Source of the DNA: Facklamia hominis CCUG 36813
GTDB lineage: Bacteria > Bacillota > Bacilli > Lactobacillales > Aerococcaceae
Assembly: GCF_000301035.1 (NCBI RefSeq)
Contig: NZ_JH932292.1
Location: 858,857 to 922,856 of the forward strand
Length of the DNA stretch: 64,000 bases
Direction of reading: 5' to 3'
Shown: piece by piece, positions 1-64,000 of the stretch
Layout: every line of letters starts with the position of its first letter
How positions within the stretch are numbered: the stretch's first letter is position 1
Translations under genes and position numbers: made by a program
Notes under the pieces: model-generated
What the model was told of the DNA's origin: nothing
The model's database searches: none
What the model saw: only the letters and a program-made list of their open reading frames with translations

Positions 1-529
1 GTGTCTCAACCGGTGTTTCAGGTACAACCTCTTCAACAATAATTGGTTCTTCGATAGATACTTCAACTTGTGTCGTTGTTTCTTCAGTATACACAGCTAG
101 TATTACTGGTGTTGTACGTTTAACGAGAGTGGGTGCTTTTACTTTGTAAAGTGGCATTAAGTTACCCGGTACGTCTACTTCAACAGCCTCTTGTTCTGGC
201 GCCGAAATCATCATGCGCTCAGCGCGCTGATTCGAATCAAAATGTGCTTCAATTACAGCACCCGGTTGGTTCGAAGATATTTACTTGACCTATTTTGTTC
301 AAGTATGCTAAAACGCGTAAATCCATCTTAAGTTTGTTCACAATGGTGCTTAACGTATCACCAGATTTCACTTGATAGCTAGTTTGACGCTTGGTAGTTT
401 GTAATCGTTTGGCTTGTGCTACGCTTTTAGGTTGCGCTGTCACTGTTGGACCTTGAGCACTTACTAAAACGCTGGGTGCTAGTAAAGCGACCAGCGATGT
501 GCTTAACCATATTTTTTTGTTTTATTCAT
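1..529 (-). pseudogene. LysM-domain secreted protein, frameshifted, 3' part beyond window
   Basis: Reading leftward from an ATG at 529 (AAGGTG ribosome site 9 bases before it), the frame ends after eight codons. One extra A in the T7 run at 512-518 would join it to a signal peptide (hydrophobic stretch ending LAPSVLVSAQG) and then a LysM domain (SYQVKSGDTLSTIV at about 400-360). The frame breaks again at 264-271, where GGTT is repeated in tandem; with a single copy the LysM domain would end with its usual FEPGAVI and continue in an open, acidic, Pro/Thr/Glu-rich tail to the window edge. LysM domains bind peptidoglycan, so the intact protein was probably exported and wall-bound. Two separate frame breaks suggest a pseudogene, a phase-variable gene or assembly errors. 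Confidence is high in the family and moderate in the inactivation. Confidence 0.75.
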
Positions 530-768
530 AATTTCACCTTTTTACCGTCATTATAATCGCAATTGTAGTGTATCACGTTTCAAAGACCAATATGGGTTTG
601 CGAATTGAAATGTTTTGTTGCCGATTTGTAGTATTCATACATTAAATAGCTCTCAAAAATCAAAGTAAGCAAATTAGGTACATAATACATCATGGTACAC
701 AAAACCATTCAAATAATTTATACTAAAAACAAAATAAATTGATTGTATTAAATTGAAGGGGGTATTTT

Positions 769-2277
769 ATGCTGTTTACTGAAGATGCGGTTCAAATTGC
801 ACAACAGATTCGCCAATCCAATATCTCAATCGTTGATACGGTTCAACGAGCGCTTAATAATATAAATCGGTACAATCCGTTGTTAAATGCAGTGACGCAT
901 ATCCAGTTTGATGCTTTAAACGTTGCTGAAGCTTACCAAGCAAAGCTCGAAGCACTGAGCGATGCTCAAAAAGAAACATTACCACCATTTTACGGGGTAC
1001 CAATCCTTTTGAAAGACCTCGGTCAAACTCAAGCGGGGCAACCGAGTACTTCTGGCAGTCGATTGATGAAGAATTTTATTGCACCCATCACGGATAACTT
1101 TGTCCAACAAATTTTGGATGCAGGATTTATTGTTGTCGGGAGAACCAATACACCTGAGTTTGGTTTCAAAAACGAAAGTGATTCCGATTTTAATGGTGCA
1201 GTGAATCATCCGATGGATTTAAAACGTAACCCAGGAGGCTCTAGTGGTGGCGCGGCTGCCGCCTTAAAAGCTGGGTTAGTTCCAGCGGTTACGGCCAGTG
1301 ACGGCGGAGGTTCAATACGGATTCCTGCTAGCTTTACCGGATTAATTGGCCTCAAACCCACTCGTGGTCGGATGCCGGTCGGACCTGGTGGATACCGGGG
1401 CTGGCAAGGGGCATCAATTAACTTCGCCATCACTCGAACCGTGCGTGATACTTGGGAAATGCTAAAAGCTTTGCAAGTTGAACAGACTGAAGCAGCTTTC
1501 TTCTGTCCAAAAATTTCGCAACAAGATTTAATCGAGCTAGATCGACCACTTAAAATTGCCTATACATACGATGTCCCCGCAGGATACACGCTGCGAAAGG
1601 ATGCACGCGAGGCACTTGATCAGGCTATCGAACAACTAAAACAACTTGGGCACCAACTGGTAGAAGTTCCACTGCCTACTGATGGACGCAAAGCGATGGA
1701 AACGTATTATATGGTTAACGGCGTGGAGACCCAAGTAATGATGGAAAGCATCGAACAAGGTCAACAACGTACAGTGACTCAAGATGATATGGAGCCGATG
1801 AGCTGGGCTCTCTATCGTTCAGGCGAGAACGTGACGGGCGCTGATTATTCTAGAGTATTAACGTATTGGGATAATTTAGCCGTTCAAATGGAACAATTCT
1901 TCCAAGAGTATGATGTGCTGTTAACGCCTACCAACAATGGAGCAGCCTTCGTTCATGAAGAATTCCATCAACAACCTGAGATGATTGATCGACTCCATCA
2001 TATAGATGATTTATCCAAAAGCGAACAGCAAAGTTTAATTTGGGAGGTATTCAATCACAGTCTCGAGTGGACACCTTTTACCCAACAACAAAACTTAGCA
2101 GGTCAACCAGCCATATCATTACCGATGTATCATACGGCGCAAGGTCTACCGATCGGTATTCAAGCGTGGGGCGGTCGTGGTGAAGAATATTTACTACTCC
2201 AGCTAGCACTCCAACTTGAGGAGAATGGCCTATTATATACAGATATTATTGATTTATCAACACAAATTAACGAATAA
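769..2277 (+). CDS. Amidase-signature family amidase
   Basis: A 502-residue amidase-signature enzyme that hydrolyses a carboxylic amide; the substrate is unknown. The Ser-Ser-Lys catalytic set is complete: Lys82 in ILLKDL, Ser158 in the GGSSGG loop, and the nucleophile Ser182 in DGGGSIRIPAS, with the spacing seen in GatA. It is not gatA itself, since gatB and gatC are absent and the middle of the protein diverges. The start is supported by a GAAGGGGG ribosome site. It is followed at 12 bases by an amino-acid binding protein and then a permease, so it may act on an imported amide or amino-acid derivative; that link is inference. Length is normal for the family. There is no signal peptide, so it is cytosolic. 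Confidence 0.9.
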   Translation: MLFTEDAVQIAQQIRQSNISIVDTVQRALNNINRYNPLLNAVTHIQFDALNVAEAYQAKLEALSDAQKETLPPFYGVPILLKDLGQTQAGQPSTSGSRLMKNFIAPITDNFVQQILDAGFIVVGRTNTPEFGFKNESDSDFNGAVNHPMDLKRNPGGSSGGAAAALKAGLVPAVTASDGGGSIRIPASFTGLIGLKPTRGRMPVGPGGYRGWQGASINFAITRTVRDTWEMLKALQVEQTEAAFFCPKISQQDLIELDRPLKIAYTYDVPAGYTLRKDAREALDQAIEQLKQLGHQLVEVPLPTDGRKAMETYYMVNGVETQVMMESIEQGQQRTVTQDDMEPMSWALYRSGENVTGADYSRVLTYWDNLAVQMEQFFQEYDVLLTPTNNGAAFVHEEFHQQPEMIDRLHHIDDLSKSEQQSLIWEVFNHSLEWTPFTQQQNLAGQPAISLPMYHTAQGLPIGIQAWGGRGEEYLLLQLALQLEENGLLYTDIIDLSTQINE

Positions 2278-2289
2278 AGGAGCCTTATT

Positions 2290-3147
2290 ATGAAAAAAAT
2301 TCTAACAACATTACTTGTATTTCTACTGTCACTTACCTCAATCAACACTGCTATTTATGCAGAAGACAAGCAAGATGACTCACTCGCTCGCGTTGAAGAA
2401 ACCGGTAAATTAGTCATCGCAGCGTCAGGGACTTTATACCCCATTGCTTTTTACAATGAAGATAATGAGCTTGTAGGTTACACCCTCGATATTCTTAAAG
2501 AAGTCACAAAAAATATGGGGCTAGAGCTTGAAGTTAAAGAGATGGGTGTCGATGGTATGATGACATCATTAGATAACGGTCAAGTTGATTTAATTGCGGA
2601 AGGCTTTGATATGACCCCTGAACGCCAAGCAGACTACCTATTCTCTACACCGCTAATTTATAGTCTTGGAACCGCCGTCGTTCGAAGTGAAGATAATTCT
2701 GGTATTGAAAGTGTCGAAGATTTTGCTGGAAAGAAAGCCGGTGGGGCCGCTTCGACAACTTATATGAGAACGGCTCAGAAATTAGGCGCTGAACCTGTCG
2801 TTTATGACAATTCGTCTAACGAACAATATCTTATGGACTTAGTAGCGAAACGCATTGATTTTATTCCGAACGATTACTACACGATTAAGTCTGCGATTGC
2901 TTTCTACGGTGATCAATACCCGATTAAAATGGCAGATATATTCTACAACCCAACTCAAGCAGGCTTTATGTATCATAAAGGTGCTGAGGAATTAGTCAAA
3001 AAAATTAATGAAGAAATTGAAAAACTTCGCGAGAGCGGTCGTTTACAAGAAATTGCGGAACAGTATTTCAATGGAGAAAATCCATCTGAACCGTTTAAAG
3101 AAATCAACGGTACGCCAATTGAAGATATCCCTGTCATTGAATACTAA
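2290..3147 (+). CDS. Amino-acid ABC transporter substrate-binding protein (SBP family 3)
   Basis: A 285-residue periplasmic-binding-protein fold of the polar amino-acid type (SBP_bac_3): GKLVIAASGTLYPIAFY begins the mature domain, followed by VGYTLDIL and LDNGQVDLIAEGFDMTPER. The N-terminus is a signal peptide with a hydrophobic core and a likely signal-peptidase I site after IYA. No lipobox cysteine is present, which is unusual for a Gram-positive binding protein because nothing obvious anchors it. It may be held by the permease or by the wall, or be released. It lies between the amidase and the matching permease in one apparent operon. The ligand cannot be assigned. Confidence 0.9.
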   Translation: MKKILTTLLVFLLSLTSINTAIYAEDKQDDSLARVEETGKLVIAASGTLYPIAFYNEDNELVGYTLDILKEVTKNMGLELEVKEMGVDGMMTSLDNGQVDLIAEGFDMTPERQADYLFSTPLIYSLGTAVVRSEDNSGIESVEDFAGKKAGGAASTTYMRTAQKLGAEPVVYDNSSNEQYLMDLVAKRIDFIPNDYYTIKSAIAFYGDQYPIKMADIFYNPTQAGFMYHKGAEELVKKINEEIEKLRESGRLQEIAEQYFNGENPSEPFKEINGTPIEDIPVIEY

Positions 3148-3170
3148 ATTTAGAAATTGAGGTTGAATCG

Positions 3171-3869
3171 ATGACTCCACTTAATGAACTGATTGATTTT
3201 CAATTAATTTTGGACAACCTTGATTTCGTCTTAATGGGGTTGAGCACAACACTTTCCATTGCCATTATTAGTTTCTTAAGCTCATTGATGATTGGTACCT
3301 TGATTGCCATCATTCGAATCTTACGAGTCCCTATCTTACATTGGGTTGCTCGATTCTATGTATCCTTCTTTCGAGGCGTTCCCGCACTCGTTGTCTTATT
3401 CTTTCTATACTTTGGATTGCCCTTTTCCGGAGTCACATTAGAAGCTTATACTGCTGCAGTGATTGGCTTTACCTTCACGGCCAGTGCCTACAGCTCCGAA
3501 GTCATTCGCAGTTCAATCATTGCGATTGAGCGCGCCCAATGGGAGATGGCAATGGATTTAGGCGCGAATCTCAGACAAGTGATTACGCGGGTCATCCTCC
3601 CACAAGCAGCACAGATTGCCATTCCAGGATTGAGTAACGTCTTATTAGATCTCATTAAGGGAACCTCACTGACCGCGATGATTACGGTGCGAGATATTTT
3701 CCAACAAGCTAAGATTGTTGCAGCTTCGAATAATAATTTTATTACAATGTATCTCTTGTTAGCTGTCTTATATTGGTCAATTTGTTTCATCTTTGAACAA
3801 GTGCAACATTACTTAGAAAGACGTTATACAGTCAAAGAAACCCCAATCTCGTTTCAAAGTTTCTCTTAA
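3171..3869 (+). CDS. Amino-acid ABC transporter permease (HisM/GlnP type)
   Basis: A 232-residue inner-membrane permease of the polar amino-acid ABC family, with about five hydrophobic segments. The cytoplasmic EAA loop that contacts the ATPase is visible near residues 125-150 (MAMDLGANLRQVITRVILPQA). It starts 23 bases after the binding-protein gene, with a GAGG ribosome site. No ATP-binding subunit follows: the next feature is a terminator and then an opposite-strand gene. The ATPase must therefore be encoded elsewhere or be shared with another transporter. It probably works as a homodimer (family knowledge). Confidence 0.9.
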   Translation: MTPLNELIDFQLILDNLDFVLMGLSTTLSIAIISFLSSLMIGTLIAIIRILRVPILHWVARFYVSFFRGVPALVVLFFLYFGLPFSGVTLEAYTAAVIGFTFTASAYSSEVIRSSIIAIERAQWEMAMDLGANLRQVITRVILPQAAQIAIPGLSNVLLDLIKGTSLTAMITVRDIFQQAKIVAASNNNFITMYLLLAVLYWSICFIFEQVQHYLERRYTVKETPISFQSFS

Positions 3870-3889
3870 ATTTAAACTTATACGCAAAG

Positions 3890-3938
3890 AAATAAGCTAC
3901 CAAACACATCATACGCTGATGAGCTTGGTAGCTTATTT
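3890..3938. terminator. Bidirectional terminator, permease / arsR remnant
   Basis: Perfect 14-bp inverted repeat AAATAAGCTACCAA (3890-3903) with TTGGTAGCTTATTT (3925-3938), with A/T-rich ends on both sides. It ends the amidase-transporter operon from the left and also covers the 3' end of the ArsR remnant from the right. Confidence 0.85.
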
Positions 3939-4214
3939 GATTGATAAATGGGTATGATGGTCGCACTCTACTTCTTGAATATGATCTAGTACTTGCTTCA
4001 AAATACTAAACACATGATCGTCGTCTAACTCATAGTAGACATTCTTAGCAGAACGCTCATATTTCACGAGACGTGCTTCTTTCAACGTCTTCAATTGATG
4101 TGACATGGCAGATTGTTCCATCATTACTTTATCAGAGATTTGTCCTATTAACGAAATATTATATTTAAGTTTTAACTGACTCTTTATTGTCCCTAAAACC
4201 CGCTGCTTTTTAAG
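3933..4214 (-). pseudogene. ArsR/SmtB-family metal-sensing regulator, 5'-truncated
   Basis: The best-supported coding part is 63 residues from an ATG at 4124, but homology to the family extends upstream in frame to a stop at 4215-4217 (QRVLGTIKSQ through LIGQISDKVMMEQSAMSHQL). The recognition helix SAMSHQLKTLKEARLV and the wing are intact. The C-terminal alpha-5 metal site looks like SmtB: Asp and His in DDDH, a second His eleven residues later, then Glu, followed by a CDHHTH tail. The N-terminal helices and any ribosome site are missing; the upstream sequence is out of frame around an A5 run at 4208-4212. It is therefore probably inactive as a dimeric regulator. No metal-transport gene adjoins it. 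Confidence 0.65.
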
Positions 4215-4275
4215 TTATCCTCCACGCTAGCAGGCACTACCGCTGAATCAGGCTAGATCTATTGATTGACTATGG

Positions 4276-4878
4276 TTAATCTTTTTTATTGGGTAATTTC
4301 TTACTTTCTAAGACGTCATCCACTAGCCCGTATTCCTTGGCTTCAATCGCAGTCATGAAATTATCACGATCAGTGTCCTTCTCAATCACTTCAATGGGTT
4401 GGCCGGTCCGTTCACTCAAAATTTGATTAAGCCGTTGACGCGTTTTTAAAATATGTCTCGCAGCAATCTCAATTTCCGTTGCTTGTCCTTGAGCACCGCC
4501 TAGGGGTTGGTGGATCATAATTTCAGCATTAGGCAGGGCATAACGTTTCCCCTTCGTTCCAGCCGCAAGTAATACCGAACCCATCGAAGCTGCCAGACCA
4601 ATCACAATCGTCTGCACATCAGCCTTAATAAAATTCATTGTATCAAAAATAGCCAATCCCGCTGTAACTGAGCCTCCTGGAGAATTAATATAAAGATAAA
4701 TATCTTTATCAGGATCTTGTGCATCTAAAAAGAGCAATTGAGCGATGACGGCGTTCGCCATATTATCTTCCACTTGACCGGAAAGCATTATAATACGATC
4801 TTTTAACAAACGAGAATAGATATCATAAGCTCGTTCGCCACGAGAAGTCTGTTCAATTACTGTTGGTACTAAATTCAT
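4276..4878 (-). CDS. clpP: ATP-dependent Clp protease proteolytic subunit
   Basis: A 200-residue ClpP, the serine peptidase that forms a tetradecameric barrel and degrades proteins fed by ClpX or ClpC. The catalytic triad is in its canonical positions: Ser98 in GLAASMGS, His123 in MIHQPLGG and Asp172. The IGF-loop docking residues and N-terminal loop have normal length. A good ribosome site (AGGAGG) precedes the ATG. It is a single-gene unit with its own promoter and a CtsR operator (see 4918-4947), so it should be induced by heat and protein stress. Adaptors mecA and an spxH-like gene, and the substrate Spx, are encoded elsewhere in this window. Confidence 0.98.
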
Positions 4879-4917
4879 TCAATCTCCTCCTTTTAAAGCT
4901 ATTTAAGCATCTACCTT

Positions 4918-4947
4918 AGTATAAATAAATGGTCAAATTAGGTCAAG
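4918..4947 (-). promoter_or_regulatory. clpP promoter with overlapping CtsR operator
   Basis: On the minus strand, -35 TTGACC (4941-4946) and -10 TATACT (4918-4923) are spaced by 17 bases. On the plus strand, GGTCAAA (4931-4937), three bases, then GGTCAAG (4941-4947) match the CtsR heptad direct repeat RGTCAAA-N3-RGTCAAA with one mismatch. The operator covers the -35 and most of the spacer, as expected for repression by CtsR. Confidence 0.88.
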
Positions 4948-4970
4948 CAATATGCTTCATTACAAAATAA

Positions 4971-5003
4971 AAAGGTACTAACGGTAAGCCCCCTAGTACC
5001 TTT
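4971..5003 (-). terminator. rpmF terminator
   Basis: Inverted repeat AAAGGTACTA (4971-4980) with TAGTACCTTT (4994-5003), followed on the minus strand by a T-rich stretch. It separates rpmF from the clpP promoter. Confidence 0.8.
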
Positions 5004-5009
5004 ATTGAA

Positions 5010-5183
5010 TTAATCATTCACAACTTTTTTACCATCATAATAACCGCAAGCTGAACAAACGCGGTGGCTTAACTTTAATTCTCCACATTCAGGACATGCA
5101 TTCATTCCCGGAACATTTAACTTAAAGTGCGTACGACGTTTTCTTTTAACGGATTTTGATGTTCTTCTCTTTGGTACTGCCAT
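5010..5183 (-). CDS. rpmF: 50S ribosomal protein L32
   Basis: A 57-residue L32 of the zinc-binding type. It begins [20 protein letters not shown] and carries two CxxC pairs (CPEC and CSAC) that hold one Zn2+. I place the start at the ATG at 5183, nine bases after AGGAGG; a GTG three codons upstream overlaps the ribosome site. It lies nine bases after yceD and is followed by a terminator. The yceD-rpmF order is conserved in many bacteria. Confidence 0.97.
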
Positions 5184-5201
5184 TATTGACACCTCCTGAA
5201 A

Positions 5202-5756
5202 TTATTGTGATGATTCGACATCATCCTTATTTAATAACGTTTTTAAGGCTGAAAAACGCGGATCGACGGCTTCTATTTCTTCTTGACGGTTTTGATATTC
5301 TTCCTCTGTCAGAACGTCCCAATTATTTCCCTTAGGAAGTTCTTGGCCTTCTTCATCTGAAGCGAGCACCTTATATGGTAAATTCAGGAGAATATTATCC
5401 ACCGCCGAAGTGATTAAATCAATATAATCATGGTCAAGCGTTAAAGTAGTTTCTTCATAGTCTAAAAGAGTCTCATCCATTCCTGGTCGGACATAGCGTT
5501 CTTTTACCTCGATCTCTAAAGGTACTTGAACCGGCTTTAGACTGCGAGTGGACGGTAGGGTCACTTTTGCCTTTAGTTGGCAATGCAGAAAGATATCCTC
5601 TTGCCTATCTACGAAATACCCTTTTGCTTGAACTGGGCTAATCGCAATAATCTCAGATTTTCTTTCTTTTATCGCCGCTTGGATATCCAAGGCTTCTTCA
5701 AAGGAAAGGATCCCTTCACGACTTTGATCGTGAATCTGACGTATCGTCCATTTCAT
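5202..5756 (-). CDS. yceD: YceD/DUF177 family protein
   Basis: A DUF177 (YceD) protein of 184 residues when started at the ATG at 5756, which has GAGGTGA eight bases upstream; an upstream GTG lies against that ribosome site. The family is encoded next to rpmF in most bacteria and has been linked to 23S rRNA accumulation and ribosome assembly (family knowledge). The C-terminal part contains the expected acidic segment and the DPRFSALKTLL motif typical of family ends. It is probably co-transcribed with rpmF. Confidence 0.9.
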   Translation of the reverse strand: MKWTIRQIHDQSREGILSFEEALDIQAAIKERKSEIIAISPVQAKGYFVDRQEDIFLHCQLKAKVTLPSTRSLKPVQVPLEIEVKERYVRPGMDETLLDYEETTLTLDHDYIDLITSAVDNILLNLPYKVLASDEEGQELPKGNNWDVLTEEEYQNRQEEIEAVDPRFSALKTLLNKDDVESSQ

Positions 5757-5825
5757 TTCTATCACCTCTAAAACGACAAAGGTAATTATACGTAACTTTG
5801 TCTAAAATGTCAATCTTTGCTGTCA

Positions 5826-7034
5826 TTAAAACCGAAGAATCATAGCCCTTCTTTTCACAATTTGTTCTGGGACTTGATGGTTTAGATTATTCTGATAAAT
5901 ACGATCTACTTTTAAATTTAATTGATAGGAGTCTTCAATCGTTTGACTTAAATTCGTAAATAATTGAATGGCCCCTTGACGACGGCTTTTTAAAAATGCC
6001 TGACCACGTCGATTAAAGCCTAGCACTCGTAAAGCTGGCTTTTCATCAAAAACATTCAAAGCGCTTTGCCATTGACTTTTGCTATTAGCTAATAAGATTT
6101 GTAATAAGACTCGCTGAACCGCTGCGCGGGTCCAACGTTGATTTACCAATCGATCGAGTAAATCCTCGTAGCTCGTTGAATGCAGAGCCGCTTGATAGAT
6201 TGCTGTCTCAACACCATCTTTCATCAAATGTATAGCTTTGAGCTGGGAAATACCGCGAGAGATGATGGCATATTTTAATAAAGGATAATAATCCTCCCAC
6301 CTTATTAAAGGTCCTGATAAGTATGCTTGATAGCTTGCAATCGGCAAATCAGCCGCTTGCAGTTGTCCATGAACCATACGGGAGCGTAACTGACTCGCTG
6401 AAAAAATCTGGCCCGGCATGAGGTTTTGGGGTAGCTCCAGACTTTGAAAAATAGTCTCTGCTTTTTTTTCTCGTTGAATAATGATCATTTTGGTTTTCGT
6501 TTGATGGAGCTCTTGATAGTAACCAAATCCCAGGAGATTATTTCCCTCTTTTAAATTCACAGGATCTTTGATAAATCGATCTCTTTGAAGACTCTCCAAA
6601 GCAATTTCGTAGGCCTTAGGGTATGAAGCGCCTTCCTTTAATGCTGATTTCAAGTAATTATCAAAAGTCGACTGATGGTCATTCAATAACCGATATAAAT
6701 CATGATACGCATGTGCATCTAACCCTTGACTAGCAAAAGCAAGAAAATCACACTGCAATGCTGCTACTAACTCCGCAGATCGTCTGGCAAAATAATCAGC
6801 TGCTTGAATCGTGGCAGCAGCAGGTAATTCTAATACCAAATCAGCTCCATTTAAGAGGGCTGATTGCGCTCGTTGCCATTTATCTAAGATAGCGAATTCT
6901 CCCCGTTGAACACTATTACCACTCATCAATACAAGCATACACTGCGCTTGACTTTGGCGACGAGCTTCTTTTAATAGGTATGCATGTCCATAATGGAAAG
7001 GATTGAATTCCGCAATCACTGCACAAGTACGCAT
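5826..7034 (-). CDS. tmcAL: tRNA(Met) cytidine acetate ligase (TmcAL, YlbM family)
   Basis: A 402-residue nucleotidyltransferase-like protein. The N-terminal motif VIAEFNPFHYGHAYLL contains the HxGH nucleotide-binding signature, followed by MLVLMSGNSVQRGEFA. The family activates acetate with ATP and forms N4-acetylcytidine at the wobble position of elongator tRNA-Met (established for B. subtilis TmcAL). I prefer the ATG at 7034, which overlaps the stop of the upstream methyltransferase gene in the form TGATG; the preceding TTG is weaker. It is the last gene of the yqeG-to-tmcAL transcription unit. Confidence 0.93.
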   Translation of the reverse strand: MRTCAVIAEFNPFHYGHAYLLKEARRQSQAQCMLVLMSGNSVQRGEFAILDKWQRAQSALLNGADLVLELPAAATIQAADYFARRSAELVAALQCDFLAFASQGLDAHAYHDLYRLLNDHQSTFDNYLKSALKEGASYPKAYEIALESLQRDRFIKDPVNLKEGNNLLGFGYYQELHQTKTKMIIIQREKKAETIFQSLELPQNLMPGQIFSASQLRSRMVHGQLQAADLPIASYQAYLSGPLIRWEDYYPLLKYAIISRGISQLKAIHLMKDGVETAIYQAALHSTSYEDLLDRLVNQRWTRAAVQRVLLQILLANSKSQWQSALNVFDEKPALRVLGFNRRGQAFLKSRRQGAIQLFTNLSQTIEDSYQLNLKVDRIYQNNLNHQVPEQIVKRRAMILRF

Positions 7035-7816
7035 CAATCTTCCTCCTTATAACAAGCAAAAAACCAACGAGTCGCTGTTTTATCTTGATCCGGTGAATAG
7101 GCGTCTAGGCTAAAATCACACGTCACCTTAATTCGAGACGATTTGAACCCTACTTCCTGTAATAAAGTTAAATAAGTTGACATAGGATAGGTTCGTTCGA
7201 TTAAGGTTGTTTTTAGACGTTGATACATCCTTGGATCCTCTACCGATTGTTCAAAATAATTCAATTGATGCTGAACCCTTAACTGACTTGCATCCACCTG
7301 ACTATCCCATAATAGAGCTCCTCGATCATCCTGATCATGATAGGAAAAATTTGCAAAATAATCAGTCAATTGATAAGGCGTCCAAACGTCAAACAACAAC
7401 AGACCTCCTGGTACTAAGCGCTGATAGAATTGGTCCAAGGCACAGCTTAAAGATAGCTCATCAACTAGGAAGCACAAACTATCCGCATAACAAGTCACTA
7501 AATCATAATCACTCGCTAAACGCTTTAAATCAAGCATGTCAGCTTGAAAAAACTGACCATTCATCAGTGGTTCGTTATTAGAATCTGAATTGGCTGCTAA
7601 CATCGCTGGATCACGATCAAAACCATGAATCTCTTTGGTAAAAGGTGCAAGCATCCGAGTAAAATACCCGGTCCCACACGCTGCATCCAAAACTTTATAA
7701 CCCGGACCATCAAGATGTGCCAAAGTAAAAGTTAACCATTCTTCATACAGACCTAAATCATTAAAACGATCATAGATTGTCGCAATATTTTTAAACTCGT
7801 TCATTAATTGAGCCAT
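7034..7816 (-). CDS. yqeM: Class I SAM-dependent methyltransferase (YqeM family)
   Basis: A 260-residue Rossmann methyltransferase with SAM motif I as VLDAACGTGYFTRML near residue 40 and a family-typical IYDRFNDLGLYEEW start region. The substrate is unknown. The gene sits between rsfS and tmcAL, its normal place in Firmicutes, suggesting an RNA- or ribosome-related role (inference). The ATG at 7816 overlaps the end of rsfS by 13 bases; an alternative ATG at 7804 gives a TAATG stop-start overlap and translational coupling. No clear ribosome site separates the two options. Confidence 0.9.
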   Translation of the reverse strand: MAQLMNEFKNIATIYDRFNDLGLYEEWLTFTLAHLDGPGYKVLDAACGTGYFTRMLAPFTKEIHGFDRDPAMLAANSDSNNEPLMNGQFFQADMLDLKRLASDYDLVTCYADSLCFLVDELSLSCALDQFYQRLVPGGLLLFDVWTPYQLTDYFANFSYHDQDDRGALLWDSQVDASQLRVQHQLNYFEQSVEDPRMYQRLKTTLIERTYPMSTYLTLLQEVGFKSSRIKVTCDFSLDAYSPDQDKTATRWFFACYKEED

Positions 7817-8163
7817 GAGCTAACATCAATAAGTGGAGCATCTGCCCATATTTTTTCCAAATTATAATGACTTCGTTCTTCATAATGAAAAACATGGACT
7901 AAGATGTCATACACATCAATCAAAATCCAACGTCCACCCTCTTTACCTTCAATCCCTTTAATGTCAAGCCCAGATTCATGCAATTTTTCACAAATTGAGT
8001 CCACAATCGCCTTTAACTGACGATCATTAGATGCTTGCATAATCACAAAGTACTCTGCCATAGGCGTCAAACTACTCACATCTAAAGCCATGATATCTTG
8101 AGCCATCCGATCATCTGCTGCTCTAACAATCAGTTCTAATTTTTCAATTGATTTAATCGTCAT
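7804..8163 (-). CDS. rsfS: Ribosomal silencing factor RsfS
   Basis: A 119-residue RsfS/Iojap protein that binds L14 of the 50S subunit and blocks subunit joining when nutrients are low (family knowledge). The family core is clear: AAEDRM-like N-terminus, AEYFVIMQASNDRQLKAIVDSI and GKEGGRWILIDVYDILVHVFHYEERSHYNLEKIW. Length is normal. It lies six bases after yqeK and overlaps the methyltransferase gene. Confidence 0.96.
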   Translation of the reverse strand: MTIKSIEKLELIVRAADDRMAQDIMALDVSSLTPMAEYFVIMQASNDRQLKAIVDSICEKLHESGLDIKGIEGKEGGRWILIDVYDILVHVFHYEERSHYNLEKIWADAPLIDVSSWLN

Positions 8164-8169
8164 CCTATT

Positions 8170-8784
8170 CTATATAACTCCTTCTTTTTTTATTCGTTGC
8201 GTCCAAGCATTGTAAGCCTCCAATTGCAATGGGTAAATCTCAGTGCATTGGTTCATCAAATGACTAAAACTCATCCGAATTTTGTCATAACAAGCCTGAT
8301 CTAAATTCTCAAAAGCCTTCTTTCGAATTCGATCAACCCCTTCAAATTGACGGCCTGGTTCAATATAATCAGCTAAATAAAGAATTTTAGCTAACTGAGA
8401 CATATCAGGCTGTCCGGTCGTATGAAAGGCAATCGCTTGAAGAATCTCATCATCTTGACAAGCAAATTCTTGTTTACAAATCTGAGCTGCTGCAAACCCA
8501 TGCCATATAGCTCCATTGGCTGACCGTAAATCCTCTTTGGGATAATAAGCTAGAGCTAGCTCCAATAGCTGTGCATCGGGCATTTCTTTCGCATAATCAT
8601 GCATCAAACACACAATCGATGTTTTTTCAACGGATTCATGATAGCGTTTAGCTAACATCATACCGGTTGCTTCTACTCCTAGCACATGCTTAAAGCGCTT
8701 GGAGGATAATTTGATTCTTAAGCGTTCAATAAGTTCATCTCGGGAAATTGTGAGCCAGTTCGTTTGATAAGTTATCATTTTCAT
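8170..8784 (-). CDS. yqeK: HD-domain hydrolase YqeK (Ap4A hydrolase type)
   Basis: A 204-residue HD-superfamily phosphohydrolase. The metal ligands are visible as His in FKHVLGVE, the HD pair in CLMHDYAKEM, His in WHGFAAA and Asp in LYLADYIEPGR. YqeK enzymes split diadenosine tetraphosphate symmetrically into two ADP (family knowledge). The gene follows nadD by eight bases in the conserved nadD-yqeK-rsfS order, with a GGAGAG ribosome site. Confidence 0.94.
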   Translation of the reverse strand: MKMITYQTNWLTISRDELIERLRIKLSSKRFKHVLGVEATGMMLAKRYHESVEKTSIVCLMHDYAKEMPDAQLLELALAYYPKEDLRSANGAIWHGFAAAQICKQEFACQDDEILQAIAFHTTGQPDMSQLAKILYLADYIEPGRQFEGVDRIRKKAFENLDQACYDKIRMSFSHLMNQCTEIYPLQLEAYNAWTQRIKKEGVI

Positions 8785-8792
8785 TGTCTCTC

Positions 8793-9482
8793 CTATCTGG
8801 GATATGCATAAAGACCTTGCTGCTGAATGTAAGCCTCTACTACAGCTGGTACTTGATAACGGATGGACTGGTCAAGATAGACCCTTAAGCGAATTTCAGT
8901 GGAAGATAGGTCTACAAGCGGGCTATCTACCCATAAAATAGGGTATTTATCCTGCTCAACCATGAATCCCGGTCGATTCACCCCGACAATTTGCACTAAT
9001 TGAAGGAGTTCGTCAGGTTTGTACCAAGTCGGTAAATCCTTGACGGAATCAGCCCCCATAATAAAATAAAAGTCCGTTTCTGGGTAATTTTCCTTAAAAT
9101 GACGCAGAGTATCCACCGAATAATTCTTTCCTCCACGATTCACTTCATAACTTTGTAACTTAAATAGGGGGTTATCCGCGATCGCTAATTCAACCATCTT
9201 TAGCCGATGACTAGCAGCAATCGTTGTTTTTCCTGGAACATGAGGCGGTTTAGCTGTTGGCATAAACCAAACTTCATCTAGCTCCAATTGAGTCCCCACC
9301 TGCTGTGCCATCATCAAGTGACCTAAATGCGGTGGATTAAAAGTACCTCCCAGAATGCCAATCCGTTGATTAGACTTAGGCTGATGAATAACTAAGGTGG
9401 AAGAATCTGTCATAACTTCCTCATTCACCTCAATTGTATCAATAGTATTTGCACCCATCACATGCATGGCTGGTAATTTCAT
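8793..9482 (-). CDS. nadD: Nicotinate-nucleotide adenylyltransferase
   Basis: NadD, which joins ATP and nicotinate mononucleotide to form deamido-NAD. The nucleotidyltransferase signature IGILGGTFNPPHLGHLMMA with the HxGH element starts near residue 43, and the C-terminal SSTEIRLR motif is present. The 229-residue protein carries about 40 extra N-terminal residues before the catalytic fold compared with the minimal family. The ATG at 9482 has a good AGGAG site, so the extension looks genuine. It works upstream of NAD synthetase, and NAD kinase is encoded at 22.2 kb. Confidence 0.96.
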   Translation of the reverse strand: MKLPAMHVMGANTIDTIEVNEEVMTDSSTLVIHQPKSNQRIGILGGTFNPPHLGHLMMAQQVGTQLELDEVWFMPTAKPPHVPGKTTIAASHRLKMVELAIADNPLFKLQSYEVNRGGKNYSVDTLRHFKENYPETDFYFIMGADSVKDLPTWYKPDELLQLVQIVGVNRPGFMVEQDKYPILWVDSPLVDLSSTEIRLRVYLDQSIRYQVPAVVEAYIQQQGLYAYPR

Positions 9483-9485
9483 GAC

Positions 9486-9806
9486 TTAATCTCCTATTTT
9501 AGCCACGTCTTGACTCAGCGATTGATATTTTTCTTTTTTAGATGGCCGATAAAGAACCGCCGTACTTCCAATTACGTGTACCACATGCGCCTGAGTCGTC
9601 TGTGCGATCCTCTCAGTCACTTGGTCAATCTCTTCACTCGTATTCTGAAGGAGGTTAAATTTAATTAATTCCCTTTTTTCAAGTGCGGAATCTATTTGTT
9701 CAATAAAGGCCTCCGTCAAGCCTTGTTTACCCATTTGAAAAATTGGCTTTTCTTTTTGACCTACTTTTCTTAAAAATTTAAGTTGTGCTTTTGATAAGTT
9801 TGTCAT
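9486..9806 (-). CDS. yhbY: Ribosome assembly RNA-binding protein YhbY (CRM domain)
   Basis: A 106-residue single CRM-domain protein. It starts with LSKAQLKFLRKVGQK, followed by the diagnostic MGKQGLTEAFIEQIDSALEKRELIKF; the GxxG loop is present as GKQG. The family associates with pre-50S particles (family knowledge). It lies three bases before nadD and 17 bases after yqeH, in the conserved order of this cluster. Confidence 0.95.
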   Translation of the reverse strand: MTNLSKAQLKFLRKVGQKEKPIFQMGKQGLTEAFIEQIDSALEKRELIKFNLLQNTSEEIDQVTERIAQTTQAHVVHVIGSTAVLYRPSKKEKYQSLSQDVAKIGD

Positions 9807-9822
9807 ACTTTCTCCTTTCTTA

Positions 9823-10947
9823 TTAAATCATGGATGGACGAACAACAGGAACCATTCCTTTAGGAAGTTGAACATTCACTTGTACTCTTTCATTGACCGC
9901 TATCCACCCTAATCCAGGAATAACTAAGTCTTGATCAGACTTAACCGTTAGATGATGGGCTTGCCATTGAGGAATCAGACTTCTCTCCTTAGCTGTCGGA
10001 GGCATTAGTAAATCATCACAATGCGCTTTATAAAAATCCGCGGCTTTTTCTAATTTACTTCGATGCAAATACAAATCATTAGCCACGTTTAAGATAAAAC
10101 TAGTCCGCTCCCCTTCCACAAAATCAATTTGACACAGCCCAGCTAAAAATAGCGTCTGCTTGGGATTCAACTGAAACACTCTAGGTTTAATTGGCTTTTG
10201 CGGGATGACTTGGCCATAACTTCTACGACTCAAATAATGTGCCCATTGATCCTTCTTCACAAAGCCGGGTGTATCTACTAAACCATATTCTTCCGATAAA
10301 GGAATCCGAATAAGATCCAAAGTCGTTCCCGGATGATTCGATGTGGTAATCACTTCTTGATCGCCCCCATAATGCTGAATCAAACGATTTAACAAAGTCG
10401 ATTTACCGACATTAGTGATTCCCACTAAATAGATATCTCGGTCTTGAATGAAATGATTAATAACCTCAACTAATCCTTCAATCCCATTGGCTTGCTTGCC
10501 TGAAGCAAGAATTACTTGCTTGGGCTTTAATCCTAAACTGCGAATATACTGCATCAACCAATGTGTTAGTCGTGATCGATTCACAGATTTTGGTAGGAGA
10601 TCTACTTTATTCGCTATAACTATAATATTATCCTGACCTAGCAAACGAGGCAAACTTGTTAATAGACTCCCTTCAATATCGAAGATATCGATAACATGAA
10701 TAATCAGAGCCTGATCATCGGTAATTTTTCGAAGCTTATCTAGGAAAAAGTCTTCATCCAGTTCTAAATCACTTAATTCATTATAATGTCTCAAACGAAA
10801 GCAACGTTGGCAGTAGAAATCTCCCTTTTCAAGCCCCTTTTTAAAAGCAGAAGCAGGCAAGTAACCAAATCGATCTGGTGATTCGGTTTGGATTAAAGCA
10901 CCACAACCAATACACTGATAACCTGCTTGATGATCATTTGTTTCCAA
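9823..10947 (-). CDS. yqeH: Ribosome biogenesis GTPase YqeH (circularly permuted)
   Basis: A circularly permuted GTPase needed for 30S assembly in B. subtilis. An N-terminal CxxC zinc finger (CIGC and CQRC) is followed by G4 (NKVD), then G1 (GITNVGKSTLLNR), G2 and G3 (DTPG), the permuted order. A C-terminal RNA-binding region ends in VVRPSMI. The start is uncertain. An open frame reaches a TTG at 10977 inside yqeG, but a TTG at 10947 sits just after GGGGGGAAG and gives an N-terminus close to the usual one; I prefer that. The gene overlaps yqeG by 14 bases. Confidence 0.95.
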   Translation of the reverse strand: METNDHQAGYQCIGCGALIQTESPDRFGYLPASAFKKGLEKGDFYCQRCFRLRHYNELSDLELDEDFFLDKLRKITDDQALIIHVIDIFDIEGSLLTSLPRLLGQDNIIVIANKVDLLPKSVNRSRLTHWLMQYIRSLGLKPKQVILASGKQANGIEGLVEVINHFIQDRDIYLVGITNVGKSTLLNRLIQHYGGDQEVITTSNHPGTTLDLIRIPLSEEYGLVDTPGFVKKDQWAHYLSRRSYGQVIPQKPIKPRVFQLNPKQTLFLAGLCQIDFVEGERTSFILNVANDLYLHRSKLEKAADFYKAHCDDLLMPPTAKERSLIPQWQAHHLTVKSDQDLVIPGLGWIAVNERVQVNVQLPKGMVPVVRPSMI

Positions 10948-11470
10948 GCTCTTCCCCCCAATCTGAATGGCTATCAATACCTAAAATTTTAAAAGCATAA
11001 CGCTCTAACTTACGATTCACATAAGTATATACATTATCATGATTAAGTATTGGCTTAACCAAAATAACCGACAGTCCTAAACGATTAGCTCCAATTACAT
11101 CCGTCATAATTTGATCCCCAATCACAACAACCTCTTCTTTTTTAAGGCCCAAGGCCTTTAAGGCTTTTTTAAAGTTATACGTTAAGGGCTTTAAGGCATT
11201 CGCTTTAAAAGGAAGTTCCAAAGGATCAGCCACACGCTTAACCCGCTCTGGATAATTATTTGAAAGAATAAAGCAAGAAATTCCAGCCTGATTCATCATC
11301 TCAACCCACTGGCTAAGCTGGGGAGTCCCCTCCGCTTGATTCCACGCTAACAAAGTATTATCTAAATCAACAATCATTCCACGGATTCCTTGACGAAGTA
11401 AATCCTCTGCATCTAGATTATAAGGCGAATTAACCATCCATGTCGGACGAATTAAATGTTTAAGTCTCAT
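10934..11470 (-). CDS. yqeG: YqeG family HAD-type phosphatase
   Basis: A 178-residue HAD subfamily IIIA phosphatase. Motif I is GMIVDLDNTLLAW with the nucleophile Asp and the +2 Asp, motif II is CFILSNN, and motif III/IV is VVIGDQIMTDVIGANRLG. The substrate is not known; related PGP1 enzymes dephosphorylate phosphatidylglycerophosphate (family knowledge, not proven here). It is the first gene of the yqeG-yqeH-yhbY-nadD-yqeK-rsfS-yqeM-tmcAL unit. Confidence 0.93.
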   Translation of the reverse strand: MRLKHLIRPTWMVNSPYNLDAEDLLRQGIRGMIVDLDNTLLAWNQAEGTPQLSQWVEMMNQAGISCFILSNNYPERVKRVADPLELPFKANALKPLTYNFKKALKALGLKKEEVVVIGDQIMTDVIGANRLGLSVILVKPILNHDNVYTYVNRKLERYAFKILGIDSHSDWGEELGNK

Positions 11471-11554
11471 AAGCGCTCCTTCTTTTTATATACCTTATAG
11501 TATATCATATCCGCACGCTATTATTAAAAAAGAGACCGGATCTACGATAAAAAA

Positions 11555-11597
11555 ACTGTTTACAAACTCAACCTCATCGATTCAGTCTGTAAACAGT
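11555..11597 (-). terminator. ykuJ terminator
   Basis: Inverted repeat ACTGTTTACA (11555-11564) with TGTAAACAGT (11588-11597), followed on the minus strand by seven T. It lies just after the ykuJ stop codon and before yqeG. Confidence 0.85.
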
Positions 11598-11604
11598 CTT
11601 TTAA

Positions 11605-11832
11605 TTAATCTAACAAATCAAAAATTTCAATAGCTACTAAATCAATATTATCAAAGCGAAAAACCGTGTTCGTTTGACTATCAGTCATTTCAAAAATATC
11701 TTCGTTGGGTAGGTAGGCCACTTGACATTTTTCAACGCCCTCCAACTCAAAACGACGAACTTCAATGGTCTCATTAGTTTTTGTCATAGTTTCTAAGCGT
11801 TGAATGATCCCTGTTAAAACTGATGCTTTCAT
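11605..11832 (-). CDS. ykuJ: YkuJ/DUF1797 family protein
   Basis: A 75-residue DUF1797 protein starting at the ATG at 11832, which has GGGAGAGAT upstream; the longer open frame has no ribosome site. The conserved C-terminus FRFDNIDLVAIEIFDLL identifies the family, as does the VLTGIIQRLETM start. The function is unknown. It stands between a glycosyltransferase gene and yqeG, with its own terminator. Confidence 0.9.
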   Translation of the reverse strand: MKASVLTGIIQRLETMTKTNETIEVRRFELEGVEKCQVAYLPNEDIFEMTDSQTNTVFRFDNIDLVAIEIFDLLD

Positions 11833-11958
11833 TTTATCTCTCCCATCTTCAACTCTTCTGATCGAATGATTGTATGGTAACAAATTCAGATAGAATTGCA
11901 AGAACTTTATGGTCTAAATAGCTATTTATTTAATAAGAAGCCTCTCTCTTAAGAAGAA

Positions 11959-13176
11959 TTAGCGATCTATTTTATCACCAATAACCAATTCCCTGACGCC
12001 TTGTTTAATTTTATTAAAGAAGACATCAAATAAGTCATGTTCCTCTTTAGCATATGCTTCTTGCATCTTTTGGTAAAAAGCAAGCACCTCATCAGCAAAT
12101 TTTTCACTAGACAGCTCATAGAGATCACTTGCTTGGATTGGAGCAATCTGTCCAGCTGCTTGTTCAGCTAAAAATTCGGCAGTTACCCCAGCTAATGTCT
12201 CCTGATTTGTATATAATCGGCCAAAACTATCCTTGACCATAATCGATTTAAGGTAGTCATTTTCTTTAGCAATAATAGGACAGCGATTGACCAATGATTC
12301 AAGGTAAGTCAAGCCCTGCGACTCCGATTGACTGGCATTTAGATATAGATCAGCTATTTGATAATAATCAGATACATGCTCATGATCGACAAAGCCAACA
12401 AAGTCAACTTCCAAATGATGCTTACGACAATAGAGTTCCAGAGCTTCTCTTTCTGGTCCATCCCCTGCAACAAGTAACTGTAGCTTTTTATTCGTTTGTC
12501 GTAACTCCTTATAAGCCTCTAACACTTCCTGAATATTCTTTTCTTTAGATAGTCGTGAAAGCGTCAATAGGACCGTATCTTCTGCTTGGATTCCCATTTT
12601 TTGCCGCAAATCCTGCCGCAAGTCTGTCTTAACCGCTTGAATTGGGACGCCTGTTGGAATTACTTGAATAGGAACCGTCACCCCATAATCCTGCAAAGTA
12701 TCTTGCGTCAAATGACTCGGTGCGATAACGCCATCCGCTCGGTTACAATATTGTTTAGATAAGGCACGAACATGACTAGGCTGTAATAGCATACCATCCA
12801 TAATATAATGTGTATAGTTTTCATACATTGTATGATAAGTATGAACTAAAGGTATTTTTAAGCGACTCGCCACATAATGTCCCGTTAGCCCAACGGAAAA
12901 CTCGGTATGCGTATGAATTAAATCTAAATCCATAGACCGTGCTATTTTTAAGCAGCGATCAAAGCCACGGTATGCAATCCGCCGATCAGCAAAACTTAAA
13001 AATGGAAGGGATGCAAGTCGAACGATATCTTGCTCTTCTTCCGCCTTAGGATCCGTTGTAGTGAATATAATCACTTGATGTCCCTGTTTTCGTAATTCAT
13101 CAGTTAAAGTTTTTATTGACGTTGACACCCCACTTAATTGCGGAAAATATGTGTCCGTAAACATACCTATTTTCAT
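11959..13176 (-). CDS. Glycosyltransferase family 4, probable diacylglycerol glucosyltransferase
   Basis: A 405-residue GT-B, GT4-type enzyme. It begins MKIGMFTDTYFPQLSGVSTS, typical of the Gram-positive 1,2-diacylglycerol 3-glucosyltransferases (BgsB/DgdA group). The donor-binding region FVDHEHVSDYYQIADLYLNASQSESQGLTYLE holds the EX7E-type motif. These enzymes make the glycolipid anchor of lipoteichoic acid (family knowledge). The usual partner (bgsA-type) is not adjacent, so the specificity is inferred from the N-terminal motif only. It is a monocistronic gene, divergent from folT. Confidence 0.82.
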   Translation of the reverse strand: MKIGMFTDTYFPQLSGVSTSIKTLTDELRKQGHQVIIFTTTDPKAEEEQDIVRLASLPFLSFADRRIAYRGFDRCLKIARSMDLDLIHTHTEFSVGLTGHYVASRLKIPLVHTYHTMYENYTHYIMDGMLLQPSHVRALSKQYCNRADGVIAPSHLTQDTLQDYGVTVPIQVIPTGVPIQAVKTDLRQDLRQKMGIQAEDTVLLTLSRLSKEKNIQEVLEAYKELRQTNKKLQLLVAGDGPEREALELYCRKHHLEVDFVGFVDHEHVSDYYQIADLYLNASQSESQGLTYLESLVNRCPIIAKENDYLKSIMVKDSFGRLYTNQETLAGVTAEFLAEQAAGQIAPIQASDLYELSSEKFADEVLAFYQKMQEAYAKEEHDLFDVFFNKIKQGVRELVIGDKIDR

Positions 13177-13382
13177 AACAATTCCTTTCTTTACATGGGC
13201 CTTTACCTTAATTATAGCCTAAGTTTTGTTAAGATCCTAGTTTTATCTGAAGGAATTTTTAAACATAGCATTTTATTAAAATAGCTTCCTAGTTACTATT
13301 ATAACCCTAGCAATTATCCTATACATACCCATTTATTAATGGTAATATTAGATGCAACAGTCATATATAGAGGAGCTTATTG

Positions 13383-13925
13383 ATGATAAAAAATTCTACT
13401 AATCCATCCCAAAAAAGACTTACTACTTTACAAGTCTCCCTTTTAGGAATTATCCTAGGTTTACGAATTGTTCTATCCTTCGTCCCATCCATCAACCTTG
13501 GTAATCTCGTCCAACTAGGAGTTGGATTTATAGGGGCTGCACTGTCTGGAGCTCTATTCGGCCCTTGGTACGCCCTTATCCTTTCACTTTTTAATGATTT
13601 AATCACTTCGCTTTTACAAGGTAAAAATATATTCTTGGGCTTCACCCTATCAGCTGGACTTGGTGGTCTTTTTTATGGCTATTTTTTATATCGTAAGCCA
13701 GCTTCTTGGAAAAACATTTTCTTTGCCGTTTTATCGGTGACCCTAATCATTAATCTTGGTCTAAACTCTATTTGGATTAAAATGATGTATGGCAAAGCGT
13801 GGGCTGTTTTTATGCCAATGCGGATCGTTAAAAATACACTATCGCTTCCATTAAATACAATCATTCTATATTTCGTTTTTAATAACCGAACTGTAAAATC
13901 TTTTATTAATAAATATCAATTTTAA
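13383..13925 (+). CDS. folT: ECF transporter S component, folate-specific type (FolT)
   Basis: A 180-residue membrane protein with about six hydrophobic segments and the folate-family S-component signature: GFIGAALSGALFGPWYALILS, then FLGFTLSAGLGGLFYGYFLY and LGLNSIWIKMMYGKA. It would bind folate and use the shared EcfA/A'/T module encoded elsewhere. The ATG at 13383 follows AGGAG by seven bases; the TTG immediately before it is less likely. I looked for a tetrahydrofolate riboswitch upstream and did not see one. Folate supply fits the one-carbon cluster at 54.7-62.6 kb. Confidence 0.88.
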   Translation: MIKNSTNPSQKRLTTLQVSLLGIILGLRIVLSFVPSINLGNLVQLGVGFIGAALSGALFGPWYALILSLFNDLITSLLQGKNIFLGFTLSAGLGGLFYGYFLYRKPASWKNIFFAVLSVTLIINLGLNSIWIKMMYGKAWAVFMPMRIVKNTLSLPLNTIILYFVFNNRTVKSFINKYQF

Positions 13926-13950
13926 TTCTCATAGAATACCAAAACAACTA

Positions 13951-14000
13951 AAAAAACTCGCTGTAGAAGCTTTTATAAAGTCTCTACAGCGAGTTTTTTT
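13951..14000. terminator. Bidirectional terminator folT / ptsI
   Basis: Inverted repeat around ACTCGCTGTAGA (13956-13967) and TCTACAGCGAGT (13983-13994), with an A-run before and a T-run after. It serves folT on the plus strand and ptsI on the minus strand. Confidence 0.9.
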
Positions 14001-14049
14001 ATGTCAAAGAAGCAGTATCCTTGATAAGGACCAGCAATCATTAGCCAGA

Positions 14050-15777
14050 CTAACTTTCAGCAATGATAGCTTCTAATAATCTTTGAACCTCTTCTTGGGT
14101 ACAGGTTTCATTCAAAATTCGGTCTAAAATCGACTGACCAACCTGACTATCCAGTTTACGAATTAAGTGTCTCTGCTTTAAAATACTAGCTGCAGACATC
14201 GAAAATTCATCTAAACCCATAGCCAATAATAAAGGTGCAGCCGCTGCTTCTCCTGCCATCTCACCACACATACCCACCCATTTTCCTTCTTTATGAGCAG
14301 CATCAATCACAAATTTTATCAATCTCAATATAGAGGGATTAAAGGGTTGATAAAGATATGAAATTCGTTCATTCATTCTATCAGCAGCCATCGTGTATTG
14401 AATCAAATCATTAGTGCCTATTGAAAAGAAATCTACTTCCTTAGCAAAATGATCTGCTAATAACGCTGCTGCTGGTATTTCAATCATCATACCCAATTGA
14501 ATATCGCTAGAAACAGAATGTCCCTGTTGAATTAATTCTTCTTTTACTGATTCAAAAATTCGTTTAGCTTGGCGAAACTCATCTAAGCTAGCGATCATCG
14601 GAAACATAATTCTTAACTGCCCATAGATAGAGGCTCTTAACAAAGCCCTAAGTTGCATTCTAAAAAGGGCCTCTTGATCCAAGCATAAGCGGATTGCTCG
14701 ATATCCTAAAAATGGATTCATCTCTTGAGGCATTGTCATATAGGGTAATGTTTTGTCCCCACCAATATCCATGGTTCGAACCACGACTTGTTTTGGAGCC
14801 ATTTTTTCTAAAACGAATTTATAAGCCTTAAATTGTGCTTCTTCACTAGGCATAGTGTCTGAATCCATGTATAAGAATTCAGTACGATATAGACCGATCC
14901 CTTCTGCCCCGTTCTTGATAGCCATCTCCAAGTCTTCCGGCCTACCGATATTAGCAGCAAGCTCTACCTTTACTCCATCTTTAGATTGGGTATTTTTATG
15001 AATAAGGGCTTGCAACTGCTGGGACTCTTGATCTAATTGGTTAATTTTTGCTTGATAAACTGCCTGCTCATCAAGACTAGGTTTTAATATAAAGTGCCCT
15101 GATATAGCATCCACGATCCCGTGTTGACACCCCTTAACCTTAACCATTAAATCTTTTACACCCACGATGGCTGGAATTCCAAGCGACCGAGCCATAATCG
15201 CTGAATGAGAGGTCCGACCACCCACTTCAGTTACAAAGGCCTTTACAAAGCGGGGATCTAACTGAGCCGTATCACTTGGCGTTAAATCGTGAGCCACAAT
15301 GATAGCAGGTTGATTTAATTGCCAAGAACCTTTTGACTGCTTTCCTAGGAGCTGCGCCATCAATCGTTGACTAACATCTCGAATATCCATGGAACGCTCT
15401 TTCATATAGTCATTCTCGGACATCGCTTCAAAGCTAGTCAAATAGAAGCGGCACACCTGTTGTAAAGCCGCCTCTGCATTTAGATGTTCATTTAATATTT
15501 TGTCATAAATCGCTTGTAAGAACTCTGGATCTTCTAGCATTAACTGGTGTGCATCAAACACCTTTGCTTCTTCTTCACCCATGGTTAAACAAGCTTGAGA
15601 GCGCAATTGATCAATCTCTTGTTTAGAAGCTTCAATTGCTTGAAGCAACCGTTCTTTTTCTCGGTCTGGATCCTTCACATAATAAGTATTAAAGCTTAAA
15701 TCCGCCTTTTCTAAACAATAAAGAGGGGCTAACGCAATCCCATCACTGGCAGCGATCCCCTTCAACTTTTGCGACAT
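14050..15777 (-). CDS. ptsI: PTS enzyme I (phosphoenolpyruvate-protein phosphotransferase)
   Basis: A 575-residue enzyme I, which takes phosphate from PEP and passes it to HPr. The phosphorylated residue is His191 in GGRTSHSAIMARSLGIPAIVG. The PEP-binding barrel is shown by GAEGIGLYRTEFLYM, MDIGGDKTLPYM and the C-terminal GMCGEMAGE with the catalytic Cys. Its start overlaps the ptsH stop as TAATG, which couples translation. It is the second and last gene of the operon. Confidence 0.98.
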   Translation of the reverse strand: MSQKLKGIAASDGIALAPLYCLEKADLSFNTYYVKDPDREKERLLQAIEASKQEIDQLRSQACLTMGEEEAKVFDAHQLMLEDPEFLQAIYDKILNEHLNAEAALQQVCRFYLTSFEAMSENDYMKERSMDIRDVSQRLMAQLLGKQSKGSWQLNQPAIIVAHDLTPSDTAQLDPRFVKAFVTEVGGRTSHSAIMARSLGIPAIVGVKDLMVKVKGCQHGIVDAISGHFILKPSLDEQAVYQAKINQLDQESQQLQALIHKNTQSKDGVKVELAANIGRPEDLEMAIKNGAEGIGLYRTEFLYMDSDTMPSEEAQFKAYKFVLEKMAPKQVVVRTMDIGGDKTLPYMTMPQEMNPFLGYRAIRLCLDQEALFRMQLRALLRASIYGQLRIMFPMIASLDEFRQAKRIFESVKEELIQQGHSVSSDIQLGMMIEIPAAALLADHFAKEVDFFSIGTNDLIQYTMAADRMNERISYLYQPFNPSILRLIKFVIDAAHKEGKWVGMCGEMAGEAAAAPLLLAMGLDEFSMSAASILKQRHLIRKLDSQVGQSILDRILNETCTQEEVQRLLEAIIAES

Positions 15778-16043
15778 TAGTCTGATAATCCTTCTTTTTT
15801 CATTGTCTCTTTAACAACAGCCATTGCTTCTTCTTCATCAGAACCTTCTGTAAGAATAGTTACTTCTGATCCCTGACCCACACCTAAAGACATCACTCCC
15901 ATAATGGATTTAAGGTTAACAGATTTTCCTTTATATTCTAGCGTGATATCTGAAGAAAATTTACTTGCTGCTTGTACTAACAAAGTAGCTGGACGAGCAT
16001 GAATTCCAGTTTCTGATGTTACAACAAAGTTTTCCTTTTTCAT
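15777..16043 (-). CDS. ptsH: Phosphocarrier protein HPr
   Basis: An 88-residue HPr, starting at the ATG at 16043 with a GGAGAGAT site. This start puts the PTS-phosphorylated His at position 15 (TGIHARPAT) and the HPr-kinase target Ser at position 46 ([11 protein letters not shown]), both exactly canonical. HPr(Ser-P) is the co-repressor of CcpA in low-GC Gram-positives, which fits the cre-like site at its own promoter. Confidence 0.98.
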
Positions 16044-16100
16044 ATTTGATCTCTCCTTAATGATATTGCTTCGATGGTAAATCACTTACCTTATGCTAAA

Positions 16101-16122
16101 GGTAAACGTTGACATAATTATA
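16101..16122 (-). promoter_or_regulatory. ptsHI promoter -10 with overlapping cre-like site
   Basis: A minus-strand TATAAT lies at 16117-16122. Directly downstream, the plus-strand sequence GGTAAACGTTGACA (16101-16114) matches the CcpA consensus TGWAANCGNTNWCA at all but the first position, and would cover the transcription start. No strong -35 is visible at normal spacing. CcpA control is inference. Confidence 0.6.
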
Positions 16123-16375
16123 CACAAAAAAATGGTTAAAAGCGATAGAAAATAGATTTTTGTCAAGAACTAAACATAAATAACTCAACTAGTTCATAAA
16201 ATCTTGAATCCATTTATAAACCATTCGCTCTCCAAAACTACATTTTAGCAATTGTGGTCACTTTAATAGACGACTGCCATGGCTGTAACTGACGATTACT
16301 GGTCCTATTAATAAGATTTAAATCTTTCCACATACCACCAGGTCATTGTTATTTATACCATTAGTACGCTCTTTA
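16123..16375. other. Intergenic, ptsH upstream / prfC downstream
   Basis: About 250 A/T-rich bases between the ptsHI promoter and the prfC stop codon. I see no open frame with a ribosome site, no clear terminator hairpin for prfC and no structured RNA. Confidence 0.5.
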
Positions 16376-17953
16376 TTACATTAATTGTTTAAGATGAACT
16401 TCTGGATGCTTATCTTTAAACCAATTTTCGGCAAACATATTTTCAAAAAGGAATACCGGTTGGTCAAAACGATCTCTAACTAACAAATTGCGTGATGAAG
16501 ACATTTTCGGATCTAATTCAGCAGGATCAATCCAGCGAGCAATTTTGGAGCCCATATTCTCCATCTCCACTTCAGCATTATATTCATTCTTCAAACGATA
16601 TTGGAAAACCTCAAACTGCAAAGCCCCGACCGCTCCAATAATATACTCTTCTGTATGATAAGAACGATAGAGTTGGACAGCGCCTTCTTGAACGAGTTGT
16701 TGCATTCCTTTATGAAAGGATTTTTGTTTCATCACATTTTTTGGCGATACTTTCATAAATAATTCAGGGGTAAATTGAGGTAAATCCGGAAATTGAACTT
16801 CCTGATTACCTGCATAAATGGTATCTCCTATTTGAAGATTGCCTGTATCATAGAGACCAATAATATCTCCTGCATAAGCATCTTGAATCTCTTCACGACT
16901 ATCTGCCAAAAATTGGGTTGTATGAGCCATCCTTAAAGTCTTACCCGTTCGTTGAAGAGTCACGTTCATACCCTTTTCGAATTTGCCTGAAATAATTCGC
17001 ACAAATGCAATTCGGTCTCGGTGAGCCGGATTCATGTTCGCTTGAATCTTAAAAATAAAACCAGTTAGGTTCTTTTGAACCGGATCTATAACCTCACCAG
17101 TTACCGTCTCAACAGCTGCTGGACTAGGTGCTAAATCCACAAATGCATCTAAAAAGGTCTGTACTCCAAATCCTGTCAAAGCTGACCCAAAGAAGACTGG
17201 TGTTAATTTTCCACAATTAACTTTTTCTCGATCAAACTGATTCCCGGCTTCATGTAATAAATCGGCTTCTTCAATCGCTTGACTATAAATGGAAGACTTA
17301 GTGAAATCATATTGACCTTGAAGCAGCATTGGATCCGCTAAATCTATTAACTCATCTTCATCCTGCGAGTGCCGAATTTCTAAACGCTGATTATATAAAT
17401 TATAAAGACCTAACAAAGTCTTACCCATACCCATCGGCCAGTTCATAGCATAGGCATCAATACCTAGGACTTCTTCTAATTCAGAAACTAAATCTAGAGG
17501 TTCTCGCCCATCTCGGTCTAACTTATTCATAAAGGTAAAAATAGGAATACCTCTTTTGGAAACCACTTCAAAGAGTTTTTTAGTTTGAGGTTCAATACCC
17601 TTGCCTGTATCCACCACCATCACACAAGCATCCACTGCCATCAAGGTCCGATAGGTATCTTCCGAAAAATCTTCGTGACCAGGCGTGTCTACGATATTAA
17701 TCTGGTACCCATCATAGTCTACCTGCATTACCGAAGATGTAACAGAGATCCCTCTTTGCTTTTCGATCTCCATCCAATCTGATTTGGCAAATTTGTTCGA
17801 TTTTTTCCCTTTAGCTTTGACAGTCCCAGCCTCTCGAATTGCTCCTGAGTATAGCAGAAGATGTTCTGTAATGGTTGTTTTACCAGCATCCGGGTGAGAA
17901 ATAATCGCAAATGTCCGCCGACGTTTAACTTCTTTGTTCAAGTTTTCTTCCAT
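16376..17953 (-). CDS. prfC: Peptide chain release factor 3
   Basis: A 525-residue RF3 GTPase that recycles RF1/RF2 from the ribosome after termination. G1 is [18 protein letters not shown]3 is [14 protein letters not shown] and G4 is NKLD; the RF3-specific C-terminal domain contains [15 protein letters not shown]. Length is normal. It has a GAGGAG ribosome site and sits alone between ptsHI and a DivIVA-like gene, with a terminator upstream. Confidence 0.97.
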
Positions 17954-17996
17954 TTATAACTCCTCAAAATAAATTCTTTTTCATATAGTCAAATAA

Positions 17997-18020
17997 GAAA
18001 GCTGGACAAAGCCAGCTTTC
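17997..18020 (-). terminator. Terminator after the DivIVA-like gene
   Basis: Perfect 9-bp stem GAAAGCTGG (17997-18005) with CCAGCTTTC (18012-18020) and a six-base loop, placed just after the stop codon of the upstream minus-strand gene. Confidence 0.75.
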
Positions 18021-18041
18021 ATTTCAATCTATTTTTTTCAA

Positions 18042-18695
18042 CTAGCCTTGCTTAAAGTGCAAAAGCTTATCATCCTCTTGCTTTAAATGCTCTGTTTCAT
18101 TCTTGATCACTTCTTGCACTAATCGTTGCAAGGTCGCTTTTTCATCTTGAGTCAAAGGATCTTTATTCGGTCGAACTTCCTTTGTAATTACGCTTAAACG
18201 ATCCTCTTCTCGATAGTAATCCACTTGGTTAAGAAAACGATCAATCTGCTTATCTGGATAAACACGTTCAAAATCCTGTGCTTTAAGATATTGAACTTGC
18301 TCTTCCATCATCTCGATCATTTGTGACTGCATTGTCTTTAAACGGTCTTTAAGGTCTAATCCTGTGTCAGCCAATTCCTGACTATAATGCGCCAGATTTT
18401 CCTTAAATTGAATAACCTGTTCATTGGTACGTTCTAGAAGTTGATCGGCTTGTTCTTGAGAATGACTAATAATCTCGTTCCCCGTTTTACGCGCATCTAC
18501 CAAACCATCTTTTAGAGCAGCCTCGATCGATTGATAATAGGATAAGTCTTTTTCAAGGGTTTGAATTTTCTGCTGCATTTGAAGCAATTGGTTTTCAAGT
18601 TCTTTTATTTTCTGATCCCTATGTTCAACTAATTGACTAACTTGTTGACGGTTATAGCCAAAAAGAGCCGTCGAAATTTCAGAAATTTTATCCAC
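18042..18695 (-). CDS. DivIVA/GpsB-like coiled-coil protein
   Basis: A 217-residue, highly charged, mostly helical protein. The N-terminus (ISTALFGYNRQQVSQLV, then long heptad-like Lys/Glu/Gln/Leu stretches to about residue 120) resembles the DivIVA-domain start FGYNxxEVD, with coiled coil following. No membrane segment or catalytic motif is visible. DivIVA-type proteins mark curved membrane and division sites; assignment here rests only on the short N-terminal motif and the coiled-coil character. It is monocistronic, between prfC and an M42 peptidase. Confidence 0.6.
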   Translation of the reverse strand: MDKISEISTALFGYNRQQVSQLVEHRDQKIKELENQLLQMQQKIQTLEKDLSYYQSIEAALKDGLVDARKTGNEIISHSQEQADQLLERTNEQVIQFKENLAHYSQELADTGLDLKDRLKTMQSQMIEMMEEQVQYLKAQDFERVYPDKQIDRFLNQVDYYREEDRLSVITKEVRPNKDPLTQDEKATLQRLVQEVIKNETEHLKQEDDKLLHFKQG

Positions 18696-18769
18696 CTTGC
18701 CACCCCATTATTCTTAATATCCAATCTATCCTACCAAAAATAACCGAGCTTGAACAGACTTTTCCTCAT

Positions 18770-19840
18770 TTAAGCCATAGAACTTTCTAGATAATGACGA
18801 ATTAATTCGTAAGTCGCATTCACTGAAGTCGCATGTGTACGTTCAAAAGCATGGCTCGCATCAATACCTGCCCCGAATAACCCGTGCTTAACATCATGGC
18901 CAGAGAACATGGCACCAGATGCATCACTTTGATAAAGTGGATAAATATCAATCTTATAGGGAATCTCATTTTCTTGACATAAGGACACCAATTGATTACG
19001 AAGGCCGACATGATAAGGGCCAGAAGCATCTTTAGCACAGATCGAAACAGTGTACTCATCAGAAGTCTGATCATCACCTAGCGCTCCCATATCCACCGCA
19101 ATATACTCTTCAACTCGGGAATCAATATTCGAATTGCCACCATATCCAATTTCTTCATTGTTGGAAATATAAAAATGTGTCGTATGAGCCAAGGATAATT
19201 CACCTTTTTGAATGGCTTCCATCGCTTCAATTAATAAAGCAACACTTACTTTGTCATCTAAATGCCGTGATTTTAAAAATCCAGAATCTGTTATTTCAGC
19301 TCGAGGATCTAAAGAAATGAAATCTCCCACTTGAACTCCTAATTCAGCAACATCTTCCGGTGAAAAAACAGGATAATCTAGACGAACTTCCATATTCGTT
19401 TGGTTACGTTCTGCAGTGCGAGCATCGCGATAAACGTGGACTGAAGTTTGATGCATCAAAATGGTGCCAGAATAGGTTTTGCCAGTTTGAGCCGCATGCA
19501 CTAGGCAGTATACACCTTCAATGGCGTTATACATGTAGCCTCCAATCAAATCTAACTTCAACCGTCCGTCTGGCTTAATCGCACGGACCATAGCCCCTAA
19601 AGTATCAACGTGGGCCGTCATAAAACGATGACGCTCGGTATCTTTTCCTTCTAAAGTAACTAATAAACCACCCTTATGCGTTGATTGAGCTTGAATCCCT
19701 TTATCTGCTAGATCTTTTTGAATATGATCTAAAATATCTTGAGCATAACCGGTAGGTGAAGGAATTTGAGTGAGTGCTTTCACTCGTTCGAGACGTTCTC
19801 TTGTTTTTGCATCTAATTGATAATTTAAATCTACTACCAT
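18770..19840 (-). CDS. M42 family metallo-aminopeptidase
   Basis: A 356-residue M42 (tetrahedral TET-type) aminopeptidase with a co-catalytic dinuclear metal site. Motifs are TAHVDTLGAMVRAI (first metal His and Asp), SRHLDDKVSVALL (bridging Asp), SNNEEIGYGGN (catalytic Glu pair), DMGALGD, and a final His near residue 330. Family members trim N-terminal residues from peptides in the cytosol, supplying free amino acids. Length is normal. It is transcribed alone, downstream of mgtE. Confidence 0.93.
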   Translation of the reverse strand: MVVDLNYQLDAKTRERLERVKALTQIPSPTGYAQDILDHIQKDLADKGIQAQSTHKGGLLVTLEGKDTERHRFMTAHVDTLGAMVRAIKPDGRLKLDLIGGYMYNAIEGVYCLVHAAQTGKTYSGTILMHQTSVHVYRDARTAERNQTNMEVRLDYPVFSPEDVAELGVQVGDFISLDPRAEITDSGFLKSRHLDDKVSVALLIEAMEAIQKGELSLAHTTHFYISNNEEIGYGGNSNIDSRVEEYIAVDMGALGDDQTSDEYTVSICAKDASGPYHVGLRNQLVSLCQENEIPYKIDIYPLYQSDASGAMFSGHDVKHGLFGAGIDASHAFERTHATSVNATYELIRHYLESSMA

Positions 19841-19882
19841 TTAATCACTCCTTGATTTGTAATCGCTTAATACCACTATACA

Positions 19883-19920
19883 AAGGATTTAAAAGAAATT
19901 CAATGACTTTTCAAATCCTT
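19883..19920 (-). terminator. Probable mgtE terminator hairpin
   Basis: Inverted repeat AAGGATTT (19883-19890) with AAATCCTT (19913-19920), extended inward by an AAAAG/CTTTT pairing. It follows the mgtE stop. The minus-strand T-run is short, so strength is uncertain. Confidence 0.5.
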
Positions 19921-19934
19921 ATTGTTTTTTCATT

Positions 19935-21299
19935 TTAAAGATAACTTAGGAATAAACTAGCAATCGTAAAATAAATAAAAACTGACGTTAAGTCACTCAA
20001 AGTAGAAATAAAAGGTCCTGATGCGACCGCAGGGTCAAAGCCAAACTTAAGCATCACCTTTGGAATTAGAGCCCCTGCAATATTGGCTACAACAATCGCA
20101 CAGGCCATTGCCACCCCAATAATCACGCCTAATAATAGATTCTGTTTCCAAATACCTGCTACTAAAGCAATCGTTAACCCCATCACAATACCTGTAATCA
20201 CTCCCGTTAACATCTCAAAGCCAAAAGACTCAAAGAATGGATCATCCTCACTGCGATTCGTTAACTTACGAACCGCAACTGCTAAAGATTGTGTCCCGGC
20301 ATTACCTGCCGTTCCTGTTATTAGCGTCACAAAAATAGATAAAACAGGGGCTATTGAAATCAAACCTTCAAATTGACTGATTAACGAAGCGGTCCCCATT
20401 CCCAAGAACAATAGGGTGATTAACCAAGGCAAACGACTCTTAGAAGCAGACAATGGACTTTTATGGGTTTCATTAACATCAACTGCTGCCAAACCGGAAT
20501 AATCACTATCCGCCTCTTCTTGCATAACATCTAGTACATCATCTACAGTAATAATACCCAATAATTTATGGTCAAATCCCACAACCGGTAAAGCTAATAG
20601 ATTATAGTCGCGTACCATTTTAGCAACTTCCAACTTATCATCTGACACTTGAACCGAAATAACCCGTGTATTTTCAATCTCCTTAATCGGTGTCAAATCT
20701 TCCTTGAGAATTAAATCTCTCAATGAAATAACACCTTTTAATATACGATCTTCGTCTACCACATAAGCATAGTAGATAGTTTCTGCATCAACAGCACAGG
20801 TCTTAATATAGTCATAGGCTTCCTTGACCGTAAAGTTCTCTTGAACCATCACTAATTCGGTAGTCATAATTGAACCGGCACTATCCTCAATATAATTCAT
20901 CAATTGAGATAACTCACTAGCCGCCTCCTTAGGCATCAAATGAAGAAAAATAGCGATTTTATCGCGGTCCTCAATATGATTCAAAACATCCACTGCATTA
21001 TCGGCATACATCTTTGCTAAGACAGTAGCAGCATACATGCTTTCCATCTCTAAAAAATATTCCTTACTCAAATCAAAATTTTCATTCTCCATATCATCAA
21101 AGATTTCTGCGATTTCGTCTGGAGATAAATATTGATAGACCAAGGCTCTTTCTTGGGCTTCAAAATGGTTGAAAAGCTTAGCCTGATCATAAGTATGTAG
21201 GGCTAAGTATTCATTCCTAAAACGCGTCATCTTTTTATGCTGTAATAATTGCTTGAAAATGGCTAAACTGTCTTCAAAACTTCTTTCAAATACTTCCAT
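19935..21299 (-). CDS. mgtE: Magnesium transporter MgtE
   Basis: A 454-residue MgtE channel: an N-terminal superhelical domain (to about 125), a tandem CBS pair (about 130-255, including VISVQVSDDKLEVAKMVRDYNLLALPVVG), a plug helix and five transmembrane segments. The selectivity segment GTAGNAGTQSLAVAVRKL is clear. It imports Mg2+ down its gradient and is closed by Mg2+ binding to the CBS domains. Its start overlaps the end of the pseudouridine synthase gene by 14 bases, so it is the last gene of the relQ-nadK-rluD-mgtE unit. Confidence 0.96.
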   Translation of the reverse strand: MEVFERSFEDSLAIFKQLLQHKKMTRFRNEYLALHTYDQAKLFNHFEAQERALVYQYLSPDEIAEIFDDMENENFDLSKEYFLEMESMYAATVLAKMYADNAVDVLNHIEDRDKIAIFLHLMPKEAASELSQLMNYIEDSAGSIMTTELVMVQENFTVKEAYDYIKTCAVDAETIYYAYVVDEDRILKGVISLRDLILKEDLTPIKEIENTRVISVQVSDDKLEVAKMVRDYNLLALPVVGFDHKLLGIITVDDVLDVMQEEADSDYSGLAAVDVNETHKSPLSASKSRLPWLITLLFLGMGTASLISQFEGLISIAPVLSIFVTLITGTAGNAGTQSLAVAVRKLTNRSEDDPFFESFGFEMLTGVITGIVMGLTIALVAGIWKQNLLLGVIIGVAMACAIVVANIAGALIPKVMLKFGFDPAVASGPFISTLSDLTSVFIYFTIASLFLSYL

Positions 21300-22200
21300 A
21301 ACGGTCCTCCTGCTTCTTCTGTCTAGCTAACCAATCTATCATATCTTGGGGTAAAGACTGGTTAAAATGCATGGGTTCTTGGGTAAAAGGGTGAATAAAA
21401 TGCAGTTCTTTACAATGAAGCGCTTGTCGCATCAACCCTTGATCCATTGGCCCTCCATATAAATCATCACCAATTAAAGGCCCTCCTTCATGAGCTAAAT
21501 GAACACGGATTTGATGTGTACGCCCCGTGTGCAATCTCAATCTTAAGTGACTCCCTAATTGATAACGGTTTATGGTCCAATATTCCGTCTTGGCTTTCTG
21601 CCCTTGAGGATCCACCTTACGGGTAATAATGGAATCGCCACAACGAGCAATGGGTTGATCAATTATCTGATGATCCGGCCAATTCTTACGTGAACTCAAG
21701 GCTTCATAAAATTTATAAAATGTCCCTTGTTTTACTTGACGATCCATTAAGGCATGGGCCAAACGATGCTTAGCTACCAACATCAAACCGGTTGTATCAC
21801 GGTCTAAACGAGTAACAATATGAATCACTTGATCTTGATAATTTTTAGACTGATAATATCCTTTTATTCGATTGGCAATCGATGAATCAGGTGTCTTAAC
21901 TGAAGGGATTGAGGTGACATTCGCTGGCTTATTAATAACCAACAAATCGCGATCTTCATAAACAATCTCGATGGGAATCGATGAGGCCACAACCGAATCA
22001 TAACCCTCTTCAACCGGAGCCACTAAACGTAGATGATCGCCTTTTTGAATGAAAAATCGAATCGGCACCTTAACATAATTTAAGTAAATACTGCCTGCGA
22101 ATTTAACATCACGCATAAAGGCTCGTGGTAATTTTTGTTGATTCAAAAAAGCTTTAATCGTCATCGGCTGATCCTCTTGATAGATCCAATTTAATTCCAT
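21286..22200 (-). CDS. RluA/RluD-family pseudouridine synthase
   Basis: A 304-residue pseudouridine synthase of the RluA family. The catalytic Asp lies in VTRLDRDTTGLMLVAK; the N-terminal residues 11-65 form an S4-like RNA-binding segment, and HTGRTHQIRVHLAHEGGPLIGDDLYGG closes the fold. The closest known neighbour by gene order is B. subtilis yjbO, since relQ-nadK-rluD mirrors yjbM-yjbN-yjbO. The precise RNA target is unknown. It overlaps nadK by 10 bases. Confidence 0.92.
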   Translation of the reverse strand: MELNWIYQEDQPMTIKAFLNQQKLPRAFMRDVKFAGSIYLNYVKVPIRFFIQKGDHLRLVAPVEEGYDSVVASSIPIEIVYEDRDLLVINKPANVTSIPSVKTPDSSIANRIKGYYQSKNYQDQVIHIVTRLDRDTTGLMLVAKHRLAHALMDRQVKQGTFYKFYEALSSRKNWPDHQIIDQPIARCGDSIITRKVDPQGQKAKTEYWTINRYQLGSHLRLRLHTGRTHQIRVHLAHEGGPLIGDDLYGGPMDQGLMRQALHCKELHFIHPFTQEPMHFNQSLPQDMIDWLARQKKQEDRYGSI

Positions 22201-23039
22201 GACTTATCTCCTTGAAGGGGTGGCTTATCCACTTGTCGGTGACCAATAAAAGAAGCTTCTACCCGGTCCCAATAGTGTAAATGCTTCGCATAGACAAAAT
22301 GAACTCGCTCTTGTGCCATTTGCAGGCGTAATCGTTCAATTTGACAATGATCTCTAAACAAATGATCAATACTTAAGAATAAAGGAATATCTGCCTCTTG
22401 AGGATAAAGATCTAGCCATTCCTGTTTTGGCAAAATAATCGGCGAAGCCAGAGTTCGGAATAAACGATTATTAACCGATGCCATCTCAGTCATTTGGATC
22501 GCCTCGACACAAGGGTGCAACACCGCACCACCTAGAGACTTATTCAATCCTGTCGACCCCGTAGGTGTTGCCACGCAGAGTCCATCGCCTCGAAAAGTCT
22601 CAAAAAAGACATCCTTGATCGACACATCACACACCATCGTCTTACCAAACGAACGAAGAGCTACCTCATTTAAAGCCAGACGTCGTTCGATCGTTTGATC
22701 TTGAAAATAAAGCTTAACTTCTAATAAAGGATAAGACGTTTCTTTCATACGGTTCTGAACCAAGCTATCAATCATACGATCGAACTCATCAGGTAACCAA
22801 TCCGTATAAAAGCCCAAATGTCCAGTATGCAAGCCTAAAAATTGAACACGATCCATATGATCTTCATAAGCATGAAAAGCTCCTAAAAGGGTTCCATCCC
22901 CACCTATGGATAGAACGTAATCTGGATTTAATAACCCTTCTTGACAAATAAACCCCGCTTGAACTAATTTTTCCTTCACCTTACTCGCTAACTGAATAGA
23001 GGCTGTATGGGAATTTCGATAAATAGCTATTTTCTTCAT
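22191..23039 (-). CDS. nadK: NAD kinase
   Basis: A 282-residue ATP-NAD kinase that makes NADP. The diagnostic GGDGTLLGAFHAY motif is near residue 46, NE in LALNEVALRS follows, and the glycine-rich TPTGSTGLNKSLGG is near residue 155. Start and stop overlap both neighbours (ATGA with relQ), showing tight translational coupling. Confidence 0.97.
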   Translation of the reverse strand: MKKIAIYRNSHTASIQLASKVKEKLVQAGFICQEGLLNPDYVLSIGGDGTLLGAFHAYEDHMDRVQFLGLHTGHLGFYTDWLPDEFDRMIDSLVQNRMKETSYPLLEVKLYFQDQTIERRLALNEVALRSFGKTMVCDVSIKDVFFETFRGDGLCVATPTGSTGLNKSLGGAVLHPCVEAIQMTEMASVNNRLFRTLASPIILPKQEWLDLYPQEADIPLFLSIDHLFRDHCQIERLRLQMAQERVHFVYAKHLHYWDRVEASFIGHRQVDKPPLQGDKSWN

Positions 23040-23725
23040 GAATTGCTACCTTCATTTCGTGATTTTGGTAACCGAGGATCCTCTTTTTGAAAACGGCTAT
23101 CAAAAATCTTATTTGCTTCACGAATTTCTTCACGAATGGCACTCATCTCTTCATCCAAACGAAAGGCAGCTTCAGACGCACGTTGCAAACGGCTTAAAAT
23201 AGCTTGAGGGTATTGACCATCATACTTATAATTTAGGGAATGCTCAATCGTCGCCCAGAAATTCATCGCCAAAGTCCGAATCTGAACTTCCACAATCACA
23301 TTCTGAACCTGACCATGTACCCGCTCAATCGGATATTCCAATACCATATGATAAGAACGATAACCCGAAGGTTTATGTTTCTTGATATAATCGCGGATTA
23401 AAATCACCTTGAAGTCCGAACGCTCCATTAAGATATCCGCTACTTCGTAGATATCATCTACAAATTGACACATAATTCGGATCCCAGCAATATCCTGCAC
23501 ACCTATCAGAATCTCTTCGGGAGCAATCTGCCGCATATCCATTTTTTCTAAAATACTTTCCTTTGATTTAACACGCCCAGTCACAAACTCAATCGGTGCG
23601 TGGCGATCTAAATCGTGGAATTCTTGACGAATATTTTTAAGCTTGACTTTTAATTCAGCCACTGCTTGCGCATAAGGGGCTAAAAAAAGATCCCAATCTT
23701 CAATAAAGTCCTCTCGCACGGACAA
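23036..23725 (-). CDS. relQ: Small alarmone synthetase RelQ (GTP pyrophosphokinase)
   Basis: A 229-residue RelA/SpoT-domain protein with a synthetase domain only. Substrate-binding motifs are GRVKSKESILEKM, the catalytic region AGIRIMCQFVDDIYEV and GYRSYHMVLEYP, and the Glu-containing EVQIRTLAMNFWATIEH. There is no hydrolase HD domain, so it makes (p)ppGpp but cannot degrade it. RelQ proteins are tetrameric and regulated by pppGpp (family knowledge). It opens the four-gene operon and diverges from the SpxH-like gene, as in Bacillus. Confidence 0.96.
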   Translation of the reverse strand: MSVREDFIEDWDLFLAPYAQAVAELKVKLKNIRQEFHDLDRHAPIEFVTGRVKSKESILEKMDMRQIAPEEILIGVQDIAGIRIMCQFVDDIYEVADILMERSDFKVILIRDYIKKHKPSGYRSYHMVLEYPIERVHGQVQNVIVEVQIRTLAMNFWATIEHSLNYKYDGQYPQAILSRLQRASEAAFRLDEEMSAIREEIREANKIFDSRFQKEDPRLPKSRNEGSNS

Positions 23726-23940
23726 ACCCTCCCTAAACTCATAATCAGATTTATTTTATCATAAGAGAAAGATTTAATAAAAGATTTCAAAAAAGGATTG
23801 ATTTTTTATCAGCTTGATTAGATAATAGCATAGGTCTACTTATTAGTTTAATTAATATAAAGCATATCATTATTATATATCTCATCTATGTGTTACTATA
23901 ATGGTGACTTGGAATTCAATAACAAAGGAGGAAATCAAAT

Positions 23941-24610
23941 GAATAAATATCTTATTGATTATCATATCAATGGTCATGCTAAATATTTTGATTTTTATTT
24001 ATTTGTAAATCCTTTAGGTCGCAAATGTTTCTTTTCTGAACAAGAAATCAGTCGAACTAAAGCGCTCATTTCTTCCAAAGTAGACTTGAATATCCTATGT
24101 GTTTGTAATGAATATATTCTCAACGATTTTTTAAGCCGAATCGGTTTGACGAACTGCTCCTTAAAAGTTCGCAATGAAGTTTACCATAAACTTTATCATA
24201 CCGCATTGGCCATTAAATCTGCTAGCTTACAAGGTAAACAAAAAAGTCGGCATTATTTTCTTTGCTTAGAAAACAATTTAGAAAAAGATATGTCCAAACT
24301 TACTCAGGATACACTTTATCAAATTGCAGAACTAGCTAATTTAGATGTAGACCTATTCATTGAAGACTATCAGTCAAAATTAGTCCGTAAATTATACCTT
24401 AATGATTTAAAAATTGCACAAAGTATGACTGTTCATAAAACACCTACTCTGGTGGTTTTTGATTCAACAAATGACTTAGGCGGCTATAAAATTGAAGATA
24501 ACGTTACACTAAAGAGTGCTCTAGAACTCTTAGACCAAATGATGATTTGCCAGTGTGACTGTTCACCGATAAACATCAAATCGACTCATCCTCTATTCAT
24601 TCTCCATTAA
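23941..24610 (+). CDS. spxH: SpxH/YjbH-like ClpXP adaptor, DsbA-fold
   Basis: A 222-residue protein starting at the ATG at 23941 after AAAGGAGG. The layout YFDFYLFVNPLGRKCFFSEQ at the N-terminus, the helical middle and the late cis-Pro segment TPTLVVFD correspond to the DsbA/thioredoxin-like YjbH family, which delivers Spx to ClpXP. The N-terminal redox motif is degenerate: only the second cysteine remains (PLGRKC), so it is unlikely to be a dithiol oxidase. Position next to relQ-nadK-rluD matches the Bacillus yjbH neighbourhood. Sequence similarity is modest, so the name rests on fold plus context. Confidence 0.75.
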
Positions 24611-24767
24611 GACCTTTATTCAACCTTTCTAATCGATTGCTTCCCCTTCGAAAATTTTCCTAGGAATTGCGGTCGATTCTTTTTGTTTTAGGACTCGAAC
24701 AACTAACAAAGCAATGGTATGATAAAGAGTAAACGTTATTTCCTCCCTCAACCTATCTCCAACAAAA

Positions 24768-24794
24768 AAAGACCGGGAACGATCCCAGTCTTTC
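24768..24794 (-). terminator. rplT operon terminator
   Basis: Stem AAAGACCGGGA / TCCCAGTCTTT with a short loop (24768-24794), one G-U pair, followed on the minus strand by a T-run. It ends infC-rpmI-rplT. Confidence 0.88.
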
Positions 24795-24804
24795 AAAAAT
24801 CGAA

Positions 24805-25161
24805 TTAAGCCAATGCTTTTTTAGCTTCTTCTACTAAAGCTGAAAAAGCTGCTTCATCATTAACTGCTAAATCCGCTAACATCTTACGGTTAACTTCAAT
24901 ACCAGCCTTTTTCAAACCATTCATTAAAACAGAATAGCTCAAACCATTTTGGCGTGCCGCTGCATTAATCCGTGTGATCCATAAACGACGGAAGTTCCGT
25001 TTGGTTTGACGACGATCACGGTAAGCATACATGTATGACTTCATTACTTGTTGCTTAGCTGTTTTATATAATTTAGATTTTGCGCCATAGTAACCTTTTG
25101 CTAATTTAAGGGTACGTTTACGACGTTGACGAGTAACATATCCACCTTTAACACGTGCCAT
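24805..25161 (-). CDS. rplT: 50S ribosomal protein L20
   Basis: A 118-residue L20 beginning [20 protein letters not shown], with [18 protein letters not shown] in the middle. L20 is an early 23S assembly protein and, in Firmicutes, the repressor that binds the leader of its own infC-rpmI-rplT operon (established in B. subtilis). It is the last gene of the operon. Confidence 0.98.
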
Positions 25162-25185
25162 ATTTTAGTCCTCCTATTCCTGATT

Positions 25186-25383
25186 CTATAATGCGTCGAT
25201 CATTTGCTTGATTCGTTTCATATCTGAAGCAGAAACAAGTCCTGATTTTCTTAATTGACGACGTTGTTTTTTAGTTTTTCCATGGAAACGGTGAGAAGTA
25301 AAGGCATGATCTCTTTTCAACTTACCAGAAGCAGTCTTCTTAACACGTTTAGCTAATCCACGGTGAGTTTTTTGTTTTGGCAT
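25186..25383 (-). CDS. rpmI: 50S ribosomal protein L35
   Basis: A 65-residue, very basic L35: [20 protein letters not shown] start and [13 protein letters not shown] near the end. It lies between infC and rplT, 24 bases before rplT, with a good GGAGG-type site. Confidence 0.98.
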
Positions 25384-25421
25384 GGTAATCCTCCTAAATA
25401 TGTTGATTTTTGATTGTATAA

Positions 25422-25943
25422 TTATTTGCCAGAATCTGTGTTAGGGGCCACTATAGTATACATACTACGCCCTTCCATCTTCGGCTTTGATTCAACAACC
25501 GCAATATCTTTGGTATCTTCAATAAAGTCCTCTAGAACATCTCGTCCTAGATCCTTATGAGTGATCGAGCGTCCTCTGAATCGAATGCTCGCTTTCACTT
25601 TATCGCCTTTTTCTAAGAATTTGATTGATTGACGCAATTTTGTTTGATAATCGTGGTCATCGATCGAAGGGCTAAACCGTACTTCTTTAACATTAACCGT
25701 CTTGGTATTTTTGCGTTGTTCTTTTTCTTTCTTTTGTTGTTCATAGCGATATTTGCCATAATCCATAATCCGAGCCACTGGGGGCTTGGCTTGGGGCGAT
25801 ACTAAGACTAAGTCCAATTCAAACGATTCCGCAATCGTTAGTGCATCTTTTAAAGATTTAATCCCGATTTGGTCTCCATTATCTCCGATAACTCGCAATT
25901 CTTTTGCGCGAATTTGATCATTTATCAAGGCTTCTTTAGCGAT
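25422..25943 (-). CDS. infC: Translation initiation factor IF-3
   Basis: IF-3, which keeps 30S subunits free and rejects non-AUG start codons. The N domain ([21 protein letters not shown]), linker with KKEKEQRK, and C domain ([17 protein letters not shown]) are complete. An internal TTG at 25928 gives 168 residues but has no proper ribosome site and cuts the usual N-terminus. An ATC codon at 25943, six bases after GGAGGTGG, gives 173 residues with the family-like start [16 protein letters not shown] take ATC as the start; unusual start codons in infC are a known means of autogenous control. Confidence 0.95.
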
Positions 25944-25980
25944 ATGAGTCCACCTCCATTATATTTGATGAGTTTAAGTA

Positions 25981-26117
25981 AAAACACAAAAAGCCCGTCC
26001 AAAGACGCGCTCATTTCTCCATCAAAAAACCTATGATATAGGTTTTATCATGATTAGCCCTACACTTTAGTGCCCGGCGAGAAACAGCTGTCTCTACTTG
26101 TTGTCTCAACTTTTAGT
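25981..26117 (-). promoter_or_regulatory. L20-type leader RNA with attenuator, upstream of infC
   Basis: The transcript from about 26111 runs over 150 bases before infC. It contains a perfect 8-bp hairpin (AAACCTAT/ATAGGTTT, 26027-26045) and then an attenuator: AGCGCGTC/GACGGGCT stem (25992-26011, one mismatch) followed by a run of T (25981-25991). This layout matches the L20 leader of Firmicutes, in which L20 binding causes early termination. Identification is by position and the attenuator, not by a covariance search. Confidence 0.78.
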
Positions 26118-26146
26118 ATCATATCATAATACTCGGATGAAAGCAA
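26118..26146 (-). promoter_or_regulatory. infC operon promoter
   Basis: Minus-strand -35 TTGCTT (26141-26146), 17-base spacer, -10 TATGAT (26118-26123). It would start transcription near 26111, about 165 bases before infC. Confidence 0.7.
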
Positions 26147-26243
26147 GAACTCTTGAGATCATTTTTTAGTGAAGCTACTTCTATCGCTTTTACTTTTAAA
26201 CTCTGCTACAATGAGAACGATAAAAAAAGATTGGTGAAGTCGT

Positions 26244-27218
26244 ATGCAGAAAAAACTTTTCAGCCTATTAATAGGGATAATTTTCCTAAGCTCATGTAGT
26301 CACACACAAATTACACCTGAACCAGAAGAAAAAAATGAGCAGGAAGACGTTGCCGCCGTAAAACAAACACGTAATATTAAGGAAGAAAAAATGGCCAGCT
26401 TTAAAGAAACGATTAATTTAGAAGACGAAAGTTTTGAATTGGATTCTTGGAATTATGACAATTTCGATTCCATGGAAAAAGTCATTAACGAAGTGATTAA
26501 TCAATATGGATTTTCAAAGAAAAATCTTGGAATCGCCTATTATAATCTGGTGTCTGGTGAAAGTTACTATCTTAATGAGAACAAAGCTATCCATGCTGCT
26601 TCTACCAATAAAGTAAGTACTTGTATCTTAATTTCGAACCTTATCAAACAGCATAAGCTTAATTGGACCACCCGCCTCCAGGCAAACCCCTCGCATTTCG
26701 AAGAAGGAGCAGGAGATATTACTAACCATCCCCTAAAATCCTCCTACACCGTCGATGATCTAGTGTATAACGCCTTAGTCTATTCCGACAATACCGCTTG
26801 GAATATTTTGATTGATTATTATTCTAAACATGTCGGGGATTATTGGACTGCCATTATTAAGCAATCTAAACTCAAAAACCCACCCGAAAGCTTAAAATCG
26901 CATCTTAACTATGCCACTCCACGAATGCTGCAAAATTACCTATACCAAGTGGCCACCGAGGATCAACATCAGCGTATCTTAAATTATCTCTTTCTCTCGG
27001 AACCCAATGAACGTTTTAAGCTCTTTGTCAAAAATGGAATGGCCACAAAATATGGTCAATACGGGCCCGGCTACCACGATATTGGCATCTACTACGATGG
27101 CAAACGTCCTGCTTATATTTTAGTGCTTATGACACGAGATATTGGGACCGTTGACTTATTCATGGGAGAGTTGAATCTAAGGGTCAACCAATACTACCGC
27201 TATCAATTAAGCCATTAA
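26244..27218 (+). CDS. Lipoprotein with class A beta-lactamase-like fold
   Basis: A 324-residue exported lipoprotein: lipobox LSSC with Cys18, an acidic linker to about 90, then a serine beta-lactamase/transpeptidase-like domain. The nucleophile motif is S120-T-N-K123, the second motif S181-D-N183 is intact, and the KTG position reads K263-N-G265. The protein is shorter and more divergent than true class A enzymes and lacks an obvious Omega-loop ExxxN, so antibiotic hydrolysis should not be assumed; a cell-wall or peptidase role is possible. It is monocistronic and was originally followed by the terminator now split by an IS. Confidence 0.8.
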   Translation: MQKKLFSLLIGIIFLSSCSHTQITPEPEEKNEQEDVAAVKQTRNIKEEKMASFKETINLEDESFELDSWNYDNFDSMEKVINEVINQYGFSKKNLGIAYYNLVSGESYYLNENKAIHAASTNKVSTCILISNLIKQHKLNWTTRLQANPSHFEEGAGDITNHPLKSSYTVDDLVYNALVYSDNTAWNILIDYYSKHVGDYWTAIIKQSKLKNPPESLKSHLNYATPRMLQNYLYQVATEDQHQRILNYLFLSEPNERFKLFVKNGMATKYGQYGPGYHDIGIYYDGKRPAYILVLMTRDIGTVDLFMGELNLRVNQYYRYQLSH

Positions 27219-27325
27219 TTAAGAAAAAAGTTGCTAAAAGAACTCGCTAGCTATTTAATAGTGATGTGACCCCCAAATGTTAGACTTTATTGCGTAACAG
27301 CTATCACAAGCTGTTACGCAATTTT

Positions 27326-28144
27326 TTATGCAACCAAGAGGCTAAGCCTGTATTGCACGGGACTCATCCATCCTAGTTTTTCTTTTATCCTTTGCTCGTT
27401 ATAATACTTAATGTATCGTTCAATTTCTGTCTTTAATTCTTCATAACTATAGTAAAGTACACCATAATAGATTTCTTGCTTAAGGATACCAAAGAAGTTT
27501 TCCATAACAGAGTTATCATGACAGTTTCCTTTGCGTGACATACTTTGGAAAATCTGGTTTTCTTTAAGGCGATGAGTGTATGCCTTCATCTGATATGCCC
27601 ATCCTTGATCAGAATGAAACGTTCTTCGATATGGGCAATCAGAAGTTATTGCCATAGCCTCTTCTAAGGCATCCATGACGTTCTTAGCTGAAGGTTGTTT
27701 ATCAATTCCATAGCTTAGGATTTCTCCATTGCACATATCCATAAATGGATCCAAATAAAGCTTGTGCATGGTCATATGTCCTTTAGAATCCACCTCATAG
27801 TACTTAAACTCCGTAGTATCTGTTGTAATCTTCTGATGGGGGATGTGTGTGTTAAACCGTCTCTTTATGCGATTAGGTGCAACTTTTCCAATTTTCCCTT
27901 TGTAAGAACGATACTTGCGACTCTTGCGGGTGAAGGATGTAACTTGTAATCCTAGCTTCTGCATTATACGTTGAACTTTCTTTTTATTAATGCGATAGCC
28001 TTGGTTTCTTAATTCTCCTAACATTCGACGATAGCCATAATCCTTATGACGTTCTCGAATTTCTAGTATCTTTTCCTCGATTTCTTTATCAGGATTTTCT
28101 CGATTAATTCGTTTTCGCCAATACATATAGGTTGCCTTAGGCAT
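27326..28144 (-). CDS. IS3-family transposase OrfB (DDE integrase)
   Basis: A 272-residue open frame from its first ATG; the coding frame extends upstream without a stop into orfA, so the working product is probably an OrfAB fusion made by a -1 frameshift. The HTH_21 region (RERHKDYGYRRMLGELRNQGY) precedes an rve integrase core. DDE residues are Asp in ITTDTTEFKYY, Asp in FHSDQGW and Glu in NSVMENFFGILKQE, with the usual IS150-group spacing. Confidence 0.93.
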   Translation of the reverse strand: MPKATYMYWRKRINRENPDKEIEEKILEIRERHKDYGYRRMLGELRNQGYRINKKKVQRIMQKLGLQVTSFTRKSRKYRSYKGKIGKVAPNRIKRRFNTHIPHQKITTDTTEFKYYEVDSKGHMTMHKLYLDPFMDMCNGEILSYGIDKQPSAKNVMDALEEAMAITSDCPYRRTFHSDQGWAYQMKAYTHRLKENQIFQSMSRKGNCHDNSVMENFFGILKQEIYYGVLYYSYEELKTEIERYIKYYNEQRIKEKLGWMSPVQYRLSLLVA

Positions 28145-28167
28145 ACCTATATAAGAGAGAAGGTCTT

Positions 28168-28746
28168 TTAGTTTGAATTCTCTTCGGAGGTTGTTGATGA
28201 CGAGTGCCGTTCTCTCATTTTTTCCTCGTCCTCTAAACGCAGCCTCCTCAGTCCTTTTAAAAAGGCATTCTCAATTCTTAGCTTAAGCAGTTCATCCTCT
28301 AATTTTTTAACATGTTCTGCACTGACATCCACTGTTCTTTCTTCAACTTCCAGAGCCTTAATGTCTATCTTAGATTTATCCATTTTTTTCTTTCGACCTT
28401 TCTTGCGTGGTCTCAAAGCATCAAGACCGGCAACGCGAAAACGGCTAACCCAATGACTAATCATACTGGGGTTGGTTATACCTTCTTGAATCGCCAATTC
28501 TTGATACGAAATTTCACTTGATAGATATAATTCTACAACAGAAAGCTTTTTCTCGAAAGAATAGTTTGTTCGTTTACGAGAACGCATTAATCCTTTATCT
28601 CCCAAAGCCTTGTATGTATTGATCCATTTACGTAGCTGTGAGTTAGAACCCAATCCATATTTTTTAGAAAGATAGTGTGTTCCCCCTTTACCATCCAAAT
28701 ATTCTAAAACAACTTTCTTCTTAAATTCAAAACTATATTTTGCCAT
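28168..28746 (-). CDS. IS3-family transposase OrfA (DNA-binding)
   Basis: A 192-residue protein with two helix-turn-helix units (LSKKYGLGSNSQLRKWINTY and YQELAIQEGITNPSMISHWVSRF) followed by a leucine-rich coiled coil (VKKLEDELLKLRIENAFLKGL) used for dimerisation. Near its end an A6 run (28218-28223 on the complement) lies where the -1 frame opens into OrfB, the standard place for programmed frameshifting. Confidence 0.92.
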   Translation of the reverse strand: MAKYSFEFKKKVVLEYLDGKGGTHYLSKKYGLGSNSQLRKWINTYKALGDKGLMRSRKRTNYSFEKKLSVVELYLSSEISYQELAIQEGITNPSMISHWVSRFRVAGLDALRPRKKGRKKKMDKSKIDIKALEVEERTVDVSAEHVKKLEDELLKLRIENAFLKGLRRLRLEDEEKMRERHSSSTTSEENSN

Positions 28747-28825
28747 AAAAATACCGACCTCCCAATCGTTAGATTTTTTGGTCTAACTTTTGGGGGTCGG
28801 TACAAGCTAGCGAGTTCTTTTCAAC

Positions 28826-30001
28826 TTAACTTGTTTGGATTTCTCTCAAAGTTTCATCAGGAACAACTACTGAACATAAAAGCATATAACCCATTTGCAC
28901 CCAGATAATCGAAACATCCATTAATCCATGAAATAGGCATACTCCTATCAAGCTAATTATTAAACCCAACTCCGGAGTCAACCCCCATTCCTTTAGTTGA
29001 AAAACTAGCCCACGGAAAAATGGACCTAAAAAAAGAATAAGCAGCATCATTCCAAAAATACCATAGTTAGCTAAACTATCAATAAGAATTTGATGAGCAT
29101 GCATTTTAGCTTGGTCAGATACTAAATAGTAAAACTTAACAAAAGTCATGGAACCACGGCCAATTAAAGGGCTGGTTTCAAACAACTTCCAACCCGCTAA
29201 CCATATTCCATATCGATCCGCAAAACCATGAGCCAAATTAGCAAATCGCGGCAAGAGACTGGGCTTCAAAACAAGTCCCGCAACTAAACCGAATGATGCT
29301 ACTGCTAAGATCCGAGCTAATTTTGGTTTTAAAGCCAAAACCATCATAACAACACCTAAAAAGACCGTTGGAATCGACCAACGCGATCCCGTTAGGATAA
29401 GTGCTATTAAATTCATAAAGATCGCAATATAAGACAAGATTCGCTCAGAAGTACTTCGCGATTTAAAAATTAGATAAATGGCCATCACCAAGACCATCGC
29501 AATGAGCAAACCGTAATAATTAGGATTGAAGACCGTGGCTTGAGCTCGCGTCTGCAGATTTTGATATTTAAAAATATACATCAAATCATAGCCTGCTCTT
29601 AATACTTGATTTACATAATGACCAAAAGCGTAAAACGCTAATAAAATCGAACCCCAGGTAAATATCTTTAAATTCCATCGATAAAGTCGAGCTGTGACTA
29701 GCTGTTTATATATCAAAAAGAAGAGACCAAATGTACCAAAGGCAAGAGGAAGTAGTATTCCTAGATAATTCCGATAATACAGAGCCACTGCGATCGCATA
29801 AATCACAAATATCAGCAAATAACGCAACTGACTAATATCTGATATAAGATCTTTCCAGTGACGAATCGTTAAATAAATCGTCGCCATAATTATCACCGGC
29901 CCACAAATATAATAAGGCAAGAGAATTGCAAAGGAAGTTAATAAAAATACCTTTTCATCGGTAGATAGACTGGATACGTTCGAAAATAAAGATTTAAGCA
30001 A
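28826..30001 (-). CDS. O-antigen ligase / Wzy polymerase-like membrane protein
   Basis: A 391-residue polytopic membrane protein with about ten to twelve hydrophobic segments and the O-antigen-ligase (Wzy_C) region: ATVFNPNYYGLLIA, LTGSRWSIPTVFLG and, in the outer loop, IGRGSMTFVKFYYL with MHAHQILIDSLANYGIFG. Such proteins polymerise or transfer lipid-linked glycans at the outer face of the membrane. The start is a TTG at 30001 with GGAGTGA upstream. It stands alone, without glycosyltransferases beside it, so the glycan is unknown. Confidence 0.85.
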   Translation of the reverse strand: MLKSLFSNVSSLSTDEKVFLLTSFAILLPYYICGPVIIMATIYLTIRHWKDLISDISQLRYLLIFVIYAIAVALYYRNYLGILLPLAFGTFGLFFLIYKQLVTARLYRWNLKIFTWGSILLAFYAFGHYVNQVLRAGYDLMYIFKYQNLQTRAQATVFNPNYYGLLIAMVLVMAIYLIFKSRSTSERILSYIAIFMNLIALILTGSRWSIPTVFLGVVMMVLALKPKLARILAVASFGLVAGLVLKPSLLPRFANLAHGFADRYGIWLAGWKLFETSPLIGRGSMTFVKFYYLVSDQAKMHAHQILIDSLANYGIFGMMLLILFLGPFFRGLVFQLKEWGLTPELGLIISLIGVCLFHGLMDVSIIWVQMGYMLLCSVVVPDETLREIQTS

Positions 30002-30176
30002 AAAAAATCACTCCCTCATCTCAGCATAGAACATTCCAAGTTCATATTAGTAAAATCTTACCTCAAAGCCCTCTTAATTACTAGTAATTTTCAAAGAGTC
30101 TATGACTTTTATTGGCTATCGAACTTAGTTGAGGTATAATGATCACGATTGACTTTATTATACAAGGAGGAAACCT

Positions 30177-31424
30177 ATGCTTAAACTTCCTAAACTTACC
30201 CGAAAATTAGTCATCCATCTCAGTCTCTGCTGTCTAGCTGGTTCACTAATTACACTTCCTAACCAGATTAATGCTCAAGTTAACCAATTGAGTAAAACCC
30301 CTCATTTTTCCTGGTCTAAAGAACAATTTCAAAACATTGATCCAATAGTTATGCCAGACAATTACCCCAATGATTTATTAGAAAAATTTGATCAAGAACT
30401 TGAGGCTCGTTCTTATGCTGTCATTGATGAGGAAACCCATCATATTCTTGCTCAAAAAGAAGGCAATATTCCTTATCCTATTGCTTCCATGTCAAAAGTT
30501 ATTTCTACTTATTTAGTCTTCAAGGCCATCAAAGAAGGTCGCTTGAGTATGGATGAGGAAATTCAAGCCCCTGAAGAGATTACTTCTGTCCTATCTGATG
30601 ATCCTGAATTATCAAGTACAGGACTTGTTGGTGGTGTTTCTTATTCTGTTAAAGACCTACTCCATGGTGTCATTATGAAGTCAGGAAATGATGCAACTTC
30701 TGTCTTAATGTGGCATATTTATGGTTCCGAGCAAGAGGGTACCCAAGCTATTATTGATCAGCTTAAAGAGTGGGGAATGCGCGACTTTGCCTTTTATACA
30801 GTATCTGGTCTTCCCAATAGTCTAGTCCCTGAGTCTTGGCGACTACCTGGTTCCGATAAAACCAATGAAAATGTCATGTCTGCCCAAGATGTTGCCCTCA
30901 TGGCTCAGTATACTGTGGAAGAATTCCCTGAGATATTAGAGATTTCTCAAAAGCAACAATACGTTTTCAAAGAGGGGACGGATTACGAACAGATATTCTA
31001 CACGACCAACAAACTATTACCTGGTCAAGAATATGGACGCGAAGGTATCACAGGTCTTAAATCTGGATCAACCGATGCTGCCGGCTTGAATTTTGTAGCC
31101 ACTGGGCAAGAAAATGGTCGAAAAATAATTGCAGTCTCTATGGGCAATATGATGCGCGAAGATGGTAGCTTTTCTAGCCCTTACCAAGAGATCTATACTC
31201 TATTAGATGCTTTAGCCCAATACCCAGATCTTTATAAAAACGATCAGCTGCCTTCCAATAAACATCTAAGTCTTGCTGACCAGGAAGCACTCGAAGCATC
31301 AATCCAAGGTTCACTAGACCAAGCTAATCCAAACAAAGCCAATAAAGAAAAATCGACGAATAATTATACAAATCATCGCGACAATGCCATCACCAATTTC
31401 TTTAAAAAGATATTCCCCTTCTAA
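30177..31424 (+). CDS. dacA: D-alanyl-D-alanine carboxypeptidase (peptidase S11)
   Basis: A 415-residue low-molecular-weight penicillin-binding protein that trims the terminal D-Ala from peptidoglycan stem peptides. A signal peptide (to about residue 33, INA) is followed by SxxK as S104-M-S-K107, SGN in MKSGNDATS and the KTG-type motif as K-S-G in GLKSGSTDAAG. A polar linker leads to a short C-terminal amphipathic tail (AITNFFKKIFPF) that probably rests on the membrane. It has a strong AAGGAGG site and is monocistronic. Confidence 0.94.
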   Translation: MLKLPKLTRKLVIHLSLCCLAGSLITLPNQINAQVNQLSKTPHFSWSKEQFQNIDPIVMPDNYPNDLLEKFDQELEARSYAVIDEETHHILAQKEGNIPYPIASMSKVISTYLVFKAIKEGRLSMDEEIQAPEEITSVLSDDPELSSTGLVGGVSYSVKDLLHGVIMKSGNDATSVLMWHIYGSEQEGTQAIIDQLKEWGMRDFAFYTVSGLPNSLVPESWRLPGSDKTNENVMSAQDVALMAQYTVEEFPEILEISQKQQYVFKEGTDYEQIFYTTNKLLPGQEYGREGITGLKSGSTDAAGLNFVATGQENGRKIIAVSMGNMMREDGSFSSPYQEIYTLLDALAQYPDLYKNDQLPSNKHLSLADQEALEASIQGSLDQANPNKANKEKSTNNYTNHRDNAITNFFKKIFPF

Positions 31425-31652
31425 ATCGGTGGCTCCTCAATCAAATTGAACCCTACAATTTAACAAGATTTATAATTTTCATGCAATTTATGAGAAATCT
31501 AAGTGAAAACACTAGAAATAATCTTGAGTTATTAGACGGTTGATAAATTAATAAGCAGTCAACTAAACAAGCAAGGGATATATTAATGTATAAAAATATT
31601 TTAATATACTTTAACGTGTCTTGAGAAAGATCGCTCAAAAATCATATTACAA

Positions 31653-31688
31653 AAAAGCGAGAAATGGGCTAGCCCGTTTCTCGCTTTT
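31653..31688. terminator. thrS terminator (probably bidirectional)
   Basis: Stem AAAAGCGAGAAA (31653-31664) with TTTCTCGCTTTT (31677-31688), continuing as GGGCT/AGCCC in the middle. It follows the thrS stop codon and faces dacA on the other side. Confidence 0.88.
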
Positions 31689-31695
31689 GATATAT

Positions 31696-33642
31696 TTATT
31701 CTTTAATACGACTCTTATTGGCAATATCGGCTTTAATATGCTCAATAAAACTTTCTAAAGACATTGCCTGTGTCTCTTCATGACCATATCGGCGAACATT
31801 CACCTTACCAGATTCCACTTCCTTATCTCCAATTACTAATTGATAAGGTACCTTTTGCGTTTGAGCTTGGCGAATCTTGTAACCTAATTTTTCATTACGA
31901 AGGTCCATTTCAACCCGAATACCTTGTGCTTGTAATTGGTGATACATAGCCTCAACATGATCTCCATGTGCTTCGAGATTCACTGGAATTAATACCACTT
32001 GCTCAGGTGCTAACCAAGTTGGGAAAGCGCCTTTATATTCCTCAATCAGATAGGCAACAAAACGCTCCATTGTCGATACCACTCCACGATGAATAACCAC
32101 AGGACGATGGGTATTTTGTCCATCTTCACCTACATAGGTTAAATCAAATCGCTCCGGTAATAAGAAGTCCAATTGAACCGTAGACATCGTTTCTTCAAGC
32201 CCCATAGCTGTCTTAAACTGAACATCTAGCTTAGGTCCGTAGAAAGCTGCTTCTCCCTCCGCTTCGAAATACTCTAATCCTAACTCATCCATCGCTTCTT
32301 TTAACATAGCTTGAGCTTTTTCCCACATCTCATCATCATCAAAGTATTTCTTTGTATCTTTAGGATCACGGTAGGATAAACGATAACGATAATCGGTAAT
32401 CCCAAAATCACGATAAACTTCTTGAATTAAATTTAAGACCCGTGTGAATTCTTCTTTAATCTGATCGGGTCGCACAAAAATATGAGAATCATTGAGTGTC
32501 ATTTCACGAACTCGTTGAAGACCTGATAAAGCACCTGATTTTTCATAACGATGCATCATACCAAGCTCTGCAATGCGAATTGGTAATTCACGGTATGAAT
32601 GAATATCATCTTTATAAATCAACATATGATGCGGACAGTTCATAGGTCTTAAAACAAGCATTTCCCCATCTCCCATGTCCATTGGTGGGAACATGTCCTC
32701 TTGATAATGGTCCCAGTGACCAGATGTCTTATACAAGTCCACTTTAGCCATTACTGGGGTATAAACATGCTGATAACCTAGTTCAATTTCCTTATCTTGA
32801 ATATAGCGTTCTACCACTCGACGAATGGTTGCTCCTTTAGGAAGCCAGAATGGCAAGCCTGAGCCTGCTTCTTGACTCAGCATAAAAAGTCCCAATTCTT
32901 TACCCAGTTTACGGTGATCCCTTTCCTTCGCTTCTTCTCGTTGTTTTAAGAAAGCATCTAGATCTGCTTGCTTAAAGAAAGCTGTTCCATAAACCCGTTG
33001 CATCATCTTATTATCAGAATTTCCACGCCAATAGGCCCCCGCTAAGGACAAGAGCTTAAAGACTTTAATCTTACCTGTTGAAGGAACATGTCCCCCTCGA
33101 CAAAGATCCGTAAACTCTCCTTGTGAGTATACTGTAATCACTTCATCCTCTGGTAAATCATGAATTAATTCTAATTTATAAGGATCGTTTTTGAAAATTT
33201 CTAAAGCTTCTTCACGACTCACTTCTCTGCCTTCAATCGGGTAATTTTCTGCCACAATCTTCTTCATCTCTGCTTCGATTTTCGGTAGATCCTCATCGGT
33301 TAAGGGAATTTCTTTATCCGTATCATAGTAAAAGCCATTTTCAATGGCAGGACCTACCCCAAAATGAATACCAGGATATAAACGCGTCAAAGCTTGCGCC
33401 ATCAAATGAGCCGCTGAATGTCTTAATACTGCGAGGGCTTCCGGACTTTTATCAGTTAATAGCTCCACCTGTCCGTCCTCTACAATTGGGTGATTGTGAT
33501 CAATAATTTGACCATTCAGTTTAGCAGCTAAGGTGGCTTTAGCTAAGGACTTAGAAATGGACTCTGCAATTAAATCAGGGGTAACACCGGATTCATACTC
33601 CCTAACCGAGCCATCCGGTAAAGTAATCTTAATAAGTGACAT
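31696..33642 (-). CDS. thrS: Threonyl-tRNA synthetase
   Basis: A 648-residue class II ThrRS. An N-terminal TGS domain (about 1-62), an editing domain with the [11 protein letters not shown] motif, a catalytic core with zinc-ligand [10 protein letters not shown] and class II motifs ([36 protein letters not shown]), and a C-terminal anticodon-binding domain ([14 protein letters not shown]) are all present. Expression is controlled by the T-box leader at 33661-33918. Confidence 0.98.
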
Positions 33643-33660
33643 ATATTTTCCTCCTCTATC

Positions 33661-33918
33661 ATAAAAAAAATCCCATTGGTTACTATATAACCAATGGGAC
33701 GTCTAATTACGTGGTTCCACCCAATTTCATTACCAAATTGGTAATCTCAAAAGAGTTTAACGGCTCTACCGTCTCGACTTACCTATCTAATTTTCAGTCG
33801 AAAAAAATGAAAAGAGGTAATAAGATCTATCAATGGGACTTTTCATCAACCAGTCGCTTTCTAAAATTGAGAGAGACCTCATTTTGGCTTTTCATAGAGT
33901 CAAATGACTTCTAGATTC
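33661..33918 (-). promoter_or_regulatory. T-box leader of thrS (tRNA-Thr sensing)
   Basis: On the minus strand the T-box sequence GGGTGGAACCACG lies at 33710-33722. It is followed by a terminator with stem TCCCATTGGTTA/TAACCAATGGGA (33671-33699) and eight T. Upstream are a CTCTCTC-flanked Stem I and a GGTTGATGAAAAGTCC element. A candidate specifier codon ACC (Thr) is at 33816-33818. Uncharged tRNA-Thr would stabilise the antiterminator and raise thrS expression. Confidence 0.93.
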
Positions 33919-33947
33919 ATTAAAGCACGATTAAGTCAAGATTGCAA
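33919..33947 (-). promoter_or_regulatory. thrS leader promoter
   Basis: Minus-strand -35 TTGCAA (33942-33947), 17-base spacer, -10 TTTAAT (33919-33924), placed just upstream of T-box Stem I. Confidence 0.6.
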
Positions 33948-34027
33948 GGATTAATTTAATTTTCCTTATTCATCCGCAGAAAAAACTTCACTTGGCAAAA
34001 CACGAATAACTATTTATAGACAATCCA

Positions 34028-34237
34028 TTATTTGCCCAATTGGCTAGTCTTCACACAAGCGACAAAATTAACAAAAATTCCCAACACCATTGGAAAAGCT
34101 AAGGCCACTTGTTTTTCTTTGAAATAATATAGGGCTAAAATAACGATTTGAATGAATAAAGCAATGACTAACAAAGTTGTAATATACCTTATATCTATCT
34201 GTATTTTTTCTTCGTCAATTTTGTGTCGATTATTCAT
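34028..34237 (-). CDS. Small membrane protein, unknown
   Basis: A 69-residue protein not recognised as a named family. It has a charged N-terminus (KIDEEKIQID) and two hydrophobic segments, roughly residues 18-38 (ITTLLVIALFIQIVILALYY) and 44-62 (VALAFPMVLGIFVNFVA), joined by a short KEKQ loop, so both ends probably face the cytoplasm. A strong AGGAGG site seven bases before the ATG and its position nine bases after dnaI argue that it is translated. It is the last gene before the thrS leader. Confidence 0.65.
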   Translation of the reverse strand: MNNRHKIDEEKIQIDIRYITTLLVIALFIQIVILALYYFKEKQVALAFPMVLGIFVNFVACVKTSQLGK

Positions 34238-34246
34238 AAGCTCCTC

Positions 34247-35179
34247 CTAATCTCGACCCTGTAAGCGTCGATTTTCTCCATCAAGGTAAAATTCTTTCGC
34301 TAAATATCGCACTCGTTGCATTAAACGCTTCGCCTTAACCGGTTCATCAGCCTCCCGAGTGGAAGCCAAATGTTGTTCCAATTCATCCATTGAAAAGTTT
34401 GACGTGAAGAAAGTCGGTAAAGATTCCTTCATCCGAGACTCTAGAATGACGGATAAAATATCATCCCTTAGCCAGGCAGAATTTGATTCTGCACCCACAT
34501 CATCTAAAATAAGCACCGATACCCTTTGCAGCTTCTTAAGTTCATTATATACACCGTTATTTGACTTAATTAAAGCCTTCATTTCATTGGTCAAAGTTGG
34601 ATAGTGCACCATTGTTACGTCAATATTTAAATAGACCAATGCATTGGCTAAGGCTCCTAATAAATAGGTCTTTCCCACACCAAAAGGACCCGTTAAATAC
34701 ATCCCTCTAGCTAAATGCATATCGTCTTGTACTTGACCCAAGAAATCAGTCACCGCTTCTAAAACTAGTCGTCTTTGCGGACTATTTATATCATATTTAT
34801 CAAGTGACGCCTCCTGCACATCGCGTGACATCATTCGATTATCAATCAAGGATTTTTTGTAGAGCTGGCTTTGCCGTTCTTGATAGGCCCGTGTCGGCTC
34901 ATAAGTAATATCAATATACCCTGCGTTCAAAAATAATTTAGGTTGAAACCCAGGGTTTTGACCCGGCTTTCCTGCAGCAAGTGCCTCACATTCTAACTTA
35001 TATTCATTTAATTTCGACAAACTATTAACGATCATTTGAGTTGTTATCTCTTCTGGGTGTTCATTCAAAAACCGTTGAATGGGTTCAAAAGAAAGCAAAG
35101 ATTGAAAAATCGCTTGACTCGATCCAGCTTGAGGCAAATTCTTCAACACCTGATCCATTACCTGTCCAATATTTTGCAT
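34247..35179 (-). CDS. dnaI: Primosomal protein DnaI (helicase loader)
   Basis: A 310-residue AAA+ helicase loader. The N-terminal helicase-binding domain covers about residues 1-100; Walker A is GPFGVGKTYLLGA near residue 167, Walker B is VLILDDVGAE, and arginine/sensor motifs follow (FFTSNFSMDELEQHL). With DnaB (the DnaD-like protein encoded just upstream) it loads the replicative helicase at the origin and at stalled forks. The gene follows dnaB directly in the usual Firmicutes order. Confidence 0.96.
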   Translation of the reverse strand: MQNIGQVMDQVLKNLPQAGSSQAIFQSLLSFEPIQRFLNEHPEEITTQMIVNSLSKLNEYKLECEALAAGKPGQNPGFQPKLFLNAGYIDITYEPTRAYQERQSQLYKKSLIDNRMMSRDVQEASLDKYDINSPQRRLVLEAVTDFLGQVQDDMHLARGMYLTGPFGVGKTYLLGALANALVYLNIDVTMVHYPTLTNEMKALIKSNNGVYNELKKLQRVSVLILDDVGAESNSAWLRDDILSVILESRMKESLPTFFTSNFSMDELEQHLASTREADEPVKAKRLMQRVRYLAKEFYLDGENRRLQGRD

Positions 35180-36619
35180 CTATCTCCCCTCCTTTTTTAA
35201 AATCGCCTGTAGGCGCTGCCGAATCTCATCTTCTGATAGTTCAACCCCCGAATTCGTTTGCTTATCGGTCGATGGTGACTCTTCACTTCCATGCTTGTTA
35301 GGATCTGATGTAGCTAACCATGAAGGGAGTTTTTCCTGACGCTTAGACCGCCTTGAGTACTTATTAAATTTAGCAGTTCTAAAGTCATTTTTTGCTTTGT
35401 CTTTCTTCTTTTCCTGCGCTTTATGCAAGTAATCTAAAGTCTGGGCAGGATCCTTAAGACCAGCTTGTTGCCATTCATTAGCGATGCGATCAGACCACCC
35501 CTTCTCAAAGGTTGCCTTTTTCTCTAATGCAATCAGATAATAAATCAGCATATTAATCACGCCATTAGACAGCGAAGAATTTTTTTGCAATTCTTTAACA
35601 AAATGATATTCAGAAGACGTCGCAAAGCCTCCTGCTGCTACTTTTACCCTTTGTAAAAATTCTTTTGGACTTAAACTTTGACAAAGAGTAACGATCTCCA
35701 ATTCTTTATCTGAGAAATGAGGATAATTCGTTTTTAGCTGGGGATCAATAACCAAAGGTTGATCTTGAATAGTCAATTCTGGTTTTTTCCGCTCTTGCTT
35801 AAAGAAAACCTGCTTTTGTGCATATGTTTTTAAATCCACCAAGTTAATATGTCCTGAAATAGGATTTTGAGCTAAATAAGTTACCTGAGCCATCGCTGCT
35901 TCATCTAGTTGATAGAACTGACTCAAACTAGCTATTTGTAATAAAACAGCCTGAGTTAAATGATCCATGTTCATCGACTTGGTAGACAAAATCTGTAAAT
36001 ACAAATCAAAGTTAAAGGATAGATCTTGTAAACTCAAAGGATCTATCTGCAAACCTGATCGATCTTTAAAATCTAAGCCTTGAACAGCTTCTTGTATCTC
36101 TCCTAACCGATTACTTTGATTCCCCACGTGATAAACCGAGGAAAAATCAAGGGTCATGGGACGCCAACTGTCTTCTAAATCACTTTGGTTAATCCACTGT
36201 TTGATCAGATTGAAGTAAGCCTGATCCCCAATCTGGTTAAACAAAGCCAGAGAAAGTTGAGGATCCTTAAAAAAACGTTCAGAAGACAAAGGCCATTTCA
36301 ATTCATAAATAATGGTTTGCCGATCATGGTTCGAATGAGAAGATTGATCTCGATATGTCTCTAGCAAGCCTGCTCCTTCAAGGTTTACTCGTGCTTGATT
36401 GAAATCCTTAATCCCCACATTCATTTGACTGATTAACACTGCATGCAATTGACGCGTCGACCAATTAAGCGCCTCTAAGGGTTGATTCGCTAAGGTCAAA
36501 TACAGACTCAAAGCTAGTCCTCCCATAAAAGGTTGATATAGCTGTGTTAACACTTGCAATTGGCTTGGCCCTAACTGATTTTGAGTCTTTACCCGATAAG
36601 CTTGATATGGATTAATCAT
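35180..36619 (-). CDS. dnaB: Replication initiation and membrane attachment protein DnaB
   Basis: A 479-residue Firmicutes DnaB (not the helicase). It begins INPYQAYRVKTQNQLGPSQLQVLTQLYQPFMGGLALSLYL, has a winged-helix DDBH1-like N domain, and a DnaD-type C domain (IVTLCQSLSPKEFLQRVKVAAGG and VINMLIYYLIALEKKATFEKGW). The tail is lysine-rich. It remodels origin DNA and recruits DnaI with helicase. It overlaps nrdR by four bases. Confidence 0.95.
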   Translation of the reverse strand: MINPYQAYRVKTQNQLGPSQLQVLTQLYQPFMGGLALSLYLTLANQPLEALNWSTRQLHAVLISQMNVGIKDFNQARVNLEGAGLLETYRDQSSHSNHDRQTIIYELKWPLSSERFFKDPQLSLALFNQIGDQAYFNLIKQWINQSDLEDSWRPMTLDFSSVYHVGNQSNRLGEIQEAVQGLDFKDRSGLQIDPLSLQDLSFNFDLYLQILSTKSMNMDHLTQAVLLQIASLSQFYQLDEAAMAQVTYLAQNPISGHINLVDLKTYAQKQVFFKQERKKPELTIQDQPLVIDPQLKTNYPHFSDKELEIVTLCQSLSPKEFLQRVKVAAGGFATSSEYHFVKELQKNSSLSNGVINMLIYYLIALEKKATFEKGWSDRIANEWQQAGLKDPAQTLDYLHKAQEKKKDKAKNDFRTAKFNKYSRRSKRQEKLPSWLATSDPNKHGSEESPSTDKQTNSGVELSEDEIRQRLQAILKKEGR

Positions 36620-37119
36620 TCATCTTCATCCTTCACAGGTTCTACAGGCGTTGTCGGGCTCTCCGTCTTTTTAGTATCTAAGGCTTCGAGTTCCTTAATG
36701 AACATCTCCTTCGATTGAAACTTACGATAGACAGAAGCAAATCGAATATAGGCCACTTCATCTAACTCTAACAATAAAGGCATCACATATTCACCGATTT
36801 GCTTACTTTCAATTTCTGATTGATTCTGTTCAATAATTTGTGTCTCAACTTGATTTACTAAGTCTTCCATCTGTTGACCCGTAATTGGTCGTTTTTCGGC
36901 CGACCGAACGATCCCTCTTAATAATTTATCGCGATTAAATTCCTCGCGCATCCCATCACGTTTAATCACTAATATTGGTCGTCGTTCAATACGTTCATAG
37001 GTATTAAAACGATAGCCACAAGCTAAACATTCACGACGGCGACGAATAGCATTCGCGGAGTCATCTGGTCTTGAATCAATCACTTTCAGCTGCGATTGAT
37101 GACATTTTGGGCATTCCAT
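36616..37119 (-). CDS. nrdR: Transcriptional repressor NrdR
   Basis: A 167-residue NrdR that represses ribonucleotide reductase genes. The start is the ATG at 37119 after GAGAGGGGGG. It has a zinc-ribbon (CPKC near the N-terminus and CLAC at about 34), followed by an ATP-cone (VIKRDGMREEFNRDKLLRGI) that senses ATP/dATP. It lies immediately before dnaB in the common nrdR-dnaB-dnaI order. Confidence 0.97.
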   Translation of the reverse strand: MECPKCHQSQLKVIDSRPDDSANAIRRRRECLACGYRFNTYERIERRPILVIKRDGMREEFNRDKLLRGIVRSAEKRPITGQQMEDLVNQVETQIIEQNQSEIESKQIGEYVMPLLLELDEVAYIRFASVYRKFQSKEMFIKELEALDTKKTESPTTPVEPVKDEDE

Positions 37120-37155
37120 CAAAGCCCCCCTCTCTACTAACCCTTATAGAATCTA

Positions 37156-37746
37156 TTATAACTTATTTATAAGCCCTTGTAAGGCTTGATTGACTTGATT
37201 TTTCATTTCTAAATAGCCATTTTGATTATTAATAACTCGGTCAGCTAACTGGCGCTTTTTTTCTAAGGGCCATTGACTATCGATTCGACTTTTGGCCTCC
37301 TGATAGGAATAGCCATTCCTCTTCATCAATCGTTCTAATTGACTCGCTTCATCCAACCAAACTAACCACACTTCATCATATAATTCTAATCGTCCGGATT
37401 CGTACAACAAAGGAACTTCCAAAAAACACAACTCTGCTTGAACTTCTGCCAACATTGCTTGCAGTCGTTCAAAAATATGCGGGTGCGTTAATTGGTTCAA
37501 AGTTTCCAAGGAGTTAGGATCACTAAATACGATTGAGGCTAATTGCCTCCGGTCAAGTTGACCACGATCGTCCACAATTCTATCACCAAAAGTATGACTT
37601 AAGGTCTCTAATAAAGGAGCTTGATTCATCAAGTCATGCGCAACCTGATCGCTATCAATAACGTGATAGCCAAGTTGTCTAAGGTAGGCCGCTACTGTGG
37701 ATTTTCCTGATGCGATTCCACCTGTTATTCCAATAACGTAGGGCAT
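37156..37746 (-). CDS. coaE: Dephospho-CoA kinase
   Basis: A 196-residue kinase for the last step of coenzyme A synthesis. P-loop GITGGIASGKSTV is at the N-terminus, followed by VIDSDQVAHDLM and the LID region. The ATG at 37746 overlaps the mutM stop as TAATG; the longer frame upstream lies inside mutM and is not needed. The mutM-coaE pair is common in Firmicutes. Confidence 0.96.
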   Translation of the reverse strand: MPYVIGITGGIASGKSTVAAYLRQLGYHVIDSDQVAHDLMNQAPLLETLSHTFGDRIVDDRGQLDRRQLASIVFSDPNSLETLNQLTHPHIFERLQAMLAEVQAELCFLEVPLLYESGRLELYDEVWLVWLDEASQLERLMKRNGYSYQEAKSRIDSQWPLEKKRQLADRVINNQNGYLEMKNQVNQALQGLINKL

Positions 37747-38597
37747 TAATTTACTTCCCCCAATCTTTGACAATGCGGACAAAAATGAGTTCCTCTCTGA
37801 GCTAACTTTATTTTCTGAATCTCATGTCCACAACGAAGGCAAGCTTGTCCTTGTCGCTGGTAAACCTTCAACTGATCCTGATAATGTCCAGCCTCGCCTA
37901 AGGCATTTCGATAACTTCGAACTGAGGATCCACCAGCTTTTACTGCAGACTGAATCGTCTCAATAATCGCTTGATGCAACTGTATTATTTGATTGTTTCT
38001 TAAATCTTTTGCTCGGGTTGCCGGATGAATTCCAGCTTGATATAGACATTCATCAACATAGATGTTCCCTAAGCCAGCCACCAGACGCTGACTCAGTAAA
38101 GCCGGCTTAATCATTTGCTGTGACTTAGCTAAAGATTCTATAAAATCCGACAATAAAAAGCAATCCGCCGTGGGCTCTGGCCCTAACTTTTTATTCGCAA
38201 AGAATTCGGCCTCTTGACCCAATTCAAGTCGTTCAAAACGTCCAAATTTACGGACATCTTGATAAACCAACAATGATTGATCGGTAAAATAACATTTAAG
38301 ATGAACATGAGCAGGCAAATCAGCCGAGTTGGCTTGCGGAAAAAAATGGAATTTTCCTTCCATTCTTAGATGAGACACCAAAATACCATCGTCCAAATAA
38401 AAGAGTAAGTACTTGCCACGGCGAGACACTTTTTGAATTGTTGAGCCTGCAAGACTAGCTTCAAACCCAGAGACTTCTTCTGGTGTTCTCGCATCAACAA
38501 TTCGTGGCCATAATACTTGAATTTGTTCAATCGTTCGACCCGTCACTAAACGATCTAACCCTTGCCTAACAGCTTCAACTTCGGGTAATTCAGGCAT
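37746..38597 (-). CDS. mutM: Formamidopyrimidine-DNA glycosylase (Fpg)
   Basis: A 283-residue base-excision glycosylase/AP lyase that removes 8-oxoguanine. It starts MPELPEVEAVRQGLD with the catalytic Pro2 and Glu3; Lys57-type residue is in KVSRRGKYLLF, the helix-two-turn-helix region includes GLGNIYVDECLYQAGIHP, and the C-terminal zinc finger is CLRC and CPHC. It overlaps the YfhO gene by eight bases. Confidence 0.97.
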   Translation of the reverse strand: MPELPEVEAVRQGLDRLVTGRTIEQIQVLWPRIVDARTPEEVSGFEASLAGSTIQKVSRRGKYLLFYLDDGILVSHLRMEGKFHFFPQANSADLPAHVHLKCYFTDQSLLVYQDVRKFGRFERLELGQEAEFFANKKLGPEPTADCFLLSDFIESLAKSQQMIKPALLSQRLVAGLGNIYVDECLYQAGIHPATRAKDLRNNQIIQLHQAIIETIQSAVKAGGSSVRSYRNALGEAGHYQDQLKVYQRQGQACLRCGHEIQKIKLAQRGTHFCPHCQRLGEVN

Positions 38598-41262
38598 GGT
38601 CTTCCTCCTTTTTAATCTGACGCGGTCTAATCTTTCCGCGATAAATTGAACAAATAATTAATGTAATAACTGAAATTATTGAAATACCCACTCCAAGGAT
38701 AAGGCCCTTTGGAATAAAAGTTAATTCTACTTGGTGGTTACCCCGACTGATTGGGAAAGCCAATAAGGCATCCCACGCTTTAATAGGTTGAACGCTTTGC
38801 CCATCTAGCTTAACTCGCCATCCCTCATCATAAGGAATCGATGTTAATAAATAATCGGAGTGATCAATATGGACTTGACCTGTGACATAATTAGAACCCC
38901 AGTCGCTCACCTCTAGTCCCTCAGCTTGATGGGAGTGAATCAAATCCTTAACTCGTTTAGCATCCATACGATATAGTTTCAATTGAGTTAGATCAAATTG
39001 GCGATCTGCTTTTAAAGTAATTTTAAAAGATTGTTCAACCCCTTTTGCCCCTGAGGCCACATTGAAAACTTGATCGTTGGTAAATTTTGAACGATAAGCA
39101 AAGGATTGATCATTCAAGCTAAGAGTCACCTCATTAAGATAGGTCGATAAACTTCGCGGTATCTTAATAAAATAAGGATCATCTGTTTCAGGAGTGAAAT
39201 GAAGGCTGATTTCACCGGTTTCACTTCCTTCTTTACGAGTATAGATTTGATGACCTTCAGCTGTCGTTCCAAGATTAACGTCCTGCGTTTGCCAATCAAC
39301 CGGCACTTCTTCAAAGAAAGGATCAACACTTTGAGTCATCGTTTGAGCAATCAGATTTTGATTCATAATTGGCTGATTATCTAATAAATTTAGACGAACC
39401 GTTGCTTCGTTTACCCCATAAGCAATGGGTAAACTATCCGGCACTTGATAAAGGGTAAAGCGATCCGTTTTCCCAATTTCATGATCTTGACTAACTAAAT
39501 CCAAGCGAGTTACATCTGTCGGAAAAACGTATGTTTGGTCAATGATCGCCTGATCATCCGAATAAAAAGGCTCATTTTGAATCAAATACTTTACGGAAAG
39601 CAAAGCATCCGTTAAAGGCGTACCATAGTAATAGATTGCGGCATCGACACCTGAATTTCCTAAACGTTCAAACAGATCGCGAGTCGCCCCCTCTAGAGAT
39701 GATGAAAAGTTAGTTAAGCCTGGATAATTAAAGGTCATAGGATCATTCTTAGACCGATAAAAAGTCTTGCTAATCCGATAAAAATCATGTTGATCTGGAC
39801 GGACTTGGTCGACTGCCTGGCCAATTGTGGCCAAAGCATTTTGGAACTTGTAGGCATTATTATGATTAATATCTTCCTGTGAAAAATAGACGTTAGCCCC
39901 TAACTCTGAAAAAGTCAATATAAGAACTAGTCCCCATTTTAAAAACTCATTTGAAAAGTAATAAAGACCGACCATCATAATTCCAGCAATCAAAGCAGAC
40001 AGTTGAATCTGGATCGGCGATAAGAATGAATAATCACCGGCCATGACAATAACCATCACCATAAACCAAGCTCCTAGCCCCGTCATCACTTGCCAATCCT
40101 TAACACGACTCCGTTTTAGTCCTTGAAAAGCTAGAATCAGGAGATAGAATATAAGGATCCAAGAGAAACGATAAAAGAAGCCCGCAGGGTTTTGACCCAT
40201 GTGCCATATTTTACTGGTCCACTCATGACAAATTGATAAGAAAAAGATTAACAGAACGATTGCTGAGCCTGCTTTTTGCTTCCATGATCTTTCTTTTTGT
40301 GTAAAATAACAAAACACACCTATTAATCCTAAGGATCCCATATATAGATTAGGTAGGTTAGGCCCCGCTGACCAAGAATCATTGTCAAAAGCCCCTATCA
40401 TATATTTGGCTAAAATATCTAAAGGATTAATCTGAAAATGCCAATCAAAAACCATTGAAGAGGAAAGTGCTCCTTTAGAAAAAACTAAGTTATAGATATT
40501 AGGAATAAGAATGAATCCTGTAAGTCCAATAGCTAATAAAGAAAAAGCTGCTAATTGAAGAATTTTGATCAAAGATTCCCGATAAAAATTAATTTGAGGT
40601 TTTTGGACATGCTTAACCCATAAGTAATAAAAAGTATAGATAGCAATAAAAATGCTAATCATATAAGCCATATAGTATTGGATCAAAAAAGTTAGCGCCA
40701 AGAAAATGATATATTGTTTGGGATTTTCCCCATCTAAAAAACGTTCTAAACCAACCATCACTAATGGCAGAAGCCATAAAGCATCCATAAAAATAGGGGT
40801 CATCTGATAAGAAACGGCAAAACCATTTAAAGCATAGGCTGTAGCAATCGCTATCGTTAAAAAGGGTTTTGTCACTCCCTGATGCCGTTTCATTAAATAA
40901 TAAGTCATCGATAGAGCCATCGCTCCATAGCGCAACCACACGGAAAAGAAGACCGCATCAATCATTCGTTCAATTGGAAATAGTACGTAAAATAGATTAA
41001 AAGGACTTAATAAATAATAGGCCCAAGCCCCTACCATATTTCCTCCTAGAGACTTAGTAAAAGAATAAAATAAGGCTCCCCAATCTCCCGTATGGATAAC
41101 ACGTCTAAGCAAAATATACAGATCAATAAATTGCTGATTAAAGTCAATCGCTAAAAAAGACTTGACGCCAAAAGGGTAGAACCCATTAAAATACCAAGCC
41201 AACATCATCACAGCCAAAGTCACAAGAAAAGTACTCAAATAAATTGAAATCTTTTTTTTCAT
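38590..41262 (-). CDS. yfhO: YfhO family membrane glycosyltransferase
   Basis: A GT-C-type membrane protein of 890 residues, starting at the ATG at 41262 after GAGGAGG. About twelve or more hydrophobic segments fill the first 460 residues; the first outer loop holds acidic residues (FLAIDFNQQFIDLY) typical of polyprenyl-phosphate-sugar users. A large extracellular domain and one last membrane helix follow. YfhO proteins transfer sugars from an undecaprenyl-phosphate carrier onto teichoic acid or similar polymers outside the cell. It follows a GT2 and a GtrA-type flippase gene, completing the three-part system. Confidence 0.9.
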   Translation of the reverse strand: MKKKISIYLSTFLVTLAVMMLAWYFNGFYPFGVKSFLAIDFNQQFIDLYILLRRVIHTGDWGALFYSFTKSLGGNMVGAWAYYLLSPFNLFYVLFPIERMIDAVFFSVWLRYGAMALSMTYYLMKRHQGVTKPFLTIAIATAYALNGFAVSYQMTPIFMDALWLLPLVMVGLERFLDGENPKQYIIFLALTFLIQYYMAYMISIFIAIYTFYYLWVKHVQKPQINFYRESLIKILQLAAFSLLAIGLTGFILIPNIYNLVFSKGALSSSMVFDWHFQINPLDILAKYMIGAFDNDSWSAGPNLPNLYMGSLGLIGVFCYFTQKERSWKQKAGSAIVLLIFFLSICHEWTSKIWHMGQNPAGFFYRFSWILIFYLLILAFQGLKRSRVKDWQVMTGLGAWFMVMVIVMAGDYSFLSPIQIQLSALIAGIMMVGLYYFSNEFLKWGLVLILTFSELGANVYFSQEDINHNNAYKFQNALATIGQAVDQVRPDQHDFYRISKTFYRSKNDPMTFNYPGLTNFSSSLEGATRDLFERLGNSGVDAAIYYYGTPLTDALLSVKYLIQNEPFYSDDQAIIDQTYVFPTDVTRLDLVSQDHEIGKTDRFTLYQVPDSLPIAYGVNEATVRLNLLDNQPIMNQNLIAQTMTQSVDPFFEEVPVDWQTQDVNLGTTAEGHQIYTRKEGSETGEISLHFTPETDDPYFIKIPRSLSTYLNEVTLSLNDQSFAYRSKFTNDQVFNVASGAKGVEQSFKITLKADRQFDLTQLKLYRMDAKRVKDLIHSHQAEGLEVSDWGSNYVTGQVHIDHSDYLLTSIPYDEGWRVKLDGQSVQPIKAWDALLAFPISRGNHQVELTFIPKGLILGVGISIISVITLIICSIYRGKIRPRQIKKEEDHA

Positions 41263-41263
41263 G

Positions 41264-42199
41264 TTATTTTTCCTCCTCAACATTAGTTTCTTGAATAATG
41301 TAATGGGGCCGACGTTTCACTTCATAAAAAATTTTCCCAATATATTCTCCTAAAATCCCAATTGAAACAAGCTGCACTCCACCAAAGAATACAATGGTAA
41401 AAATAGTTGTAAAATATCCCGAAACGGTTTGGTCTTTATTCACAAAATACATGACAAACAAATATAATATATACAGAATAAATAAACCAATACAAAATAA
41501 ACCGAGTCCGAAAATTAAGCGTAACGGCTGATTTGAAAAAGATAAAATACCATCCAAAGCATAATTGAGAGATGATCTAAAAGACCACTTAGTTGTTCCA
41601 GCTTCACGCAATTCATTATCATACTCCACCACAGCTTCTTTAAAGCCGATCCATGCAAAAATCCCCTTGGAAAATCGGTTATATTCAGGCATTCTTCGAA
41701 TAGACTCGACAGCCCGACGTGACAAGAGACGGAAATCCGATACTCCGTCCTTTAAATGCACTTCCATCATATGATTGGCTACTTTATAAAATGAATGGGC
41801 AAAAAATGTTGTAATTGCCTTTTCGCCTTTACGGTTACGCTTTGCCGAAACTAAGTCGTATCCTTCCTGGAATTTTTCGAGCATAGGTTGGATCAGATAA
41901 GGGGGGTTTTGTAGATCGCCATCCATAATAATTACACAATCACCAGTCATATGGTCTAGCCCGGCTAGTAGTCCAGCTTCTTTCCCAAAATTACGACTAA
42001 AGGAATAATAACGAACGCGACTGTCCGCTTGAGCAATCGACCGCATTAAAGGCAAAGTCTGATCATTTGACCCGTCATCAATATACACAAATTCAAAATC
42101 GTAGTCCGATAACTGATTGACATAGTCTGATAGCACTTGATGCATTTTTTCAATCATTTCCTCTTCATTATAAAAAGGGACTAATATACTGACTTTCAT
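41264..42199 (-). CDS. Polyprenyl-phosphate glycosyltransferase, GT2 (GtrB/CsbB type)
   Basis: A 311-residue GT2. N-terminal GT-A domain: VSILVPFYNEEEMIEKM, FVYIDDGSNDQTLPLM, the DXD-like motif in CVIIMDGDLQNPP, and DFRLLSRRAVE. Two C-terminal transmembrane helices follow (about 225-290). This enzyme class moves a sugar from UDP- or other nucleotide donor to undecaprenyl phosphate in the inner leaflet. It stands between gtrA-like and yfhO genes. Confidence 0.93.
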   Translation of the reverse strand: MKVSILVPFYNEEEMIEKMHQVLSDYVNQLSDYDFEFVYIDDGSNDQTLPLMRSIAQADSRVRYYSFSRNFGKEAGLLAGLDHMTGDCVIIMDGDLQNPPYLIQPMLEKFQEGYDLVSAKRNRKGEKAITTFFAHSFYKVANHMMEVHLKDGVSDFRLLSRRAVESIRRMPEYNRFSKGIFAWIGFKEAVVEYDNELREAGTTKWSFRSSLNYALDGILSFSNQPLRLIFGLGLFCIGLFILYILYLFVMYFVNKDQTVSGYFTTIFTIVFFGGVQLVSIGILGEYIGKIFYEVKRRPHYIIQETNVEEEK

Positions 42200-42208
42200 G
42201 GTCTCCTC

Positions 42209-42595
42209 CTATGCTTCAAAATATATTTTTCGTGACACAAAATTAAAGATCATGACCACGACACCGACTAAAACCTTCGATAACATGACATCAAAATTTA
42301 AATAGTCAACAAAGAATGCCAAACCAACCACCGTAATAATCAAACCAACGAGACTCAAAACAAAAAAAGCTATGATTTCTTTGTGACGACTCGCCGCATC
42401 AAACTTGGAAATAAAAACAAAACGCATACTCATCGCATAATTATAAAAAGTCGCTAAAATAAAAGCTAGCGTTGCCGCTATGAGATGATTTACTCCCCAA
42501 AGATAGTTCAAGACATATAGAATCCCCATATCTAAAAGAGTAGCTGTTCCGCCAACTAATACAAAGCGAAAAATTTGTTTCATTAAATTATTCAT
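42209..42595 (-). CDS. GtrA-family membrane protein (probable lipid-linked sugar flippase)
   Basis: A 128-residue protein with four hydrophobic segments and the GtrA signature: FRFVLVGGTATLLDMGILYVL near the N-terminus and FYNYAMSMRFVF in the middle. GtrA/GtcA proteins are thought to move undecaprenyl-phosphate sugars across the membrane. It is the first gene of the GtrA-GT2-YfhO operon, with AAGGAG upstream. Confidence 0.92.
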   Translation of the reverse strand: MNNLMKQIFRFVLVGGTATLLDMGILYVLNYLWGVNHLIAATLAFILATFYNYAMSMRFVFISKFDAASRHKEIIAFFVLSLVGLIITVVGLAFFVDYLNFDVMLSKVLVGVVVMIFNFVSRKIYFEA

Positions 42596-42774
42596 AATTT
42601 AGCTCCTTACTATCCAATGACTCCATTATATCGTAAAAATTTATATTAAGCATTGCAAGTCTACAATCTAGCTAATGAAGAAATAACTTAAAATATTCAT
42701 ACAATGATCATCAATTGAAGTGAAGCTAACCCATCACTATTCATTCAACTGGGAACTAAATGCGATTCAAAAAA

Positions 42775-42804
42775 AGAACCAAGCCATTTAAATGGCTTGG
42801 TTCT
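42775..42804 (-). terminator. Terminator of the butanediol dehydrogenase gene
   Basis: A perfect 30-base palindrome centred on CCATTTAAATGG (42775-42804), followed on the minus strand by seven T. The rest of 42596-42894 is A/T-rich and shows no other gene. Confidence 0.92.
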
Positions 42805-42894
42805 CGATATGGAAATTTCCAATCATATATCTATTTCTGACTTTATAATCGCTCGGTAATTACAACTAATACAAAGTACCAATAGTTAACTTTA

Positions 42895-43941
42895 TTATTT
42901 TGGTGAGACAAGGATCTTAACTTGAGACTTATCTTGGGTCAAAGCTTCAAACCCTTGTTCAACGATATCTTCTACTTTAATCTTTTGTGTGACTAATTTA
43001 TCAGCAGGGAAGTAACCATTCTCCATTAATTCTAAGACCTTAGGGAACACATGACGATAGCCAATAATTCCCTTCATTGTTTTTTCTCCAATCGCAAATT
43101 CATTAGGATGGATGCTGGCTTCTTTTTCCCAAATAGAGACAATCATCACTTCACCCGCTTTACGTACACTAGCAAGAGCTTGCTTCAAGACAACAGGTAC
43201 ACCTGTTACTTCATAAGCAACATCAACGCCACCATCCGTTAATTCCATAATCGCTTCAACCATATCTTGGTCAGCTTTTGGACGAACGACAACTGCACCT
43301 AATTCTTCTGCTTTTTCTTGGCGTTCCGTTGATAATTCAACTGCATAAATCTTAGAGGCGCCGGCAGCTTTTAGGGCTTCAATCACTAATAAGCCAATCG
43401 GACCACATCCAAAAACAACCGCTGTATCACCCGCTTTAATAGCAGATTGACGAACCGCATAAAGAGCAACAGCAGCTGGCTCAGTTAAAGCCGCTTGCTC
43501 ATAAGATAACCCTTCTGGGATTATGTGTGCTAATTGTTCATCAACCACACAATACTCAGCAAAACCACCATCTGCTGCTAAACCAACAAAATTTAAATCA
43601 GGGTCTAGATTATAATCACCAATTAACCCATTGTGTGCAATGATCGGCTCGATCACAACACGATCGCCTACTTTGACACGATCCACCTTGTCTCCTACTT
43701 CAACCACTTCCCCACAAAACTCATGTCCTAATGTTACAGGAGCTTTAACTCCTGAAATAGGGTGAGGTTGATCCTGAGGAATGAAAATAGGTCCTGCTAA
43801 GTATTCATGCAAATCCGTACCACAAATCCCTGTATATTTAATCGCCAATTTAATTTCTTTTTCTTTCGGACTAGGAACCTCTACTTCTTCAATCCGAACA
43901 TCTTTCGCACCATACCATCTTGCTGCTTGCATTTTCGCCAT
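42895..43941 (-). CDS. Zinc-dependent 2,3-butanediol dehydrogenase
   Basis: A 348-residue medium-chain dehydrogenase. Catalytic zinc ligands lie in YTGICGTDLHEY (Cys) and TLGHEFCGEVVEVG (His-Glu); the NAD-binding Rossmann motif is VVFGCGPIGLLVIEALKAAG. The insert DLHEYLAGPIFIPQDQPHPISG and overall length are typical of (R,R)-butanediol dehydrogenases, which interconvert acetoin and 2,3-butanediol. The structural-zinc cysteine set of alcohol dehydrogenases is not seen, as usual for this group. It is monocistronic with its own promoter and terminator. Confidence 0.9.
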   Translation of the reverse strand: MAKMQAARWYGAKDVRIEEVEVPSPKEKEIKLAIKYTGICGTDLHEYLAGPIFIPQDQPHPISGVKAPVTLGHEFCGEVVEVGDKVDRVKVGDRVVIEPIIAHNGLIGDYNLDPDLNFVGLAADGGFAEYCVVDEQLAHIIPEGLSYEQAALTEPAAVALYAVRQSAIKAGDTAVVFGCGPIGLLVIEALKAAGASKIYAVELSTERQEKAEELGAVVVRPKADQDMVEAIMELTDGGVDVAYEVTGVPVVLKQALASVRKAGEVMIVSIWEKEASIHPNEFAIGEKTMKGIIGYRHVFPKVLELMENGYFPADKLVTQKIKVEDIVEQGFEALTQDKSQVKILVSPK

Positions 43942-43968
43942 GCAACCACTCCTTTCAATGTTATCTCT

Positions 43969-44003
43969 AGTTTATAAAGCGCGATTACTTGCGTCAAATA
44001 ATC
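43969..44003 (-). promoter_or_regulatory. Butanediol dehydrogenase promoter with palindromic operator
   Basis: Minus-strand -35 TTGACG (43992-43997), 17-base spacer, -10 TAAACT (43969-43974). An imperfect palindrome, arms GATTATTTG and CAAGTAATC with three central bases (43983-44003), covers the -35. It does not look like a cre or a Rex site; the regulator is unknown. Confidence 0.65.
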
Positions 44004-44204
44004 CGCCTTGAAAATATATTGTAAATATTAATAAAAGTTTTAGTCAGCTCCTATCTTTTGAGATGAAGTCGTTAATTATCGCTCCAATAATCATTTTGTA
44101 TCTATTAAAAAAAATAATAAATGTCTGACAACTATAATTAGATGAGCTGGATCTCCTTTTTCTAGGATTACTTAACTCGATTTCCTTATATTTATTGACT
44201 TTGC

Positions 44205-44210
44205 TATAAT
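44205..44210 (+). promoter_or_regulatory. Extended -10 promoter of the peptidase-antiporter operon
   Basis: TGCTATAAT, an extended -10, lies 30 bases before the P1-peptidase start codon. The TTGACT just upstream is too close to be its -35, and no good hexamer is seen at 17 bases. Confidence 0.5.
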
Positions 44211-44239
44211 AGGAAAAATAGAAAGGAGTTTGATAATCG

Positions 44240-45283
44240 ATGACGATTACTCTACCTAAAATTGGCCATCTCAATCCCGGCCCATATAATAAAATAACCG
44301 ATGTCCCCGGCGTTAGAGTGGGCCATGTCACACTCAACGAAGGAGAAATTCAAACAGGGGTCACCGCAATCATCCCTGGTCCAGGTAATGCCTTCTTAAA
44401 TAAGTTTCCTGCTGCAACCCATGTCATTAACGGCTTTGGAAAGTCAGTCGGCTTAGTTCAAATTGATGAACTGGGCTCACTAGAAAGTCCGATCATTCTA
44501 TCCAATACTTTTGCCGTCGGAACTTGCCTCAATGCAGCGATTCGTTATAACTTGAATCAAAATCCTTGTATAGCGGATACGACCGGAACCATTAACCAAG
44601 TCGTTTTAGAATGCAATGACCAAAAACTTAATAATATCCGCTCAATGCCAATTCAAGAAAAACACGTTTTACAAGCCTTAGAAGAGGCACACTTTGGTTT
44701 TCCAGAAGGGGCTGTTGGTGCCGGTCGCGGCATGAAATGTCATGACCTTAAAGGAGGCATTGGATCTGCCTCAAGACAAATCCAGGTCGATGGTAAAAAT
44801 TATATCCTGGGTGCTCTGTGTTTAACCAACCACGGCAAGTATGAAGATCTGGTCATCAATCATCAACCGATTGGTCAAGAGATTCCGAGACCCCACGATC
44901 CATCTAAAGATCAAGGGTCAGTCATCACACTTCTGGCTACCGATTTACCCTTATCAAATCGTCAACTAAAACGGCTGGCCAAACGCGCTGTAGTAGGACT
45001 TTCTCAGTCAGGTTCTTTAATCACTAATGGAAGTGGCGAAATCGTTCTCGCCTATTCTACAGCCAATCGCATCCCCCATGAGAGTGGTCAATCCCTACAT
45101 CAAATAACCGTCTTTGCGGATGACCGGCTTGACCAAGTCTTTCGAGCTGTAAAAGAGTCCGTCGAAGAAGCTGTTATCCATTCTTTGCTTTATGCCGAAA
45201 GTGTCACTGGCTATCGTAACTATCATTTAACAAGTTTAGCAGAAATTTTACCGATGGATTATTTTTCAACAACTAAACTCTAA
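44240..45283 (+). CDS. P1-family (DmpA-type) peptidase
   Basis: A 347-residue member of peptidase family S58 (DmpA/BapA). The N-terminal signature ITDVPGVRVGHVTL and GPFNxxAATHVINGFGK-type region are clear, and the self-cleavage site reads DQG226-S227 followed by VITLLATDLPLSNRQLKRLAKRA, making Ser227 the new N-terminal nucleophile of the small subunit. The family includes L-aminopeptidase/D-Ala-esterases and beta-peptidyl aminopeptidases. No signal peptide is present. An NhaC-type antiporter gene follows 11 bases later, an unusual pairing suggesting uptake or release of a product. Confidence 0.9.
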   Translation: MTITLPKIGHLNPGPYNKITDVPGVRVGHVTLNEGEIQTGVTAIIPGPGNAFLNKFPAATHVINGFGKSVGLVQIDELGSLESPIILSNTFAVGTCLNAAIRYNLNQNPCIADTTGTINQVVLECNDQKLNNIRSMPIQEKHVLQALEEAHFGFPEGAVGAGRGMKCHDLKGGIGSASRQIQVDGKNYILGALCLTNHGKYEDLVINHQPIGQEIPRPHDPSKDQGSVITLLATDLPLSNRQLKRLAKRAVVGLSQSGSLITNGSGEIVLAYSTANRIPHESGQSLHQITVFADDRLDQVFRAVKESVEEAVIHSLLYAESVTGYRNYHLTSLAEILPMDYFSTTKL

Positions 45284-45294
45284 AGGAGCTTATT

Positions 45295-46728
45295 ATGAAC
45301 GAAACAAAAACACAACTTCCAAAAAAGGACCCTAGCTTTGCTTATGCTAGTCTAGTCTTAGTGACCATCGCCATTATTATGGTCTGTGGCATTCGAATCT
45401 TCCAAGCCCCCCTAGCTGTAGTCATGTTTCTATCTTGGCTTATCGTCAATTTCTTCGCTCATTTTTTAGGTTATACCTATCCCGAGCTAGAAACCATTGC
45501 CATTGATACTATCCGCAACTCAATCCAAGCGGTCATCATCATGCTAGGAGTTGGCGTCTTAATCTCCGCCTGGATCGCTGCTGGAACTGTACCGACTATC
45601 ATCTATTATGGTTTATCTTTGATTAACCCCTCCTATTTTCTTGTTGCAACCCTTTTGATCTGTGCATTAACCTCCATGTTCACCGGGACTTCATGGGGAA
45701 CTATCGGAACAGTGGGCATTGCCCTTTTAGGTATTGGAAATGGCATGGGGATTCATCCTGGTATGGTCGCCGGCGCCTTAATCTCAGGTTCATGGTTTGG
45801 AGATAAACTGTCTCCCCTTTCCGATACCACGAATTTTGCCTCCTCTGTAATGGGTGTTCCACTAATGACCCATGTTAAACATATGCTATACACAACCGTC
45901 CCTGCCTTGATTGTCTCAGCCATTCTATTTTTAATTCTTGGTTTTGGGGCAGGAACAGCAAATGTGAATACCGATTCAATCAGCACCATCCAAGCAGGTT
46001 TACAAGCAAATTATCATATTGGACTTATTTCCCTTATTCCTATGATTGTCGTTATTACACTATTACTCATGCGTCGACCTGCCTCCCAATCAATCCTAAT
46101 TGGAGGCGCCCTGGGAATCCTATTTGCCATTTTTTATCAAGGATTCGATACGAGCATGGTATTAAAAGCTGCTCTAACAGGCTTTGATTATGACTTTAAT
46201 AATGACTTTTTATCAAAATTATTAAATCGTGGTGGTATGGACTCAATGACTCGAACCATACAGGCTCTCATCTTCACAACCGGCATGGGAGGAATGTTAC
46301 GTGAAATGCGAATTCTCAATGTACTCGTTGGAAAAATTTCACATAGAATTAACTCAACCTTCTCATCGATTGCTACAGGAAGCTTTGTTTCTTATCTTGC
46401 CATCGCATTAACTGGCTCCCACATGTTTGCGGCCATTATGGTTCAATCCACCGTCCTTGATCTTTTTAAAAAGAATGGTCTTAAACCTGAGAATGCTTCA
46501 CGAATCTGTGAAGATTGTGGGACGCTTGGTGTCACTTTAATTCCCTATGGCGTCACAGCTCTCTTCATTGTGGATACTCTAAATATCTCATTTAGCCAAT
46601 ATGTCCCTTATGCCTTTTTATGTTATCTCTGCCCTATTTTTGGCCTTTTATGTGGCTTAACAGGCCTTGGGATTGCACGTTATTCCAAAGAAGAAATGTT
46701 AAAGCTTAACGAGGAAGGAAACATGTAG
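45295..46728 (+). CDS. NhaC-family Na+/H+ antiporter-like transporter
   Basis: A 477-residue polytopic membrane protein of the NhaC family with about eleven hydrophobic segments. Conserved elements include SMFTGTSWGTIGTVGIAL, GAWFGDKLSPLSDTTNFASSVMGV-type region (here GSWFGDKLSPLSDTTNFA) and, near the C-terminus, NASRICEDCGTLGVTLIPYGV. NhaC relatives exchange Na+ for H+, and some carry malate/lactate or amino-acid-like substrates. It is the second gene of the peptidase operon; the context suggests an organic substrate, but this is inference. Confidence 0.88.
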   Translation: MNETKTQLPKKDPSFAYASLVLVTIAIIMVCGIRIFQAPLAVVMFLSWLIVNFFAHFLGYTYPELETIAIDTIRNSIQAVIIMLGVGVLISAWIAAGTVPTIIYYGLSLINPSYFLVATLLICALTSMFTGTSWGTIGTVGIALLGIGNGMGIHPGMVAGALISGSWFGDKLSPLSDTTNFASSVMGVPLMTHVKHMLYTTVPALIVSAILFLILGFGAGTANVNTDSISTIQAGLQANYHIGLISLIPMIVVITLLLMRRPASQSILIGGALGILFAIFYQGFDTSMVLKAALTGFDYDFNNDFLSKLLNRGGMDSMTRTIQALIFTTGMGGMLREMRILNVLVGKISHRINSTFSSIATGSFVSYLAIALTGSHMFAAIMVQSTVLDLFKKNGLKPENASRICEDCGTLGVTLIPYGVTALFIVDTLNISFSQYVPYAFLCYLCPIFGLLCGLTGLGIARYSKEEMLKLNEEGNM

Positions 46729-46903
46729 AGATCTTAACTATTTCATAGTGCAATTATTCTAAAGCTCTCTATACTAATCATTAATTATTGTCATAAGTGG
46801 TGCTAAGTGCCTTTAATCTGTCCGTTTCTCAAAACAATGGTAGAGCTTCGCTTATAAACTGATTAATACTTATTCGACAGTCTTAAATGTTTAACTTATT
46901 ATA

Positions 46904-46950
46904 AATAAAACCGTTCAAGTCATTAATTTTAATGACCTGAGCGGTTATTT
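46904..46950. terminator. Bidirectional terminator, antiporter / symporter
   Basis: Stem around AACCGTTCAAGTCATTA and TAATGACCTGAGCGGTT (46909-46945, two mismatches), with A/T runs on both sides. It serves the plus-strand antiporter gene and the minus-strand symporter gene. Confidence 0.82.
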
Positions 46951-46970
46951 TAATATTCAGTATAAACAAT

Positions 46971-48422
46971 TCAATCTGCTTCTTGATCCCAAATGCCCTT
47001 ATGAGGTTCTAAGCCTAGAGATTTTGGAACAAAACTTGGCTTTTTGATTCCTTGAGCACGTTGATCAGTATAATCTTTAACAATTCGAACACCTTGATGT
47101 CCCACAAATAATATAGCAATCACATTCGTCCAAGCCATTAGCCCATAACCAATGTCGGCCATTGCCCAAATGACATCTGAAACGACCATGGTGCCGACAA
47201 AAATTGATACAAGGAAACAACATTTCAGTCCTACAAAAACTTTAGGATGATCTCCTACAATATAAGCTAAACTACTTTCTGCATAGAGGTAGTAAGCTGT
47301 TAAAGCCACAAATGCAAAAATTAATATAGCTAAGGCAACAATCACGTTTCCAATATTTGGGATTGGAATAACGGATTGGATGGCATGGGCGACAAAGGGA
47401 TTTCCCGCTTGTAAACCAGGCACTCCTTGATGTATGAGCGTTCCATTCGGATGGATCACATTATAAGAATCGGTCACCAAAATCATAAAGGTCGTCGTCG
47501 TACAAACAAATAAGGTTCCAATATATACACTTAAACCGCCTAACAATCCTTGTTGGGCTGGATGACTTACCTGAGCAGTTGCCGATGTAATAGCAGAGGT
47601 ACCAATTCCAATCTCATTAGCATGGACTCCACGACGAATACCCCACTGCAGTGCACTAGCTACTACCGCACCAAAAACTGCTTGCTGGCCAAAGGCTGAT
47701 TGGAAAATTAAAGAGATTACTTCAGGCATTTTTTGGTAATTCACTACAATCACAATCAAAGATAAAGTAACATAAACCAAACCAGCAATCGGTGACAATT
47801 TTTGACTAGTATGACCAATTCGCTTTAATCCGCCAAAAATCACAATACCTAATAACAAAGTAAAAGCGATTGCCAATATAATCACAGGAAGATTAAAAGC
47901 ATCATGCAAACCTTGAACGATATAAAAGGCTTGAACCCCTGACATCAAAAAGGTCAATGATATGGCAGTAATCAGCGAATAAGCAATGGCGAACCCTTTA
48001 CCAAGCCTTTTCGATTTGAAGCCTTTAGCCATATAGTTAGCCGGCCCACTCTTGTATTCATTATGAATAACTTGTTTATATGTTTGACCAAGAGTTCCTT
48101 CTAAAATAGCTATGGATGATCCAAACAAGGCTAATACCCACAACCAAAATATTGCACCTGGCCCTCCAAAGTAGATTCCCATGGCCATTCCCGCAATATT
48201 ACCCACACCAATCGTTCGAGCGGCTGTAAAAATAAATGACTGGAATGGTGACAATCCCTCCTCAGATTCGCCTCGCTCTTTCAATAATCGAAACATCTCC
48301 TTAAGTTGAGTGAACTGAGGAAATTTCATAATTACCGTATAATAGACACTCACCCCCAATATTAAAAAGATAATTGGCAAGCCCCACAGTAGGCCTGCTA
48401 TTTGATTAAATAATCCTGACAT
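46971..48422 (-). CDS. Alanine/glycine:cation symporter (AgcS family)
   Basis: A 483-residue sodium-coupled amino-acid symporter with about ten to eleven membrane segments. Family motifs are GVGNIAGMAMGIYFGGPGAIFWLW, the binding-region RRGVHANEIGIGTSAITSATAQ, and late GHQGVRIVKDY. These carriers import alanine or glycine, which would feed the glycine cleavage system encoded at 54.7-59.3 kb. The ATG at 48422 is nine bases from AAAGGA; the ATG three codons upstream overlaps that site. Monocistronic. Confidence 0.93.
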   Translation of the reverse strand: MSGLFNQIAGLLWGLPIIFLILGVSVYYTVIMKFPQFTQLKEMFRLLKERGESEEGLSPFQSFIFTAARTIGVGNIAGMAMGIYFGGPGAIFWLWVLALFGSSIAILEGTLGQTYKQVIHNEYKSGPANYMAKGFKSKRLGKGFAIAYSLITAISLTFLMSGVQAFYIVQGLHDAFNLPVIILAIAFTLLLGIVIFGGLKRIGHTSQKLSPIAGLVYVTLSLIVIVVNYQKMPEVISLIFQSAFGQQAVFGAVVASALQWGIRRGVHANEIGIGTSAITSATAQVSHPAQQGLLGGLSVYIGTLFVCTTTTFMILVTDSYNVIHPNGTLIHQGVPGLQAGNPFVAHAIQSVIPIPNIGNVIVALAILIFAFVALTAYYLYAESSLAYIVGDHPKVFVGLKCCFLVSIFVGTMVVSDVIWAMADIGYGLMAWTNVIAILFVGHQGVRIVKDYTDQRAQGIKKPSFVPKSLGLEPHKGIWDQEAD

Positions 48423-48894
48423 CTGAGTCATCCTTTCTTAAACAGGTTAGTCGTTTGACCTCATTATTAAAAGTCCATTAATTTTATGAGTTAGCTATAA
48501 GACTTTCTAATCATAGCGGAAAATCTTTATCAAGAAAAGACTTTTTTTCATTTTATTCTGCTTTCACAGCCAATCTTGTTTGCTACATACTCATGTTAAC
48601 CAAAAATATGTGACTAAATCTACTTTACTAACAGCTTTAGACACATTTATTTAACGATTTTTATACCAATGCCAACACCTCTGAAGTTCCTGCATCCATT
48701 AAAATAAATCGCTAATCTTGCATCGTCAAATTAAAAACGCTCGCTCTTTTTACCATATCGCTATCTTGAAAAATGACGGAAAAAGCAAGTTTCTAACTTG
48801 ACCCCTCTCCCAATCGACTCATCAAGTCTAATATGAGATAACCCACCTATATTCAAGAAAATAGATACCATAAAAGGTCGCATTTTCTTCTCCT
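48423..48894. other. Intergenic, no gene seen
   Basis: About 470 A/T-rich bases upstream of the symporter gene. I see no open frame with a ribosome site, no riboswitch (in particular no glycine riboswitch core) and no strong hairpin. Confidence 0.5.
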
Positions 48895-49464
48895 TTATTC
48901 CTCTAAAATTGAACGAATCACACGACAAGGTGACCCATAAGCTAAGACATTAGTTGGAATATCCCTGGTCACTAGGCTACCCGCACCAACCACTGAATTA
49001 TCTCCAATGGAAACACCATTTAATATCGTGACATTCGCCCCTAACCACACATTCTTCCCGATTTTAACCGGTTGATTATATTGCAACTTTTTCCTTCTTT
49101 GTCTTGGATCAATAGGGTGTGAAGCAGTTACTATTGTCACATTGGGTCCAATCATGGTATCATCGCCAATCGTAATCATCGCATCATCCACCAAAGTCAG
49201 ATTAAAATTACAATATACTCCTTTCCCAAAATAGGTATGTTTCCCCCAGCTTGCATGAACTGGTAATTCAATATAAGATTCTTGACCAAAGGATCCAAAT
49301 AGCTTCTCACACAAAGCCGTTCTTCGAGTTAAATCTTCAGCCGGCGTTTGATTCAATTGATATAGTAATTGATTGTACTGCCTCTGTTGTTTGATAATAT
49401 CTGTTTGACCGGGGTCATATAAACGACCATCATTAAAAAAATCATCCACCTGGTTATTCCTCAT
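48895..49464 (-). CDS. Sugar O-acetyltransferase (maltose/galactoside type)
   Basis: A 189-residue left-handed beta-helix acetyltransferase of the Maa/LacA group. Hexapeptide repeats run from about residue 75 to 180 (IGDDTMIGPNVTIVTASHPID with the catalytic His, then IGKNVWLGANVTILNGVSIGDNSVVGAGSLVTRDIP). An N-terminal Mac domain (RLYDPGQTDIIKQQRQYNQLLYQLN) is present. It transfers acetyl from acetyl-CoA to sugars. The ribosome site is weak. It is alone in a gene-poor stretch. Confidence 0.93.
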   Translation of the reverse strand: MRNNQVDDFFNDGRLYDPGQTDIIKQQRQYNQLLYQLNQTPAEDLTRRTALCEKLFGSFGQESYIELPVHASWGKHTYFGKGVYCNFNLTLVDDAMITIGDDTMIGPNVTIVTASHPIDPRQRRKKLQYNQPVKIGKNVWLGANVTILNGVSIGDNSVVGAGSLVTRDIPTNVLAYGSPCRVIRSILEE

Positions 49465-50016
49465 TTCTACAAATAAATTCTTAAAATATAAAATAAAAAA
49501 ATATATTAATACTGGATCTTCGTTTATTCACCATGACCTAATTGGTTAATGAATCCTGCACAATCTAATACGTATCCTAGCAATATATCATCAATCTGCT
49601 AAGATATAGCCCTCACAAATAGACCATCGTAAGCTGGGCCTAGTATATCTTTTGATCCCCATCGTTTTCATACTTATAAAGCTTCGTTCGTCTAATAGCT
49701 GAGTAACAATCTATTTGCTAACTACTTATCCAATTAACTAAATAGCTAAATTAAAAAGCAATCATTGGTATGAGTCTAGATTTCTCTTCTAAGATCGTCT
49801 CAACTACCATAGAATCGATCCTATATTGGAGAATTGATACTAGATCATTCAATGGTACCACTTATATAAAAATCATCAAACACCCCTCAATTTACAAAAA
49901 TATGATGAAAACGTCACTAAACTAAGTTTAACAGTCTATAAGCGCTTATCAATATGTTTTTCAATTTATCAGTGCATGATTTCTTAAAAAACATTTTCGT
50001 AAATTTCAAGTATAAG
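49465..50016. other. Intergenic, no gene seen
   Basis: About 550 A/T-rich bases between the acetyltransferase gene and the IS30 element, with stops in all frames at short intervals. The only structure noticed is a perfect 12-base palindrome ATAAGCGCTTAT (49938-49949), partly like a catabolite-response element but not near a promoter I can identify. Decayed sequence is possible. Confidence 0.5.
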
Positions 50017-50067
50017 TTAGCCACCTGGTTAACGTTCTATCTAAAGCTATTCCACTCTTTTAGTGAC

Positions 50068-50164
50068 GGCTTGACAATGAGCTGAGGCATGGTAGTTTGG
50101 CTCACAGGTTTTGAGTCAACCCCCTAACACGAAAACCATGCAGAGGGAGGCTCGTTGTCAAGCC
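50068..50164 (-). repeat. Nested hairpin overlapping the IS30 transposase stop codon
   Basis: Outer arms GGCTTGACAATGAGC (50068-50082) and GCTCGTTGTCAAGCC (50150-50164) pair over 14 of 15 positions. Inner arms GCATGGT (50087-50093) and ACCATGC (50135-50141) add a perfect 7-bp stem around a 41-base loop. The right outer arm contains the transposase stop (50158-50160), so the mRNA 3' end would be folded through the stop codon. Confidence 0.8.
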
Positions 50165-51252
50165 GGAACGAGTGCTAGAGATCGTCTTTCTTTATGTAAA
50201 CAGCGTACAAAGACTTCATAAGGGGTCTCATAGTCTAAAATTTTGCGCGGATAGTTGTTCATCCATTGTTGGATTCGGAGACAATCCGCTTCTGTTATAT
50301 CTTTCATTGATGTTTCTTTGGGTAAGAAGCGTCGAATGAATCCATGTTGATTTTCACTGGTCCCTCTTTCCCAAGAAGCATAAGGATGGGCAAAGTAGAC
50401 CGCTATTTGTTCAGCCACCGCTTGACTTAACGTCGCAAACTCTAAGCCATTATCAGCTGTCATACTCTTGAAGAGTAACGATAAATGATCGCCTGCGAGT
50501 CCTTGTAACTTTCTTAGGGCGACCTCCACCGCTTGTGCAGTCTTATTCTTTATCTTTAGAATGACTTCAAATCGACTGAATCGTTCAGCTAAGGTTAACA
50601 AGACGGGTTCATCTTTACCTTTCTTGCCAATGACCGTATCAATTTCCCAGTGGCCAAAAGTATTCCGCTTATTGATTTCCTCAGGGCGCTCGTCGATGGA
50701 AGTTCCCAAGACTTTCTTATGGGGGCGGGTCTTCGGTACTCTCGCTTTGGTATTACGACGAAGTTTTTCAAATAAATCAATATTTCGCGTCTTCATAATC
50801 TGACAATCAATCCAATAATAGAGGGTGGTGGTACAAGGAATGAGTCGAGGGTCGATATCAAGGACTTCTTTGGCTCGGTGGACGACGACATCAGGCGACC
50901 ATTTATCTTCTAACATCCGCTGATCGGCCCAATCGATAAAGTCACTTGAGTAGGACCAGAGAGGTTTGCGCCCACAATTTTGACGCTGATGCTCATAATT
51001 TTCTTGGCCGACTTCAGCGACATACTTAGAATAGTACCATTTATAAACCTTGCCGTTTTGCTTTTGTTGTCGGATTTGTTTAATGGTACCGCGTTTAATT
51101 TCGTTATGGATTGTCTGTGGCGACCGTCCGAGTATGCGAGCAATGGCTCGATTAGAATGGTCTTGTTCTTTCAAAAGCTCAATTTGGCTCCGTTCTTTGA
51201 ACGATAAGTGTTTTGATTTCCGATCAGATGTGGTAGAGTGTGTTTGCGTCAT
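50158..51252 (-). CDS. IS30-family transposase
   Basis: A 364-residue DDE transposase. The N-terminal helix-turn-helix (HLSFKERSQIELLKEQDHSNRAIARILGRSPQTIHNEIKRG) is the IS30 DNA-binding signature. The catalytic triad is Asp in GHWEIDTVIGKKG, Asp in SMTADNGLEFA, and Glu in the WERGTSENQHGFIRRFLPK segment. Length is usual for the family and the gene is uninterrupted. It is read from its own promoter inside the right end. Confidence 0.95.
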   Translation of the reverse strand: MTQTHSTTSDRKSKHLSFKERSQIELLKEQDHSNRAIARILGRSPQTIHNEIKRGTIKQIRQQKQNGKVYKWYYSKYVAEVGQENYEHQRQNCGRKPLWSYSSDFIDWADQRMLEDKWSPDVVVHRAKEVLDIDPRLIPCTTTLYYWIDCQIMKTRNIDLFEKLRRNTKARVPKTRPHKKVLGTSIDERPEEINKRNTFGHWEIDTVIGKKGKDEPVLLTLAERFSRFEVILKIKNKTAQAVEVALRKLQGLAGDHLSLLFKSMTADNGLEFATLSQAVAEQIAVYFAHPYASWERGTSENQHGFIRRFLPKETSMKDITEADCLRIQQWMNNYPRKILDYETPYEVFVRCLHKERRSLALVPA

Positions 51253-51403
51253 GTAAATTCATTCTCCTTATATTTTTTGTGTGGTAGCTAAAATATAACA
51301 TGAATTTACATGGCTTTTTTATTTTTTATGGTGGCTAAGTTGATTATAAAATCCGCCTAAAAAACATTTTAATAACTACCCTAATATAAAAACAAGTACA
51401 AAA

Positions 51404-51425
51404 AAACCCAGAAAAATCTGGGTTT
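51404..51425 (-). terminator. mecA terminator
   Basis: Stem AAACCCAGA (51404-51412) with TCTGGGTTT (51417-51425) and a four-base loop, followed on the minus strand by T-rich sequence. Confidence 0.85.
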
Positions 51426-51453
51426 TTGCTAATCGATTAAATTAGATATTGTT

Positions 51454-52188
51454 CTATAGCTGTTTACCAAAGAAGGCCAAAGCATCTTCTGAGCGAATCA
51501 TCTGACCATGTTCTTGCAGAACCGCTATAGTCACATAGACGGCCTCTCCATATTCAAATAAATTCAAAAGCCGATTCGCTTGACTTTCATCTTTTACAAA
51601 TTCTTCTAAACCATATAGAACAAGGTAATAATTATCACCCATATGATACAGATCACTTTCAACTTCGGTAAGAGGGAGCTCTCTAGCCAATTTTAAGAAG
51701 TCCTCTAAGGATGAAAATTGAACCACTTCATATTCAATCGTCTCATCTTCGGGAGTCACTTCATCCGACTCATTAGCCGACTTACTTGGAATAGCTTCTA
51801 GAATTTGTTGAAGAATTCTTTTGTCCACATAAGAGTTTGGAGCTTCCATTAGATCTTCCGTTTCCTCTTGCCCTTCCTTATGAAGACGTTCTTGCCTTGC
51901 TCTTAGACGACGACTTAGTTCATCATCCCATACCTTATCTAAGTCTTCCACATTCGCCCGACTTATATATAATTCCAAGCCTTGACTATTAGGAATCACT
52001 TGGAAAGTTACCGCATCACTATCATTAAAGTGTCGATCCACATCAACTTCCTCAAGGATGGAATAAAAGAACTTTTCAATTTGAGCTTGATCTCCAATTA
52101 AATCTAAAAAGTTAATCCCTCTATCTAATAAATCCTCTGTCTTGATAATCACCTTAATCAGATTATCATTGATATGTTCCATTTCCAA
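51454..52188 (-). CDS. mecA: Adaptor protein MecA
   Basis: A 244-residue MecA, which recruits substrates to ClpC and promotes its assembly. The N-terminal substrate-binding domain begins MEMEHINDNLIKVIIKTEDLLDRGI, an acidic linker with EDLMEAP follows, and the C-terminal ClpC-binding domain starts near residue 150. I keep the TTG at 52188, seven bases from GGAGGTGA, because MEMEH is the usual family start; an ATG two codons later is possible. It lies downstream of spx, separated by a terminator. Confidence 0.94.
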   Translation of the reverse strand: MEMEHINDNLIKVIIKTEDLLDRGINFLDLIGDQAQIEKFFYSILEEVDVDRHFNDSDAVTFQVIPNSQGLELYISRANVEDLDKVWDDELSRRLRARQERLHKEGQEETEDLMEAPNSYVDKRILQQILEAIPSKSANESDEVTPEDETIEYEVVQFSSLEDFLKLARELPLTEVESDLYHMGDNYYLVLYGLEEFVKDESQANRLLNLFEYGEAVYVTIAVLQEHGQMIRSEDALAFFGKQL

Positions 52189-52315
52189 AATGTGTCACCT
52201 CCACTTACTTTCATTATACTATTATTTGAATCACTTACCAATAAAATCACTAAAGTGTTGTTATCATAGCAAAATTTAACCCTGTTTTCAAGCTCAGGCC
52301 TAATGAGTAAAAAAA

Positions 52316-52337
52316 ACAAGCAACGACAGTCACTTGT
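52316..52337 (-). terminator. spx terminator
   Basis: Nine-base stem ACAAGCAAC (52316-52324) with GTCACTTGT (52329-52337), two G-U pairs in the RNA, followed on the minus strand by eight T. It lies between spx and mecA. Confidence 0.75.
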
Positions 52338-52362
52338 TCTTCTACATATTATGGATGCATAA

Positions 52363-52761
52363 TTATTCATTGACTAAGGCTCGTGCTCTTTCTAATTCAC
52401 GTGCCCTAACTTCTCGCGGTAAAAACCGACGAATTTCGTCGTCATTATAACCAATTTGAAGACGTTTATCATCAATAATAATTGGGCGTCTAAGTAAGCC
52501 TGGGTTTTCTTGAATCAATGAATAAAATTGGTTCAAGGGAAGCTCAGAAATTTTGACATCTAAGTTTGAATAAGCCTTGGAACGAGTAGAAACAATATCT
52601 TCCGTCCCTTCCTCGGTCATTCTTAGAATATTCTTTAATTCATCACGAGTTATAGGTTCTGTAAAAATATTACGTTCTTCAAATGGAATACCGTGCTCTT
52701 CTAACCACGCACGGGCCTTTCTACATGACGTACAACTGGGAGTGACATACAATGTTACCAT
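52363..52761 (-). CDS. spx: Transcriptional regulator Spx
   Basis: A 132-residue Spx of the ArsC-like fold. The redox switch C10-T-S-C13 is intact, and the RNA-polymerase-binding region and [28 protein letters not shown] are typical. Oxidised Spx binds the alpha subunit of RNA polymerase and redirects transcription under disulfide stress. Its level is set by ClpXP with the SpxH adaptor; both clpP and an spxH-like gene are in this window. Confidence 0.96.
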
Positions 52762-53058
52762 GGAATAACTTCCTTTCTTTTAATGAACATGTTTCGCTCA
52801 CGAATTTCGGTCACGTATATATTTAAGTTGTTAAGTTAAACACAACGCTTCAGAAGACCAAAAATAAGATAACGATTCTAAATTAGTCTTCCTATGTCTA
52901 AATATTACAATAAAAATCATTAAATTACAATGATCATTTGATTTTAAGTGTAAATTTCATAGAATCTTCATGATCAAACGTTTTTTCTTTTAGCTATTCT
53001 ACTAAAAATAGCTTATAATAAGATTATGATAAGAAGTATGTAAGAAAGAGGTATCCAC
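52762..53058. promoter_or_regulatory. Divergent spx / trpS regulatory region
   Basis: No gene is seen. TTACAATGATCATTT (52925-52939) matches the Per-box consensus TTATAATNATTATAA at 10 of 14 fixed positions. Near trpS, TATAAT at about 53015 is preceded by an inverted repeat AGCTATT...AATAGCT. No T-box core is present, so trpS is not under tRNA-Trp antitermination. PerR control of spx is only suggested. Confidence 0.4.
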
Positions 53059-54048
53059 ATGAAAGAACGTATTTTTTCTGGGGTTCAACCTTCAGGAATT
53101 CCAACTCTGGGTAATTATATAGGCGCAATGAAATCTTTTGTAGATCTACAAGACCAATATGACGCCATTTACTGTGTTGTTAATCAACACGCCATTACCG
53201 TTAACCAAGATCCTGAAACACTTAGACAGCGGACCAAACAACTCGCTGCCTTATATCTTGCTATTGGTATTGATCCCCAAAAAGCTACCATTTTCGTCCA
53301 ATCGGATGTCCCTGCTCATACTAAAGCCTCTTGGTTAGTTACTTGTCTAACTGGTCTAGGCGAATTGGAACGAATGACTCAATTTAAAGATAAAGCTCAA
53401 AAACAACAATCTGTAGGGGCCGGTCTTTTATGCTACCCAGCCTTGATGGTCAGTGATATTATTCTCTACCAAGCCAAATATGTGCCCGTTGGAGATGACC
53501 AACGACAACACTTGGAATTAACCCGTAACTTCGTCGATCGTTTTAACAATCGTTTTGGTGAAAACTGCTTGGTGAAGCCTGAAGGGGTCTATCCAAAAGC
53601 AGGCAGTCGCGTAATGAGTCTACAAGACCCTTCCTCAAAAATGTCTAAATCAGACAGTAATCCTAAAGGCTATATCTCACTGCTAGATGATCCTAAACAA
53701 ATGATCAAAAAAATAAAATCAGCGGTGACTGATTCACTAGGTCAAGTAAAATATGACCCTGAAAACCAAGCAGGTCTGGCAAATCTGATGGCAATCTATT
53801 CAAGCTTAAGTGGTCAATCATTAGAGTCAATAGAAGCAAATTATCAAGGTAAAGGCTATGGACCTTTTAAACAGGATTTAGCTGATTTACTTGTAGCTAC
53901 TTTACAGCCAATCCAAGAACGTTACCAAGCCCTTATGACCTCTGACGAACTCTTTGATATCCTCTCTCAAGGAGCCATAAAAGCCAATGAATTAGCCAAT
54001 CAAACATTAGCAATCATGGAAGATAAAATGGGGATTGCTTACCGATAA
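53059..54048 (+). CDS. trpS: Tryptophanyl-tRNA synthetase
   Basis: A 329-residue class I synthetase. The HIGH-type motif is in PSGIPTLGNYIGAM, the KMSKS motif is SKMSKSDSNPKGYI, and the tryptophan-pocket GDDQRQHLELTRNF is present. The start has an AGAGGT ribosome site. It is monocistronic and divergent from spx. Confidence 0.97.
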   Translation: MKERIFSGVQPSGIPTLGNYIGAMKSFVDLQDQYDAIYCVVNQHAITVNQDPETLRQRTKQLAALYLAIGIDPQKATIFVQSDVPAHTKASWLVTCLTGLGELERMTQFKDKAQKQQSVGAGLLCYPALMVSDIILYQAKYVPVGDDQRQHLELTRNFVDRFNNRFGENCLVKPEGVYPKAGSRVMSLQDPSSKMSKSDSNPKGYISLLDDPKQMIKKIKSAVTDSLGQVKYDPENQAGLANLMAIYSSLSGQSLESIEANYQGKGYGPFKQDLADLLVATLQPIQERYQALMTSDELFDILSQGAIKANELANQTLAIMEDKMGIAYR

Positions 54049-54094
54049 TTTTTTAGTAAACCTCGAAATTTGGAAAATCAACTTAATCTCTAAA

Positions 54095-54136
54095 CAGAAA
54101 GGCCCTGTAGGATGAACTTCCTACAGGGCCTTTCTG
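54095..54136. terminator. trpS / perR terminator
   Basis: Perfect 18-bp stem around AGGCCCTGTAGGA and TCCTACAGGGCCT (54095-54112 with 54119-54136). It lies between two convergent genes and can serve both. Confidence 0.88.
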
Positions 54137-54177
54137 ATATAACTAATAGAGTATCTTCTTTGTCATACGCTACTTCA

Positions 54178-54618
54178 TTAGTTCTTCTTACAATGATTAC
54201 ATCGACCATAAAAAGTCACTTCAACATCACTTATATCATAGTCGCTCGCCTTATTAGCTGCTTGAACCATCTGATCTATTTCATTTAAATATAAATCTTC
54301 AACATGACCACAATCCTTACAAATAACATGTGCATGTCTTCCATGATTAAAATCATACAATTTTGTTTGCCCTTGAACATTTAATTCTAGAACATAACCC
54401 GCATTCACAAAGGTATTTAAATTATTATACACTGTCGCTAAGCTCATCCGATCAAACTGAGGCTTTAGTGACTCATAAATTTGTTCAGCGCTCGGATGAC
54501 TAGGATGCGTCATTAAATAAGCAAGGATAGCCCTTTTTTGGGGGGTAATTCTTTGATTAGAACTTCTTAAATCTTCTAGGATACGACTAACTCGTTCTTC
54601 GACAAGTTGATTGTTCAT
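54178..54618 (-). CDS. perR: Peroxide-responsive repressor PerR (Fur family)
   Basis: A 146-residue Fur-family repressor, started at the ATG at 54618. The regulatory metal ligands align one-for-one with B. subtilis PerR at a constant offset: His in HPSAE, Asp in LYDF, His-x-His in RHAH and, decisively, Asp in HVED where Fur proteins have Glu. Structural zinc cysteines are CKDC and CNHC. PerR binds Fe2+ or Mn2+ and loses DNA affinity when H2O2 oxidises the ligand histidines. Monocistronic. Confidence 0.92.
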   Translation of the reverse strand: MNNQLVEERVSRILEDLRSSNQRITPQKRAILAYLMTHPSHPSAEQIYESLKPQFDRMSLATVYNNLNTFVNAGYVLELNVQGQTKLYDFNHGRHAHVICKDCGHVEDLYLNEIDQMVQAANKASDYDISDVEVTFYGRCNHCKKN

Positions 54619-54720
54619 GCCCCAGTTCACCTCTTTCCGTTTTGATTATAGCACTAATCCCAAAAAAATTAAATACCTTTTAGGCTTTCCTAAACAAATA
54701 AATATCAGAGAAATAAAAAA

Positions 54721-54740
54721 ACGCACCTCAAAAGGTGCGT
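54721..54740 (-). terminator. Terminator of the glycine-cleavage cluster
   Basis: Stem ACGCACCT (54721-54728) with AGGTGCGT (54733-54740), followed on the minus strand by a long T-run. It lies just after gcvPB. Confidence 0.9.
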
Positions 54741-54749
54741 TGATCATTA

Positions 54750-56255
54750 CTACTCTTGTAATCCTTCAGGATTTGATTCATGATCTTCAAAACGATATTT
54801 TAAGACTGGCTTACGTGAAGCTCCTGCTTCATCAAGTCGACGAACAGGTGTATTATGAGGCGCTTCTTGAACCAATTCAGGTGTTTCTTCAGCTTCCTTA
54901 GCAATCTTCGTAAATACATCAATTACAAAGTCTAAATCACGCTTAGATTCAGTTTCAGTTGGTTCAACCATTAAACATTCGTGAACAATTAATGGGAAGT
55001 AAGTCGTTGGTGCGTGGACACCATAATCTAATAGACGCTTACCAACATCTTTAGCATTCACATTGTAGTCTTTCTTTTGACGAGTTAAATCGAAGACAAA
55101 GTCATTCTTGTTGAATTTATCATATTTGTCAAATGGGCAATCATACAAGTGGTTCAAGCTAGCTCTTAAGTAGTTTGCATTAAGAACTGCATCTTCTGAA
55201 GCACGACGCAATCCTTCTGCACCCATTGCACGGATATAAGTATAAGCACGTACATTGACACCAAAGTTACCGAAGAAGCCTTTCACACGACCATAAGATT
55301 GTTCTGGAGTAGCAAATTCGTATTTATCCCCATTTTTAACCACGTTTGGTCCAGGGATAAATGGAGCCAATTTTTCGTTAACACCAATTGGTCCAGAACC
55401 AGGTCCACCACCACCGTGAGGGCCAGTAAAGGTCTTATGTAGATTCAAGTGGCAAGCATCAAATCCCATAGCTCCAGGAGAGGTGATCCCCATAATGGCA
55501 TTTAAGTTAGCACCGTCATAGTAAGCTAGTCCCCCAGCTTCATGAACAATGTCTACAATTTCTTTTGCATCTTTTTCGAACAATCCGGCTGTCGATGGGT
55601 TTGTAATCATGATACCCGCTGTATCAGGACCTACAGCTGCACGAACAGCTTCCACATCAATGATACCTTCCGGTGTAGAGGGTAACTCTACCGTTTCAAA
55701 TCCAGCAACAATCGCTGTAGCAGGGTTTGTTCCGTGAGCAGAGTCAGGAATTAAAATAACACGACGTTGGTCTAATTCACCCTTAGCACGGAAGTAAGCT
55801 TTGAAAGTAAAGATTGCAGCTAACTCACCTTGTGCCCCTGCAGCAGGTTGTAAAGTTACAGCATCAAATTGTGTAATTTCCTTCAATGATTCTTGCAATT
55901 CATACATTAATTGCAAAGCACCTTGTGCAGTTTCTGGAGCTTGAGCTGGGTGAATATTAGCAAATCCATCCAAAGCAGCCATGTTTTCGTTAATTTTTGG
56001 ATTGTATTTCATCGTACATGATCCCAATGGATATGGACCTGATTCAACCCCAAAGTTACGGTTAGATAATGCCGTATAGTGACGAACAATTTGAAGTTCA
56101 GAAACTTCTGGCAAACGAGCAGGCTCTTTACGACTATATTCACCTAACTCTGCACCAAGATCATAATTTTCAACATCAGATTTTGGTAAATCATAGCCTG
56201 TATGACCTTTTTGAGAAATTTCAAAAATTAATTTATCATAATTTTGTAAATTCAT
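54750..56255 (-). CDS. gcvPB: Glycine dehydrogenase (decarboxylating) subunit 2
   Basis: The PLP-carrying subunit of a split P-protein. The Schiff-base lysine is K274 in [21 protein letters not shown]. With GcvPA it decarboxylates glycine and hands the aminomethyl group to lipoyl-GcvH. At 501 residues it is of normal length. The ATG overlaps the gcvPA stop (TAATG), so the two subunits are translationally coupled. It is the last gene of the cluster. Confidence 0.97.
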
Positions 56256-57604
56256 TATTTAGCCACCTCCACTAAGGCTTTAACAAACTCATCAATTTCA
56301 GACTTGCTGCGTTTTTCAGTGGCACATAATAAGTAAGCATGGTCTACTCCCATTGCTTTCGATGCATCAAATCCACCCATAAAGCCTTTTTCTAATAAGT
56401 CTTTATTTACTTGAGCAATATCTTTTGATAATTTGATGGTAAATTCATTAAAGAATGGTTTCTTATTCAACAATTCAAAACCATTGTCTTTCAATTGTTT
56501 TGCTAAATAATGTGCATTATTAATATTAGCTTGTGCTAACTCTTGAACGCCTTCTTTACCATAAGCAGTCATCGCAATCGCAGAAGCTAAAGCAAACAAC
56601 GCTTGGTTAGATGAATAGTTTGAAGTAGCTTTTTCACGGCGGATGTGTTGTTCACGAGTTGATAAGGTCATTACGAAACCACGTTTGCCTTCAGCATCTA
56701 CCGTTTCACCAACAATCCGAGAAGGAACCTTACGCATTAATTTATCTGTTACAGCAAAGTAACCACAGTGAGGTCCACCAAATGACATTGGGATACCAAA
56801 TGGTTGCACATCGCCGACTACAATATCCGCACCGAATTTACCAGGTGCTTCTAATTTACCTAAGGCTAATGGATTAGCAGAAACAATAAGTAAAGTCTTG
56901 CTACCTTCAAGTAAAGCCTTGATCGCTTTAAGATCTTCAATGGATCCGAAGAAATTAGGATATTGAACAACCACTGCAGCAACATCTTTGTCTAGTTTAG
57001 CCTTTAAATCTTCTAAATCAGTCACTTCATTATCTAAAGCAACTTCATCCACGCTATAACCCTTACCGAAACCATAAGTTTGAACAGTCTCGATCGCTTG
57101 TGGGTGTAATGCTTTAGATACTAAAACGCGACTTGATTTTTTAACATGACCAAAAGCAAGGTTAGTTGCTTCTGCTACAGCGTTGTAGCCATCATAAAGA
57201 CCACAGTTAGCTAAGTCCATTCCGGTTAACTCACTAATCATTGTTTGCCATTCAAACAAGGCTTGAAGTTCCCCTTGAGAAACTTCAGGTTGATAAGGCA
57301 CATAAGCTGTCAAGAATTCTTGACGCATAATAATATGGTTAACAATAGATGGAACGTGGTGATCATAGACACCTGCTCCTAAGAAATAAGGAACTTGGCT
57401 TGCAGTCGTATTCTTAGCAGCCATTTTCCCTAATTCTTTAACAATCTCCATTTCAGAAAGAGGTTCAGGTAAGTTCATCTTGCCTTCACGAAGCACATTT
57501 TTTGGAATATCGCTGAAGATATCCATAATGTCTTTAACGCCAATCTTATCTAACATTGCTTGGCGGTCTTGGTCAGTATTTGGTAAATATCTAAAATTCG
57601 CCAT
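56255..57604 (-). CDS. gcvPA: Glycine dehydrogenase (decarboxylating) subunit 1
   Basis: A 449-residue subunit 1 of the split glycine decarboxylase. It begins [18 protein letters not shown] and carries [18 protein letters not shown] and [21 protein letters not shown]; it lacks the PLP lysine, as expected. It pairs with GcvPB. It is separated from gcvH by about 100 bases that contain a strong hairpin (57660-57689). Confidence 0.97.
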
Positions 57605-57659
57605 AATTTGCTCCTTTTTGATTATATTCTCTTGAAATCGATCTCAAAATTCAGCTAAA

Positions 57660-57689
57660 GATAAGAGTGACTAGAAAGTCACTCTTATC
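57660..57689 (-). repeat. Hairpin between gcvH and gcvPA
   Basis: Perfect 13-bp stem GATAAGAGTGACT (57660-57672) with AGTCACTCTTATC (57677-57689) and an AGAA loop. The following minus-strand sequence has only three T, so it is a poor terminator but a good candidate for partial termination or a processing and stability element. Confidence 0.8.
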
Positions 57690-57706
57690 AATAACTTATC
57701 TGAAAA

Positions 57707-58066
57707 TTATTCAGCAGGTTCTTCAGCTAATAAAGCAGAAGTGTCAATATCTTCGCTAGTTTCGATTTCAAAGAACCAACCTTTACCGCGTGGGTCTTCG
57801 TTTACAAGTTCAGGTGCATCTTCTAATTCTTCATTGATTGCAACGATCTTTCCACCAAATGGAAGTGCAACTTCAGATACAGATTTTACAGATTCAACTG
57901 TAGCGATTTCTTCGTCTGCATCGAATTCATCGTCAACTTCTGGTAATTCAACGTGAACTACGTCACCTAATTGTTCTGCAGCAAAAGCAGTTAAACCAAC
58001 GCGAGCTTTGTTAGCTGCTAATACTTCGATATAATCGTGTTCTTCTGTGAAAAATACTTCTGACAT
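57707..58066 (-). CDS. gcvH: Glycine cleavage system H protein
   Basis: A 119-residue lipoyl carrier. The lipoylated lysine is K61 in TVESVKSVSEV. It shuttles the aminomethyl group from the P-protein to GcvT and must be reoxidised by lipoamide dehydrogenase, which is not encoded here. The protein is very acidic, with a C-terminal acidic tail. No lipoate ligase gene is adjacent. Confidence 0.97.
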   Translation of the reverse strand: MSEVFFTEEHDYIEVLAANKARVGLTAFAAEQLGDVVHVELPEVDDEFDADEEIATVESVKSVSEVALPFGGKIVAINEELEDAPELVNEDPRGKGWFFEIETSEDIDTSALLAEEPAE

Positions 58067-58144
58067 TCTAAAAATCCCCTTTTCAAATTATTCTATAAGT
58101 TAATTCTAACAAATTTCTTGAGTAAATGAAAGTCTTTACAGAAT

Positions 58145-59287
58145 TTATTTTGATTCGCTTAGCCAATCTTTCTTAGTTAGCTCTGCTTCAACCTCTTTAC
58201 CACGAACTTCAATCACTACTTTATCGCCCACTTTATATGTTGCGTTTACACGAACAAATCCTAGAGGGTATCCTAACGTTGGTGATTTAGTTCCAGAAGT
58301 AACAACACCGATCACTTCGCCATCTGTATTACGAACTTCCATACCGTGGCGAGCAATTTGTTTGCCATCAATCTTGAATCCACGTGAAGCTTCTTTGTCA
58401 GCTGTTTCTTGAGCACGGTATTTAGCAATTGCTTCTTTACCAATATAGTCTGCTTCTTTAGCTTTTGGAACAGCAAAAGCAATTCCTCCAGCAATTGGGT
58501 TCACTGACTCATCAAAGTCGTTACCATATAATGGCAATCCAGCTTCTAAACGTAAAGTATCGCGAGCACCCAATGCACATTCAACAACGCCTAGATCTTG
58601 ACCTTCTTTAACAAGTTGTTTCCAGATATCTACCATGTGTTCAGCTGGGATGTATAATTCGAATCCTGCTTCCCCAGTATAGCCTGTACGAGAAATTTGT
58701 ACACGTTCATGGCCGCCTACTTTTTGATCTGCTTTATAGGCATAATATTCGATTTCTGAAAGGTTAGTATCGGTTAAACGAGATAACAATTCTTCAGCAT
58801 TAGGTCCTTGAACAGCGATTAATCCCCAGTCATAAGTTTCATCCGTGATTTCTACTTGACCGTCTTGGTTATGATCATTCATCCATTTAACAATCTTTTC
58901 GCGGTTAGATCCGTTAGGAGTTGCCACAAATTCATCGTCATTCTTGCGGTAATAGATCATATCATCTAACATACCGCCATCTTCTTTACATACAGCTGTA
59001 TATTGAGCTTTTCCATTGTAAGTTGCCTTATGAACATCATTAGTAATTAAACCATTCCACCAGTCATAAGCGTTCATCTTACCAGATTTAACACGAACTT
59101 CACCCATATGGGAAGCATCAAATAGACCAACAGCTTCACGAACTGCTTTATGTTCATCAGCGATCTTAGTGATTTGGATAGGCAATCCCCATCCACCAAA
59201 GTCTGTGATTTTGCATCCTTTTTCAATGTAATAGTCATACATTGGGGTTTTCTTTAATCCATCTTCCGTTAATTGTACTTGTGTCAT
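58145..59287 (-). CDS. gcvT: Aminomethyltransferase (glycine cleavage T protein)
   Basis: A 380-residue T protein that transfers the one-carbon unit from aminomethyl-GcvH to THF, giving 5,10-methylene-THF and ammonia. Markers are DFGGWGLPIQI near the N-terminus, GLFDASHMGEV with the catalytic region, RTGYTGEAGFELYIP and the folate-binding GARDTLRLEAGLPLYG. It stands between the cyclodeaminase-type gene and gcvH. Confidence 0.97.
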   Translation of the reverse strand: MTQVQLTEDGLKKTPMYDYYIEKGCKITDFGGWGLPIQITKIADEHKAVREAVGLFDASHMGEVRVKSGKMNAYDWWNGLITNDVHKATYNGKAQYTAVCKEDGGMLDDMIYYRKNDDEFVATPNGSNREKIVKWMNDHNQDGQVEITDETYDWGLIAVQGPNAEELLSRLTDTNLSEIEYYAYKADQKVGGHERVQISRTGYTGEAGFELYIPAEHMVDIWKQLVKEGQDLGVVECALGARDTLRLEAGLPLYGNDFDESVNPIAGGIAFAVPKAKEADYIGKEAIAKYRAQETADKEASRGFKIDGKQIARHGMEVRNTDGEVIGVVTSGTKSPTLGYPLGFVRVNATYKVGDKVVIEVRGKEVEAELTKKDWLSESK

Positions 59288-59305
59288 AAAAAATGCTCCT
59301 ATTCT

Positions 59306-59929
59306 TTATTTTAAAACGTCTTTAACTTGATCATAATAGCGATCAATTTGATCGGATAAAGCGGGTATCTTTTCATCAGCCAAAGCAATATACTCTGCCT
59401 TAATGGCTTCATCTGTAATTGAGCTACCATTTATATAGAGATTCAGCCGTGAAGAATGAAGGGCCGACCGTAACAACTGTAAGCCTACGCCCACATCTGA
59501 GATAATCATCTTTTTAATCAAAGGTAAAATGGCGTCAAAATCTTTCAGAACCTTTTCAGTTTCTTTGATTAAATCTAGTGGAGGCTGCGAAGCAATGATT
59601 AATCCCTCTTGAATGGCTGCTTGTCTAGCTTCCTTTTCACTATCTGTTTCACGAGGCATACCATAAGCTCTCGAAAGGGGTTCGAATTCACTCGCATCAC
59701 GATCAATGATTTCTAAAAACTTCAATTTGATCGATTCAAACTCTTCAATTCGATCCAACAAATATTGATGCTCTGCTTCAGACATTTTCTTAGTTTTAGA
59801 AAAGATCATGGCCATTAAAATAGCGCCGATCCCCATTGAAGCTGAAACACCAGCAGCTGCCCCACCACCTGGTGTTGGTTGATCAGAGGCAAGTTGGTTA
59901 ACAAATTCTGTAATCTTTAATTCTTTCAT
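59306..59929 (-). CDS. Cyclodeaminase/cyclohydrolase family protein (FchA type)
   Basis: A 207-residue member of the FTCD C-terminal/FchA family. It opens with ITEFVNQLASDQPTPGGGAAAGVSASMGIG and is helical throughout, with normal stand-alone length. Family members convert 5,10-methenyl-THF to 10-formyl-THF (FchA) or deaminate formimino-THF. With folD and fhs beside it and no formiminotransferase gene, the cyclohydrolase role is the better guess. The ribosome site is weak. Confidence 0.85.
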   Translation of the reverse strand: MKELKITEFVNQLASDQPTPGGGAAAGVSASMGIGAILMAMIFSKTKKMSEAEHQYLLDRIEEFESIKLKFLEIIDRDASEFEPLSRAYGMPRETDSEKEARQAAIQEGLIIASQPPLDLIKETEKVLKDFDAILPLIKKMIISDVGVGLQLLRSALHSSRLNLYINGSSITDEAIKAEYIALADEKIPALSDQIDRYYDQVKDVLK

Positions 59930-59940
59930 GGTTTCAACCC

Positions 59941-60795
59941 TTAATCAACGTGATTTAATAACTTAGCACCCTTGACAACTTGAGAAGCTAAGACTGCTGT
60001 CGTTACAGAACCAACGCCTCCTGGTACAGGTGTAATTGCAGAAGCTTTTGGTTCCACTTCTTCAAAACGTACATCTCCTGTTGCCTTTCCGTCTTTAAAG
60101 CCATAGCCCACATCAATGACAGTGGCACCTTCTTTGATGTAATTTGCACCAACAAGTCCCAATGCACCTGTGGCAGAAACTAGAATATCTGCTAATGTAG
60201 AGTGGATCGTATTATCTTTAGTATAGACATGAGTATTTGAAACCGTCGCATTACGGTTAGATAACATGATTGCGAGTGGTTTACCTACTACTGGCGAAGA
60301 CCCAACTACACAAACTTCTGCACCTTCTAATTCATAATCATAATAATCTAAGATTTCGATACAAGCCTGTGCAGTGGAAGGAGCCATTGCGGTTGGATCG
60401 TTATTAACCAATTTACCAAGGTTAACTGGATTCAAAGCGTCCACATCTTTGAATGGGTGCAAACGTTCAGCAACATCCGCACGTTCGATACCTTCTGGGA
60501 ATGGTTGCATAATAATAACACCGGAGACCGATTTATCTTCATTTAACTCATCGATAATTTTAAGAACATCTTCGGTTGTCTTAGCACCTAATTCTGTCCG
60601 TGCTTCTGCTTCGATACCACATTTTTCCATCACCTTTAAGGCATTTTTTTCATACGCCATGGAAGATGGATTTTCATCAACACGTAAGACAACTAGCTTA
60701 GGAACAATCCCTTTCTCGCGTAATGCTTCAGCTTCCTTTTTGGTCTTTTCACGTAAAAATTTACCTACTTCTTTACCATCTAAAATTTTTGCCAT
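59941..60795 (-). CDS. folD: Methylene-THF dehydrogenase / methenyl-THF cyclohydrolase
   Basis: A 284-residue FolD that interconverts methylene-, methenyl- and 10-formyl-THF. Signatures are the catalytic YxxxK (MAYEKNALKV), GVIIMQPFPE, the NADP-binding VVGSSPVVGKPLAIMLSNRNATV and TPVPGGVGSVT. It follows fhs, but a terminator hairpin lies between them. It links the glycine cleavage product to Fhs. Confidence 0.97.
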   Translation of the reverse strand: MAKILDGKEVGKFLREKTKKEAEALREKGIVPKLVVLRVDENPSSMAYEKNALKVMEKCGIEAEARTELGAKTTEDVLKIIDELNEDKSVSGVIIMQPFPEGIERADVAERLHPFKDVDALNPVNLGKLVNNDPTAMAPSTAQACIEILDYYDYELEGAEVCVVGSSPVVGKPLAIMLSNRNATVSNTHVYTKDNTIHSTLADILVSATGALGLVGANYIKEGATVIDVGYGFKDGKATGDVRFEEVEPKASAITPVPGGVGSVTTAVLASQVVKGAKLLNHVD

Positions 60796-60821
60796 AATTG
60801 CCTCCTTTTTTATTTAAAAAA

Positions 60822-60850
60822 ACCGAACGAGCCATGTATACTCGCCCGGT
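60822..60850 (-). terminator. Intercistronic terminator between fhs and folD
   Basis: Stem ACCGGGCGAG with CTCGTTCGGT on the minus strand (60822-60850, two G-U pairs), followed by seven T and then, within about 15 bases, the folD ribosome site. It would end or attenuate transcription from fhs into folD and the gcv genes. Confidence 0.8.
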
Positions 60851-60889
60851 TTTATGCTTTCAATCGGTTAACAATTAACTAATAAAAGA

Positions 60890-62563
60890 CTAGAACAAAC
60901 CGGTAATGTTACCTTTATCATCCACATCAATACGGTTTGAAGCAGGTTCTTTTGGTAAACCTGGCATCTTCATAATGTCACCTGTTAAAGCAACAATGAA
61001 GCCTGCACCGGCGGATACTGTTAAATCACGAATGGTAATTGAGAAGTCTTCTGGTGCACCTAGTGCTGTTTGATCATCTGAGAAGGAGTATTGTGTCTTA
61101 GCCATACAAATTGGTAAGTTTCCAAATCCTTGTTCAGTAAATTGTTTGATCTTCTTCTTAGCTGCTGGTGTGAATTCTACCCCTTTACCACGATAAATCT
61201 TAGTAACCAATGCTTCGATTTTTTCTTCGATGCTTGCATTCACATCATAAGCATACTTGAAGTTGCTTTCTTTATCCGCAGCTTCAACCACTGCTTCAGC
61301 TAATTCTTTCGCACCTTCACCACCATTAGCAAAGTGATCAGCTAGAACCACTTTCACGCCAACTTTTTCACATTCTTCTTCAAGAGCCTTAACTTCAGCT
61401 TCTGTGTCAGTTGGGAATTTATTAATTGCCACTACTGCAGGTAATCCAAAGACATTTTGAATATTATCAATGTGGCGTAATAAGTTAGGCATACCTTTAC
61501 GAAGCGCTTCAACATTTTCACCATTGCCTAAGTCTTTCTTAGCCACACCACCATGCATCTTAAGTGCACGAATTGTTGCAACAATCACAACTGCGTTAGG
61601 TTTGATTTCTGCTTGACGGCAAACAATATCTAAGAACTTCTCAGCTCCTAAGTCCGCTCCGAATCCACCTTCTGTGATCGTATAATCAGCATAATTCATT
61701 GCTAATTTTGTAGCGATGATTGAATTACATCCGTGAGCAATGTTCGCGAATGGTCCACCGTGTACAAAGGCTGGTGTTCCTTCCAAGGTTTGAACAACAT
61801 TAGGTTTGATAGCATCTTTAAGAAGAGCTGTCGTTGCACCTGCCGCTTTAATATCATTAACAGTTACAGGTGAATTGTCTTTACGTGTATATGCAACAAT
61901 CATCTTACCTAATTTTTCTTTTAAATCTGCTAGGGAATTAGATAAGCAGAAAGCAGCCATAACTTCAGAAGCTACTGTAATATCAAATCCATCTTCACGA
62001 GGCACGCCATCGGCACGACGTCCTAAACCATCGACTACATTACGTAGTTGACGGTCATTCATGTCAACTACACGTCTCCAAACGACACGGTTAACATCGA
62101 TGTCCAAAGCATTACCATGGTGAATATGGTTATCTAACAAAGCAGCAATTAAGTTAGTAGCCGCACTAATTGCATGGAAGTCACCAGTAAAGTGAAGGTT
62201 GATATCTTCCATTGGAACTACTTGAGCGTAGCCCCCACCAGCTGCTCCACCCTTGATTCCAAATACAGGGCCTAAAGATGGTTCACGCAAAGCAACTGCA
62301 ACTTTTTTACCAATTTTAGATAAACCATCGGCTAAACCAATTGATGTAGTTGTTTTACCTTCACCAGCAGGTGTTGGTGTAATTGCTGTTACAAGAATTA
62401 ACTTACCTAAATTCTTGTGATCCATATCTAACTTGGTAAAGTCTAACTTAGCTTTATTGGTACCATAAGGTTCCAAAATATCGCTTGGGATATCTAATTT
62501 TGCAACAATATCTTGGATAGGTTGCAAAGTGGCTTCTTGAGCGATTTCAATATCTGTCTTCAT
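60890..62563 (-). CDS. fhs: Formate-tetrahydrofolate ligase
   Basis: A 557-residue Fhs, starting at the ATG at 62563 after GGGGG. It joins formate to THF with ATP, or in reverse releases formate and makes ATP from 10-formyl-THF. The P-loop [16 protein letters not shown] is near residue 60, [23 protein letters not shown] follows, and [13 protein letters not shown] and GGVAKKDLG are intact. It is the first gene of the one-carbon/glycine cluster. Confidence 0.98.
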
Positions 62564-62872
62564 TAAATCTATTTCCCCCTTTAGATAAATCACATAGATT
62601 ACCTATGCATCTCTATCATATCATAAATTTTAAAAAAGGGGTTTAATTTATATCATTTTTTTAAAATAAACCCTGGCATTTATTAGAATTCCTTCACAAA
62701 CCACGTTTTCAACTGAAATAGTTTTCTTTCAATCTTGAAAACAATGCCTTATCAAAGAGATTGAATTTTTTTCACAAAGTTTTTCAAGCTGTTTTAATAT
62801 AAATACATTTTTCTTTTAAACAAAAAAAGACTTAACTATCACTCAAATAATTATCAAGATTGGTAAAATACT
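62564..62872 (-). promoter_or_regulatory. fhs upstream region
   Basis: A/T-rich region of about 300 bases without a gene. A minus-strand -10 TATGAT is at 62615-62620, about 50 bases before fhs. The -35 position is poor but overlaps one arm of an inverted repeat, GGGTTTA (62639-62645) with TAAACCC (62667-62673). No glycine or THF riboswitch core is visible. Confidence 0.45.
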
Positions 62873-62900
62873 TTGACTAACAGTATGCTTAACTTATAAT
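62873..62900 (+). promoter_or_regulatory. Promoter of the chromate-type transporter pair
   Basis: -35 TTGACT (62873-62878), 16-base spacer, -10 TATAAT (62895-62900), 18 bases before the first start codon. Confidence 0.7.
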
Positions 62901-62917
62901 AACTAAGAGGTGTCATT

Positions 62918-63478
62918 ATGAAAAATTTTAAATTCTATTGGAAGCTATTTTATACAACTTTTCTTTTATCCGCCTTCACCTTTGGTGGAGGATATGTGAT
63001 TGTTTCTTTAATGAAGAAGGATTTCGTAGATAATTATCATTGGTTTGAGGAAGAAGAAATGCTAGACTTAGTCTCCATTGCTCAATCTTCTCCTGGAGCA
63101 ATCGCAGTCAATGCAGCTATCATTATCGGCTACCAACTAGCAGGCTGGCTAGGAATTAGCCTGACTGTATTAGCTACGGTTCTGCCCCCTTTCATGATTA
63201 TTTCCATCATTTCTCACTTTTACCAAGCATTTATTCAGATTCAATGGATCCAAATTTTACTAACAGGTATGCAGGTAGGCGTTGCAGCAGTTATTTTATC
63301 CGTCGTCTATGAGATGATCAAAAACCTGCTCCAGCTAAATCAAAAGGGACTGATGATCCTTTTAATTGTTAGCTTTGTGAGTATCTTATTCTTCGACATG
63401 AGCATTGTAATGATTATATTCACAAGTATTCTCCTAGGTGTCATCTACTCTTATTTAAAGGGAGGTCGAACGATTTGA
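62918..63478 (+). CDS. Chromate transporter family protein, N-type half
   Basis: A 186-residue membrane protein of the CHR (ChrA) family, short type with one CHR domain and about five to six hydrophobic segments. The signature FGGGYVIVSLMKKDFV and the loop AQSSPGAIAVNAAIIIGY are clear. Short CHR proteins work as pairs of oppositely oriented halves; the partner begins at 63475. Chromate efflux is proven for some members only, so the natural substrate here is open. Confidence 0.9.
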   Translation: MKNFKFYWKLFYTTFLLSAFTFGGGYVIVSLMKKDFVDNYHWFEEEEMLDLVSIAQSSPGAIAVNAAIIIGYQLAGWLGISLTVLATVLPPFMIISIISHFYQAFIQIQWIQILLTGMQVGVAAVILSVVYEMIKNLLQLNQKGLMILLIVSFVSILFFDMSIVMIIFTSILLGVIYSYLKGGRTI

Positions 63479-64000
63479 TCTATTGGCAATTATTCTTAGC
63501 CTTCATCCAGATTGGTGCCTTATCCTTTGGTGGAGGCTATGCGGCACTTCCAATTATTGAAGACCTCGTTGTCAACCACCATGGCTGGATTAGTACTAAT
63601 GAGTTCTCAAATCTAATCACCATTTCACAAATGACACCTGGACCTATCGCTATTAACGCTGCTACTTTCGTCGGTCAGCAACTCGGTGGCTTACCAGGTT
63701 CTATGGTAGCAACCTTAGGCTGCAGTCTTCCTTCAATTATCATCGTGACCATTCTTGCTAAAGTCTATGATCACTACAAACAATTAGAACTTATGCAAGA
63801 CGTACTATTAATCCTTCGTCCAAGTGTCATCGCTATGATCGCTGCTTCAGGCGTCTCAATATTAATGAATAGTCTAGGAACTCCAGGACCCTTTCAATTA
63901 TTGTCCATGAATTTTCCCTTATTGATTCTATTTATTCTAGCCCTCTTCTTATTAATAAAATACCGACTCAACCCTATTTTGGTTATGAGTATCAGCGGCC
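63475..64000 (+). CDS. Chromate transporter family protein, second half (3' end beyond window)
   Basis: An open frame from a TTG at 63475, overlapping the first gene's stop (TTGA) with GGGAGG nine bases upstream, continues without a stop to the window edge (about 175 codons). It begins MIYWQLFLAFIQIGALSFGG and contains GGGYAALPIIEDLVV and SQMTPGPIAINAATFVG, the same CHR motifs as its partner. The two genes form a translationally coupled short-chain CHR pair. The gene is cut by the window, not broken. Confidence 0.88.
   Translation, partial: MIYWQLFLAFIQIGALSFGGGYAALPIIEDLVVNHHGWISTNEFSNLITISQMTPGPIAINAATFVGQQLGGLPGSMVATLGCSLPSIIIVTILAKVYDHYKQLELMQDVLLILRPSVIAMIAASGVSILMNSLGTPGPFQLLSMNFPLLILFILALFLLIKYRLNPILVMSISG

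Follow-up and report, generated by a model that had tools for sequence, protein, structure and literature searches.

How IS elements find sites that are harmless to their host is an old question, and it is raised in a concrete form by the locus studied here, where an element stands between two convergent genes and inside an inverted repeat. In the window (the whole stretch of 64,000 nt that was analysed), the arms AAAAGAACTCGCTAGCT (27236-27252) and AGCTAGCGAGTTCTTTT (28805-28821) are 17 nt long, show 100% complementarity, and are separated by 1552 nt, which bears out the initial annotation of perfectly complementary arms 1.55 kb apart. Was the element steered to this palindrome, and what became of transcription termination at the ends of the two genes?

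The element was delimited by a second copy in the same genome (a single contig of 1.9 Mb), which is located at G000:808217-809759, is 99% identical over 1543 bp, and fixes the ends at 27262-28804 (Table 1). The terminal repeats (TGTACCGACCCCCAAAAGTTAGAC / TGATGTGACCCCCAAATGTTAGAC) are imperfect. Compared with the model NF033516 (transpos_IS3), OrfA matches at 1.9e-13 and OrfB at 6.1e-78 (262.6 bits, above the cut-off of 160). An OrfA with helix-turn-helix (HTH) stretches, an OrfB with an rve/DDE domain (PF00665, together with PF13276) matching the IS3 model, and inverted repeats with TG..CA ends place the element in the IS3 family, as had been annotated.

Removal of the element and of one AG restores AAAAGAACTCGCTAGCTATTTAATAGCTAGCGAGTTCTTTT, a perfect palindrome of 41 nt. 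Across the junction the pairing reaches a score of 20.0, while 6000 pairs of positions drawn at random from the window at a spacing of 1543 bp give 17.0 at most. Two details of the initial annotation have to be corrected. The element had been placed in the loop of the hairpin, but its junction is in the stem near the apex, in the 3' arm and about 5 nt off the axis; a target duplication had been denied, but a 2-bp direct repeat, AG, becomes visible once the second copy defines the ends. The duplication is 3 bp long at the second copy, and 3 bp in 47/71 and 4 bp in 10/71 of the relatives; for the IS3 family, 3-5 bp would be expected. Because the relatives mostly show 3 bp, the AG repeat in the window is possibly a 3-bp TAG that lost one base on one side.

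Table 1. Features of the interrupted terminator and its surroundings in the window.
Feature	Position	Strand	Basis
Convergent gene 1, lipoprotein-like protein, Beta-lactamase2 family	26244..27218	+	PF13354 5.2e-27
Left part of interrupted terminator palindrome (left arm, apex, first right-arm bases)	27236..27261		inverted repeat; refolded empty site
2-bp target repeat AG, left copy	27260..27261		sequence
Complete IS3-family element, 1543 bp, ends TG..CA	27262..28804	- (transposase genes)	second copy and inverted repeats
IS-borne terminator-like hairpin (14-bp perfect stem, 6-nt loop, T6)	27289..27328 (hairpin 27289-27322)	+	inward from beta-lactamase-like gene
OrfB, DDE transposase, 272 aa as listed	27326..28144	-	PF00665 rve 4.1e-18, PF13276 HTH_21 1.6e-15
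OrfA, helix-turn-helix DNA-binding protein, 192 aa, two HTH_28 stretches	28168..28746	-	PF13518 1.6e-19, PF01527 1e-11
IS-borne terminator-like hairpin (terminal repeat and subterminal inverted copy, then TTTTT just before OrfA start codon)	28747..28801	-	inward from wzy-like gene
2-bp target repeat AG, right copy	28805..28806		sequence
Remainder of palindrome's right arm, ending TTTT	28805..28821		inverted repeat; refolded empty site
Convergent gene 2, Wzy_C / O-antigen ligase-like protein	28826..30001	-	PF04932 4.6e-12

Sites without the element carry a terminator-like hairpin, and the comparison of empty sites put forward in the initial annotation thus gave a positive answer in four congeners and five Lactococcus plasmids. 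The four congeners, which are all other genomes of the genus, possess the same convergent pair with an uninterrupted hairpin between the genes, followed by T-rich sequence; within their short intergenic stretch, which folds at -27 to -35 kcal/mol, there is a single strong hairpin. The stems differ from species to species, so that the empty positions are orthologous without being identical empty sites. For one plasmid-borne copy of ISLla3 in Lactococcus, an exact empty site was found: the joined flanks have a 100% match (357/357 bases) in five plasmids, which carry a single copy of the 3-bp TSD and the intact hairpin. No empty site was found for the joined L272-left/L273-right flanks of ISLla3 on Lactococcus plasmids, nor in the two E. 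faecalis plasmids examined that have the L277 left flank, both of which carry the insertion. It is extremely improbable that the palindromes are a chance or structural artefact, with repeats that belong to the element or arose by recombination. IS-IS recombination does rearrange the flanks of some copies, but the arms are different at every site, and the artefact is refuted by the exact empty site, since the hairpin is present without the element in the five plasmids and, with other stems, in the four congeners. The targets have the predicted layout of intrinsic (Rho-independent) terminators, namely a stem-loop and then a T-tract at a gene end.

The hairpin preference was analysed in 126 related insertions, which are natural surviving copies in genomes and not new transpositions. 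The same-family set (Aerococcaceae, as inferred) was obtained from 88 regions around OrfB relatives, of which 71 copies had ends set by conserved terminal repeats; contigs of Globicatella and Falseniella were matched by members of the family other than the source. The independent Bacillota-wide set was taken from named genomes (55/80 usable), including Enterococcus, Lachnospiraceae, Acidaminococcus, Peptoniphilus, Macrococcus, Bacillaceae, and others. Pairing was scored between the 40 nt left and the 40 nt right of the insertion, with a hairpin threshold of >=11, and was compared with flanks swapped among copies, which preserves their A/T-rich composition, and with shifted positions on the same flanks.

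In the same-family set (n=71), the median pairing score was 13.0 versus 6.9 for swapped flanks (p=1.3e-13), and the threshold was reached by 55% at the insertion, by 0-8% at 20-200 nt away, and by 10% after swapping. The Bacillota-wide set (n=55) gave 69% at the insertion versus 5.5% for shifted positions and 9.5% for swapped flanks (p=1e-15), so the flanks of other copies, when examined as initially suggested, do form inverted repeats. In the genome of the window, the 99% copy, IS3 copies of lower similarity, and a mini-element of 53 bp are all situated in terminator-like hairpins. The duplicated bases are centred on the hairpin axis or very close to it (median offset 0.5 nt; offset 0 in 29/77). 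Left A-tracts are as strong as right T-tracts, and therefore no orientation is preferred (no bias of the T-tract at insertions, 23 vs 27).

Such a pattern could also arise if the elements inserted anywhere and only the copies between gene ends, where terminators are located, were tolerated. The insertions are indeed intergenic and often lie between convergent genes, which are the least harmful places (hairpin insertions: 37 convergent, 25 tandem, 2 divergent). We consider this survivorship quite improbable, however, because the signal is confined to a few bases around the hairpin axis and is absent 20 nt away, 25 of the hairpin insertions are between tandem genes, and IS256-family copies, which are under the same selection in the same genomes, have hairpins in 0/14. 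An IS3-family element with a one-HTH OrfA of 97 aa in the same genomes has hairpins in 0/5 (controls: Fisher p=1.2e-7), and other IS3 groups with multi-HTH OrfA in 14/20, although the ends of the control IS3 groups were defined by aligning copies with one another and may deviate by a few bases. Separately, a distant IS3 group (L164-L166, L172-L180) was observed whose OrfA has 236-251 aa and apparently three HTH units, and which has terminator-like hairpins and paired inward terminators.

The preference for hairpins is not absolute, since copies below the hairpin threshold (31-45%) include some with a clear duplication of at least 3 bp (23/57, same-family set). Several of them still look like imperfect terminators when folded, as judged by eye. 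Exchanging the flanks of the two copies L114/L118 (G043) restores the duplication and the hairpin, and flank exchange between the ISLla3 copies L272/L273 (Lactococcus plasmids) gives much stronger hairpins, both as expected after IS-IS recombination. Such recombination was rejected as a general cause of low scores, because it resolves only L114/L118 and, partly, L272/L273. The suggestion that the element may prefer hairpin loops thus holds for the hairpin, according to the other copies and the empty sites, but not for the exact position, which in the window is the stem near the apex.

Almost every site has a stem sequence of its own, and the stems are mostly unrelated, which bears on what is recognised. 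Recognition of an A-tract/T-tract or of a motif common to terminators, and not of the palindrome, would agree with the mean composition of the flanks (A-rich left, T-rich right, with C slightly enriched at -9 to -7). This explanation is unlikely, because the stems are otherwise unrelated and some targets are palindromes without A/T tracts, e.g., GGGACA..TGTCCC repeats (L245-L249) and ATTATCATATATGATAAT in L127. As for these sites, the Bacillaceae members L245, L246, L247, and L249 are in GGGACA..TGTCCC-type palindromic sequences that are not terminators, and L127-L129 (G040) are near or within repeats of the second palindrome. A model in which one stem base is recognised at a set distance was also considered and was rejected, as the variance was no different on the two sides. 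We therefore hold it to be very likely that, in an IS3 branch related to IS150 but outside it, the transposase complex steers insertion to the dyad axis of palindromes, which in most cases are the bidirectional intrinsic terminators of gene ends, a function read from sequence alone. From the unrelated stems and the targets that lack T-tracts, we infer that the complex may recognise symmetry or an extruded hairpin, not sequence, and the multi-HTH OrfA may contribute to targeting. With so many natural insertions in sequence-diverse hairpins, it becomes possible to test in laboratory strains whether a DDE transposase recognises dyads or cruciforms.

In a tree built with FastTree from 71 representative OrfB proteins, hairpin insertions occurred in nearly all branches (local support only; one long branch), and IS150 stood in a separate branch. 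IS150 is like the branch of the window element in having a related transposase (39.6% identity), a multi-HTH OrfA, and 3-4 bp duplications, but unlike it in that nearly all of its sampled copies are at hok/mok toxin loci and not at terminators. These loci (hokA, hokB, hokE, mokC, plasmid hok) are occupied by 16/17 of the sampled IS150/ISKpn8 copies on enterobacterial plasmids and chromosomes (L264-L270, L299-L308), several at the same sites, and 2/7 of the IS150/ISKpn8 plasmid copies reach the hairpin threshold. IS150 was accordingly rejected as a terminator-targeting element.

The initial annotation further stated that neither neighbour has its normal terminator. This is true of the original hairpin, but the implied loss of termination does not follow, because an inward IS-borne hairpin faces each neighbour. 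Among 124 full-length copies, inward terminator-like hairpins were found at 119/124 left ends and 124/124 right ends, versus 0/124 and 8/124 in internal windows. When one copy per further element was examined, the terminator-targeting IS3 groups had both hairpins, three IS256 elements had neither, and IS150 had one at one end. The presence of inward hairpins at both element ends suggests a probable replacement of host termination, not its loss, given the predicted function of these hairpins; an IS at a gene end should thus not automatically be equated with loss of termination. The two IS-borne hairpins would stop transcripts that arrive from either neighbour. An insertion would then cost the host one terminator, supply two carried by the IS, and be close to neutral; the same hairpins may also shield the transposase gene against read-through. 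Whether a large Bacillota IS3 branch follows such a safe-haven strategy, in which structure-guided insertion at the terminator axis is combined with paired inward IS terminators that replace the destroyed function, seems to us evenly balanced. If it does, the ~53-bp mini-elements would be mobile hairpins that nest in terminators.

Mini-elements of ~50 bp, which consist of the IS terminal repeat and a subterminal inverted copy without transposase, were identified in three genomes of the genus: L007 1500-1552 (G000:1618982-1619034), L013 about 1501-1554, and L018 about 1501-1545. Each is nested in a terminator-like hairpin.

Among known elements, ISLla3 and ISEfa10 (IS3 family, public plasmid annotation) encode OrfB proteins ~60% and 67% identical to the OrfB in the window, respectively. 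The ISLla3 copy is in a terminator-like hairpin like the window element, while the ISEfa10 copy examined has a low score (4.5) and no duplication. No targeting by ISLla3 or ISEfa10 was described in the literature searched, nor was terminator targeting by the IS150-related IS3 branch; an earlier description is possible, since the Siguier 2014 review was outside the search. The same literature gave no report of the combination suggested by the sequences, in which an element with an IS3 transposase enters terminators of diverse sequence, leaves both arms in place with a duplication, and brings a pair of IS terminators of its own.

Intrinsic terminators are target sites of group IIC (class C) introns as well (PMC3522654, citing Robart 2007). 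These introns are retroelements without a DDE transposase, and they integrate downstream of the stem-loop, with IBS pairing. Within the IS3 family, IS1397, ISKpn1, and ISPsy8 insert in REP palindromes, and ISPsy8 inserts at the axis of the predicted REP hairpin with a 3-bp duplication (PMC1525189). Their targets are the conserved REP/PU sequences of one host, whereas those of the window branch are sequence-diverse terminators; the branch has no conserved family of repeated palindromes as its target and is not IS1397-like in this sense. The comparison with IS1397 made in the initial annotation was to a member of the correct IS family, although terminator targeting had already been described for IS1272 of the IS1182 family. 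In Staphylococcus, IS1272/TnSha1 insert into hairpins, several of them terminators confirmed by RNA-seq, with no primary sequence consensus, and the hairpin is wholly or partly deleted or replaced without duplication (PMC4923244, PMC5678879). The window element is not an IS1272-like member of the IS1182 family, as it has no IS1182 transposase, its hairpin was not deleted, and a duplication is present; its branch has an IS3 transposase, keeps both arms, and duplicates 3-4 bp. Terminator targeting among DDE elements would thus be wider than IS1272 alone suggests.
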